Shown here piece after piece: positions 1-41,881 of a stretch of 41,881 nucleotides of DNA. Position numbers and translations under genes: made by a program. The DNA is from a virus: IMG/VR virus record IMGVR_UViG_3300025282_000081, positions 1-41,881 of that record; one strand, 5' to 3'. Under the pieces are notes generated by a model. That model searched no databases, was not told the DNA's origin, and was given only the letters and a program-made list of their open reading frames with translations. Numbering within the stretch: position 1 is the first letter of the stretch; every line of letters starts with the position of its first letter.

Positions 1-38
1 GGGGGCGGTGGAGGAGGAGGTGCTCCACCCCCACACAT
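1..38 (-). CDS. Proline-rich MCG-type protein, N-terminal part (continues at 41881)
   Basis: Start ATG at 38-36 is followed by Cys, three Gly, Ala and then an unbroken proline run to the window edge. The frame is open across the edge: the last two bases here plus base 41881 make CCT (Pro), and the reading continues through 41880-41701 to a TAA at 41700-41698. Joined, this is a 73-residue protein: MCGGGA, a Pro-rich stretch, then a basic Lys/Arg-rich tail. It sits just upstream of the glycine-rich MCH protein and the portal gene. Function is unknown. Small proteins starting Met-Cys are recurrent among T7-like virion-region genes. The exact number of prolines is uncertain because assemblies often break in such runs. 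Confidence 0.7.
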   Translation of the reverse strand, partial: MCGGGAPPPPPP

Positions 39-63
39 AAGTACACTCAACAATTCTAACACG

Positions 64-291
64 TTACGAATCTCCTTTAATGGTTACTTGTCCTTCATGT
101 TCCATACTTTGATCTCTTAATTCTTCCTGCTTATCTTTAATCCAAGTGACAACCTGTTGTTGTCCTACTAACCTAGCTATTTCAGCCTCAGTAACAAGGA
201 ACGAGGGTAGTTTATTTGGAAATATAGTATCCAAAGTGTTCAACAAACCATCACTTATAACCAACCTAGTATCATTTTTATACTGTCTCAT
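64..291 (-). CDS. Conserved-looking small hypothetical protein downstream of RNR
   Basis: A 75-residue protein with no domain I can name. The frame is open further upstream (to 375), but I choose ATG 291 because an AGGAG ribosome-binding site sits 11 bases ahead of it, whereas the longer version would overlap the RNR end without such a site. The sequence is mixed polar and hydrophobic with no signal peptide or membrane segment. It follows the reductase by about 50 bases and precedes the proline-rich gene, at the boundary between the nucleotide-metabolism and virion modules. Confidence 0.7.
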   Translation of the reverse strand: MRQYKNDTRLVISDGLLNTLDTIFPNKLPSFLVTEAEIARLVGQQQVVTWIKDKQEELRDQSMEHEGQVTIKGDS

Positions 292-344
292 AATCAAAAC
301 TGCTCCTAGAGGTACGAAAAAAGTTTCCAACTTGGAAATTATTA

Positions 345-2312
345 TTATTTTACTGGACAAACTCCTTGTAAACACTCGTCATCCTCGAGTTCATGGGTTC
401 CTTTTACTTCATCTAAGTCTACAGGAGTAAGTTGTGCCACATACTCCTCGTAAACTTTAGCTGATACTATTTCTTGGGGAAGGTAGGAGTAGACTTCTTG
501 AGTATCAACATGGGGAAGAAAGCTAACCCCAACATAAGAAGACCAGTTAGACTTGAGCCAAGTGATAATAGTTGGGATTTCATCTGCCTTATAAGTAACT
601 GTAATCGAGCAGTTCTGCTCAACGTAAGCATCCATGAGAAGTTTGTACCTCTCAAGTTGGCTAATAGCCGATTCGTAGCTAACATAAATTTCCTCCTCAG
701 AATTAATATCTCTGCTGAATCTCATGTTGTCCCACTTGACAGGGAAAGTAACGATAACATTATGCTCATCTACAGGACTCGTTACAGTATGATACCCTGC
801 TTCTCTCAACCTTGGGAGAATAGGATCATTAGCAGAGAAGTTTACATTGTTAAATATGTATTTTCCTATGGGTTTATGACAACCTTCAGTGGTATCCATG
901 ATTTTACTGAGAGTCCCACTAGGTTTAATTGTAGTAACATTCTTAGGTCTTTGAGTTCCTAACTCATCAGCCATAGAGTAAGCCCCATGTACCGCGAGAT
1001 TCTTCAATCTTTTATAGTCATAGTAAGAGAGGTCTTCACGGCTGGCGATTCCTGTAAGTCCCACTCCACAAAGTCTGAGGTACTCATTGTTTTCATGCCA
1101 CGTTCGTTGGAGTATTCCATCATCAAGAGTAACAAGGGTTTGCCTATAGTTTGCTCTAGAGATGAGGAAGATAGCCCTTTCCAATCCTCCAGAATCTTCT
1201 CTAAATTTTGATAGATCGACTTCGGACAAGTTACAGAAACTCTTATTTCCAAGAAGGATTTCGGCACATGGGTTGACTCCGGTGAACCAAGGTGCTCGTC
1301 TGCGAGCTTCCTTTCCATTGATGATTCCAGGTTCTGAGCCACCTGATTCTTTAATGATTTTAAAAACTTCTTCGATTTCTTCATGAGTAGGTTCTTCCCA
1401 AAAGACTATAGAGTTATTAGATTGGCTACGATGAGGAGTATCTCCAAGGTTATCCTTAGCTCTGGCAAACTGTTTCCATTCAGGAGTATTGTGATATACT
1501 AGAGCTATCTCAGCAGATCTTCTACTGCTTAATACAGTCCCTAACCAGTTCATTATATCTAAGATGTCCATCTTAGACAGGAGCTGCCCTGATTTCTTGT
1601 TTAGAATTTGAACGATAGCTGAATAGGCTTTAGAGATAGGTCCGTCTCCTGAGCTGATCCAACCATAACCACTAAGCCGTTGTCCTGCTGGTCTGAGTTG
1701 TGTGAGATCGAGTACGAACCTTGTAGCTTTCCCTTTGAAAGCCAGAAGCTTGCCGATACTTTTTGCCCACCCTTCAGCGGAGTCACCAATTGTAATAGTC
1801 CAAATCCCGGTATCGGGATCAAAACTTTCTCTATTTCCGTCATGTCCTCCCTTCTTTGTGCGTTTACTCCTAATGATTTCAATTTCTTCAATGGGTTTGG
1901 TAAAGCCTGATAGCGTTCCGACAACAGGTGTGAACCCAACTCCACACCCTTGTAACAAGAGCCACAAAGAGTCAACAACATCATGGATAGTCTCCACTTT
2001 TAAATGAGCACAATTAAACTGACTAGCTTCTCTCTTCTTAGCTACATCAGTTCCACCTAACCATAAGGTTCTACCTGATACCATGACCTTACGTTCTAAC
2101 AGGAGCTGACGTAGTTCTTCAAGTTCACTGTTAAATCTTTCTCTTAAATCTTCACCAGACTCATTCAATGCTCTGCTCCACAACCATGCCTGATGATTAA
2201 TTACACGATCTATAGTCTGTTCCCAAGTCTCATAGGTTTCATCCTTATCATCTAAAGGTCTACTGTAAGTTCTCCTCGTGATAACTTGTGCTCTAACAGA
2301 AGGTTTATTCAT
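345..2312 (-). CDS. nrdJ: Adenosylcobalamin-dependent (class II, monomeric) ribonucleoside-triphosphate reductase
   Basis: Reduces ribonucleotides to deoxyribonucleotides with a B12-derived radical, feeding phage replication. It is 655 aa from ATG 2312, which overlaps the upstream stop as ATGA. Key residues match the Lactobacillus RTPR type: a disulfide Cys in FNCAH (about C101), the finger loop NPCAEI with the thiyl Cys (about C349) and Glu (about E351), the partner Cys 11 residues later (about C360), and a C-terminal CX4C-Pro shuttle (ECLQGVCPVK). It is somewhat shorter than the 739-aa Lactobacillus enzyme. No R2-type small subunit or glycyl-radical activase is present, as expected for class II. 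Host or scavenged cobalamin would be required (inference). Confidence 0.95.
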   Translation of the reverse strand: MNKPSVRAQVITRRTYSRPLDDKDETYETWEQTIDRVINHQAWLWSRALNESGEDLRERFNSELEELRQLLLERKVMVSGRTLWLGGTDVAKKREASQFNCAHLKVETIHDVVDSLWLLLQGCGVGFTPVVGTLSGFTKPIEEIEIIRSKRTKKGGHDGNRESFDPDTGIWTITIGDSAEGWAKSIGKLLAFKGKATRFVLDLTQLRPAGQRLSGYGWISSGDGPISKAYSAIVQILNKKSGQLLSKMDILDIMNWLGTVLSSRRSAEIALVYHNTPEWKQFARAKDNLGDTPHRSQSNNSIVFWEEPTHEEIEEVFKIIKESGGSEPGIINGKEARRRAPWFTGVNPCAEILLGNKSFCNLSEVDLSKFREDSGGLERAIFLISRANYRQTLVTLDDGILQRTWHENNEYLRLCGVGLTGIASREDLSYYDYKRLKNLAVHGAYSMADELGTQRPKNVTTIKPSGTLSKIMDTTEGCHKPIGKYIFNNVNFSANDPILPRLREAGYHTVTSPVDEHNVIVTFPVKWDNMRFSRDINSEEEIYVSYESAISQLERYKLLMDAYVEQNCSITVTYKADEIPTIITWLKSNWSSYVGVSFLPHVDTQEVYSYLPQEIVSAKVYEEYVAQLTPVDLDEVKGTHELEDDECLQGVCPVK

Positions 2313-2680
2313 ACACACTCCTCTAGGACAGGTGGTTTATAGTTTTTTCCTTTCAATACTTTTCCATGTTCACATTTGACAACAGGAAGCTTACTCATGT
2401 TAGATTTATGGACAAGATTATATGCCTTATCAAAATCTAATCCAAAAGAAACAGCAGTTCCTTTAAGAACATAGACCACATCACATAGCTCTTTCAAGAA
2501 ATCCTGCATTAATACATAGGTTTCCCCTTGGTCTATGTTTCCCTCCAACTGAAAGCCAGCTTCAGCCAGTTCCTGCACCTCTTCAAATATCAACTTCATC
2601 CTAAACTCAAGGAGTTCTTTACTGAAGGGCTGATCAACAGCCAACTCCATCTTCTCATGAAACTTCCTGACTTTTTGCAC
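2309..2680 (-). CDS. MazG-like nucleotide pyrophosphohydrolase
   Basis: An all-alpha NTP-PPase superfamily protein of 123 aa. The metal-binding pattern is visible as EEVQE (residues 33-37) and ELCDV (E64, D67), the EXXE...EXXD signature of MazG/dUTPase-2/PRA-PH folds. Such proteins hydrolyse (d)NTPs to monophosphates; substrate cannot be read from sequence. The start is GTG 2680, preceded by AGGAG with 8-base spacing, and it overlaps the DUF3310 gene by 26 bases. It overlaps RNR by ATGA, so the three genes form a translationally coupled nucleotide-metabolism unit. Proposed phage MazG roles include nucleotide recycling and modulation of host (p)ppGpp-like signals; neither is shown here. Confidence 0.85.
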   Translation of the reverse strand: MQKVRKFHEKMELAVDQPFSKELLEFRMKLIFEEVQELAEAGFQLEGNIDQGETYVLMQDFLKELCDVVYVLKGTAVSFGLDFDKAYNLVHKSNMSKLPVVKCEHGKVLKGKNYKPPVLEECV

Positions 2681-2912
2681 TATATTTCTCCTCTTTAATC
2701 ATTTCTAAATAACGTATTGCCTTATCAATATCTTCTTTACCGCCCTTCATGTCATGTCTTAATACATACTTTATCACGTTCCCCTCAGCATAAGGAATCT
2801 GATTCCTCATAATAAAACTGATTGGTTCTATGTCATACCTAGCATAATAATCAGGAGACACATTCTCTTTAATCATATTATAAATCTTTACATTTTTGTT
2901 GAAGGAGTCCAT
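2655..2912 (-). CDS. DUF3310 (T7 gp1.7-like) protein
   Basis: An 85-residue protein carrying the recognisable DUF3310 core: a YDIEPISFI segment, then GNVIKYVLRHDMKGGKEDIDKA and a YLEMI ending. I associate this family with T7 gp1.7, which is described as a nucleotide kinase, so a role in nucleotide metabolism is plausible, but the sequence shows no classical kinase P-loop. ATG 2912 has a GAGGAAA ribosome-binding site at about 9 bases. It overlaps the end of the exonuclease and the start of the MazG-like gene. Confidence 0.8.
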   Translation of the reverse strand: MDSFNKNVKIYNMIKENVSPDYYARYDIEPISFIMRNQIPYAEGNVIKYVLRHDMKGGKEDIDKAIRYLEMIKEEKYSAKSQEVS

Positions 2913-3646
2913 AAATTAATTTCCTCTTTGTTAAAATCATAATCTTTAGTTCGTAAAATTCTAGCAACTCTAGCTTGAGTTAACGCATGATCTTCAGTCA
3001 ATCCTGCTTTTGCATAAGCATCTATGATGGTCTGCCACCTAACCCCTTTAGTTAGAAGGAGTTCTGTAGCTTTCTTCGGTCCTATACCTGGACACCCCTT
3101 ATAATTATCTACTGAATCTCCTGTTAAAGTCTGGAAGAAAAACATATGATCGGCAGTCTTCTCATCTATAACTTCAGTAACCTCTGAGTCCATGTTGTAA
3201 TACTCACAAGGAATCGTAAGCATATCCTTATCAATAGAGATGATTATATTTCGATCAAACCTTCCATCAGTAGCAAGGATACCCAAGACATCATCAGCTT
3301 CTAACATGGGTTGAGTCTTAGTAGCATAGTACTCTTTAAGATAAGTCTCCAGATGATTATATCCTAAAGGCTTCTTACTATCTTTCCGGTTTAACTTATA
3401 ATCGGGAAAAATTTTTCGCCTAAAATTATTTGCCCTGTCTGAAAAACAAATAGTAGTAGTAAAATCTTTTCCTTCTCCTAATTTCTCCTGCCACTCTTGA
3501 ATCATAAAATTGGCTTGAGCTTTTAACTCCTCTACATTAGTAGCAGTTGTTAAAATCCCATCATCCCAATGTACCACTGTCTGTACTGCCCAACACACTT
3601 TGTATGTAAGTATGTCTCCATCTATCAATAGTCTCAAAGTATCCAT
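2888..3646 (-). CDS. 5'-3' exonuclease (T7 gp6-like, FEN/PIN fold)
   Basis: A 252-residue flap-nuclease-type exonuclease that would remove RNA primers and degrade host DNA. Visible acidic metal sites: LLIDGD near the N-terminus (D9, D11), EADDV around residue 117, SIDKD, and GDSVDN, followed by a helix-hairpin-helix GCPGIGPKKA that contacts DNA. The length fits the phage family. ATG 3646 is preceded by GGGAG at 6 bases. Its first 86 bases overlap the 3' end of the HNH gene in another frame. It belongs with polymerase and helicase in the replication block. Confidence 0.92.
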   Translation of the reverse strand: MDTLRLLIDGDILTYKVCWAVQTVVHWDDGILTTATNVEELKAQANFMIQEWQEKLGEGKDFTTTICFSDRANNFRRKIFPDYKLNRKDSKKPLGYNHLETYLKEYYATKTQPMLEADDVLGILATDGRFDRNIIISIDKDMLTIPCEYYNMDSEVTEVIDEKTADHMFFFQTLTGDSVDNYKGCPGIGPKKATELLLTKGVRWQTIIDAYAKAGLTEDHALTQARVARILRTKDYDFNKEEINLWTPSTKM

Positions 3647-4046
3647 AGTAATCTCCCATCTTTAAATGTTCTTGGTAATGACACTCGTCACATAAATATC
3701 TACACTTCAGGGATTCTTTTAATCCTATTTTAAAATTATATCTCCCTATCCTAGAAATTTTAAATCTTTTTGTCTCAGGATTAATATGGTGAAAATGTAA
3801 AGATCTTTTTAAATCTATCTTGTTACAGTGTTCACAAGTAAAGTTTCTTAATAGACCTAAAATATACATTCTTACTTGATACCTATAGGCATCATAACCA
3901 GTTTTCTTTCTTATATACGGATTTTTAGAGAGTAAAAAAGTATGAAAACCTTTACAAAATTGTGCTAGTTTATCAAATGTATCAATGTGTTTCAGCCCAA
4001 TTTCTTCCAATTTTAGACGTTCCACTAAGAGGGCATCCAAATTCAT
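3561..4046 (-). CDS. HNH endonuclease nested between DNA polymerase and exonuclease
   Basis: A 161-residue protein with a zinc-binding HNH module: CEHC, then a LHFHHINPETKRF ββα-metal core, then CRYLCDECH. Free-standing HNH nucleases of this type are typically homing or intron-less mobile genes in phages. I choose ATG 4046 (GGAG 8 bases upstream) rather than the first ATG at 4139, because the longer form would only add an out-of-frame copy of the polymerase 3' end. The gene overlaps polymerase by 65 bases and exonuclease by 86. A 13-bp sequence covering its ribosome-binding site and start is repeated, with one change, at the exonuclease start, suggesting how it was inserted. Confidence 0.82.
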   Translation of the reverse strand: MNLDALLVERLKLEEIGLKHIDTFDKLAQFCKGFHTFLLSKNPYIRKKTGYDAYRYQVRMYILGLLRNFTCEHCNKIDLKRSLHFHHINPETKRFKISRIGRYNFKIGLKESLKCRYLCDECHYQEHLKMGDYYGYFETIDRWRHTYIQSVLGSTDSGTLG

Positions 4047-5790
4047 AGTAGTCTCCAGCTCTCGTAATCGCTTGTTCCGCTTCCGGTCCGATAAATTTTT
4101 TGGCATACCTCTCCTTGCATTCAATTTGAAATTCATCATGGATGTTAGCTACAAACTCATAGTCCTCTCCAGGTATTAACCCTAACAATTGTAACCGTTT
4201 ATCCAAGAGAATCAGAGATGTTTTCATCAAGATAGCTCCTGCACTCTGAAGCAGGGTGTTTAAAGCAGAATGTTCTGAACGTACATGGAGTCTTCTACCA
4301 TCTAAACCGATGAGATGGCCTCTCCTGCGGTAAGCTTGCTTGACGGCTTCAGTTAACTTAAGCAAACCATCAACACCATTCAACAACTTCATCCTAGCTT
4401 GTTTACCTCCGCGAATATTAGTCCCTAAGATCTTACCTAGTTTTTCATTCCCTGCTCCATATATAAAAGCGTAGAAGAATGTCTTGGCAGTGTCTCGTGA
4501 CTTTAAACCTACCAGCTTTTGATTAATAGAATGGATGTCAGTCTTATCTTTTGAGTTTCCTTCGACAGCAGCAGTAGCATACTTGCCACCATCATACTTC
4601 TTTAAGTACCCTGCCAAGGCTCTAAGTTCTAGGCCATCAGCATCACACCCAACCAACACCTTATTCTTGGAAGCCTTGAATAGTTCCCGACATTCTTTAC
4701 CAAAGGGACTGTAAACAGCAGGAACTTGAGCTACATTAGGAAAAGAATGAGTACACCTACCAGTAATAGCTCCATTGGTATTTACATTTCCAAAGATTCT
4801 CCCATCCCTCTCCAGTTTCAACCAAGCGTTATCACCTTCAGCTAGTTGAGATATTCTTTTAGATAGGAGGAAATGATTGAACAGCTCATCACAACCTGGA
4901 TAGGGTAAAGATCTTAAAATTGTCTCATCAATTTTAGGTTTACCATTAGGAGTAAAGTCTTTAGGCTTCCAATCATAGTCCTTTTGAAGCTTATAACTGA
5001 TATGATCCCTGCTGTTAGGATTAAAGCTTACCTTCTCTATCTTATTAAAACTTTCACCAGCAGTATAACCCTTAGCCTTGTTATCTTTCTTCGGAGTGAA
5101 GCTCCCCAAGTCCCTGTACCAACTGCCAAATCGTTTTTTTAGTTTAGCCCCAATTTGTTCCTTTTGTTTGAGAAGCATGACATATAATTCTTCCCCTTTC
5201 TTAACATCAAAAGAAAAACCGTTCTCAACTTGTCTTTGAATAAGATAAGCAAACTCATGTTCTAGCTTAACAGCTTCCTCATCACACTCAGCTTCACATA
5301 GATGATCAAAAAGAGTAGAAGTAATAGCTACATCCCTAGCACAATAATCTGCCATCTCATTAGTGAACGTAGACCAATCAGTGTCCTCATGGTTGAAGTC
5401 ACCCTTCAGCATACCTAATCGATAACCCCAAGCTTTTAAACTATGAGAACCATAGAGCTTGGTAGGAATGTACTTCTTCTTAGCATCTAAGGTCATCATG
5501 TGAGAGTAAGCTAATCGAGATACCACGAGAGTATCACTTATCTTTGTCTCCTTATTAGGAGTCCAGCCTAAAAGTTTCTTTAGTACTGGCAGGTCATACC
5601 CTAATATATTATGTCCCACCAGACCCTCAGCATCAGACATTACCTCTAAGGCTTGTTCTAAGTTATCGTACTGGTCCTCATTAGCAAACACCTGAGAAGC
5701 TTGTGCTCCTTCTACTGTCATAGCTAAACAATGGATCTTGGAGACATCTGGAAGTAAACCATCAGTTTCTAAATCAAATATTATATTCAT
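3982..5790 (-). CDS. T7-type family A DNA polymerase with 3'-5' exonuclease
   Basis: The replicative polymerase, 602 aa. Exonuclease motifs: FDLETDG (D6, E8), GHNILGYDLPVL and YCARDVAIT. Polymerase motif A is GCDADGLELRALAGY, motif B is KTFFYAFIYGAG and motif C is IHDEFQIE. The residue equivalent to E. coli Pol I 762 / T7 Y526 is tyrosine, the form common in virulent T7-like phages. It is shorter than T7 gp5 (704 aa). T7 gp5 recruits host thioredoxin through an inserted loop; I could not identify that loop with confidence here. It lies directly after primase-helicase with a two-base gap. Confidence 0.96.
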   Translation of the reverse strand: MNIIFDLETDGLLPDVSKIHCLAMTVEGAQASQVFANEDQYDNLEQALEVMSDAEGLVGHNILGYDLPVLKKLLGWTPNKETKISDTLVVSRLAYSHMMTLDAKKKYIPTKLYGSHSLKAWGYRLGMLKGDFNHEDTDWSTFTNEMADYCARDVAITSTLFDHLCEAECDEEAVKLEHEFAYLIQRQVENGFSFDVKKGEELYVMLLKQKEQIGAKLKKRFGSWYRDLGSFTPKKDNKAKGYTAGESFNKIEKVSFNPNSRDHISYKLQKDYDWKPKDFTPNGKPKIDETILRSLPYPGCDELFNHFLLSKRISQLAEGDNAWLKLERDGRIFGNVNTNGAITGRCTHSFPNVAQVPAVYSPFGKECRELFKASKNKVLVGCDADGLELRALAGYLKKYDGGKYATAAVEGNSKDKTDIHSINQKLVGLKSRDTAKTFFYAFIYGAGNEKLGKILGTNIRGGKQARMKLLNGVDGLLKLTEAVKQAYRRRGHLIGLDGRRLHVRSEHSALNTLLQSAGAILMKTSLILLDKRLQLLGLIPGEDYEFVANIHDEFQIECKERYAKKFIGPEAEQAITRAGDYYEFGCPLSGTSKIGRNWAETH

Positions 5791-5792
5791 AT

Positions 5793-7382
5793 TTAAAATG
5801 CCTCTTCAATATATTCACATTCTCTCAACCTACCTGTTTCCCTGTCGTAGTATAGTCTCGCTGCAACTCCTGTCGAACTCCCCTTGTATCTAGCCTTGAG
5901 AATTCTAACAGTTGTTTCACCTTCTTCTTGTTGATTTCTTTCGAGTCCAACCACGAAATCACTAAGCTGAGCGATGCTTCCACTTCCTCTAAGATCATTA
6001 AGTGATATTTTTCTGCCGTCTTCATGTCCTCTCCCGTCTGCTGGTTTTCTTAAGTGAGATACAATAAAAATACCGATGTTAACTTCTTCTGCGAGTGATC
6101 TAAGTTTAGTCATCAAGTTATCTATGAGTCTTCTTTCATCTCCACTCTCAATACCACTGATCATGATAGAGATGTGATCAACAATGATCCAAGAGACATT
6201 ACAGCTCCTCGCTAAGTACCGGATACGGTTGGAGAGAACGTCTCCATCCATACTACCCCAATGATCATAGAGAAAAAGTCTCCCTGTATTTAATGTTTTT
6301 TCCCATATATCCCGTAAAAATTTTTCCTCTAAATTATCCTTCAGGTGGAGCATTTCATTGGCTTCAATAGACATGAAGTCAATGGCTGCTTGACGTACAG
6401 ACTCTTCAAGAGCAATATAACCAATTGTTTCTCCTTTTGAGAGGAAGTATGACGCAATTTCTTTAACAGCGGTAGATTTTCCAGCTCCTGTCCCTGCACA
6501 AAACGTAACGAGTTCACCTTTTCTAGCTCCTAGAGTAAGGTTATTAAGACCCTGCCAAGGATACTCCATATCAGCAGCTTGCATCGGAGTGTTTACCAAG
6601 TCCCAAGTATCCTCACCAGCGATAATTCCATCTGGCCTGTAAACTGAGGCCCTGAACATAGCGTTAACCATATCAGATCCGCGATTAGCTAAGAGCATTT
6701 CATTAGGATCTTTAAGAGGGAGGGATGCTATCTTACATTTTCCTGGTGGGAAAAGCTCTGCTACCTTACGAGCTGCATTGTTCCCTTGAGAGTCGTTGTC
6801 AAACATTAATATTACTTCTTCAAAATTACCTAACAACCACTCTAAATCTTTAGCTATGGCTTTACAGGCTGATCCTACACCGTTTGGAATGGATACTACA
6901 GGGTACTGGCAACGCTGGACCTCAGCTACAGATAAGGTATCTATCTGGCCTTCTGTTATGACAATACGTTTACCTGAAGTCCAGCATTGTTTTCCCCATA
7001 AACCTAAATCTCTAGTTTCCCCTAAGATCGGAAACTCTTTATCTTTAGTTCTTAACTGTTGAGCTACGAGTTTATTGTCCTTGTCAAAATAAGGAGCAAT
7101 ATGAATCTTCTTATTATTATCGTAATTTACTTGATACTTAAAAAATCTGCAAGTTTCTTCGGATATTCCACGTTTGCTAAGGGACTCGTAAATACCCTGT
7201 CTAAAAACACCGTTGGACTTTGGTATATCTGGTACATCAACTGAATCGCTACTATGCTCATAATAAGAACAGCTATCACCGAAACAATACGCATGACCAT
7301 CTGGATACCTCGCTAAATTATCTTTAGAACCACATTTAGGACAGGGTTCATGTACTACCCCTTTCTGATTTCTCTCAACCAT
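5793..7382 (-). CDS. Bifunctional DNA primase-helicase (T7 gp4-like)
   Basis: A 529-residue replisome motor. An N-terminal zinc-binding domain has C14, C17, C33, C38. A TOPRIM primase domain shows the TEGQID glutamate (E144) and the DND acid pair (about 195-197). A linker leads to a RecA-type hexameric helicase with Walker A GTGAGKST (296-303) and a Walker B ending IIVDHIS near residue 400. The domain order and length match T7 gp4A. It overlaps the endonuclease gene by 28 bases and abuts polymerase, so the replisome genes are expressed together. Confidence 0.96.
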   Translation of the reverse strand: MVERNQKGVVHEPCPKCGSKDNLARYPDGHAYCFGDSCSYYEHSSDSVDVPDIPKSNGVFRQGIYESLSKRGISEETCRFFKYQVNYDNNKKIHIAPYFDKDNKLVAQQLRTKDKEFPILGETRDLGLWGKQCWTSGKRIVITEGQIDTLSVAEVQRCQYPVVSIPNGVGSACKAIAKDLEWLLGNFEEVILMFDNDSQGNNAARKVAELFPPGKCKIASLPLKDPNEMLLANRGSDMVNAMFRASVYRPDGIIAGEDTWDLVNTPMQAADMEYPWQGLNNLTLGARKGELVTFCAGTGAGKSTAVKEIASYFLSKGETIGYIALEESVRQAAIDFMSIEANEMLHLKDNLEEKFLRDIWEKTLNTGRLFLYDHWGSMDGDVLSNRIRYLARSCNVSWIIVDHISIMISGIESGDERRLIDNLMTKLRSLAEEVNIGIFIVSHLRKPADGRGHEDGRKISLNDLRGSGSIAQLSDFVVGLERNQQEEGETTVRILKARYKGSSTGVAARLYYDRETGRLRECEYIEEAF

Positions 7383-7774
7383 GAATCAGGCACACTCCTT
7401 TCCGCATAGACAAACCCATGCTTTTCACACCACCTACCATAAGTGGTAGATGAACCCTTGTATAACTTCTGCCTAGAATTAGAAAAAATGAATCTTAAAT
7501 CTATATCAGGGTATTGTTCTTGAATTAAAAGATGTTTAGTTCTATCTTTAGCTAAGAACCTACCCTTAGTTTCGATATAGATTTTCTTATTTTTTCCCAC
7601 TAAAATAAAGTCAGGTGTATAATGCTTAGGTACAGGGATATACTTGAGTCTTTCCTTCTCGTAAGAGTAGGCTACACCAGAAGCCTTTAACTGGCTGGCT
7701 ATTCGTTCTTCTAAGCCACTTCTGTAGCCCTCTCGTATACCCCTATACCTTTGTCTTTTAGTTGAACGTCTCAT
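7355..7774 (-). CDS. Endonuclease I, Holliday-junction resolvase (T7 gp3-like)
   Basis: Cuts branched DNA and debranches concatemers before packaging. The catalytic set of the T7 gp3 family is visible: the SGLEER glutamate, the YTPDF aspartate and IETKG with Glu and Lys, followed by the conserved LYKGSSTTYGRWCEKHG segment. The frame opens at 7846, but I prefer ATG 7774 (139 aa, close to T7's 149) because GGAAG lies about 6 bases upstream and the extra residues resemble nothing in the family. It overlaps the preceding small gene by 17 bases. Confidence 0.93.
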   Translation of the reverse strand: MRRSTKRQRYRGIREGYRSGLEERIASQLKASGVAYSYEKERLKYIPVPKHYTPDFILVGKNKKIYIETKGRFLAKDRTKHLLIQEQYPDIDLRFIFSNSRQKLYKGSSTTYGRWCEKHGFVYAERSVPDSWLREIRKG

Positions 7775-7991
7775 TTTCATCTTCCGCAATAATGGTGTTT
7801 TCAGCTTGTAATTCCCACAACAGCTTTTGTGTCCAATTAACTTCATGGAAGGCTTCTTTAGGATAATGACCTGCGTTAATTAGAAAAACAAGATTTTCCA
7901 CGAGTGTCGCAATTGTGCTACTTTTTAAATTACGAACCTTAACAGCTATTATTTCAGCATTCATTTCACGCCACTCTTCATAACTAGCCAT
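7758..7991 (-). CDS. Small hypothetical protein between SSB and endonuclease I
   Basis: A 77-residue acidic protein, predicted largely helical, with no domain I recognise and no membrane segment. ATG 7991 lies three bases after the SSB stop and the gene overlaps endonuclease I, so it is embedded in the DNA-replication operon. Position suggests an accessory role in replication or recombination, but nothing in the sequence proves it. Confidence 0.75.
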   Translation of the reverse strand: MASYEEWREMNAEIIAVKVRNLKSSTIATLVENLVFLINAGHYPKEAFHEVNWTQKLLWELQAENTIIAEDENETFN

Positions 7992-7994
7992 AAC

Positions 7995-8543
7995 TTAGAA
8001 GTCCTCTTGTTCTTCATCTTCGTTATTATCAGAAGCTTCTGCTGTTACTCCCACAAAGCTACCTTCATCTTTACCCCAATCTACATCGTCTTTCTTGGTG
8101 TACTCAACTAAATCTACGATACGAACCTTCTTTATACGCATAGTAACTCCACCTTTTCCTTGATTAAAAGGCACTGCTTCATACGCTATTTTCAACTTGC
8201 TACCAGCTCCTATAGGATTTATTACTCTATTACCTTCAGTGTCTAAAAGAATAGGTTTCTGAATAAATGGATTACCATTCTTGGGCTTGACTTTAGCTTT
8301 CAACTTAAAATTAACAACATAATTGCCCGTTTCTTTTCCCTGATCGTCCAACTCAGGCTTAACAGGATTATGTTCTCCACCGTTCATCAATGGATCTACT
8401 ATAGCTTGAATTCCCTTAACATCCTTCTTGTTAAAAATCATTTTGACTTGATACACTCCATCAGCATCGTACCGGACATCTGGAGTATTCAACCAAGGCC
8501 ATGCTGCTGTTCCTACAGGTGTAACGTGTATTTTATTTGCCAT
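7995..8543 (-). CDS. Single-stranded DNA-binding protein (T7 gp2.5-like)
   Basis: A 182-residue OB-fold type protein. The N-terminus (VTPVGTAAWPWLNTPD) and the long acidic tail ending in EDEEQEDF match T7 gp2.5-type SSBs, whose terminal Phe and acidic tail contact polymerase and primase-helicase. It binds ssDNA at the fork and promotes annealing. ATG 8543 sits one base after the preceding stop. The placement between RNA polymerase and endonuclease I is as in other T7-like genomes. Confidence 0.92.
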   Translation of the reverse strand: MANKIHVTPVGTAAWPWLNTPDVRYDADGVYQVKMIFNKKDVKGIQAIVDPLMNGGEHNPVKPELDDQGKETGNYVVNFKLKAKVKPKNGNPFIQKPILLDTEGNRVINPIGAGSKLKIAYEAVPFNQGKGGVTMRIKKVRIVDLVEYTKKDDVDWGKDEGSFVGVTAEASDNNEDEEQEDF

Positions 8544-8544
8544 T

Positions 8545-8820
8545 TTATAATTCTCCTTTTATATATTTTTCTGCTCCACCAAATTCAGGGATCTGTTTAA
8601 ACTTACAGTCCCTCCTCATCTTACCTATAATTTCCATAACATCACTGATACTCCTTTCTTTCATCATCTTGTTGATATATAAACAATTGAATACTGCTGA
8701 TAGTATAGCATACTTCTCAGCCTTGGTAAAACTATCTAAGCTATCTACTACTCTCATCATTCCTTGTGCTACTTTTTTAACATCGACATTAGCCATGTCA
8801 ACTGAAGAAGAATTCTGCAT
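8545..8820 (-). CDS. Small hypothetical protein downstream of RNA polymerase
   Basis: 91 residues, mostly helical, without a recognisable domain. ATG 8820 has an AGGTG ribosome-binding site 5 bases upstream, inside the polymerase 3' end (23-base overlap), so translation is coupled to RNA polymerase. It is unrelated by eye to the T7 host-takeover proteins encoded near this position. Confidence 0.75.
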   Translation of the reverse strand: MQNSSSVDMANVDVKKVAQGMMRVVDSLDSFTKAEKYAILSAVFNCLYINKMMKERSISDVMEIIGKMRRDCKFKQIPEFGGAEKYIKGEL

Positions 8821-11176
8821 CTTTCACCTCGTTAATGTTTAACTTACCGTACTTCGGAATTTCAGGAACAAGCTTTTGTTCCTCTGCAAATTTCTTAAGG
8901 ACATCCTCTTTATAGATTTCAATGAAAGTTGTCCTTAAGTTTTCACTTAACAGCTCCATGTCACAAGCATGAGTACCAAACGAATCGTGAACTACAGAGA
9001 AGCTTTGAATATCAGTATAAGAAAGATTTACAGTTTTCATCAGGTGACAGGCATCCATGCTATGAACGTAGTTAGGAGCTATTCCATTAGTCTGCTTATG
9101 TTTATCTAGTTTATCTCCTACCCCGTGTGCAGAATATAAAGAAGCAACCTTGCCGTTTATAATTGTTCGTATTTCTTTAACTATCGGTCTTAAGTATTTC
9201 TGCTTCACTATAAACCCTGTAGGAACAGTCCAATAGATAGGTTTACTGTCCTTACTTAAGACCCTTGCACATTCCTGTAACCAATCCATACCTTCTCTAG
9301 CTGATACTACAACTTCTCCTATAGCTTCATAAATAATTGTAGCTAAGTATTTACAAAACACCCATAGGTCTTTATCTTTAGAAATTGTAGTAAAAATTAT
9401 TCCTTTATCTAACTGTTTCTTCAGCTCCTCGTATATCTGTTCTCTCATTCCATAAAGAGTAGCACCATAAGGAGTAGTCATAACAGGCCGTTTGACCAGT
9501 GCTCTATTAATATCCAAGTCTGAAACAATCGCGTCAGGATCAGCTCTTACTTTTTCTGCTACCTTAACTTTTACAATTTCATAGATATCTTGAGGACTAT
9601 CAGTCACTGTAAGGTTTACAGCTCTCCCCCCCACTTCATCTCTTAGCATAGCTGAGAAATGCTGAAGACCGTTACAAGAACCGTCTACAGTAACAGGTAA
9701 ATGACTCACAAAATCTCTAGGATTAACCTTGTATTTAACATACTCAATACAAGCCCTTAAAAACTGCCAAGGTTTATCTGCTTCCATCCACCATCTATTA
9801 ATTAGTGGAGCTGTTCCTACCTCAATGATAGCCCAACCATGAAATTCTGCCCATTCTACTCTTTCTTCTAAAGACACCTTATCATGCCCGTAACAATTAG
9901 CTAGATGGACCTGTAACCAAGGTAGTCCTGAGTTCCCTAAGGGTTTGCCAGTAGCGAACTCCAAGAGTCCTCTGGCTGAGTCCTCTCCTTGTGGATTCAG
10001 GAATGCTGTATTAGCATACATCCTTCCCCTGAAGTCTATGGTATGAGGAAAGTAAAAAACCTTCTCATCCTTGAATTTCCTAGTAGTCCACATGAGTTGA
10101 CTGAATTGTATTCTTTTAGTTTTTAACCTGACATTATCTGCATGCATAAGAGAAGCTAACCGTTTCCACTCTATTTGTTCTTCTTTAGTTCCCTTCTTAG
10201 GGTAGGGTTCTGGCATGGTTCTCTCTAGGAACTCGGGAATGACCTTACAGCTTGACCGCGAGTTAAATAGAGTATCCATAATCTCAAAAGTCTTTTTATT
10301 TATTCTCCACCCTGTCTCCTGGACTATATTTACGGCCTTCTTCACCTCTTTCAAGTCTGATTTATCCAACATCTCAAGGTATGAGTGGTCCATAGTTTTC
10401 ACTAAGTTGATATTAGTGTAGGTGTAGTAGCCCCCTGAGTATACTGAATCCCACTTTCTAGGTGGTATCAGGCAAGGCAGCTTGACAGGATTATATAATT
10501 CACAAATAGAATTCTTCTTATCTATCCATTTTAGAGATTCTTCGGTAGCTTCAAGCCAGTAGACGCTCTTCCTCTTTTGACCACTGGTATTATTATACAG
10601 ATCTACCTTAAATAGCTTCGTAGCTTCACATACTAACTCCACCATCATCTGCCCTAACCGGACCTTGTTTCCAGGAAGCCAGTTTTTCCATTCTATTCCA
10701 GCCTTATTAGAAGAGTGGACTAAGACTCTTTTCTGTTTACGATAGTTAGTAGTGCGTTTATTCAAGTCCCTCATAATCACACCGTAAAGGGCAGGGTTGG
10801 AGTCTTTAAAGAATCTGAATCTAGCCTCATCTTCCAAGAAAGACCCCAACTCATTGGCTACCTTTACCAATTTGACAGGGGTAGAGAGGTGATTAACACA
10901 AGCTTTTAGACTAAGGAAGGAGATGACATCACTAGGTAGCTCGAATAATCTCTCTACTGCATCGGTGGGATATTTATAGGGAGTACCATCACTATAATTT
11001 TTCTTTAATTCGTTGACGCGCTTCTCTACTTTAGCTACACCTTTCCTTAAAAACTGGACTCCAGCAGGAGTAGTAGATTCATGTTTACCCTTCTTAGCTT
11101 TTCTATTATCTTCCCTGAAACGCTTTACACCAAGAGCTACCATTTCTGCTTCTAGGTCTTTTTGACGCTGTAGCAT
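8798..11176 (-). CDS. Single-subunit T7-type DNA-directed RNA polymerase
   Basis: The defining transcription enzyme of T7-like phages, 792 aa (T7: 883). Palm and fingers motifs are intact: IDFRGRMYA, VDGSCNGLQHFSAMLRDEVG (catalytic Asp as T7 D537), RPVMTTPYGATLYG (Lys and Tyr as T7 K631 and Y639) and VVHDSFGTHA (second catalytic Asp as T7 D812). The N-terminal promoter-binding domain is shorter and divergent and the specificity-loop region looks short, so T7 promoters are not expected to be recognised. ATG 11176 is preceded by AGGT at 8 bases. Confidence 0.97.
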   Translation of the reverse strand: MLQRQKDLEAEMVALGVKRFREDNRKAKKGKHESTTPAGVQFLRKGVAKVEKRVNELKKNYSDGTPYKYPTDAVERLFELPSDVISFLSLKACVNHLSTPVKLVKVANELGSFLEDEARFRFFKDSNPALYGVIMRDLNKRTTNYRKQKRVLVHSSNKAGIEWKNWLPGNKVRLGQMMVELVCEATKLFKVDLYNNTSGQKRKSVYWLEATEESLKWIDKKNSICELYNPVKLPCLIPPRKWDSVYSGGYYTYTNINLVKTMDHSYLEMLDKSDLKEVKKAVNIVQETGWRINKKTFEIMDTLFNSRSSCKVIPEFLERTMPEPYPKKGTKEEQIEWKRLASLMHADNVRLKTKRIQFSQLMWTTRKFKDEKVFYFPHTIDFRGRMYANTAFLNPQGEDSARGLLEFATGKPLGNSGLPWLQVHLANCYGHDKVSLEERVEWAEFHGWAIIEVGTAPLINRWWMEADKPWQFLRACIEYVKYKVNPRDFVSHLPVTVDGSCNGLQHFSAMLRDEVGGRAVNLTVTDSPQDIYEIVKVKVAEKVRADPDAIVSDLDINRALVKRPVMTTPYGATLYGMREQIYEELKKQLDKGIIFTTISKDKDLWVFCKYLATIIYEAIGEVVVSAREGMDWLQECARVLSKDSKPIYWTVPTGFIVKQKYLRPIVKEIRTIINGKVASLYSAHGVGDKLDKHKQTNGIAPNYVHSMDACHLMKTVNLSYTDIQSFSVVHDSFGTHACDMELLSENLRTTFIEIYKEDVLKKFAEEQKLVPEIPKYGKLNINEVKDAEFFFS

Positions 11177-11258
11177 AGGTTTTTTACCTTTTTATGAAAT
11201 TTTGGCCTCGTGAGAGGCTCTACAGTCCATTATTATGAGAGTAGGCATATCCTAGCAC
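11177..11258 (-). promoter_or_regulatory. Leader upstream of RNA polymerase with small hairpins
   Basis: An 82-base gap between the HNH gene and RNA polymerase. On the minus strand it holds a 5-bp hairpin GCCTC-TCAC-GAGGC (11205-11218). Immediately before the start, AGGT and ACCT flank six A's, so the ribosome-binding site could pair with the bases just before ATG. This may tune polymerase translation or be an RNase-processing site. No U-run follows, so it is not an intrinsic terminator. Regulatory function is inference. Confidence 0.35.
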
Positions 11259-11807
11259 CTACCTTTTCTTAGGTTTATTAAGTTTAAATTTTACTCCATT
11301 AGTTATCCAATCTTTTACCATTCTACGCTGAATTAACGCTTCATCTCTTGCGGTGTAACGGTTCTTTTTGACACGATTTGTATCTGCTAATATTACTCTT
11401 AAATTACCAGATACATGAAAACCAGAAACAAGTCTACCCTGTAAAGGCACAATATGATCAACATGGTAGTCTCTGCCAGTTTCTTTGGTTTTCTTGTTAG
11501 ATAATTTAAATAATTTTAATGTGTTATTATAGTTATTTAGCTCAAATTTACTCGTTCTTATTTCTAATACTCTACGTTTTGAGCAATTTTCATTACTTCT
11601 AACCTTTACATAGTCCCTTTGTCTATATGCTTTACCATACGTTTCACTTTTTCCGGGATTTTCTTTTCTATATTTTCTCGTAGATTTACGACCGGAAGCT
11701 CTTACTTTTTCTCTATTTGCGTCTATGTATTCTCGAATATGTTCCCAATTTCTCTTATCCCATTTTGCTTTATATTCTTTTTGTTTTAATGGGTCTGCAT
11801 ATGGCAT
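11259..11807 (-). CDS. HNH homing-type endonuclease upstream of RNA polymerase
   Basis: 182 residues: a very basic N-terminal two thirds, then an HNH core YHVDHIVPLQG, SGFHVSGNLRVI and a following Asn/Lys-rich NRVKKNRY segment. This is the phage HNH pattern (His-Asp-His plus Asn) of single-strand or double-strand nicking homing enzymes. ATG 11807 has a strong AAGGAG site. It stands immediately upstream of RNA polymerase, a common landing place for such genes in T7-like phages. No split gene or intron is evident: the polymerase is intact. Confidence 0.85.
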   Translation of the reverse strand: MPYADPLKQKEYKAKWDKRNWEHIREYIDANREKVRASGRKSTRKYRKENPGKSETYGKAYRQRDYVKVRSNENCSKRRVLEIRTSKFELNNYNNTLKLFKLSNKKTKETGRDYHVDHIVPLQGRLVSGFHVSGNLRVILADTNRVKKNRYTARDEALIQRRMVKDWITNGVKFKLNKPKKR

Positions 11808-11811
11808 AATT

Positions 11812-12024
11812 TTATCTCCTTTTCCCTCTAAAATAAGCTTCCAGGTAGATATACGCTAAACCAATATCAATAAGTAGAAAGCCATATTGACTTGTGTATA
11901 TCCACATGGAAACCCACAATACCTGGCCCACCCAACCTATGAGTGGACCAAGCTTGTGACCTATTGCCAAGAGCCTGACTGCTGCCAAAGCCCATATTGA
12001 TAAGAATATCTCAATCCAGAACAC
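11812..12024 (-). CDS. Small integral membrane protein
   Basis: 70 residues, mostly hydrophobic, with two or three predicted transmembrane helices (about 2-22, 28-46 and 48-62) and a basic C-terminus. The start is GTG 12024, inside the end of the preceding gene, with GGA 8 bases upstream. Function unknown; the early position and membrane location would suit an effect on the host envelope or superinfection, but this is speculative. Confidence 0.7.
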   Translation of the reverse strand: MFWIEIFLSIWALAAVRLLAIGHKLGPLIGWVGQVLWVSMWIYTSQYGFLLIDIGLAYIYLEAYFRGKRR

Positions 12025-12352
12025 GTTCTTTTTCCATTAAATAGTCCATATCTTTAGGTTTGTTAGGCAATTCTATCTTGTGCCAGTAGTGAGGATGCCT
12101 TATAAACAGAGGTCTTGACAAATCAAAGATAGAATAACAACGGTTGTCCTCGTAAGCTTGAGGACTCACAAAAACCATTTCATTGATTGATCGAGGTTTA
12201 TATTTACAAGGTACAGCGGTAGCATTATAACTCACCTCAGTACCATCCTCATGTACTAACTGGATTTGAGTTGGCACTTCATTGATAGTCCAGTCCACCA
12301 TCTTATTAGGAGCTGGAACAACTAACATAATGGTTATTAACAACTCATTCAT
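12011..12352 (-). CDS. Hypothetical protein with hydrophobic N-terminus
   Basis: 113 residues. The first 15 residues are hydrophobic (possible weak signal or anchor), followed by a polar, proline- and tyrosine-containing region with two cysteines. No known domain is visible. ATG 12352 overlaps the upstream stop as ATGA, and the 3' end overlaps the membrane protein gene, indicating translational coupling across 12.6-11.8 kb. Confidence 0.7.
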   Translation of the reverse strand: MNELLITIMLVVPAPNKMVDWTINEVPTQIQLVHEDGTEVSYNATAVPCKYKPRSINEMVFVSPQAYEDNRCYSIFDLSRPLFIRHPHYWHKIELPNKPKDMDYLMEKERVLD

Positions 12353-12582
12353 GAGGCTGCCGGTACAGGAAATACAGTGGTTTCCCTACACCACACATAA
12401 TTAATACTACAGTTATATGCTTTTGCATATTTTTTAGCTTCTTTTATAGCTTCTCTTTTATTCCCACCATTCCATGTCCCAACTCCCATCCAATATCTAC
12501 CGTCCGGAACAAGTAAAGTGACAATATATTTCATACTACGAATTGAAGTATCCTGTTGCTTTAGTTCGACTTGGTAGCTCAT
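12349..12582 (-). CDS. Hypothetical protein
   Basis: 77 residues with an alternating strand-helix look: a beta-like KYIVTLLVPDGRYWMGVGTW segment and then a Lys/Ala-rich helix. No membrane segment and no family I recognise. ATG 12582 has AAGGAC about 10 bases upstream. It is coupled to the next gene by an ATGA overlap. Confidence 0.7.
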   Translation of the reverse strand: MSYQVELKQQDTSIRSMKYIVTLLVPDGRYWMGVGTWNGGNKREAIKEAKKYAKAYNCSINYVWCRETTVFPVPAAS

Positions 12583-12588
12583 TAGTTT

Positions 12589-12804
12589 TTAGTCCTTTGT
12601 TAAATAGAGGTCAACATGACCTGAGTGATTATCTTTAGGGACACAAACTCTTCCTGTCGTTTCATCTACTTGGATTGATGCGTGTTTACAGGCTTTAAGG
12701 CTCTGGTATGTATCGTGGTGGTAGTGCATTCTGGTATCGAACCATAGTGGTTCATAAAGAAAAGCACTAAACACTAAACTAATTACTACATAGATTACAG
12801 TCAT
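12589..12804 (-). CDS. Small exported or membrane-anchored protein
   Basis: 71 residues starting with a hydrophobic segment (about residues 3-18) that could be a signal anchor, followed by a polar domain with two cysteines and several histidines, plausibly periplasmic. Strong AGGAG ribosome-binding site 7 bases before ATG 12804. Function unknown. Confidence 0.7.
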   Translation of the reverse strand: MTVIYVVISLVFSAFLYEPLWFDTRMHYHHDTYQSLKACKHASIQVDETTGRVCVPKDNHSGHVDLYLTKD

Positions 12805-12819
12805 TTTTAATCTCCTATT

Positions 12820-13008
12820 TTAAGAATCTGACCTAACATTATGTTCTTCTATAACGTACCCCTGTTTCCCTTGTAGATCACTAACATAAGCAGTTTGGCG
12901 AATTTTATTGACAGGAGAAATTCTTTTACTGCTCTTCTTTTTCTTTATGATAGGTTTTTTCTCATCACAAAACTCAGGTTTTTGAGTACTTGCTCTTTTT
13001 ATTTCCAT
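12820..13008 (-). CDS. Small basic hypothetical protein
   Basis: 62 residues with a lysine-rich centre (a run of five basic residues then Ser-Ser-Lys-Arg) and an acidic end. It could bind nucleic acid, but no fold is recognisable. ATG 13008 is preceded by AAGGGG at about 7 bases. It is one of a string of short genes upstream of RNA polymerase. Confidence 0.65.
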   Translation of the reverse strand: MEIKRASTQKPEFCDEKKPIIKKKKSSKRISPVNKIRQTAYVSDLQGKQGYVIEEHNVRSDS

Positions 13009-13020
13009 ACTATTCCCCTT

Positions 13021-13182
13021 TTATTTTTCTGCTAATGAATTACCTTTATTGGATTCACTCCAGATCCCCATATCGATAGTTTTTTCTACCTTTGGAACGC
13101 TGGTGAGTACTGGTGCTTTAGATGAAAAGTAGAATAAAAATGCAAATACAGTAACTGCTAATGCTATGTAAAGTCTAGTCAT
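13021..13182 (-). CDS. 53-residue membrane-anchored peptide
   Basis: A short gene of 53 codons. It begins MTRLYIALAVTVFAFLFYF, a single N-terminal transmembrane or signal-anchor helix, followed by a 34-residue polar tail. AAGGAGA stands 9 bases before ATG 13182, which starts three bases after the upstream stop. The good ribosome-binding site and tight packing support a real gene. Function unknown. Confidence 0.65.
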   Translation of the reverse strand: MTRLYIALAVTVFAFLFYFSSKAPVLTSVPKVEKTIDMGIWSESNKGNSLAEK

Positions 13183-13185
13183 AAT

Positions 13186-13896
13186 TCATTTTCTCCTTAC
13201 TTGGTGAATAATTTCACTATCACTAAAATCTAATCTCCTCTTGAATGTCTGAGGAGCTTTAGGATTCCCATATCTATCTGTATACATAACTGAAGAAGCC
13301 CCGTAGTTATCAGCTTGGTCTTGGAATTTAGTTAGAGGACATTTTTCAGGAAGAATGACCTTGATACCCTTACCCCTAGCATATCCTATAAGGTACTCCA
13401 TGTTGGCTCTTTGATGCTGCCACTCATCTCCAGCAGCCATATCTACCCCAAAGATAGCTATATCTGTAATATGAGCTTCAACTATAGCTAGAGCTACCAT
13501 GTAAGAGATAGAAGAGCAGTAATAGTGACCCACTTCTCGATCTACTTTCTCAAATGGATAGGCTATAGCTCCTAAAAAGGTTTCTTCCTGTAAATAGACT
13601 TTATGATTCTTACTCTGACACATATCAGGCAACCACTCAGAGTAATAATCTTTATGACGATAGACTCTTCTCTCCAAGCCTTTTCCATCGTAGTGCTCGT
13701 ATAAAGGATTAGCAGTCATTACTTCCCATAAGATTGAGTGATGCATATCAAATAATCTGTTGTATCTCTCATAACCGTTGAGATCCCACGCTAACCCCCA
13801 CTTTTCCCAAGTAGTATTTTCCCAAGGTACATCATCATAAGAAGTTTTAGAAAATCCTACTATTGCTACCTTTTTACCTTTACCTCTTCTACTCAT
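13186..13896 (-). CDS. Rossmann-like phage protein (MptE-like/DUF115-type resemblance)
   Basis: 236 residues from ATG 13896 (overlaps the upstream stop as ATGA; the frame also allows GTG 13908). It shows a pattern I recognise in many phage proteins: VAIVGF near the N-terminus, Pro-Trp and WEKWGLAWDL, FDMHHS, a central YYCSSISYMVALAI, IFGVDMA and then a C-terminal GIKVILPE. This looks like a Rossmann-type fold with a conserved Gly-Val-Asp motif; the resemblance is to MptE-like pyrophosphokinase/DUF115 proteins, but the biochemical role in phages is unknown. It is coupled to the 2OG oxygenase. Confidence 0.75.
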   Translation of the reverse strand: MSRRGKGKKVAIVGFSKTSYDDVPWENTTWEKWGLAWDLNGYERYNRLFDMHHSILWEVMTANPLYEHYDGKGLERRVYRHKDYYSEWLPDMCQSKNHKVYLQEETFLGAIAYPFEKVDREVGHYYCSSISYMVALAIVEAHITDIAIFGVDMAAGDEWQHQRANMEYLIGYARGKGIKVILPEKCPLTKFQDQADNYGASSVMYTDRYGNPKAPQTFKRRLDFSDSEIIHQVRRK

Positions 13897-14426
13897 ACTA
13901 ATCCCCACATTATTAAAGTTTTTCTTACTCCAGAAGTAACCGGAGTCACTCGATGCAACATATCAATAGGAAAAGTAGTCACCATGCCTTTAGTCTTCAT
14001 AACATCTATAACTTTATCTTCATGCTTAAGTTGTAATACTCCTCCTACATAATCACTTGGACTAGAGAGCTGTACTATTCCCACGTTAACTCTAGCCTTC
14101 ATTATCTTATCGCCTGTACCTATATCTCTATGCCAAGTATAATGACTTTTCTCTTCTCCATGATAAACTGTATATTGCATGGATTGAAGAGCATTAAAAG
14201 GTAGAGCACTCTTGAACACCATGATAGCACGGTCAAATAACCAGTGAGTATTCTTTCCAGGATGTATCCACGCTATCTTAGTGTTCCTAACAGCATGATC
14301 TACCATATCACCTTTTATCTTACCTTCTTCTAATATCAGAGCATCGCCATGATCTATAATTTGTTGTACTTCTTCAGGGAGGAATAGATCAAGCCGATGC
14401 TCTATGTGTACTTGTTTCTTTTTCAT
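13893..14426 (-). CDS. 2-oxoglutarate/Fe(II)-dependent dioxygenase
   Basis: A 177-residue double-stranded beta-helix oxygenase. The iron triad is visible as HRD (H99, D101) and the distal H158 in IDMLHRV; R168, ten residues later, is positioned to bind 2-oxoglutarate. The arrangement resembles prolyl-hydroxylase/PKHD-type phage enzymes. Substrate is unknown: it could be protein, a small molecule or a nucleobase. ATG 14426 overlaps the upstream stop by ATGA, and its own stop overlaps the next start, so three genes at 14.8-13.2 kb are coupled. Confidence 0.88.
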   Translation of the reverse strand: MKKKQVHIEHRLDLFLPEEVQQIIDHGDALILEEGKIKGDMVDHAVRNTKIAWIHPGKNTHWLFDRAIMVFKSALPFNALQSMQYTVYHGEEKSHYTWHRDIGTGDKIMKARVNVGIVQLSSPSDYVGGVLQLKHEDKVIDVMKTKGMVTTFPIDMLHRVTPVTSGVRKTLIMWGLV

Positions 14427-14782
14427 ACAGTATAAGACTTTATATTCTCTGGCAAGAACATCTCAGACAAGTAATAAGTGTCAGTCCAAGTTGCTCTTTG
14501 CTTTTCATTGATTTTAAAGGTAACAGTGTCCTCTTCAGGATCAAAACTTACAAAATAAGTTTCCTTCAACTTAAAGGCTTCACTAATTCTATCATATTGA
14601 GGCCGAGGAACCTTTAAAGTATAGGTTTTTCTGGCTGATTTTTCCGGATCTTTTTCTCCTACTTCTTCTTTATTACACTTAGGACATAAAAGTTTATATT
14701 GAACAACAGTATTTAACTTTTTCTCTAAGGTATTTAGAGAATTTTCCCACTTTTCGTTCAAGAATTTTTCTGCGATGGTCAT
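14423..14782 (-). CDS. Hypothetical protein with a CPKC knuckle
   Basis: 119 residues. A helical N-terminus is followed by CPKC (residues 34-37) without an obvious second cysteine pair, then an alternating beta-rich half with TVTFKINEKQRATW. I do not recognise the family. It precedes and is coupled to the 2OG oxygenase by ATGA, so a partner role is possible. Confidence 0.72.
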   Translation of the reverse strand: MTIAEKFLNEKWENSLNTLEKKLNTVVQYKLLCPKCNKEEVGEKDPEKSARKTYTLKVPRPQYDRISEAFKLKETYFVSFDPEEDTVTFKINEKQRATWTDTYYLSEMFLPENIKSYTV

Positions 14783-14828
14783 GATGTCACCTCTAATTAT
14801 AGATTAATATTAGTATAATTTATAGTAC

Positions 14829-15083
14829 TTATTTACCTAAAGCATTAAACATTTGTTGAACAGTCTTAGGAGCCTTTACTACATCATCATCCTCATAAGT
14901 GTTAATAAACTGCGCGAGCGATGGCTGTAGTTTAATTAATTCACGAGTAGCTTTAATACTGTGAGTTACTACCCGATTAGAAGTAATATTACCTTCTTTA
15001 TCATAAGTAGCACAATAAGCAGGATACTGGTATTTAGCTTCTATTAACCCGTGTTTAACTTCTTCTTCTACTGATAGTTTCAT
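14829..15083 (-). CDS. Hypothetical early protein
   Basis: 84 residues, no membrane segment and no recognised domain; mixed charge with an acidic EDDDV patch. It is the first gene downstream of the AT-rich intergenic region at 15.1-15.2 kb and a candidate host-type promoter, so it is probably an early gene. Confidence 0.7.
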   Translation of the reverse strand: MKLSVEEEVKHGLIEAKYQYPAYCATYDKEGNITSNRVVTHSIKATRELIKLQPSLAQFINTYEDDDVVKAPKTVQQMFNALGK

Positions 15084-15164
15084 GAGATAACTCCTAGTTT
15101 ATTAAAGATTATCTATAGTTTAATACTTCTACTTCTACCTATATATACTTATATATACTAGTAT

Positions 15165-15194
15165 ACTATATATATAACTATATGATTTGGTCAA
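15165..15194 (-). promoter_or_regulatory. Candidate sigma-70-type early promoter
   Basis: Reading the minus strand, TTGACC (15194-15189; 5 of 6 to consensus) is followed after 18 bases by TATAGT (15170-15165; 5 of 6), within a very AT-rich run. It points at the 84-aa gene starting at 15083. Overlapping TATA-rich steps make the exact -10 ambiguous. Early T7-like genes are normally read by host polymerase before phage polymerase appears. Confidence 0.45.
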
Positions 15195-15250
15195 TCTTCC
15201 AGGTCCTGGCCCGTAGTCAATTATGAGTTAGCTATAGGTTAACCGCGAGT
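15191..15250. repeat. Composite noncoding element, copy A
   Basis: TCAATC-TT-CCAGGTCCTGGCC (15191-15211) followed about 27 bases later by GTTAACCGCGAGT (15238-15250). The same two-part arrangement in the same orientation occurs at 17701-17744. CCAGG-T-CCTGG is itself a palindrome. The part below 15232 is noncoding; the rest runs into the 30-codon gene. Possible roles are a recombination boundary, a replication or packaging signal, or a regulatory site. Confidence 0.55.
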
Positions 15251-15285
15251 ATCTCAAAGAAACCTACAGCTTTTAGGGCCAGGAC
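15203..15285. repeat. Perfect 10-bp inverted repeat
   Basis: GTCCTGGCCC (15203-15212) and GGGCCAGGAC (15276-15285) are exact reverse complements 63 bases apart, GC-rich in an otherwise AT-rich segment. The right arm lies within the 30-codon gene. It could form a long-loop stem or be paired binding sites. It overlaps copy A of the composite element. Confidence 0.6.
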
Positions 15286-15324
15286 ATAGAGTATAGCTAG
15301 TATAGTTATTTGGATTTTGATCAT
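15232..15324 (-). CDS. 30-residue hydrophobic peptide (candidate)
   Basis: A 30-codon frame from ATG 15324 with AGGTG 7 bases upstream, five bases after the stop of the preceding gene. The product is almost entirely one hydrophobic helix (ITILAILYVLALKAVGFF). Tiny single-pass membrane peptides are common in phage early regions. Support is limited to the ribosome-binding site, position and composition; chance is possible at this length. Confidence 0.45.
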   Translation of the reverse strand: MIKIQITILAILYVLALKAVGFFEILAVNL

Positions 15325-15328
15325 TATT

Positions 15329-15517
15329 TCACCTATTTATAAGTTTATCGAATTCTTTTGGAGATAAAACGATATCATCATCGTGCTGTGGTTTCCATAC
15401 TAATCTTAAATCTTTATGCTTAGAGATAACCTTTAAGGCTTCCTGTTTATCCTCAAAGGCTGCTGCTTTGTTTCCAATGGATAATACTTTATCGTTTTTG
15501 TTTACAATTAAATACAT
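15329..15517 (-). CDS. Small hypothetical protein
   Basis: 62 residues: MYLIVNKNDKVLSIGNKAAAF start, strand-helix-strand appearance, a lysine/aspartate-rich middle and no membrane segment. It resembles small phage proteins of unknown function with a YxIVxxxxxVxxIGxxxxAF opening. It lies in the CCWGG-rich early block, downstream of the GP88-type gene. Confidence 0.65.
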   Translation of the reverse strand: MYLIVNKNDKVLSIGNKAAAFEDKQEALKVISKHKDLRLVWKPQHDDDIVLSPKEFDKLINR

Positions 15518-15539
15518 TTTGTGCTCCCTGGTTTAATGT

Positions 15540-16229
15540 TTATATAGATTGTACAAAAGTACCATTATTCTTTATTGCCTTACCTTTTGCTCTTAATCCT
15601 ATGATATAGCCTTTATTCTCAGTAAATCTTAAATCGTGTTTATCACCATCCAGGACCGGATAATCAATACCATTTAAATTATAGGTTTTTGGTAGTTCTT
15701 CATTTCTTTTTGTAGTCATAACTACCGATACATTAGCAATCTTATTCTTTAATAAAAACTTAGTTTCCAGGCTATTCAAACCATCATATGAGAATGTTAG
15801 GTTATAGCCTTTATAGCCCTGGTAATCTAATACTCTTTGAAAGTCTTTTGTATAATCATAGGCCTGGTCAAAAGGCTGATCATTCATATCTAAAAAATGC
15901 TTTACTTCTTCAAACCTATCGGATGTACCATTAAAACGATATGCTAGTTTTTTACCTTTTTTATGCGCGGACCTTTTAACTTTCCTTAGTTCTATCTCTA
16001 GATTGTTTATAAAAGTATCATTATCCTGGTATAATAGCTTAGTTCTATTAATCATTGCTTTTTTAGCCATTGGCAGCCTACCACTAGTTTTTAAACAAGT
16101 ATTAAAACAATTATCGCTAAACTTACATAGGTTTTTATTTGGATATAAATACGTTAAAGTATTAATCCAGCCAGGATACTCTTTTTCTGTTTTTTCTGTT
16201 TTTATTGTTTTACTTAATAGAGCACTCAT
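15540..16229 (-). CDS. GP88/DUF7227-type phage protein
   Basis: 229 residues with the signature of a widespread phage and plasmid family of unknown biochemistry: a cysteine cluster C35-X5-C41-X3-C45 followed by LKTSGR, then AYRFNGTSD, a DYTK motif, LTFSYDG, PVLDGDKHDLRF and GLRAKGKA near the C-terminus. The motif series resembles a TIM-barrel-like order, and the Cys cluster could hold a metal or an Fe-S cluster, but that is inference. ATG 16229 overlaps the upstream stop by ATGA. It lies in the first-transcribed block, unlike most replication genes. Confidence 0.8.
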   Translation of the reverse strand: MSALLSKTIKTEKTEKEYPGWINTLTYLYPNKNLCKFSDNCFNTCLKTSGRLPMAKKAMINRTKLLYQDNDTFINNLEIELRKVKRSAHKKGKKLAYRFNGTSDRFEEVKHFLDMNDQPFDQAYDYTKDFQRVLDYQGYKGYNLTFSYDGLNSLETKFLLKNKIANVSVVMTTKRNEELPKTYNLNGIDYPVLDGDKHDLRFTENKGYIIGLRAKGKAIKNNGTFVQSI

Positions 16230-16396
16230 TTAGTTACCTCAGTTATTGTAGGTTTATAATTAATGGTTTCCCAGTTATTATTAAACTCATCCCATGCTTC
16301 ATTTTCATTATTAGCAAGTATAATTACTACGTTATAATAGAAAATACCAATTGCATTATCTTTTCTCATTTTACCTTGTATTTTGTATTGTTTCAT
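16226..16396 (-). CDS. 56-residue small protein
   Basis: A short gene of 56 codons from ATG 16396, preceded by a textbook GGAGGT at about 7 bases. Its stop overlaps the GP88-type start as ATGA. The sequence opens MKQYKIQGKM and has a hydrophobic FYYNVVIILA stretch and an acidic NENEAWDEF segment, like a small beta-alpha protein. No family recognised; the coupling suggests co-expression with the GP88-type protein. Confidence 0.68.
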   Translation of the reverse strand: MKQYKIQGKMRKDNAIGIFYYNVVIILANNENEAWDEFNNNWETINYKPTITEVTK

Positions 16397-16445
16397 TTTG
16401 TTACCTCCATTGATTAATATTAAACTACCATTTACAAACTTATCA

Positions 16446-16472
16446 GATAGCTCGAAATGAATTCAAGCTATC
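16446..16472 (-). other. Intergenic hairpin after the 160-aa gene
   Basis: On the minus strand GATAGCTTGAA and TTCGAGCTATC pair over 11 bp (one G-U) around a 5-base loop, 14 bases after the stop at 16487. No clear U-tract follows, so an RNase III-type processing site or mRNA-stabilising stem is more likely than a full terminator. Confidence 0.5.
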
Positions 16473-16486
16473 CAATAAATTAATAA

Positions 16487-16969
16487 CTAGTCCAGGCGCG
16501 ACCCACTATAAGCTTTATAACCATTGTCGCGCAACACCTCAGCATAAGCAGAAGCGTACTCTGCTTTTTTAGCTATGCTTTGATTATAATCACCTACCCA
16601 AATTTTTAAACCACTACCATAACCTTTTGAACCTATGCCTTGCTTTTTTATCCATCTTGCAAAGCTTGATGTTCCTGGATGAATTGATATCCAGGCAAAA
16701 CCACAGGCCCCATCTTCTACAAACCATTGTTTACCGTTTTGTTTATCCTCTACTATCATTGGAACAACATTTAATTTGTTTACAGCATCTTTACCAGCCT
16801 TATCAGCCTGGTCAATGATATCTTGAAAAGCTTGTAATTTGTTTTCTTTTTCTTTTAATGCTGCTTTGATTAGTTTATCAGCCTGGTCATACGTCAAAAC
16901 TTCATTTCTATAGTCTTTTTTAGTTAATGTAAATAGTTTCCAGGTTTGAGATTTGCTTGCTAGTTTCAT
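16487..16969 (-). CDS. Phage hypothetical protein (conserved GFAW / SGSRLD type)
   Basis: 160 residues. A helical, lysine-rich N-terminal half is followed by a compact C-terminal half with GACGFAWISIHPGTSSFARW, GLKIWVGDYNQS and a final AYSGSRLD. I recognise this C-terminal pattern as recurrent in phage proteins of unknown function; related proteins keep the GFAW and SRLD elements. The ribosome-binding site is GAGGGAG before ATG 16969. It is among the first genes of the early region and uses CCWGG-containing codon pairs repeatedly. Confidence 0.72.
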   Translation of the reverse strand: MKLASKSQTWKLFTLTKKDYRNEVLTYDQADKLIKAALKEKENKLQAFQDIIDQADKAGKDAVNKLNVVPMIVEDKQNGKQWFVEDGACGFAWISIHPGTSSFARWIKKQGIGSKGYGSGLKIWVGDYNQSIAKKAEYASAYAEVLRDNGYKAYSGSRLD

Positions 16970-17037
16970 TTTGTTTACTCCCTCTATTTAATTGATTGAT
17001 AAAAAAATTAATACAAGGTTAACAAATAAACCTTATT

Positions 17038-17067
17038 GAGACTACCAACGGTTAAGCTGATAGTCTC
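17038..17067 (-). other. Intergenic hairpin after the 109-aa gene
   Basis: GAGACTA (17038-17044) and TAGTCTC (17061-17067) form a perfect 7-bp stem 11 bases past the stop at 17079. A second small stem, AAGGTT/AACCTT (about 17015-17034), follows on the minus strand and is itself followed a few bases later by a seven-T run. Together they may attenuate or terminate transcription weakly between the first two early genes. Confidence 0.45.
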
Positions 17068-17078
17068 TAAAGACTTAC

Positions 17079-17408
17079 TTATATTCTAGCTAGATCTTGA
17101 TTAACAAAATACTTATAGTTCTGTTTTTCAACTTTATCAAAATGATTTGATTCTATATCTTTTATATAAGCTAAATAAGCTCTATCTACATTGAAGAATT
17201 GATATGCTTCACTATCATCAAAATCATCTATTGTTTTATCATCTAAACTTGCAATCCATTGGTTACAACTTGTTACGCTTGATAACATGCGTTCTGTTAA
17301 GTCTTTTAATTTACTAGCATCTATTAACTTATTAGACCTTAATACTTTAAAATCTAAAGCTATTCGTAAATTTCCCAAATCCCAAAATAATTCGTTTTCA
17401 ATGTTCAT
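17079..17408 (-). CDS. First early gene, hypothetical protein
   Basis: 109 residues, acidic and helix-rich with aromatic residues near the C-terminus; no membrane segment and no recognised domain. AAGGAT precedes ATG 17408 by about 7 bases. It is the first gene after the 440-bp gene-free region, so it would be the first to enter and be expressed if the genome ends lie there. T7 places host-defence inhibitors (gp0.3) at this position, which makes such a role worth testing but unproven. Confidence 0.7.
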   Translation of the reverse strand: MNIENELFWDLGNLRIALDFKVLRSNKLIDASKLKDLTERMLSSVTSCNQWIASLDDKTIDDFDDSEAYQFFNVDRAYLAYIKDIESNHFDKVEKQNYKYFVNQDLARI

Positions 17409-17848
17409 TGTTTAATCCTTTCATAAAAAAATTAATATAATTGTTAAGCTCTTTTTTACTCTCTTTTTATTTAATGTCTATAACCAAATAAATAAAAATG
17501 CATTATTAATAAGAATTAATTTAAGCAGCATGTTTCAGCCTGGTTAAGTTATTATGAATAAATAGATAATTAGAATTGATACAACACAAACAATACATGT
17601 TGACTACATACTGATAGTAATATTACATATGGAAGAACTAAAAAAATTAATGATACACCTCACAAGAAGAACAAAGAAGAACCAGCAGAAAACTAGCAGC
17701 TCAATCCAGGGTCCTGGCCAGCAAACTAAAAGTTAACCGGAAGTTTAATAAAAGTCGAATCGCGTTAAATTATATAAGGAACTCGATGGGGGAATTTTCG
17801 TTTTTTGTCCTACTACGATACCCACTCAGATTTTTGTAATAAATTATC
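17409..17848. other. 440-bp gene-free region, probable site of genome ends and early promoters
   Basis: The longest stretch without a supported gene. It separates the last late gene (ferredoxin) from the first early gene. It contains copy B of the composite element (17701-17744), two of the three copies of ATTAATTTTTTTA (17424-17436 and 17639-17651, minus-strand reading), and an exact TATAAT (17774-17769, minus strand) lacking a good -35. By analogy with T7, direct terminal repeats and host promoters belong here, but no duplicated terminus can be seen in a collapsed circular assembly. Confidence 0.5.
17701..17744. repeat. Composite noncoding element, copy B
   Basis: TCAATC-CCAGGGTCCTGGCC (17701-17719) followed by GTTAACCGGAAGT (17732-17744). 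It matches copy A at 15191-15250 in both parts (the second part 11 of 13 bases) and in orientation, with a shorter spacer. It is wholly noncoding and lies in the presumed terminal region. Confidence 0.55.
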
Positions 17849-18175
17849 TTAAAGACCAGCGTTTTTACGCTGAGGATTGTGGAATAACGAGGTTTTTTCT
17901 GTCAGGTCAGCTAATGCTGGAAATTCCTGATCAGTGTGGAGTTTTGTTGCTTTTATTAACAGTTCTTCTTCAGTTTCCCTATGGTCTTCATCTGGAATAC
18001 AACAGTCTACAGGGCATACCTCTTGGCAAGCTTCTTCTCCATGAAAACCTACACACTCTGTACAGAGGTCTGCGTCTATTTCATAGAAATCTTCACCTTC
18101 AGAGATGGCTTCATTAGGACACTCTGGTTCACATACACCACAGTTGATACATTCATCAGTAATAAGAGTAGACAT
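17849..18175 (-). CDS. YfhL/Alvin-type 2[4Fe-4S] ferredoxin
   Basis: 108 residues. Cluster-binding cysteines: C9-X2-C12-X2-C15-X3-C19-Pro, then C38-X2-C41-X8-C50-X3-C54-Pro. The eight-residue spacing in the second motif is the hallmark of Allochromatium/YfhL-type low-potential ferredoxins rather than clostridial ones. A 45-residue polar C-terminal tail extends beyond the Fe-S core. All eight ligands are present, so it should bind two clusters and carry single electrons in the cytoplasm. ATG 18175 begins a few bases after the stop of the cNMP-binding gene with an AAGGA site, so the two are co-translated. Its redox partner in the phage or host is unknown. Confidence 0.9.
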   Translation of the reverse strand: MSTLITDECINCGVCEPECPNEAISEGEDFYEIDADLCTECVGFHGEEACQEVCPVDCCIPDEDHRETEEELLIKATKLHTDQEFPALADLTEKTSLFHNPQRKNAGL

Positions 18176-18178
18176 TAA

Positions 18179-18538
18179 TTATTCCTTACTACCAGTAAAC
18201 TTTTCGATTAACTCAAGGGTTCCTCTCAGTTTACTGGAGAGTGCTCTCAGTATAGGTACGAGAGCTTTAGGGTTGTTCTTCATAAACCTAACAGCATCTT
18301 CTTCTTTGAGGACTCGAAGGACCACACGATCACTAACAGCTTTACAGGTAGCAGTTCGTGGTGTCCTTTCGAGCCAACCAATCTCTCCAAAGACTTCATT
18401 TTCTTTAAGAGTAGCAAGATAGCCGTATCCAGCCTTACTGACTTCTACTTCACCTTCATCAATGATGTAAGCTTCAAAACTAAGTTCTCCTTCTTTAAGG
18501 ATTACCTGGTCTTTCTTGAAGTAGACAGTCTTGCTCAT
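18179..18538 (-). CDS. Stand-alone cyclic-nucleotide-binding (CRP-like) domain protein
   Basis: 119 residues consisting only of a CNBD beta-roll plus a terminal helix. The phosphate-binding cassette is visible: FGEIG (E52) and PRTAT (R61, T62), equivalent to the Glu, Arg and Ser contacts of CRP with cAMP. No DNA-binding helix-turn-helix, kinase or channel part follows, so it is a binder without an attached effector. ATG 18538 follows directly the stop of a 31-codon gene. Coupled downstream is the ferredoxin. Likely options: a redox or signalling partner of that ferredoxin, or a sequestering protein for a host cyclic nucleotide; neither is shown by the sequence. Confidence 0.88.
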   Translation of the reverse strand: MSKTVYFKKDQVILKEGELSFEAYIIDEGEVEVSKAGYGYLATLKENEVFGEIGWLERTPRTATCKAVSDRVVLRVLKEEDAVRFMKNNPKALVPILRALSSKLRGTLELIEKFTGSKE

Positions 18539-18634
18539 TTAATACGTTCTAAGCTTAACCGGCTTCTGTTTTGGTTTTTTCCTTCTTACCTTAGCTTTAG
18601 GCTTAGGATTAGGATAACCTTTCAATTTAGGCAT
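18539..18634 (-). CDS. 31-residue Lys/Pro-rich basic peptide
   Basis: A 31-codon gene from ATG 18634 with GAGGAC about 9 bases upstream; its stop abuts the next ATG. The product is almost entirely Lys, Arg and Pro (NPKPKAKVRRKKPKQKP in the middle), suggesting nucleic-acid or polyanion binding. Tiny basic genes near terminase are frequent in T7-like phages. Confidence 0.6.
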   Translation of the reverse strand: MPKLKGYPNPKPKAKVRRKKPKQKPVKLRTY

Positions 18635-18637
18635 ATT

Positions 18638-18832
18638 CTATAGTCCTCTATGGTCACGGATTTCTCCCTTTCGGGAATCATAAGGGAATCGAGTGGAAAC
18701 TTTATGTACTCCCTTGTTTTTTACTGTCATTGAACTTGTATCTTTTGGCGAAGGTACAAGATTACGTTTCCCAAGGCTCGAATTGAAGCCCCTGGAAGCG
18801 ATGTCTCCGCTTATTTTTTTCGCGTCTCTCAT
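18638..18832 (-). CDS. Small basic hypothetical protein
   Basis: 64 residues, basic and serine-rich, with no recognisable domain. AAGGAG lies 7 bases before ATG 18832. It overlaps the preceding Lys/Arg-rich gene by about 70 bases in another frame; both have good ribosome-binding sites, so I keep both. Confidence 0.6.
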   Translation of the reverse strand: MRDAKKISGDIASRGFNSSLGKRNLVPSPKDTSSMTVKNKGVHKVSTRFPYDSRKGEIRDHRGL

Positions 18833-18956
18833 TTTGTAGCTCCTTGGATTTATGGTTACGTTCTACTTTCCTAGTCCTGAAACGTTTGTCTCTGAACATC
18901 TTTGCTATCACTTGGTTCTCGATCTCATACTTAGCTTTCTTGTCTATTATTCTCAC
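18762..18956 (-). CDS. Small Lys/Arg-rich protein
   Basis: About 64 residues from GTG 18956, which overlaps the upstream stop as GTGA with AAGGA before it; an ATG at 18983 would add nine residues and overlap the previous gene more. It is very basic and helical, with a MFRDKRFRTRKVERNHKSK core like other short basic proteins found after T7-like terminase genes. Probably a nucleic-acid-associated protein; function unknown. Confidence 0.65.
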   Translation of the reverse strand: MRIIDKKAKYEIENQVIAKMFRDKRFRTRKVERNHKSKELQNERREKNKRRHRFQGLQFEPWET

Positions 18957-19159
18957 ATTATTGTCCTTTTTAAAGGGACACATCCTAGATTAAAATAAGG
19001 AGGAATAGGACGTTTTTCTTCTTCAGCTTTCTTAAAGAATTCTGTATGTTTCTCAATACACGATTGGTGACTTGGAAACGTAGCTATTACTTCTCCATGT
19101 TGAACTTGAATAGGAGTGGTTGTAAGGTTTAAGTGTATTACGATAAGTAGCCAGATCAT
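18953..19159 (-). CDS. Small exported hypothetical protein
   Basis: 68 residues with a short hydrophobic start (WLLIVIHLNL), then a polar domain with two cysteines (in HQSCIEKH and NLGCVPL). It begins two bases after the terminase stop. It may be anchored or secreted with a disulfide; family not recognised. Confidence 0.65.
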   Translation of the reverse strand: MIWLLIVIHLNLTTTPIQVQHGEVIATFPSHQSCIEKHTEFFKKAEEEKRPIPPYFNLGCVPLKRTIM

Positions 19160-19161
19160 TC

Positions 19162-20823
19162 CTAGACCTTAACCCATACATTCTCATCTTCGTGACTCAC
19201 TTCAGCAGTGTTCATAAATGATTTTATATTTTCCTCTAGTTCTTCTACTCTACGGTCATTATAGGCGATAGCTTCATCAGCAGCCATCTGTTCTACCCAG
19301 TAGTTAACTCCCATAGCGAGAACATCTATTCTATCGTCATACTGGAGTGAACCTTTATCTCTGGTAAGACGAGTCATTTGATAAAATAATTGTCTACGAG
19401 GTTCTTCTTTATTCTCCTCGTAGTCTCTTTCAGCTTCAGTTAAACTTATAATCAACCTATGTTGATTCATTATAGGCTCTAAAACATCTATAATTCTTGC
19501 TTCTTTCTGCTTAGAATGTTTAATTTCCTCTACATGACACTGGTGAAACTGGTTTAATACAGGTTTGAACAGCTCTGTATACATACCATCACCAAAATTA
19601 GCCTCTATTTCTATTACATTTACCTTATGAGCTTGTGCTATTAGGGCTAATTTACGTAATGTAGGCTTATCGTAGCCACCTTTCAGTCCACCTATAGCTA
19701 ATACGAAGATTCTACCATTTAATATCTTGGTAACAACGTATCCTGTCTCATCAAGACCTCTACCAGCAGGATCTATGTGCATCGCAGCACCAGTATACTC
19801 GTAATAATCTGTAGAAACCTCGAAAGGCTTATAGAAATAGTCTCCTGCGAGGCCAACCGCAGGTAAATCCATGAGTTCATCACGCGCCCATTGGACTCTA
19901 CCAGGAGATTTTTCAGTATTTAAAGGGATTACAAGTAAATCTCTAAGCTTAAGTGGGTATCTCTGGTCATCTTCACCGGAAGTATCCAGCATAAACTGTA
20001 AGGCAAACCCTGATTTACCATAAGATGCTTCTCTTTCTACTAAATCTAGGTCATCGAACCTGAAAGGGTCTGTAGGCTGTCCTACGGTCTTTTCTAATGT
20101 AGAGATGAACGGAGCTAGCTTAGTCCCATAAAACGTCTTTAAACGGCTCTCAGGCATCCTGGCTGGCCATATACGACACTTATAACCTCTAGTCTGGAGA
20201 TTAGTGTAGAGACTCTCTTCAACTTGAGGTGTCCCTAAGTAAACTATGCGTCCCACTTTTGGCATTACTACAGCATCGAACTCTTTAACTACTTCTCCTA
20301 ACTTATCTCTCATTACCTGAGTAAGAGCATTACTTAGAACTTCAACATCATCAGCAACAATAATATGAGCACGAGAACCTACTATTTGACCTGTGATACC
20401 AACAGACTTAACAGAAGGAGCATGGGAAGCCCTAGAGGGAGCGACATCAAAAGCAACATTAGAACTTCTCTGATCCTCTCTCGCTCTGAGATGTTGGAGG
20501 ATCGGCATCTCATGAATGATTCTTTTAGTAAACGTAGAAAAGTCATCAGACCTCTGTTTAGATGCGGATACTACAAGGAATTTGAGCTGTGGATCACACA
20601 GTAACTTCCATACAACAAAAGCAGAAGTAATCCAAGATTTACCGACTCCTCTAAAGGCCTGGATAATAAGTCTCTTAGGCCCACTTTGGAGATACTCAGC
20701 GATGTCGTATTGTATAGGAGTAGGATCAGGTAAAGCAAGATGCTTCCAAGCGAGATAGAGAAAATTACGGAAATCATCTTTAATTAACTGAAGCTGACTC
20801 TTGTTTTGTTGGTGTTTCGTCAA
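19162..20823 (-). CDS. Terminase large subunit (T7 gp19-like)
   Basis: The packaging ATPase-nuclease, 553 aa. The ATPase domain has Walker A FRGVGKS (residues 57-63) and Walker B HIIVADD (153-159). The C-terminal RNase H-like nuclease shows acidic sites in HIDPAG, IEIEANFGDG and DDRIDVLAMG. The start is TTG 20823: no ATG precedes the conserved N-terminal helix, and AGGA stands 9 bases upstream. It overlaps the small subunit by 44 bases. The T7-like large-terminase type suggests packaging from concatemers with short direct terminal repeats. Confidence 0.95.
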   Translation of the reverse strand: MTKHQQNKSQLQLIKDDFRNFLYLAWKHLALPDPTPIQYDIAEYLQSGPKRLIIQAFRGVGKSWITSAFVVWKLLCDPQLKFLVVSASKQRSDDFSTFTKRIIHEMPILQHLRAREDQRSSNVAFDVAPSRASHAPSVKSVGITGQIVGSRAHIIVADDVEVLSNALTQVMRDKLGEVVKEFDAVVMPKVGRIVYLGTPQVEESLYTNLQTRGYKCRIWPARMPESRLKTFYGTKLAPFISTLEKTVGQPTDPFRFDDLDLVEREASYGKSGFALQFMLDTSGEDDQRYPLKLRDLLVIPLNTEKSPGRVQWARDELMDLPAVGLAGDYFYKPFEVSTDYYEYTGAAMHIDPAGRGLDETGYVVTKILNGRIFVLAIGGLKGGYDKPTLRKLALIAQAHKVNVIEIEANFGDGMYTELFKPVLNQFHQCHVEEIKHSKQKEARIIDVLEPIMNQHRLIISLTEAERDYEENKEEPRRQLFYQMTRLTRDKGSLQYDDRIDVLAMGVNYWVEQMAADEAIAYNDRRVEELEENIKSFMNTAEVSHEDENVWVKV

Positions 20824-21016
20824 AAGGGAGTTCCTCGACTAGTGATTTTATATCCTCGTTATTAGTACCAAGGCACTCAATATTGTTGTCTCTGAGGAAC
20901 TGCCTTGCCACATTGAGGTGTGCAGGGGTAGCCTCACCAGACTTAATGTTTTCAGCCAGAGTTCTCGCAAGTAATCCATGAAGTTCTCCTAAGTCATTTA
21001 CTGTACCGTTACTCAT
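20780..21016 (-). CDS. Terminase small subunit (T7 gp18-like)
   Basis: 78 residues, helical, with the pattern seen in short T7-like small terminases: LHGLLARTLAENIKSGEATP, LNVARQFLRDN and a later LVEELPFDE. It directs DNA recognition for packaging together with the adjacent large subunit, which it overlaps. Shorter than T7 gp18 (89 aa) but plausible. Confidence 0.8.
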   Translation of the reverse strand: MSNGTVNDLGELHGLLARTLAENIKSGEATPAHLNVARQFLRDNNIECLGTNNEDIKSLVEELPFDETPTKQESASVN

Positions 21017-21018
21017 AA

Positions 21019-21258
21019 TTACCTCGTTGTTGAAAAACGTTTACTTTTAGATGCACTTCTTCCAGAAGATACACTCCGTTTTCTGACAGAAACACTTCCT
21101 CTACTAATACCTAAACTTGTAGGTCCACCGCTAGAAGAAGGAGCACTACGCTGAATTGGAGGTGTAGATTCTTTACTTTCAGCAGTTTTTAACTTTGCTA
21201 TATGAGGTGCTGCCCATCCTCTTATAATAGCCTTTGGGACACTACCTGAACCACACAT
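21019..21258 (-). CDS. Ser/Arg-rich MCG-type small protein
   Basis: 79 residues starting MCGSGSVPK, with a Ser/Gly/Pro-rich middle and a basic Ser-Arg-Lys C-terminus. It looks largely disordered. The Met-Cys-Gly start and basic tail echo the proline-rich gene spanning the window ends. It precedes the small terminase by two bases. Function unknown. Confidence 0.68.
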   Translation of the reverse strand: MCGSGSVPKAIIRGWAAPHIAKLKTAESKESTPPIQRSAPSSSGGPTSLGISRGSVSVRKRSVSSGRSASKSKRFSTTR

Positions 21259-21259
21259 A

Positions 21260-21595
21260 TCAATCCCCTGTTAGTCTTTCTATTTTATCTTCTAGTTTAT
21301 CAAGTACACCTTTTTCTCTTTCACATACTTCTTTGTATATATCATTATTTCTACTTACTACAGCTAAATCCTTAGAGACAACCTCAGGTGGATTACTTTC
21401 CATAAGCCACTTCTTAGTTTTCTCATTCAGTTTAACTTCATCATACCATAAGCATTCTTTAGAATAATAATCATCGTGATCGTAAAAGCCTATCGCAAAG
21501 TTAGCAGCAGGAGCTACTAATTCTGGAAGAATACTACATCCCATCGAGAACGTCAGGCATACCAACACGATCCCTAACTTTAGCCTTAGCTTCAT
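21260..21595 (-). CDS. Putative lipoprotein in the lysis region
   Basis: 111 residues from ATG 21595 (TTG 21598 also possible). An N-terminal signal with a basic start, hydrophobic core LGIVLVCLTF and a lipobox-like SMGC (C20) suggests export and lipidation, though Ser at -3 is atypical. The rest has two further cysteines and a C-terminal charged helix. Its position beside holin-like genes would fit an outer spanin-like role, but it is longer than Rz1 proteins and that assignment is uncertain. Confidence 0.65.
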   Translation of the reverse strand: MKLRLKLGIVLVCLTFSMGCSILPELVAPAANFAIGFYDHDDYYSKECLWYDEVKLNEKTKKWLMESNPPEVVSKDLAVVSRNNDIYKEVCEREKGVLDKLEDKIERLTGD

Positions 21596-21812
21596 CAATT
21601 TCTTTCTCCACTTCTGCTTTAGCAGCCATCCCTTTAGGATGATTGATGTTATTAAAGATATTACCTGCTAACCAGTTAAACATAGGCCACATAGTTCCTA
21701 GTATCGGAACTTTCTGTACCCATCTATCAGGTAATGCTCCAGTCACAACTGTAAACATAAGAACAATTTCTCCTGCTATTTGAAACCATCCTTGATTCAT
21801 AAACATTTCCAT
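21534..21812 (-). CDS. Small membrane protein, holin candidate
   Basis: 92 residues with one clear N-terminal hydrophobic helix (IAGEIVLMFTVVTGAL) and a second weak aromatic segment, then a charged Lys/Glu-rich C-terminal helix. Size and topology resemble small holins, and it overlaps the lipoprotein gene by 62 bases. No family signature is certain. Confidence 0.65.
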   Translation of the reverse strand: MEMFMNQGWFQIAGEIVLMFTVVTGALPDRWVQKVPILGTMWPMFNWLAGNIFNNINHPKGMAAKAEVEKEIDEAKAKVRDRVGMPDVLDGM

Positions 21813-22039
21813 TAGTAATTTACTCCTATTTCATGTTTCTTTTGTTTGTGATCTTTATCTAATTTAACTATTGTTGTCTTACATTTAGGACAATAAAAAT
21901 CTTTATACCATTTATAATCTGTCATACCTTGAGATACCTGTTGCATCTCTTCTGAACACTCTTCACATTTTATTGGCAAACGTATATTCCGAATAAAATT
22001 CCAACTACAGCCATAAGCATCATTGATTTCCAACAACAT
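21812..22039 (-). CDS. Zinc-ribbon-type small protein
   Basis: 75 residues with two CX2C pairs (CEEC near residue 25 and CPKC near residue 50) in a zinc-ribbon spacing, and a lysine-rich tail. Likely a zinc-stabilised small domain; target unknown. Its stop overlaps the next start. Confidence 0.7.
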   Translation of the reverse strand: MLLEINDAYGCSWNFIRNIRLPIKCEECSEEMQQVSQGMTDYKWYKDFYCPKCKTTIVKLDKDHKQKKHEIGVNY

Positions 22040-22336
22040 CTATTCAGCATATCCATCAGTTAATCTCCTTATATCAGTTATTAAAGAACAAGGGATCATA
22101 GCAGTTCCCTTATAAGTTTTATTATCATCCTCCTTATTATAAGCTAATATAACATAGTCATCTTTATAACTTAAGAAAAAACCTATAGTATCATAGTGTA
22201 CTTCTTTAACCTGAAGTGTATCCATTGTAACTTCATCTGAATGATCTACAGCATCTTTCCAAGTAATAATAACAGGAGTATCTTTCTCAACCTTCTTAAT
22301 TAGTAGAAGTAATGGAGTTAATTTCATTTGTTTCAT
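22040..22336 (-). CDS. Hypothetical protein
   Basis: 98 residues from ATG 22336, chosen because it overlaps the upstream stop as ATGA; the frame also runs to 22357. A beta-rich, charged protein with a hydrophobic LTPLLLLI near the start. The order of strands (VIITWKD, VHYDTIGFFLSYKDDYVILAY) suggests a small barrel. Family not recognised. Confidence 0.65.
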   Translation of the reverse strand: MKQMKLTPLLLLIKKVEKDTPVIITWKDAVDHSDEVTMDTLQVKEVHYDTIGFFLSYKDDYVILAYNKEDDNKTYKGTAMIPCSLITDIRRLTDGYAE

Positions 22337-22599
22337 TTTGTTGTTAAACCTAACCAAGCAGCAGCAGCTCCTAAAGCTGTAGCTATAGCAGTACCTATCC
22401 CTTGTACTGTCTTTATTTTTGTTTCTATTCTATCAACTCTGTTATGTACTCTACGAATAGTTCCTTCGTTATCTTCTATTTCCTTGTTGTAATGGTCAAG
22501 AAGTTCGTTAATACGTTTATGTCTTAAAGCTTCAATCTCTTCATGATTTTTAAATTTCTCTGTTATATGTTCTTTTAATGATTGTATTTCTTCGGTCAT
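22333..22599 (-). CDS. Coiled-coil protein with C-terminal membrane segment (XhlA-like)
   Basis: 88 residues: about 65 residues of charged coiled-coil (heptads of Ile/Leu with Glu/Lys), then a hydrophobic Ala/Gly-rich segment IGTAIATALGAAAAWLG and a short basic end. This architecture matches the haemolysin XhlA/holin-accessory type found in many tailed phages. It lies just downstream of the tail-fibre genes, where T7 keeps gp17.5 holin. It is the best holin-function candidate here together with the gene at 21534-21812. Confidence 0.7.
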   Translation of the reverse strand: MTEEIQSLKEHITEKFKNHEEIEALRHKRINELLDHYNKEIEDNEGTIRRVHNRVDRIETKIKTVQGIGTAIATALGAAAAWLGLTTK

Positions 22600-22854
22600 T
22601 TAGGGTCTCTGTGCTCTACGAGCTACTTTAGCATCATATATAGCTTGATCAAAGGCATTACCAGCTACTCCACCATGTACCTCTTTAATATGATTCTCCA
22701 TAGAGCGAGACATACCAAAATTAGCCATGTCCCTTTTCCAATTTCTCATAGGAGCATGAGTTGAGATTTCCGCTGCTTCATAAGCATCTTGAGCATCTTC
22801 TTCCTCTTGTGTAAATGGCACTTTGCCATCTTGGGTCATATGGTGTCTAGCCAT
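22600..22854 (-). CDS. Small hypothetical protein after the tail-fibre gene
   Basis: 84 residues starting MARHHMTQDGKVPFTQEEE, acidic early and basic late. I recognise similar openings (M-x-x-H-x-M-T-x-D-G-x-V-P) in small proteins next to tail fibres of marine podoviruses, without known function. No membrane segment. Confidence 0.7.
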   Translation of the reverse strand: MARHHMTQDGKVPFTQEEEDAQDAYEAAEISTHAPMRNWKRDMANFGMSRSMENHIKEVHGGVAGNAFDQAIYDAKVARRAQRP

Positions 22855-22856
22855 TC

Positions 22857-23876
22857 TTAACTCCTTTTTCTTCTATACTGAAGAATATTTCCAGTTGTGA
22901 TTGTTCCGGTAGACATGAAGAATTTTATGGCTGTGTGAGCTTCATCTGCCGTGTTATAAAATGAACCAAAGTGTTGCACTTGAGCTTGAGGTGAATGTCC
23001 ATATAGAAACATAAAGCCCATAACCATAGTTGCGACAGAAGTACCTGCTGGATTTATTAATGTTAATTCAGAATACTTAATACCTTCATCTGTACCAGTA
23101 CCCGATGCTTCATTCTCGGCTGTTAGCATGATATGAGCAGTTGCTTCCGTTGATTGAGAAGAATTATTGTTAATAATCGTAGTAGCTACTGATAGATAAC
23201 CACTTGTTCTATATGTTGGTGTTGTAACACCAAGTTGCGCTCTTATGACAGCAGTATCAGCAGATACAAATAATTCTTCTATAACATATCTATAATCATA
23301 TCCATCAGCCATATTAGTAAATGCTAGTGTAGCTGAAGTAGAGGCTGTTACAGTAGATATATATTCCCATAGACCACCACCAGCAGCAGCTTCAAATGCT
23401 GGAGGCGCACCAGCACCAGCAGAAGTCAATACTTGACCATCACTACCAGTTGCTATTGCTACAGGATCTCCTGAAGCATCAAAACTGATAATATTACCGT
23501 CAGTACCACCAGCCATTTTAGCTAATGTTATTGCATTGTCAGCTATATGAGCCGTATCTATACTCCCATCAGCATAATGCTCGGAGTCAAGTGCATCATC
23601 AGCAATATGAGCATTGTCTATAGATCCGTCTGCATAATGCTCAGAATCAATAGCATCGTCTGCTATATGAGCATTGTCTATTGACCCATCCGCATAATGC
23701 TCTGAGTCAATAGCATCATCAGCTATATGTGCATTATCAATACTTCCATCAGTATAATGTTCAGAGTCAATAGCATCATCTGCTATATTAGAACCATCAA
23801 CAGCATCTGCTCCTATATCTCCAGCTCCTATTATACCAGAACCTCTTCCAGCATTTTTACTAACTATTCCACTCAT
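22857..23876 (-). CDS. Tail-fibre-like protein with 20-residue repeats
   Basis: 339 residues. After a glycine-rich start come four copies of a 20-residue unit IADDAIDSEHYADGSIDNAH (residues 31-110), a partial fifth, a Gly/Ala-rich spacer and a beta-rich C-terminal domain (about 170-339) that may bind a receptor or sugar. The repeat also occurs once in the fibre encoded at 24238-25389, so the two products probably form parts of one fibre or alternative tips. It lacks the T7 gp17 N-terminal attachment domain. Such repeats usually form triple-stranded shafts. Confidence 0.78.
   Translation of the reverse strand: MSGIVSKNAGRGSGIIGAGDIGADAVDGSNIADDAIDSEHYTDGSIDNAHIADDAIDSEHYADGSIDNAHIADDAIDSEHYADGSIDNAHIADDALDSEHYADGSIDTAHIADNAITLAKMAGGTDGNIISFDASGDPVAIATGSDGQVLTSAGAGAPPAFEAAAGGGLWEYISTVTASTSATLAFTNMADGYDYRYVIEELFVSADTAVIRAQLGVTTPTYRTSGYLSVATTIINNNSSQSTEATAHIMLTAENEASGTGTDEGIKYSELTLINPAGTSVATMVMGFMFLYGHSPQAQVQHFGSFYNTADEAHTAIKFFMSTGTITTGNILQYRRKRS
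23547..23786 (-). repeat. Four tandem 60-bp units inside the fibre gene
   Basis: Units encode almost the same 20 residues (variation only Ala/Thr, Ile/Leu, Asn/Thr), but the DNA copies differ at many third codon positions. A fifth, diverged partial unit follows. A single related unit lies in the neighbouring fibre gene at about 24830-24890. This is coding repeat DNA, not CRISPR: there are no unique spacers. Confidence 0.85.
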
Positions 23877-23895
23877 AGTTTATATTCCTTCTAAT

Positions 23896-24225
23896 TTATA
23901 ATGTTTGTTCTAAGTAACTAACACAAACATCAATATCTGATGAACTACCAGTAATGATAGATAAATGATCGGCTGCTTCCATTACAAATTTACTTGTATG
24001 TTCAAAAGTTGTTTTAGCTGCAAGAGCTTGATCAAAATAGATATAAGTATCTGCTCCCGATCCTCCATCATCAATCAACAATTTAAAGGTTTCTGCTGCA
24101 TTTCCTGTCTCACATATAGTTACACTTAGAACAGTACAAGTTTTACCTGCTCCAACTGTCAGCAAAGCTTGTACTGAAGACGCATCTCCTCTAAATGTTG
24201 CTAATTTTAAAACTTCACTTGCCAT
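23896..24225 (-). CDS. Small beta-rich structural-type protein between fibre genes
   Basis: 109 residues with a short-strand pattern, small residues and an LLIDDGGSGADTYIYFDQALAAKTTFE segment like small jelly-roll or beta-sandwich virion proteins. It is placed between two fibre genes, so a fibre-associated or fibre-base role is likely. No exact family recognised. Confidence 0.65.
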   Translation of the reverse strand: MASEVLKLATFRGDASSVQALLTVGAGKTCTVLSVTICETGNAAETFKLLIDDGGSGADTYIYFDQALAAKTTFEHTSKFVMEAADHLSIITGSSSDIDVCVSYLEQTL

Positions 24226-24237
24226 AATTCATCTCCG

Positions 24238-25389
24238 TTAAAATCCCATGACTAAAGCTTTTCCTGTACTTGTAGTATATGAAGTCCACGTTCCATCAAT
24301 TACAGGGCTGGTTAATGTTTTGTTGGTTAATGTTTGAGTAGCATCAGTACCTACTAATGTTGTACTAGCATCTGGAAAGGTAAAAGTTCTAGTAGTACCA
24401 GTTGATATTCCTGAACATTGAAACTGAGCTTCTTTAGTTGTATCTCCATTATCTTGAAGAGTAAAATTATCATCATCAAGAGTTGAAATAGTTGCAGATT
24501 CAATAGCATCTATTTGTCCTTGAATCCCTGAAGTTACCCCGTTAAGATAACCAAACTCAGTATTACTTATAGTTCCATCATGGATTTTAGTAGCGGCTAT
24601 AGCAGCACTTCCATGAACATCAGCATTAACTATAACTCCTGTAGCTATTGCAACTACACCAGCATTACTGATAGTTACATCTCCGGATACTGCTACATTG
24701 TCAAAATCAGTTCCATCTGCAACTAAGATATGAGTATCAGTAGCAGCATAAGAGTCATCGAAAATAGCTATCTTAGCTCCTGTTACCGCGTCATCTGCTA
24801 TTTTAGCTGTAGTTACTTGTCCTGCTGCTATATGAGCTGTATCTATACTGCCATCAGTATAGTGCTCCGAATCTATGGCATCATCAGCAATTTTAGCACT
24901 TGTGATAGCATCAGCAGCTATCATGGCAGTCTCTACTGCTCCACTTGCTATTGTTAAAGCTCCAACAGAACTAATGGTAGCATCTCCTGAGAGAGCTACA
25001 CCAGCATAGTCTGTACCATCAGCTACCAATATAAAACCTGATGTTGCAATAGCAGCATCATCGAGCAACGTAAGCTCATCTAAGGCTTCTTGGGCCATGT
25101 AGAATGCTTGTTTACTATCAAGATCTAAGTCAGACTCAGATAAGTTAGAGCCATCTACATAGTCTACTAAGCGTGAACTTTGACTAGAGGTTCTCTTGAT
25201 TAAAACTACCTGATCTGCCGTAATATCAGCAGGGTCACTTACTGTAATTAAGCTATCGTTATTCCAAGTAAAGACTGCTGTTGTTCCATCTACTGTAACA
25301 GCTACATGAGTTCTGCTGATAAATGGAAATGTTACAGCAAACTCTTGTGTATCTCCTGAAGCAACATATCTTACACTTGAATTAGCCAT
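24238..25389 (-). CDS. Tail fibre protein with T7 gp17-type N-terminal domain
   Basis: 383 residues. Residues 1-110 show the T7 tail-fibre attachment domain pattern (VTFPFISRTHVAVTVDG, VLIKRTSS, LDLDSKQAFYMAQEALDE), which docks to the tail nozzle. The remainder has collagen-like short motifs (IADDAIDSEHYTDGSIDTAH, TAKIADDAV, LTNKTLTSPVIDG) that form an extended shaft, and it ends without a large receptor domain. It is probably completed by the product of 22857-23876 (inference). Confidence 0.88.
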   Translation of the reverse strand: MANSSVRYVASGDTQEFAVTFPFISRTHVAVTVDGTTAVFTWNNDSLITVSDPADITADQVVLIKRTSSQSSRLVDYVDGSNLSESDLDLDSKQAFYMAQEALDELTLLDDAAIATSGFILVADGTDYAGVALSGDATISSVGALTIASGAVETAMIAADAITSAKIADDAIDSEHYTDGSIDTAHIAAGQVTTAKIADDAVTGAKIAIFDDSYAATDTHILVADGTDFDNVAVSGDVTISNAGVVAIATGVIVNADVHGSAAIAATKIHDGTISNTEFGYLNGVTSGIQGQIDAIESATISTLDDDNFTLQDNGDTTKEAQFQCSGISTGTTRTFTFPDASTTLVGTDATQTLTNKTLTSPVIDGTWTSYTTSTGKALVMGF

Positions 25390-28300
25390 TTATTGTTGTC
25401 CTTGTGGTTGTTGTAAATTTGGTAAATTAAATCCTGTAGGTACTTCTTTAGTTACTTTACTATATAAATCATGTCGTTTTAAATCAAATGTACCCTGTAA
25501 AAGCCTTTTATGTTTAAATAAAGTAAGTTTAGAAGCTTTATTTTTAAAATTATTTATTAAGTTTTCTAATAAAAGTTTTTGTGTACCTTGAGGTAATTTA
25601 TTAAAATTCTTTGAAGCAACAACTTTATTTAAAGATTTATTCATATCAGTCCACTTATCAATAAAAAAAGCTTTTTCTTCATTTGTAAGTACTAAGCCAT
25701 TTAATTTACTAGTACTAGAAGGCTGTTTTATAGTAGATTCAAGTTCTGCCAACTTTTTAACTAAAGGACTTCTACTTGGTTGTAATGCAGGAGAAGGAAT
25801 AAATAAAGCTGTTCCTACATTTCTTATTGTTTGAAAAGGTTCTCTATCAATTTCATGATTAGTGCCAGGAAATAAAACTTTTTCTCCTCCTAGATTCTTC
25901 ATAGCAAATCTTTCGCCATAACCAGGAGTTACCTTACGCAGACCTTCTTCAAAAATATTCCCTATTTCTGTTCCAAAATCTTGTAAGTTATTTAAATCTG
26001 TCCGTTGAAGTCTAGATAATTTCTCAGGTTCAAATCCTGCTGTAACATTACGTCTAAAACTAGAATAAAAAGACTGAGCTGGATTAAGAAATGATGCAGC
26101 TCGTTCTCCAGTTTTTCTAACTTTATAAGACAGGGGCATATCAGAACCAACTACATTTAACATCTCTGAAAATCCTTGTAAGTAATGACGATCTGTAATT
26201 AATCTAGCCATACCAACAACACCTGCTTCTAAAACTTCTTTAAACTTTTGAAATATCTCATCTGAAGGATCGCCTTGTTCATACTGTCCATACAGATTCA
26301 TAGATGCTTTAGCCATAACTACGGCATGAGCTGAAGCTCCCATTATAACTCCTATAGGATCAAATCTATCGTATTTATGCCATGTATTATTCCACCTATA
26401 ACTGTACCAATGAGAGCCTCCCATATCTGCTTCTAATGTTTTTCTTAAATCAGGATCTCTTGGAGGTCCACCTGTAAAATTTCCTGTTAAAGCTAAACCA
26501 AAAGTAGTACCCCATAATACATTAGCCATAGCTACTTTAGCTTCTGCTAATTCTCTAACAGCTTTAGGAGCATCAGGACTTAATTCCGCTTGTAAAGTTT
26601 TATTATATTTACGCAACCAAGGAGTACGTTCCCACGCAAAACCAAGTAAGTTAGCAGGTGTTTGGAAAAAAGGAATAAATACTCTAGCTATTCCTGTTTG
26701 ATCTGAATCTAAAAGTCCTTTAAGTTTAAGACCTAAACCTGGAACTACCTTTTCTTTACCAGAAAGATCATCTATTTCTATATGACTTGCAAGTTTATTT
26801 GTATAAGTATTTTTAGCTGCAAAACCTTTTGCTGCATCTACAATATCATCATGAGCCTCAACATTATGTAAAATTTCAGCAAACTTTTTATTTATATCTA
26901 TTCTATTAGCAACCGTACTATTATCTTTAACGTCATTAAAAGCCTTACGATAAGCTAAAGCTCTAGTTTCTGCTCTATAGTTAATTCCTTTAAAAACTTC
27001 ATCGGCTGAAAGCAATAGTTTTCCTGGTATATTAACAAGATCACCAAATAAATCTATTGCTTTTCCAAGATTACCACCTAATTGCCAAGTTTCTTTTGAA
27101 ATAGATCTATCATGAGGTCTAATAAAATCTTGTTTAATATCGGTAGTTGCTTTTAATTCTTTTGCCTGTTTCCATAATCTAGGTATATCTTGAAGAGAAC
27201 TTAAATAACCCCAACCAAGCTCTGCTGCTTCTCTACTTGTAACTTCTCCACCTCGTTTAATTACTCCTGCATAAGCTCGTTCTAAAGCACTTGTAAACAT
27301 AGCTGTAGTATTACCAATCATGTTTACTTCAAATGTCTTAATACTTGATAAAAGACCATTAATATATAACTCTAACAATGAATCCCTAGTTCTAGCTCCT
27401 AAGCTTTTATTTATTGAATTAAGTCTAGCTTTTATTTGTTTTAAATTAGCTTTATCTATAGCTTCCTGTTCAATCTGTTGTACTTTTAATAAAGATCTTT
27501 CTCTAAAAGCTTCTTCTGTTTCTCCTTCTAATTTAGTAATTTTAGTTTTTTTTCTAGAACCACTTTTAAATTTAAACTGAACTTCCATATCATTTACATT
27601 TTTACGAGCTGTAAACCAACCAGCTTGTTTTATGGACAATTCAGGATCATTATAAATAATAGAATGTCTTGCTAAAGATCTAAGTTCGTCAAGATTATCA
27701 ACTTGATCAATAAGTTTTTGATGACTTCTTAATAAATCAGAAGAAGCTTTAGAAAGTTCACCACCAGAAGCTAACATATCATAGCTCAATTTAGTATGAC
27801 TTAAAGCTTTTTCGTATGTTTCTCGTTTACCACTACTAGCAAACAAAGCAAAAGCATCATCAGCCTTTTTCATTTCGGCTGCTCCAAGTGCTCTAGCTAC
27901 ACCAACATATTTAATTGCTTCTCGAACATTACCAGCTTGTTCTTCAAGTATTCTAGCAGCTTCTTTTTCTGGCATCTCTAAAACTTTTGACATACCAGAA
28001 GCAGTATCAAAATCTTCTGTTTTTATTCTACCTTTCAGAAGTTTTTTAATATCCATACGTTTACTTAAGAATTGTAATAAAGGTTTAATATCACTACTAC
28101 CCTTAAGTTTTAACAAATTCATAGATTCAATAGTATTTAAATCTACGTTTGTTACTTTTTCTCCTCTACTCCATTTTTCAACAATAGTTAAAGCTTCAGC
28201 TTGTTTTGTTTCAGTAAGTTTTTCCCAAGGCCGAACATAGTCATCTCTAGTTCTTTCATAGGAATCTTTGGCAGCAGCTTTAACATCTGGAAGATCATCA

Positions 28301-29175
28301 AATAATTTCATTTGTTCTGGAGAAGCTTGTTCTTTAACCTTCATAACTCCTTCTACATAGGTTTCAGCTTCTATTTGAGCTTTTTCTTCAATATCTTTTA
28401 GTGGTACATCCTCTAAAGTTGGTTTTCCTTTAACTTTAGAAATACCATAACCTGCTCCTTTTAAAATACCAGTAACTATAGCTCCTGCTAAAGCTCCAGT
28501 AGCTGCTGATTTTAATCTAGAAGTTGTTTCACTATCAGTATCACTTTGAGCAAGAGTTTTTATAGCTGCTCCTGCTGTAGATGATTCAGAAACTGCTCCT
28601 GTAACTAATAAAAAGTTAGCTATATTAGGATCTGTAGGATCATAAGAAGCAATATCAGACACAGCTCCTGCTGCTGTTCCAACTAAAAAATCTTTGGCAA
28701 CTTTAAGTTTTTTACTTTTATCTAAAATTCCTGCTAATCTTGCAGCACCTATAACACCTGCTGATACTGCACCTGCTCCGGCTGCTGTAATAGCAACAGA
28801 AGATAAAGCAAATAAAGGAATAAATTGTCCTAAACCACGAGCTAAACTTTGTGCTGTAGTTTTAGGTTCAGGAAGATTCCAAGCATTATCGTCTAACATT
28901 CTAGTAAACTGTCCTGCTTCTTCTACTCCTTTAGCTCCACCTATAAGTAAATGTTTGCCAACATTTAACATGCTGCCAAAAATACCTGAATCATCATCAT
29001 CAGCTATCTTAGCAGTTTCTTTAGTAGCAACAGGAGCATACTCTTCTCTGAAGTTTTCTTTTTGAATATCTGCTATAGCTTCATCAGAAGCTTCATAAAT
29101 TTCTCTTTCTTTTCTATTAGAAGAAAAATTATTAAAAAGACCTTCAGGTACTATAAGTGAACTTTGTTCTGCCAT
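25390..29175 (-). CDS. Large internal virion protein (T7 gp16-like, ejectosome)
   Basis: 1261 residues. By position and size this is the last internal core protein, ejected to build the DNA conduit through the host envelope. It has two Ala/Gly-rich hydrophobic segments near residues 115-150 and 225-245, long helical middle parts and a C-terminal third with FIPFFQTPANLLGFAWERTPWLRKY of marine podovirus gp16 homologues. The T7 gp16 N-terminal transglycosylase is not evident; a lysozyme-like domain is instead on the neighbouring protein. Confidence 0.82.
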   Translation of the reverse strand: MAEQSSLIVPEGLFNNFSSNRKEREIYEASDEAIADIQKENFREEYAPVATKETAKIADDDDSGIFGSMLNVGKHLLIGGAKGVEEAGQFTRMLDDNAWNLPEPKTTAQSLARGLGQFIPLFALSSVAITAAGAGAVSAGVIGAARLAGILDKSKKLKVAKDFLVGTAAGAVSDIASYDPTDPNIANFLLVTGAVSESSTAGAAIKTLAQSDTDSETTSRLKSAATGALAGAIVTGILKGAGYGISKVKGKPTLEDVPLKDIEEKAQIEAETYVEGVMKVKEQASPEQMKLFDDLPDVKAAAKDSYERTRDDYVRPWEKLTETKQAEALTIVEKWSRGEKVTNVDLNTIESMNLLKLKGSSDIKPLLQFLSKRMDIKKLLKGRIKTEDFDTASGMSKVLEMPEKEAARILEEQAGNVREAIKYVGVARALGAAEMKKADDAFALFASSGKRETYEKALSHTKLSYDMLASGGELSKASSDLLRSHQKLIDQVDNLDELRSLARHSIIYNDPELSIKQAGWFTARKNVNDMEVQFKFKSGSRKKTKITKLEGETEEAFRERSLLKVQQIEQEAIDKANLKQIKARLNSINKSLGARTRDSLLELYINGLLSSIKTFEVNMIGNTTAMFTSALERAYAGVIKRGGEVTSREAAELGWGYLSSLQDIPRLWKQAKELKATTDIKQDFIRPHDRSISKETWQLGGNLGKAIDLFGDLVNIPGKLLLSADEVFKGINYRAETRALAYRKAFNDVKDNSTVANRIDINKKFAEILHNVEAHDDIVDAAKGFAAKNTYTNKLASHIEIDDLSGKEKVVPGLGLKLKGLLDSDQTGIARVFIPFFQTPANLLGFAWERTPWLRKYNKTLQAELSPDAPKAVRELAEAKVAMANVLWGTTFGLALTGNFTGGPPRDPDLRKTLEADMGGSHWYSYRWNNTWHKYDRFDPIGVIMGASAHAVVMAKASMNLYGQYEQGDPSDEIFQKFKEVLEAGVVGMARLITDRHYLQGFSEMLNVVGSDMPLSYKVRKTGERAASFLNPAQSFYSSFRRNVTAGFEPEKLSRLQRTDLNNLQDFGTEIGNIFEEGLRKVTPGYGERFAMKNLGGEKVLFPGTNHEIDREPFQTIRNVGTALFIPSPALQPSRSPLVKKLAELESTIKQPSSTSKLNGLVLTNEEKAFFIDKWTDMNKSLNKVVASKNFNKLPQGTQKLLLENLINNFKNKASKLTLFKHKRLLQGTFDLKRHDLYSKVTKEVPTGFNLPNLQQPQGQQ

Positions 29176-29180
29176 ATTAT

Positions 29181-31997
29181 TTATAATCCTGATTCAGCAA
29201 GACCCATAAGAATCACGCTTCTTTTATATATTCCTTTATTAAACTTACCCTCAGCTACTGTAATCCCTTCTTCTTTAGAAAATAATTCATATAAAGCAGT
29301 TGGAAAATCTCCCTTAGCTAAAGCTTTAGATGCTGCTGGTAAACCTTTAAATTGTCCTGTTTTTTTGTTAAAAGAACTTCCTTTAATATTATAAAGAGCT
29401 AATTTAATGGCTCTTTTTAATTGAGGAGGAAATGTAGTTTTACTTTTAGCTTCTAAAATATTCAACCCTTCATCAAAATCTTTCATTAAGTGGTCAATAA
29501 CTTTTTTAATTTGTGGCAAAGATAATTTATCACCTTTTTTAAAAGTTTTCTTTAAAACTTTCTTAGCTGTTGAAGCTGTAATGCCGTAAGGACCAGTTAA
29601 ATTAGGATCTTTTTTAGGAAAATGAAAAGGAGCATCAAATTTATGACCTTCAAGCAATTGTAAATCTTTATAAATATTATCACTTTTAATCAATTTAGAA
29701 ACTTTAGATTCTATATCTGGAATTAAATTTGAATCTATTTTTTTAAATTTATCATATTCTGTTTTATAAAGACTACCTACAGTTGGTTCAGAAACAACCC
29801 GTTCTTTTATTTCATCCTTTAATTCAGAAGTTTTTTCCCAAATAGCATCAAAAAGTTTGGTAACATTTTTAAGAGTTTTACTAGCTGTTTTATTTAAATA
29901 CTCTACAGTATCACTAAAAATAGGTTTTTCTTTAGGACCTTTACCTTGTTTTAATCTTAGTGCTGCTTCGGGATTCTGTTCTAGTAATTCAGCTTTAGTA
30001 GGTTCTTTTTGAACTTTTGATATTGCTTCTTTATATTCTTTAGCAGGATTTTTTCCAGATTTTAATTGATCTAAAAATGCTTGTTCTTTTTTATTTAAAG
30101 GAACATCTACTATTAATTTATCTTTAACATCTTGAAGTGTTTCTTCTTTATCAAACAAAGTAGTTAACCTGTTCATAAAAGAAGGAGAATTACCTTTAGT
30201 AGTTTCTAAGATTTCTTTTCGTTGTTCAAGATTTTCTTGATATGCTCGAATATGATCAGAATGTGTATTAAATGTTTCAAATGTTAATGGACCAGAAGCA
30301 GCAGTTAAAGGATCTTCTTTACGTTCCGTTTCAGATGTATCAGCAGTTAATATGCCATTTACTTTATCTGCTAATAATTTTACTTGTGTTTGAACTGTAG
30401 ATTGAAAATCTTTAATTTTTTCTGGAGGAACAGTACCTGGACCTTCAGCAGCAGCGTCAGCAAAGCCATTAGTTTCAGCTAAAGTTTCTAAATCTACTAC
30501 TAATTGATTAATATCATTTAATGCTAATCTAAATTCATTAGGATCTAAACTCGAACCAGCTAATAATTTAATTAATACTTTATCACTTATCTCTGTATCG
30601 TCACCAGATAAAATTAAATCATTAATGGCGTTTTTACTGGTAAGATTTGTTTTTATTAAACTAACAAGATTTTTTCTAATAGTAGCCGTACTTTTTAAAT
30701 AAGCAGCTACATTATCTTTTCTTTGTTTACCTTCTTGATCTAGATAAGAATTTAAAGAGGGTTGAGCATCTTCAGATAAATTACCAAGAATATAATAATC
30801 TTGTAAAGTTGCTTTATCTTTAACCTGACCAGATAGAATTAAATCTCTAATTTCATTATAAACTGGTGAATTTTTTTGTTCCTTAATAATAATTTTATTA
30901 TATTTCTTTAGACTGTCAACAACAGTATTAACTTGACCTGCATTCATACCAGCATTTTCTAATTCTTGTGCTATACTTCTAAAATCATCTGTAGGATTCT
31001 GTTTATAATCATCAAAAACTTTTAATTTAGCTGTTGAAATACGTTCTTTATCAGCAGCTTGTTGATTATTCTCAAGATTATCAAAATATGCTTTTTGATT
31101 TTCTAAATACTTATTATATATTTTTTGAAATTCTAAAGAATCTTCACCTTTACCAAAATAGAGGTTTGCATAAGTAAAACCTTTATTAAACTGTTTACTT
31201 AATAAATTTTGAATGACATCGGCATCCGCTATAATAGATTCATTAACAGTAAGAGCTTTAAAAATTAATAGTTTTTTTTCTGCATCAGGCATGTTAGGAA
31301 AAATATTGCCTAAATCCTTACTATTATTATTAATCCATTGTTCTGTAAAAACATCAGTTAATTTAAGGTCTGTCCCTTTATAAACATTAGATTTTTCAAC
31401 ATGACTAACAGCATCATCAATTTGATTTGATAGTGCTTCAATAGATTGAACATATTTATAATCATTTTCTACATTAAGTATATCTTTTTTAACACTTTGT
31501 TTAAGTTCGTCAATTTTTGTTTTATACTTCTGTGCGATTTCAGGATATTGAAACGTATATAAAGAGTTTTGTACTAAATTTTCAGAATAAGTATCTATAA
31601 AATCCATTTTATCTGCTGTTTGCATACTAAAATTTTTAACAACATTAGAAACTTCTTCACTTTCAGTCCAAGTTTTATATTCTAAAAATTTATTATTTGC
31701 TTCGTTTAGTTCGATTATTTTAGCATAAGAATCTTGAGCAATAGGAAGTAAACTTTCCGGCATTACCTCATTTCTTAAAGCTGCGTTTTCTGCTAGTATT
31801 ATATCTTCTTTAATTCTTCTTCGTTTAGAATGTTCAGCAGCAGAACCTATTGCACTACTAAAACTTTGTAAACCTGAAAGAAGTTGAGTATCTCTAGCAG
31901 AAGTATCAGGTAATCCTTGGGTTACTACAGATCTTTGGGTATCTGTAAGTTTTGTTTCTAATGGGTCTAGTCTAAATAATTGATCTGGAGATGGCAT
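29181..31997 (-). CDS. Internal virion protein (T7 gp15-like) with C-terminal GH24-like lysozyme domain
   Basis: 938 residues, mainly helical, Lys/Glu/Asn-rich. The last ~158 residues (from about 781) follow the phage-lysozyme GH24 order: LLEGHKF with a candidate catalytic Glu (about E783), TGPYGIT, then AIKLALYNIKG, KGLPAASKALAKGDFPTAL and a KGIYKRSVILMGL end comparable to KGLxxRRxxE. This would let the ejected core cut peptidoglycan during entry. It starts inside the stop of the upstream gene. The domain call is by pattern only; the Asp/Thr pair of the T4 enzyme is not obvious. Confidence 0.78.
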   Translation of the reverse strand: MPSPDQLFRLDPLETKLTDTQRSVVTQGLPDTSARDTQLLSGLQSFSSAIGSAAEHSKRRRIKEDIILAENAALRNEVMPESLLPIAQDSYAKIIELNEANNKFLEYKTWTESEEVSNVVKNFSMQTADKMDFIDTYSENLVQNSLYTFQYPEIAQKYKTKIDELKQSVKKDILNVENDYKYVQSIEALSNQIDDAVSHVEKSNVYKGTDLKLTDVFTEQWINNNSKDLGNIFPNMPDAEKKLLIFKALTVNESIIADADVIQNLLSKQFNKGFTYANLYFGKGEDSLEFQKIYNKYLENQKAYFDNLENNQQAADKERISTAKLKVFDDYKQNPTDDFRSIAQELENAGMNAGQVNTVVDSLKKYNKIIIKEQKNSPVYNEIRDLILSGQVKDKATLQDYYILGNLSEDAQPSLNSYLDQEGKQRKDNVAAYLKSTATIRKNLVSLIKTNLTSKNAINDLILSGDDTEISDKVLIKLLAGSSLDPNEFRLALNDINQLVVDLETLAETNGFADAAAEGPGTVPPEKIKDFQSTVQTQVKLLADKVNGILTADTSETERKEDPLTAASGPLTFETFNTHSDHIRAYQENLEQRKEILETTKGNSPSFMNRLTTLFDKEETLQDVKDKLIVDVPLNKKEQAFLDQLKSGKNPAKEYKEAISKVQKEPTKAELLEQNPEAALRLKQGKGPKEKPIFSDTVEYLNKTASKTLKNVTKLFDAIWEKTSELKDEIKERVVSEPTVGSLYKTEYDKFKKIDSNLIPDIESKVSKLIKSDNIYKDLQLLEGHKFDAPFHFPKKDPNLTGPYGITASTAKKVLKKTFKKGDKLSLPQIKKVIDHLMKDFDEGLNILEAKSKTTFPPQLKRAIKLALYNIKGSSFNKKTGQFKGLPAASKALAKGDFPTALYELFSKEEGITVAEGKFNKGIYKRSVILMGLAESGL

Positions 31998-32545
31998 TAA
32001 GCTGTTGTATCCCTTTTAGCATTGATAGAAGTTTGTATTCCTGTACCAGCTATACTTAAAGCTGTGCCTAACATACTACCACCAGTACTTAAATTAGAAA
32101 ATGCAGCGTTATTTTGACTGAGAGTACTTAAGGTTACATTTCTATGTCTAATTTCAAAGTCTCTCATTTTAGTTTGAAAATTTAAATCTTTACGAGCTAA
32201 AGCATTATATCCATGTCTTGCAATATTCATAACGGTAGCTTGGTAAGAACCTCCTTGTTTACCAAAAGTTCCTCCTGCACTTCCAGCTATAGCAGCATTT
32301 TTAGCTTGCTCTCTTCTTATAGCTTTTTTTAACTCAAAATCATCTAATCCAAACTTTTTAAGTTCTAATAAATGTTGAGCGTTTAAATTAAGATGGGAAT
32401 TAACAGCTAAACTATTATTAATAGATGTTTGTCTATAAGCTTGAACTCGTTGAGCGTGTGCTTTTTGGTCAGCTAAATTCTTTTGATATAAAGAAGTTCC
32501 TGCTTTTGTTACAAAATCTAAAAAGTATAACGATGCAAAATCCAC
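31997..32545 (-). CDS. Internal virion protein (T7 gp14-like)
   Basis: 182 residues, helical, Gln/Asn/Ala-rich with glycine-rich stretches (IAGSAGGTFGKQGGSYQATVM), the composition of gp14-type core proteins that insert in the outer membrane on ejection. GTG 32545 overlaps the previous stop. The order gp12-gp13-gp14-gp15-gp16 is retained. Confidence 0.78.
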   Translation of the reverse strand: MDFASLYFLDFVTKAGTSLYQKNLADQKAHAQRVQAYRQTSINNSLAVNSHLNLNAQHLLELKKFGLDDFELKKAIRREQAKNAAIAGSAGGTFGKQGGSYQATVMNIARHGYNALARKDLNFQTKMRDFEIRHRNVTLSTLSQNNAAFSNLSTGGSMLGTALSIAGTGIQTSINAKRDTTA

Positions 32546-32994
32546 TAATCAGCCACCTTACAGAACTCATAAAACTTCACATTATTAACCATACGTTCCC
32601 CTATTATCTTAAATCCGCACCACTTGATCCACTTAAGGTGCATCTCATTCCTACTATCTATGATATTCCATAGATGAGGAAATAAAGTATTCATCTTCTC
32701 AACTTCAGTTCTACTTTCTTTCAAGAAAGGTATCTTGATTTTCTTTAGTTTATCTGAACCTAACATCCAGACGAGTCCTGTTTTCTTATCAGCAGGAACA
32801 ACACCATACATACCAACAACCTGACCATAGTTATTTATGATAGACCGACAGACTCTCCCAAATAAGTATCCACTTAATAGAGATTGTTCTGAAGTCTTCC
32901 CTAGAGTATTAACTTCGCGTTTATCTTCAAACCTAAGATTAGGAGCTAACTCACATACATCGTGTAGCTGAGTAGCCCTATGAAAAGGCTTCAT
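32545..32994 (-). CDS. T7 gp13-like protein with GNAT-like fold
   Basis: 149 residues. The segment from ADKKTGLVWMLGSDKL through LFPHLWNIIDSRNEMHLKWIKWCGFKII matches the acetyltransferase-like layout of T7 gp13, where the conserved end resembles HxRxLKxxGF. In T7 it is needed for virion morphogenesis. No acetyl-CoA motif is clear, so catalysis is unlikely. It directly follows tail tube B. Confidence 0.8.
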   Translation of the reverse strand: MKPFHRATQLHDVCELAPNLRFEDKREVNTLGKTSEQSLLSGYLFGRVCRSIINNYGQVVGMYGVVPADKKTGLVWMLGSDKLKKIKIPFLKESRTEVEKMNTLFPHLWNIIDSRNEMHLKWIKWCGFKIIGERMVNNVKFYEFCKVAD

Positions 32995-32995
32995 G

Positions 32996-35428
32996 TTATC
33001 TCCTTGCTACTGTTCTCACCACATAGTTACCTTCCCAATCAGCACCAGTAAAGGCACAAGGAAGGTATGAGTCAGATATGAGTTCCAGTTTTAGATCTCT
33101 GGAATCTGCCAAGATAAGCTTTTTAAAGTTACCAGTTTCAAAAGGAATAGTACCAATCTTATTCAAAGGTGATCCTAAGATACGGCCTGTATAGACATGG
33201 CTGAATGCATCTCTCCCTGGAGCTGTCACTTGAAGTTTGAAGAATCCGGTATTAAAATAATCTACATTGAACTTACGGATCTTCAGGATACCCCCTGCAA
33301 GAGAACTCAGTCTCCCCTGTACTTCACTCTTAATGGTAGGCTCAGTAAACTCATAGAGAAACTGGTATTCCTTACCGATGAAACATGAGCCAGCAGAGTG
33401 ATCACCAGTAGCCGTGAGTGTAGTGGGAGTTGTTTGAGATACTCCTTGAACTAAATCTCCTTCCTTACCTAAAAAAGAAGGACCAAAGATTACTCTAAAG
33501 GTTGACCCAAAGTCATCAGGATAGGGTATAGTCCAAGAAGTAAGATCAGCACCGGAGCTGTAAGATCCTGTAACTTCTGTTAGTCTGTCTACATGAGGCT
33601 TAAAGGAAAGCTGAGTGATGCTTTCAGTCAGGTTTACAAGGTTAGCATCTTGTAAATTCATCTTATCTAGGTAAGTACCATCAGGTCTTACAATAATAAA
33701 ATAAGCTACATTTTCTACAACTCTCAAACCTATTACTTTTTCTTCTGATTTAAATTTCCATTTAGACCATGAACTTAATTTCTTTACCCCTCTTTCAAAG
33801 AGCATTTTATACATGAAAACTTCATTTAAATTCTCATCTGATAAAGCAAAGAGAGTATCTTGATGAGGGCTTAAATCAAATAATCTACCTTTGATATAAC
33901 TAGGAACATGGGAAGTAATATCTTCAGCAGTCTCTTCTTGTAAATCTTCAATCGTACCAAATTCTCGAATGATTGAAAAACCACTGGTATTGGTAGCAAA
34001 ATAAAGCTTTCTACCATTTAATACAGGTTTAATTAACTTGTCAGTTTCATACTCAGTGATTAAAGCTAACTTGGCATTAGTAGGTGTGAGTCCACCAGCA
34101 GCAAACTGAGATAACTTGAACTGAGCAAAGTCACTAAAGAGATAGAGTTCTTCATTGAAAGCTATACCGTGATTCAAGATACTAACCTGATTACTTGGAG
34201 AGGCCAAGTCAATCATATCGGTATCTAAAAGATCAGTAGCCGTAGTATTATAGAAATTAAAGAACTCTCCTAATTCAGAGAGTATAATATTTTCTCCTGC
34301 TAAGAAACCTAAACGGTTCTTATGGAAGAATATATCATTCAGCTTTTCTGTAACAAAGGTTGGGTCTGGAGCTGTAGTTTCATCTCCAGCAGCTCTGTCT
34401 GTCCATGTAATTTGAGATAGAGAGAATACAGTTTCTCCATAATCAGAAGAAAAAGCATCATCCCAAGGATCTTCAGAAGTTCTGATAAACTGAATAGGCA
34501 TGGTACTAGGATCTAAACTATTAGCTAGTTCCGGTTCTACAGTCTCTACCCATTCACCTACATCTTCATCAGCTTGGTTATTATGTTTAATCCAGTAATC
34601 ATCAGTCCCTGAACTGGGATCTCCTGTAATTTTAACAATAAATCCATCCTTGGTTCTAGCAGGAAGATCCGTAAAATCTACAACACTATCTTTAATAGCA
34701 ATACAATTTGCTTCTGGAGCTTGAACATGAAGTGTAAAATCACTACCATCTTTTTTAGTTAAGTGAACATTTGAACTACCAAACTTGGTGATATCAAACG
34801 TAGATCCAATAGAAGAAACAAGTTCATCAAAACAATCTGTTATTTGAGTAGCAGCATTAGCACTGGAATTAATAGTAGATCTTAAAGTACCATCTACATA
34901 AACTAGAAAATCAGTAGCGTTAGAAGCCTGTTTGAGAAATACAATACCTTCAGGATCTCTCGCGTCTCCTGTCGTTGTTAACTTGGCAGTAGCCGTTGTC
35001 TTGTTTAACAGAAAAGTATAGTCAGCTACAGTAAATAATTTAAGATTATCCCTAGCATCAACTGTAGTGATATAAGTTAATACGTCTCCTGTAGCTCCTG
35101 AGACGCTCTTAGATGTCCCATCTAAATCCCATACCTCCATTTCAGATCCTGAGAAATCATCGCTGAAATCGGTACTGAATTGGTCTGAGGTGATACTGAC
35201 AATATATCGTTCATCTTCATCACGATTAATGAAATGTATGTGAGCATCAGTATCAGTTTTATTACTTAACTTAGCAACAAATTCTAAAGGGGGGCGTTTC
35301 TTTAATCCTTCTGCTATGGTAACTAGACCATTTTCTTGAGTTTCACATTGAGAAGCTAAACGTAATGAAGGGGGTTGTTGTGAAACCCCATTAATTAAGT
35401 TGCTTATTTGTTCTGTTATTAGTGGCAT
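32996..35428 (-). CDS. Tail tubular protein B / nozzle (T7 gp12-like)
   Basis: 810 residues. The opening LITEQISNLINGVSQQPPSLRLASQCETQENG is the characteristic gp12 start, followed by a beta-propeller-like body with FFHKNRLGFLAGENIILSELGEFFNFYNTT and the late repeats of the nozzle. It forms the hexameric distal tail tube. Length is close to T7 gp12 (794). Confidence 0.95.
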   Translation of the reverse strand: MPLITEQISNLINGVSQQPPSLRLASQCETQENGLVTIAEGLKKRPPLEFVAKLSNKTDTDAHIHFINRDEDERYIVSITSDQFSTDFSDDFSGSEMEVWDLDGTSKSVSGATGDVLTYITTVDARDNLKLFTVADYTFLLNKTTATAKLTTTGDARDPEGIVFLKQASNATDFLVYVDGTLRSTINSSANAATQITDCFDELVSSIGSTFDITKFGSSNVHLTKKDGSDFTLHVQAPEANCIAIKDSVVDFTDLPARTKDGFIVKITGDPSSGTDDYWIKHNNQADEDVGEWVETVEPELANSLDPSTMPIQFIRTSEDPWDDAFSSDYGETVFSLSQITWTDRAAGDETTAPDPTFVTEKLNDIFFHKNRLGFLAGENIILSELGEFFNFYNTTATDLLDTDMIDLASPSNQVSILNHGIAFNEELYLFSDFAQFKLSQFAAGGLTPTNAKLALITEYETDKLIKPVLNGRKLYFATNTSGFSIIREFGTIEDLQEETAEDITSHVPSYIKGRLFDLSPHQDTLFALSDENLNEVFMYKMLFERGVKKLSSWSKWKFKSEEKVIGLRVVENVAYFIIVRPDGTYLDKMNLQDANLVNLTESITQLSFKPHVDRLTEVTGSYSSGADLTSWTIPYPDDFGSTFRVIFGPSFLGKEGDLVQGVSQTTPTTLTATGDHSAGSCFIGKEYQFLYEFTEPTIKSEVQGRLSSLAGGILKIRKFNVDYFNTGFFKLQVTAPGRDAFSHVYTGRILGSPLNKIGTIPFETGNFKKLILADSRDLKLELISDSYLPCAFTGADWEGNYVVRTVARR

Positions 35429-36034
35429 TTACCATGTTTTCCTGTAGAGCTTAGTAGTATTATACATATCTCTTGTACCATACCCGACATTATATCCAGA
35501 ACGCTCTCCTTCATCATCTAGTAAATCTGCATAGGCTTCTACTTCTTCTTGTCTATTTACTGCTTCTGCTGAAACTTGTCCAATAATTTCTTCTTGGAAA
35601 ATCCTGGCAGCCTTAGTTGTAATATACTGTCTAGCAGTTTGAGGTATATCTTCAAAATCCAGTAATGTAATTGTAACAGCATCGTTGACAGAGGCAGTCC
35701 AAGTAAAGGTATTGTTATCTAAATCATAAAGAAAAGGAGATCCTTCTCTTCCTCTGATTGTAGTCATCTTAGTAGGAGAATAAATAGATAGAACTGTCGT
35801 ACCAAGTGGAATTCTACTATCAGAATCAAGAGATAATACTACATCCCATTCAGTATTAAAGTGCCAGCCTTTCTGCTGTACTTCTCTATTGATATTAGAT
35901 AGTAAATTCTTAGCTTGTGTAACATCTACGGTAGTTGCTGTTTCCAGACTTGAAACTGCTGCTTCTCCTACGGCAGCTAAAAGCATATTAACAGCTTCTA
36001 GTTCATTGACAGGAACTGTAGTAAAGTGTGACAT
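35429..36034 (-). CDS. Tail tubular protein A / adaptor (T7 gp11-like)
   Basis: 201 residues with the gp11 opening ELEAVNMLLAAVGEAAVSSLE, then INREVQQKGWHFNTE and a C-terminal RIFQEEIIGQ region. It forms the dodecameric gatekeeper ring between portal and nozzle. It abuts tail tube B with no spacing. Confidence 0.94.
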   Translation of the reverse strand: MSHFTTVPVNELEAVNMLLAAVGEAAVSSLETATTVDVTQAKNLLSNINREVQQKGWHFNTEWDVVLSLDSDSRIPLGTTVLSIYSPTKMTTIRGREGSPFLYDLDNNTFTWTASVNDAVTITLLDFEDIPQTARQYITTKAARIFQEEIIGQVSAEAVNRQEEVEAYADLLDDEGERSGYNVGYGTRDMYNTTKLYRKTW

Positions 36035-36035
36035 T

Positions 36036-36599
36036 TTAAGTTACCAGACTCATGCCCATAACCTGAGCGTTTCTAACGGTTAAATTATCTGTAGTATCTA
36101 TATTAGCAACAAAGATAGAAACATAATCATTTGTAGCCATAGAAGCATAGCCAAACGTAACAAGATCAACTGAGTTAACTGTAACAGCAGGAGCGATTCC
36201 TACTATTTTAGTACCTGTAATCAAAGTACCGTTCTTGTGTAATGCTAATCCAAATTCTTTACTTGTAGCAGAAGTATCAATTTCCAAGGAAGCTGAGGCT
36301 AAGAATAGACAGTTGACTGTAGGAGTCCCTGTATATCTTAGTCTGCCATCTGTATTTTCATCAAACTCATTTGCAGTAGGAGCTGTGCTTAAAGTCCAAG
36401 TTCCAGCAGTTCCTTCTACATACGTTCCAGCTCCAGCAATTGTAGTGCTACCAGCAGAAGAAATATACATACTGCCTTGTTTTGTTTGACAAGTTTCAAT
36501 AAAGTCACGCAAGTCCTGAGGAGTAATAGAACCAGCAGCCTGACTGTCTTGAAACAAGTTAGTAACTAAGTCGCTTACGGTTCTACTTGTATCAGTCAT
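36036..36599 (-). CDS. Head-fibre or decoration-like protein with jelly-roll domain
   Basis: 187 residues. Helical residues 1-40 (TVSDLVTNLFQDSQAAGSITPQDLRDFIE) are followed by a beta-rich domain with GSMYISSAGSTTIAGAGTYV, DGRLRYTGTP and NDYVSIFVANIDTTDNLTV, a layout typical of trimeric C1q-like virion appendages. It follows the capsid terminator and precedes gp11. The exact virion location is inferred. Confidence 0.75.
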   Translation of the reverse strand: MTDTSRTVSDLVTNLFQDSQAAGSITPQDLRDFIETCQTKQGSMYISSAGSTTIAGAGTYVEGTAGTWTLSTAPTANEFDENTDGRLRYTGTPTVNCLFLASASLEIDTSATSKEFGLALHKNGTLITGTKIVGIAPAVTVNSVDLVTFGYASMATNDYVSIFVANIDTTDNLTVRNAQVMGMSLVT

Positions 36600-36616
36600 T
36601 GTATCTCCACAAAATA

Positions 36617-36657
36617 TATAAAAAAATGAGGAGCCTAAGTGTTACCTTAGACCCCTC
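36617..36657 (-). terminator. Intrinsic terminator after the capsid genes
   Basis: On the minus strand GAGGGGTCTAAG and CTTAGGCTCCTC (12-bp stem with two G-U pairs, six-base loop, 36657-36628) are followed at once by ATTTTTTATAT. It begins 6 bases past the stop of the capsid-associated gene, the same position as T7 T-phi after gene 10, where it sets the high capsid-to-tail expression ratio. Confidence 0.92.
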
Positions 36658-36663
36658 AAAAGG

Positions 36664-37515
36664 TTAACTCGAAGTTACGGTAGTACCACTACCAGAACCT
36701 TGAATTATGATATGAAATCCACCGTTACAACCTATTGTGCCTGAATAAGCTTTTGCAGCTAATCGTACAATAGCCTTAGCAGGGACAACAAGTGGAATAT
36801 TTCCAGGAAATGCAAATACTCCAGGTGAATCCGTAGTTACAATTTGTGCTATATCACTATCATGTTCTCCAATATTCATTTCAGCAATGGTTTCCCACTC
36901 GTGAGAACCATCATTGGTTGCTAAACCTTGAAGGCCATGTCTTGCCATTTGTAAGGCAAACGTAGCAACTCCAGCAGACGTTCCAGTAGGAGTAGTATTA
37001 CCCCAAAAACCAAACACATAACCTGTATGTCCAGCAGGAACTTTCCACCAAGCACTAGCCATTTTATATTTGCCCTGATCAATCTGAGCAATATCATTAG
37101 CACTAGCATCATTCTGTACTTGGATAATACCAGCAGACTCAAGACCAGTACCAACAGAAGCTATAAATGCTTCATTGATAAAAGTCCAAGTAGTATCACC
37201 TTGTTCAACAACAGTAGTACCATTCATAGTGACGGTAGCTTCTTTAATATTAAAAGAAGTATCCAAACCTTTAACTGTTACCGTTTGAGCACCAGTTCCG
37301 GCAGGAGAACCATCATCATCAGTTGAAGCAGATATTAATTCAATACCATCTCCAGCAGTACCTAATTGGGTCATCGTTGCATCATCTAAATTTGATACCA
37401 ATTCGTAAGCAGTACCTACTGAAGCATTATCTCCTGTTACATAGTGTAATGAAGTATTAGTAACAGCATTTGCAGCGACAGGAAGATAACTTCCAACATC
37501 AGCAATATCAGCCAT
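36664..37515 (-). CDS. Capsid-associated structural protein (decoration-like)
   Basis: 283 residues, beta-rich, Ala/Gly/Thr-rich and acidic, with TVTVKGLDTSFNIKEATVTM and a KMASAWWKVPAGHTGYVFGFW segment. It has its own strong AAGGAGA site and lies between major capsid and terminator, so it is made in large amounts. It is not a frame-shifted capsid extension like T7 gp10B but a separate gene. A surface decoration or fibre-base role is likely but unproven. Confidence 0.75.
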   Translation of the reverse strand: MADIADVGSYLPVAANAVTNTSLHYVTGDNASVGTAYELVSNLDDATMTQLGTAGDGIELISASTDDDGSPAGTGAQTVTVKGLDTSFNIKEATVTMNGTTVVEQGDTTWTFINEAFIASVGTGLESAGIIQVQNDASANDIAQIDQGKYKMASAWWKVPAGHTGYVFGFWGNTTPTGTSAGVATFALQMARHGLQGLATNDGSHEWETIAEMNIGEHDSDIAQIVTTDSPGVFAFPGNIPLVVPAKAIVRLAAKAYSGTIGCNGGFHIIIQGSGSGTTVTSS

Positions 37516-37532
37516 AGTTATTCTCCTTTCGC

Positions 37533-38516
37533 TTAAGAGGTTTTAAGTTCAACACAACACTCAGGACGAATGAAACTATGACCCATAGCGTACTTAGCCA
37601 CAATCCACCAACCTTGAAGCCTAATGTCGTATTCAGTTTCAACTGCCAAGTTCAACAACTTAACGGTAGCTACTGCTGACTTGTGCATAACTAATGCCTT
37701 AGTCGTAGAGAAGTTAGCTTCGTGAGTTGTGACTCCAGTAGAATCACTGATAGTAGTAATAGGAAGATTGTTAGTTTTCACAAGATGAATACCAGCGATC
37801 TTCATAACTTCGCCTTCTGCATATACTCCTCTTCCACCCCAATCACGGTTGATCAGGTTGGTAGTTTCTGCCATTAAGTAATACTGGGCAGGACGTACAT
37901 ACATATATCTGTCATTTTCAGGAACATTCTTTTCATCTAGTTCTTCAGCAGCATCAAACAAGCCACCACCCAAAGTAGAACCGGAAGTTCCATAAGAGGC
38001 ATTAGTAAGTACAGCTCCACCGTTACCACTCGTAACGAGCGTAGAGGAACGTGCGCCTAACACACCTTCTTGAAGTACATTCTTATCCCATTGAGTACCA
38101 AGTATAATACCAGCCTCTTTAGCATAAATAGAACGTACATCATAATGATTCATAGCTTCGTCAAGGTTGTTGACAAAGTGATCTGCAAGCAACAGACCGT
38201 CAATAGGAATGACCTTCTCATTCTTATTGATTGCCGTACCATCAAGTTCAACAGCCGTAGTAGCAGTACTACCTGAGCTGTTAACATAGGCGTATTCAAC
38301 TGAAGCGGTTTTCCACACAAGTGGGAACTGAGCTGAAATACCTGAACTGATAGAACGGATAACGTGCTTGTCCATCGTAACACTAGCTTGCTCAAAAGCG
38401 GTCAATACTTCACCAGCATAGACCTTAAGAAACATAGCACTGGAATCACCAGCACTATTTTTTTGACCAGAGCGAGACATTACTTGGACGGGTGCAGTAG
38501 TTAGCGTTGTACCCAT
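37533..38516 (-). CDS. Major capsid protein (T7 gp10A-like)
   Basis: 327 residues with the HK97-type podovirus capsid pattern: early FLKVYAGEVLTAFEQASVTMDKHVIRSI, then FPLVWK, VIPIDGLLLADHFVNNLDEAMNHYDVRS and late VMKIAGIHLVKTNNLP. A strong AAAGGAGAG site precedes ATG 38516. It is followed by a structural gene and a terminator. Confidence 0.95.
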   Translation of the reverse strand: MGTTLTTAPVQVMSRSGQKNSAGDSSAMFLKVYAGEVLTAFEQASVTMDKHVIRSISSGISAQFPLVWKTASVEYAYVNSSGSTATTAVELDGTAINKNEKVIPIDGLLLADHFVNNLDEAMNHYDVRSIYAKEAGIILGTQWDKNVLQEGVLGARSSTLVTSGNGGAVLTNASYGTSGSTLGGGLFDAAEELDEKNVPENDRYMYVRPAQYYLMAETTNLINRDWGGRGVYAEGEVMKIAGIHLVKTNNLPITTISDSTGVTTHEANFSTTKALVMHKSAVATVKLLNLAVETEYDIRLQGWWIVAKYAMGHSFIRPECCVELKTS

Positions 38517-38668
38517 AGCAAGTCTCTCCTTTAATTAAGTTAATAAAAAGTATTTGTAACAAAAATTGCTATACTTCTTCACCAACTTTCAACTAAAGAT
38601 TATCCACCTCAGCAGGTCTTTGTCTACTTGTTTAATTACTCTATAGCTCGTTGTGCTTTTACTCTATC
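38517..38668 (-). promoter_or_regulatory. Gap upstream of capsid with candidate phage promoter
   Basis: This 152-base gap is the largest in the virion block and sits where T7 has phi-10. On the minus strand it contains ACAACGAGCTATAGAG (about 38655-38640), which shares the CTATAG core and ACGA element of T7-class promoters, and ends with the capsid ribosome-binding site. I found no convincing second copy of the longer motif in other gaps, so the promoter is a candidate only. Confidence 0.35.
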
Positions 38669-39466
38669 TTAAGTCTGACCTAAAGAAAAGACTTCAGATC
38701 TCTCAAGTTTATCCCTGACATCTTGGCGATAAGCCATGTCAGTTTCATATCTAGGATCTTTCATAGCTTCAGTTACCTGAGCATTACTACGAAAGACATC
38801 GGAGCTGTCACTCATCCTCAGAGAAGTGTCTCCGCTTACAGTTTGTCCTTCATATCCTGAAGAATTCTGATAGTCAGCTTGGAGTCCTCTGGCAGTCAGC
38901 ATTGCCAGTTGAACATCACCACTATTAACAGCATTATCATAAGCTTGGATTTGTTCAGGAGAATAATTAGCTTGCGCCCATTCCACCATGTTCTGATAGT
39001 CACCAGAGCCACCTACAGAATCCTTTACCTGATTACCTATCTGTTGACCCAAAGCTTTTACTCCTTCAATGTAAGTATCAGCATATTGTTTGCTGATTCC
39101 AGCGTCTTCTAAAAGTTTATAACTAGCATCCTTTAAACCACCAGTTTCCATGTACTCTTTCTGTAATGCTTCCATATCAAAAGGAGCATCAGTAGCTTGA
39201 GGAATACTTAGTTCTTCTTGTTCTTCTTGTACTTGGTCAGATGGTGAATGAAAGTTTCTTTCCAGCTCATCATAACTTCTTCGCCATTCTTCATCTGACT
39301 TAAATTTTTCTGGCCTAAATGTTTCGTCTACTACTTCAGGCTCTTCTAAAGGAACTACACCTTGATCAATAGTATTCTCTGCAAAGGTAGCTTTTGATGC
39401 CATCTCCCTGTTGTATTCATCCATACTTGGGGGAGCTTCACTTTCAACTGTTATTTGGTTTGCCAT
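38669..39466 (-). CDS. Capsid assembly scaffold protein (T7 gp9-like)
   Basis: 265 residues, strongly acidic and helical, with EEPEVVDETFRPEKFKSDEEWRRSYDE and a Gln/Asp-rich C-terminal half. These are typical for gp9-like scaffolds that guide procapsid assembly and then leave. It lies between portal and capsid as in T7 and overlaps a small gene by 23 bases. Confidence 0.88.
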   Translation of the reverse strand: MANQITVESEAPPSMDEYNREMASKATFAENTIDQGVVPLEEPEVVDETFRPEKFKSDEEWRRSYDELERNFHSPSDQVQEEQEELSIPQATDAPFDMEALQKEYMETGGLKDASYKLLEDAGISKQYADTYIEGVKALGQQIGNQVKDSVGGSGDYQNMVEWAQANYSPEQIQAYDNAVNSGDVQLAMLTARGLQADYQNSSGYEGQTVSGDTSLRMSDSSDVFRSNAQVTEAMKDPRYETDMAYRQDVRDKLERSEVFSLGQT

Positions 39467-39668
39467 ATCGCTCTCCGTATGATTCTTTTATAGTTCCACT
39501 AGGAAGTTTAATCTTAGTGTAGGTAGATGGAAGTCCATTTACCGTAGCTACACCTGCTTTTTGTTCCATGACCTCCATTGTTCTATCTACTTCCTTGAAC
39601 TGAGTCTTGGATGTAACACTAGTCTCTGGTGCTTTTTCCTTTTTCTTTTTACTGTGTTTTGTTGCCAT
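39444..39668 (-). CDS. Small basic protein between portal and scaffold
   Basis: 74 residues, with a lysine-rich start (TKHSKKKKEK) and a polar remainder ending in ESYGERYGKPNNS. No known domain. It overlaps both the portal end and the scaffold start, so it is embedded in the head module; a minor head or assembly function is likely from position only. Confidence 0.68.
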   Translation of the reverse strand: MATKHSKKKKEKAPETSVTSKTQFKEVDRTMEVMEQKAGVATVNGLPSTYTKIKLPSGTIKESYGERYGKPNNS

Positions 39669-41199
39669 CAGCTTGTCGCTCCCTTACCATTTCGCCCACC
39701 TGATTAACAGCATTAGGTGTCGCTGCCAATCCTGCCTGAGCCATCATCTGTTGTTGTTGTTGAGCTTGCTGCTCCTGTTGAACTTGTTCTTCAGGTTTAA
39801 TCAAGCCCTTCATGTCTATTCCAAAACCAACACCTAATCGTTTGAGTGCATCACTAGCATTGGTATAAGTTAACACGGCTTCTGGACCAAGTATTTGGGC
39901 AGCAGTTTGTAGAAAGGTAGCCAGTTTATTAGCATCGTTACCTCTCCCTAGTGCCTCAAATCCTGTTATGATGACAGGCTCTACCGCACCTTCCGGTAGT
40001 TTGGGAAGTTTTTTCTCTCGTTCTAGTACAGCTATGATACGTTTAATGAGTGGTAACTGTAGCTCATGGGAAAGTAAACTATAGATCCCACCAAGAGAAG
40101 TCTCCAGTTCATTAGCTAAGAACCGAATCTCTTCTGCTGTAACTCGTTCAGCATCACGCTGGACACTCTGGTTCAGCATGAAAGCAGCAGCAAGTCTTCT
40201 TTCAGTTTGGGCTATAGTTTCCTGAGCCACCCTAAAATCATTAAACTTTTCCATCTGGAGTACTGATACATCTTCGGCACTCCCTTGTCGTACTGCTAGG
40301 TTAGGAGCTTGAGAGATAGTCTTTAGTTTGGTTGTACCATTAGGTCTTACAAGGAATATAGCTCTTGCAGCAGCAGCCGAACCTTCCAGAATTGCCTTGG
40401 ATAAACCCTCAAGTGCTCTCAAGTCTCCTAAGTATTCTTCTACGAATCCTCTACCATAATCTTCACCGTCAATTGAAGAGAACCTTAAAGCTAACCAAGG
40501 GTTCTTATCTAAAGGATAAGTAGAATTAGTATTAGGAATCTTCTTATCGTTAACTTCTTGGTGAACATATATCTTATTATCTTTTCTTCTTACTACTGTA
40601 TATAAATTAAGTTCTCTCTCTTGACTGTCTGAACTAGTACCAGTTTCATTAGGAGGAGTACTACCAAAGACATCCTTGTAAAGCTCACGGCTCATCTTCT
40701 CTAGGACTATGACCTCAAGCATCTCTCCTTGAGGATCTCTCCTGACACAATACTGATCTAAATGAAATACTCTTACCTTGTTATTTTTATCAGCATGAAG
40801 AAGACAGTTACCAGTAATTATAAGGTGACGTAAACACTCACTTAAAGGGACACGCATGGCCTTGGCTTCTACTTCATCCATGACCGCACGTTCCATAGCA
40901 TTGAGTCCTTCTTCTATGGGAGCACGTTGAGCTTGTAGTTCCTGTAGAGTAAAGTCATCTATCTGGAACTTGAAAAAAGGGGAGTTAGGGGGGAAGAGGG
41001 TTAAAAGGAGTTTTGCTGCTAGGTTGTTCACCCCCCTAGCTCCGATACCTTGATAAGGAGTGGGAAGATCCTGGTCAAGGTTGTAGTTTCTTGGAAGAAT
41101 AAAAGGAATTGTTACCTCAGCTCCATCCCATGCGCGGTTTAAGAACCACTGTCGCTTCTCACATAAACTTGAATATTTTTTGTTAACTGAAGTATACAT
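39649..41199 (-). CDS. Portal / head-tail connector protein (T7 gp8-like)
   Basis: 516 residues with clear portal features: YQGIGARGVNNLAAKLLLTLFPPNSPFFKF near the N-terminus, RHLIITGNCLLHAD, VLEKMS, YGRGFVEEYLGDLRALEGLS, and a C-terminal Gln-rich stretch (QQEQQAQQQQQMMAQ). It forms the dodecameric DNA gate. Length matches T7 gp8 (536). No Shine-Dalgarno is evident; coupling to the upstream gene is likely. Confidence 0.95.
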   Translation of the reverse strand: MYTSVNKKYSSLCEKRQWFLNRAWDGAEVTIPFILPRNYNLDQDLPTPYQGIGARGVNNLAAKLLLTLFPPNSPFFKFQIDDFTLQELQAQRAPIEEGLNAMERAVMDEVEAKAMRVPLSECLRHLIITGNCLLHADKNNKVRVFHLDQYCVRRDPQGEMLEVIVLEKMSRELYKDVFGSTPPNETGTSSDSQERELNLYTVVRRKDNKIYVHQEVNDKKIPNTNSTYPLDKNPWLALRFSSIDGEDYGRGFVEEYLGDLRALEGLSKAILEGSAAAARAIFLVRPNGTTKLKTISQAPNLAVRQGSAEDVSVLQMEKFNDFRVAQETIAQTERRLAAAFMLNQSVQRDAERVTAEEIRFLANELETSLGGIYSLLSHELQLPLIKRIIAVLEREKKLPKLPEGAVEPVIITGFEALGRGNDANKLATFLQTAAQILGPEAVLTYTNASDALKRLGVGFGIDMKGLIKPEEQVQQEQQAQQQQQMMAQAGLAATPNAVNQVGEMVRERQADGNKTQ

Positions 41200-41202
41200 A
41201 TA

Positions 41203-41694
41203 TTATGCTATTTGTAGTCCTGTTCCTGCCATGTCCATACCTAAGCCGTAGTCTGCCACCTCTGCTTGTCGTTTTCGTAAGGACTTAGCTTGTTTAATTT
41301 CCGATGCTAGTACGGCAGCAGCTTGTCTGCCACCTGATCCTGTAACTGTTGAGTGTTGAGAACTATATGCTTGTGGTGTGTAAGGCATACCAGTAAGGTT
41401 TTGATTGTAGCTTTGTTGTTGAGGTGTGAGCATATTCATAGCCACTCCACCAGCTAATCCGACAGCACCCATTCCTGCCATTGATGCTGCTGATACTCCA
41501 AGTTCCGGTATTATAGCCGTACTAAATAAATTACCACCAAGCTCAGATATAAATCCTGAAGAGACTCCGTCTACTGGCACTGGTAAGATTGCACCACCAA
41601 TTCCACCCATAACTGCACCCATGAGTGGATCACCACCTGTTATCGCTGAAGTAGCTGCTCCTATGGCTGCCCCTATCACTATAGGATGACACAT
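41203..41694 (-). CDS. Gly/Ala-rich hydrophobic MCH-type protein
   Basis: 163 residues. It begins MCHPIVIGAAIGAATSAITGG and continues with long Gly/Ala/Met-rich hydrophobic segments (to about residue 90), then a Gln-rich polar part and a helical basic end. The composition resembles membrane-active injection proteins; T7 gp14 also starts Met-Cys followed by a hydrophobic segment. It stands upstream of the portal. Function unknown. Confidence 0.72.
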   Translation of the reverse strand: MCHPIVIGAAIGAATSAITGGDPLMGAVMGGIGGAILPVPVDGVSSGFISELGGNLFSTAIIPELGVSAASMAGMGAVGLAGGVAMNMLTPQQQSYNQNLTGMPYTPQAYSSQHSTVTGSGGRQAAAVLASEIKQAKSLRKRQAEVADYGLGMDMAGTGLQIA

Positions 41695-41697
41695 AGT

Positions 41698-41881
41698 TTA
41701 ACCTATGTTCAAACCAGTAGGTCCACCTGCAAGTGGTACTCTAAATCTACCCATACCTCTAGCTCTTCGAGTCGTTCTCTTTTTAGCTTTAGTAGTAGCC
41801 TTCTCCTCTGGAGATTTAGCCTTAGCTGATACTGTAGCTATGGGAGCTGGAGGACTTGGAGGAGGTGGAGGAGGAGGGGGA
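41698..41881 (-). CDS. Proline-rich MCG-type protein, C-terminal part (continues from base 1)
   Basis: An open frame from the window edge to TAA 41700-41698. It encodes the end of the proline run, a short PPAPIA segment, a Lys/Thr/Arg-rich basic stretch and a FRVPLAGGPTGLNIG end. The start codon is at 38 on the other side of the window edge, in frame with no base missing or added. Three bases separate its stop from the MCH protein start. Confidence 0.7.
   Translation of the reverse strand, partial: PPPPPPPPSPPAPIATVSAKAKSPEEKATTKAKKRTTRRARGMGRFRVPLAGGPTGLNIG

Follow-up and report, generated by a model that had tools for sequence, protein, structure and literature searches.

A GP88-family protein of a T7-like phage with three conserved cysteines and a predicted radical-SAM-like barrel

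The window, i.e., the whole stretch of 41,881 nucleotides analyzed here, is a 41.9-kb record of a T7-like phage that encodes a T7-type RNA polymerase, a family A DNA polymerase, a T7-type helicase-primase, a head-tail connector, and a Gp10A-like capsid protein. The 12 best matches of its terminase were to Rhizobium and Pelagibacter phages and one marine metagenomic phage, with 55 to 57% identity. Two other minus-strand genes of this T7-like phage code for a ribonucleotide reductase with a B12-dependent-type insertion domain (345 to 2318) and a 2OG-Fe(II) oxygenase-like protein (13893 to 14426; PF13640, PHROG 61). The gene studied here belongs to the GP88 family and is located on the minus strand between the genes for RNA polymerase (8798 to 11176) and terminase (19162 to 20823). 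The features considered below are the following, where residue counts refer to a 97-row set of GP88 sequences:

15540..16229, minus strand: GP88-family protein of 229 amino acids with a predicted radical-SAM-like barrel (PF17338, PHROG 1617, AlphaFold2 model, dN/dS)
15624..15656, minus strand: VLDGDKHDLRF (residues 192 to 202); D199 and R201 in 96/97
15846..15857, minus strand: DYTK (residues 125 to 128) at the end of strand 3; D125 and Y126 in 97/97, strand 122 to 127 in the model
15918..15938, minus strand: R98-F-N-G-T-S-D104, directly after strand 2; R98 and D104 in 97/97, strand 94 to 98 in the model
16095..16127, minus strand: C35-X5-C41-X3-C45, predicted metal or [4Fe-4S] site in the loop that follows strand 1 (conservation and AlphaFold2 model)
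16226..16396, minus strand: open reading frame (ORF) of 56 amino acids, a local neighbor and not a conserved partner (no relatives in viral contigs other than copies of this phage)
16236..16240, minus strand: GAGGT, the Shine-Dalgarno-like sequence of the GP88 gene itself, inside the upstream ORF and 6 bases before the GP88 ATG (sequence)
17849..18175, minus strand: YfhL-type dicluster ferredoxin (NF033683, E=5.8e-33)

The GP88 ORF and the 56-amino-acid ORF were read from the sequence exactly as given in a preliminary description of this DNA, and the cysteine stretch, FNGTSD (residues 99 to 104), DYTK, and VLDGDKHDLRF are all present in the translation. The same description had labeled the protein as GP88/DUF7227-type. 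The first part of this label was borne out, as the protein belongs to Pfam family PF17338 (GP88), which it matches over its full length and with all conserved motifs (100.6 bits and E=1.6e-28 at a cut-off of 24.4), and it matched PHROG 1617 with E=1.2e-41; for the second part, no match to DUF7227 (PF23872) was obtained at E up to 1. The entries of PF17338 and PHROG 1617 are both without a stated function, no paper on PF17338, DUF5131, DUF7227, or the GP88 family was found in the open-license literature, and in the one paper there that brings together gp88, radical SAM, and phage, "gp88" is the name of another protein. A comparison with the nearest distinct homologue found (locus L003), which is identical in 199 of 227 residues (88%), gave a dN/dS of 0.043 over 227 codons. 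This low value and the invariance of the family's cysteines show that the 229-codon ORF is a real gene of the GP88 family and not a chance reading frame.

GP88 is a widespread, anonymous gene of phages infecting sea, freshwater, and soil bacteria. Among 50,697 phage records 264 contain it, as do at least 591 IMG/VR stretches. Its carriers include phages of Pelagibacter, Roseobacter, Limnohabitans, rhizobia, and mycobacteria as well as jumbo phages. In the 60 records listed, the gene is annotated as hypothetical protein in 56 cases, as "Gp37/Gp68-like" in two, and as "minor head protein" in one, and in one it carries no annotation. Gp37/Gp68, the name given to two public GP88 genes, is the old name of DUF5131. 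For analysis of conservation, a set was gathered with patterns derived from motifs other than the cysteines, together with seven annotated phage copies. Of the 102 loci matched, six were dropped, namely copies of this phage and L026, which shares its listed match with L025, and the window was added.

In the resulting 97 rows, which include two exact duplicates and some near-identical sequences, C35, C41, and C45 are present throughout, the window included. Nine further residues, L46, G50, R98, D104, Y124, D125, Y126, Y142, and S147, are likewise found in 97/97. The first cysteine gap comprises 5 residues in 5 rows, 6 in 84, 7 in 7, and 9 in 1, and the second gap always comprises 3; thus, the short CX5C spacing shared by the window and L003 occurs in 5/97 rows. 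These two proteins are also set apart from the remaining 63 aligned rows, to which they are 29 to 41% identical. Two further scans yielded 160 loci, of which all except L439, a partial match, were counted as matching (159); 145 were distinct, including two that the 97 rows already contained. The three cysteines were present in 144 of these 145, the exception being L333, which begins inside the gene. As one search pattern in each of these scans contains cysteines, the 76 sequences obtained without a cysteine-containing pattern were counted separately, and all of them but L333 (75) have the three cysteines. In the further set, D199 was conserved in 143/145 and R201 in 121/145. Loss of the cysteines within the family, which would have spoken against the metal or Fe-S center proposed in the preliminary description, was thus not observed.

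Structures were predicted with AlphaFold2 for the window protein, using the alignment of 65 rows, and for the family member L082, using 53 rows from which the window and L003 had been left out. The window model had a pLDDT of 90.8 and a pTM of 0.88, with middling confidence (79 and 66) in the blocks holding the cysteines; the L082 model had a pLDDT of 95.5 and a pTM of 0.91, and its cysteine blocks reached 95 and 91. In both models a strand is followed by the cysteines, long helices, and mostly alternating strands and helices. In the window model the strand covers residues 21 to 26 and the helix residues 38 to 46, so that in terms of predicted secondary structure C41 and C45 are one helical turn apart and C35 lies three residues ahead of the helix; this placement gives no sign of cysteines lying far apart. 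Strands 2 (R98, D104), 3 (D125), and 4 (S147) of the predicted beta/alpha barrel carry invariant residues at their ends or close to them. Radical-SAM enzymes hold their cluster cysteines after strand 1, and in both models the three conserved cysteines have this position. The R98-FNGTSD site presumably corresponds to the place of the GGE motif in these enzymes.

The models were compared with solved structures using VIA-align, which re-aligns the top 1000 chains of Foldseek. For the window model, ranks 1 to 21 were all radical-SAM enzymes (Z 6.0 to 4.7; first unrelated row, 4.6), and for the L082 model ranks 1 to 18 (Z 6.0 to 4.9; first unrelated row, 4.8), where a Z below 8 may reflect a common arrangement and rows less than 1 apart count as tied. 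The lowest radical-SAM rows are therefore tied with the first unrelated ones, which counts against the assignment. The best match of the window model was QueE (5tgs_B; Z 6.0, rmsd 4.9, 161 residues aligned). The L082 model matched EpeE (8ai4_B; Z 6.0, rmsd 4.4, 154 aligned), PFL-activase (8fo0; Z 5.9, rmsd 4.4, 167 aligned), RlmN (4pl2_A; Z 5.8, rmsd 4.3, 164 aligned), viperin (5vsl_B; Z 5.8, rmsd 4.0, 151 aligned), and spore photoproduct lyase (SPL; 4fhc; Z 5.7, rmsd 4.5, 170 aligned). Foldseek alone gave weak matches to generic barrels for the window model, and generic barrels plus viperin at E 0.56 and above for the L082 model. In a search of viral models, the named best matches were GP88 proteins, and three proteins named radical SAM appeared far down the list shown, with E above 1. 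The comparison with radical-SAM and TIM-barrel enzymes suggested in the preliminary description thus ranked radical-SAM enzymes best for both models, at a Z of about 6. We find the radical-SAM assignment persuasive, since one superfamily tops both lists and the cysteines lie where this superfamily holds its cluster; the predicted likeness to a barrel of this kind is weak in absolute terms. The proposed metal or Fe-S center gains support as a predicted site from the conservation of the cysteines and their placement in the model.

Sequence searches gave no direct link to radical-SAM enzymes. None of 65 GP88 members matched PF04055 (radical SAM) at E up to 1, a search of the PDB with the GP88 sequence gave nothing under E=0.03, and the window protein had no match to DUF5131 (PF07505). 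Among the 65 members, L082 was the single one to match DUF5131, with E=0.0018 and 18.3 bits, below the cut-off of 28.9. When 199 genomes were searched with the PF17338 profile, three matched (G001, L130, and L131). L131 is a DUF5131 protein whose gene adjoins a TcmP gene; it scored 316.7 bits to DUF5131. Its GP88 score of 24.3 bits narrowly missed the cut-off of 24.4, and with TIGR04471, radical SAM mobile pair protein A, it reached 68 bits (6.4e-19), far below the cut-off of 355. The DUF5131-like L104 reached only 17.5 bits to PF04055 at a cut-off of 29.5. L130 matched both the DUF7227 and the GP88 Pfam models over their cut-offs and was the sole link seen between these two models. It is encoded by a chromosomal open frame of 617 codons (L130:487-2337) with a long C-terminal part, which by eye resembles ParB. 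A search for DUF7227 in 150 genomes gave no match, and none was obtained for the controls either.

For a comparison of families with HMMER, filters were switched off and E values up to 10 were accepted. Under these settings the GP88 profile matched 9 of 24 DUF5131 sequences versus 3 of 480 of their shuffles. Among SPL-like sequences it matched 1 of 25, compared to 1 of 500 shuffled versions, and none of 25 dihydroorotate dehydrogenases was matched. With the DUF5131 profile, 20 of 65 GP88 sequences were matched versus 17 of 1300 shuffled ones; L082 alone scored clearly higher than the latter, and most single matches between the two families scored near shuffled sequences. Alignment of the GP88 and DUF5131 profiles with hhalign gave scores of 35.7, 31.6, and, with larger sets, 25.8 (probabilities of 38, 26, and 7%), with the strand motifs in register. 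The maxima of column-shuffled controls were 20.9 (30 shuffles; real score 31.6) and 23.0 (100 shuffles; real score 25.8), and dihydroorotate dehydrogenase, used as a TIM-barrel control, scored 11. DUF5131 scored 37 with an SPL-like radical-SAM set, and GP88 gave no signal with the SPL-like profile (14.9; shuffled maximum, 16.0). Because of the low probabilities, the matches below cut-offs, and the missing direct signal between GP88 and SPL, the sequence evidence forms a weak chain and not a proof.

These data bear on the possibility that GP88 has no relationship to radical SAM and is an ordinary metalloprotein with a TIM barrel, the ranking being a by-product of this common fold. The Z scores under 8 for both models and the best Foldseek matches, which were chitinase-like proteins, thiamin phosphate synthase, and other barrels, are in line with such a protein, whereas the unbroken run of radical-SAM enzymes at ranks 1 to 21 and 1 to 18 for two models, the position of the cysteines, and the DUF5131 link all agree with radical SAM, so that we regard an ordinary TIM barrel as improbable.

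The preliminary description had also coupled GP88 to the 56-amino-acid ORF. This ORF is preceded by GGAGGT at 16403 to 16408, 6 bases before its ATG, and overlaps GP88 as ATGA (16226 to 16229). The signals were thus correctly described, and the idea of a conserved partner failed: at the corresponding place L003, with its 88% identical GP88, has a different ORF of 72 amino acids, and in viral contigs relatives of the 56-amino-acid protein occurred only in copies of the same phage. In a tblastn search against phages the best match, to Aeromonas phage ORF3, had E=0.05. Conservation next to family members was checked in 91 loci in which GP88 is preceded by 250 nt or more, 81 of which contained a total of 135 ORFs ending near the GP88 start; the 56-amino-acid protein matched its own copy with E=4e-38, and the next best match had E=0.53. 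It was absent from the other GP88 loci examined, and among 37,972 six-frame ORFs from 440 loci, at E up to 0.01, its sole match apart from copies of this phage was L014, the Aeromonas locus of the weak tblastn match. The 56-amino-acid ORF was therefore rejected as a conserved partner. A 4-nt overlap with an upstream ORF occurs in 15 other GP88 loci, which argues for ordinary packing, and GP88 need not depend on coupling, since it has its own GAGGT six bases before its ATG. That the two genes form a module of enzyme and partner or toxin and antitoxin, as the ATGA overlap and the good Shine-Dalgarno sequence might suggest, is highly improbable in view of the different ORF in L003, the single own match among the 135 ORFs, and the frequency of such overlaps.

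In 13 of the 91 loci, from one contig group (L036-L057), another family of small ORFs ends just upstream of GP88; by phmmer it is unrelated to the 56-amino-acid protein. When ORFs overlapped by longer ones were left out, no cluster of neighbors occurred in more than 15 of 97 loci, and no dedicated GP88 partner was found among the neighbor loci examined. In L003, L007, L015, and L022, GP88 has a gene for a Dcm-type cytosine methylase downstream of it; with 4/97 loci, these are too few to argue from. In the PADLOC defense library, six families matched one or two of 65 GP88 members, with a best E of 0.0044.

The ferredoxin of this phage had been mentioned in connection with the putative Fe-S center. 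It was matched over nearly its whole length, tail included, by 30 viral loci (L182-L211), three of which are copies of this phage. GP88 was present in 2 of 80 viral ferredoxin loci, 37 of which reach at least 3 kb past the ferredoxin, and both were copies of this phage. L194 and L196 represent one phage (99.6% identical over 5171 nt) with a terminase 96% identical to that of the window; it has kept the ferredoxin, and no GP88 gene is present in the 3.8 and 2.8 kb following it. These results speak against a special link between GP88 and this ferredoxin, which may still serve as an electron donor for GP88. The ferredoxin gene adjoins a gene for a single-domain cyclic-nucleotide-binding protein (18179 to 18538, minus strand), relatives of which occur in L195, L200, and L201.

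GP88 proteins are strongly basic. Their median pI is 9.7, and 95/97 have a pI above 9, where the rows are related and hence not independent, compared to 30/82 neighboring ORFs (150 to 320 amino acids, with a relative at another locus) and 17/38 DUF5131 proteins. In 74 of 91 loci GP88 was more basic than the median neighbor. K10, K13, R98, K128, R132, R201, and K215 are each conserved in 90 to 97 of 97 rows. The positive charge and the conserved lysines and arginines point to a nucleic acid or nucleotide as target, and we would guess that the substrate is of this kind. With respect to genome position, GP88 lies within 2 kb of the record end in 12 of 28 nonmycobacterial rows (two duplicate pairs among the 12) and about 1.5 kb from the right end in 32 mycobacteriophage rows, both counted in the same 60 listed records; it lies away from the ends in HTVC023P, DC31, Sansa, XacN1, and Tunturi_5, among others. 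In T7-like genomes and cluster A phages the ends are early regions, and record ends can be arbitrary. The position in T7-like and mycobacteriophage genomes suggests that GP88 often acts early in infection.

Taken together, GP88 is probably a small, noncanonical radical-SAM-like Fe-S enzyme whose target may well be a nucleic acid or nucleotide and which would often be active early during infection. In such an enzyme, C35, C41, and C45 would hold three irons of a [4Fe-4S] cluster, and SAM would bind the fourth. Upon reduction by any available low-potential ferredoxin or flavodoxin, SAM would be cleaved to the 5'-deoxyadenosyl radical, which, judging from the charge and the conserved lysines and arginines, would act on a nucleic acid or nucleotide. 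The gene position would fit a frequent role early in infection, in takeover or in protection against defense. Alternatively, the radical-SAM fold might carry a structural or sensing Fe-S cluster or a zinc site, SAM remaining uncleaved and the protein being a nucleic-acid binder. The noncanonical spacing, the lack of a GGE-like sequence, the strong basicity, and the absence of a PF04055 match are in agreement with such a binder, which we nevertheless consider unlikely, since residues at the ends of strands 2 to 4 (R98, D104, Y124, D125, Y126, Y142, and S147) are as invariant as the cysteines, suggesting an active site rather than a stabilizer of the fold. If GP88 is indeed a radical-SAM enzyme, an anonymous phage gene is opened to direct biochemical test, and the mycobacteriophages among its carriers can be propagated on a laboratory host.

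The canonical CX3CX2C spacing is not present in GP88, with its first gap of 5, 6, 7, or 9 and its second gap of 3. Accepted exceptions with other spacings are the radical-SAM enzymes HmdB (CX5CX2C), QueE (CX14CX2C), ThiC (CX2CX4C), and PhnJ (PMC4389238). C-X5-9-C-X3-C does not figure among these spacings. As the canonical spacing is missing and accepted exceptions exist, we would describe GP88 as working like a radical-SAM enzyme without filing it as a canonical member.

A broader and more doubtful proposal is that GP88, DUF5131, and DUF7227 form an unrecognized clan of radical-SAM enzymes of mobile elements in which the cysteine spacing has shifted. Within it, GP88 would perhaps be the branch that serves phages in counter-defense or takeover, as an enzyme chemically editing nucleic acid or nucleotides when infection starts. 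DUF5131 resembles GP88 in having a three-cysteine stretch followed by strand motifs that hhalign placed in register, but most DUF5131 proteins seen have CX6CX2CY, their conserved residues are other than those of GP88, and the statistical link is weak. For DUF7227, L130 carries CX3CX5C and matches both models, whereas the window protein has no DUF7227 match. Compared to QueE, viperin, PFL-activating enzyme, and spore photoproduct lyase, GP88 has C-X5-9-C-X3-C instead of CX3CX2C, and no direct sequence similarity to them was found; these four were nevertheless among the best structural matches, and the predicted location of the GP88 cysteines after strand 1 is the same as in these enzymes.
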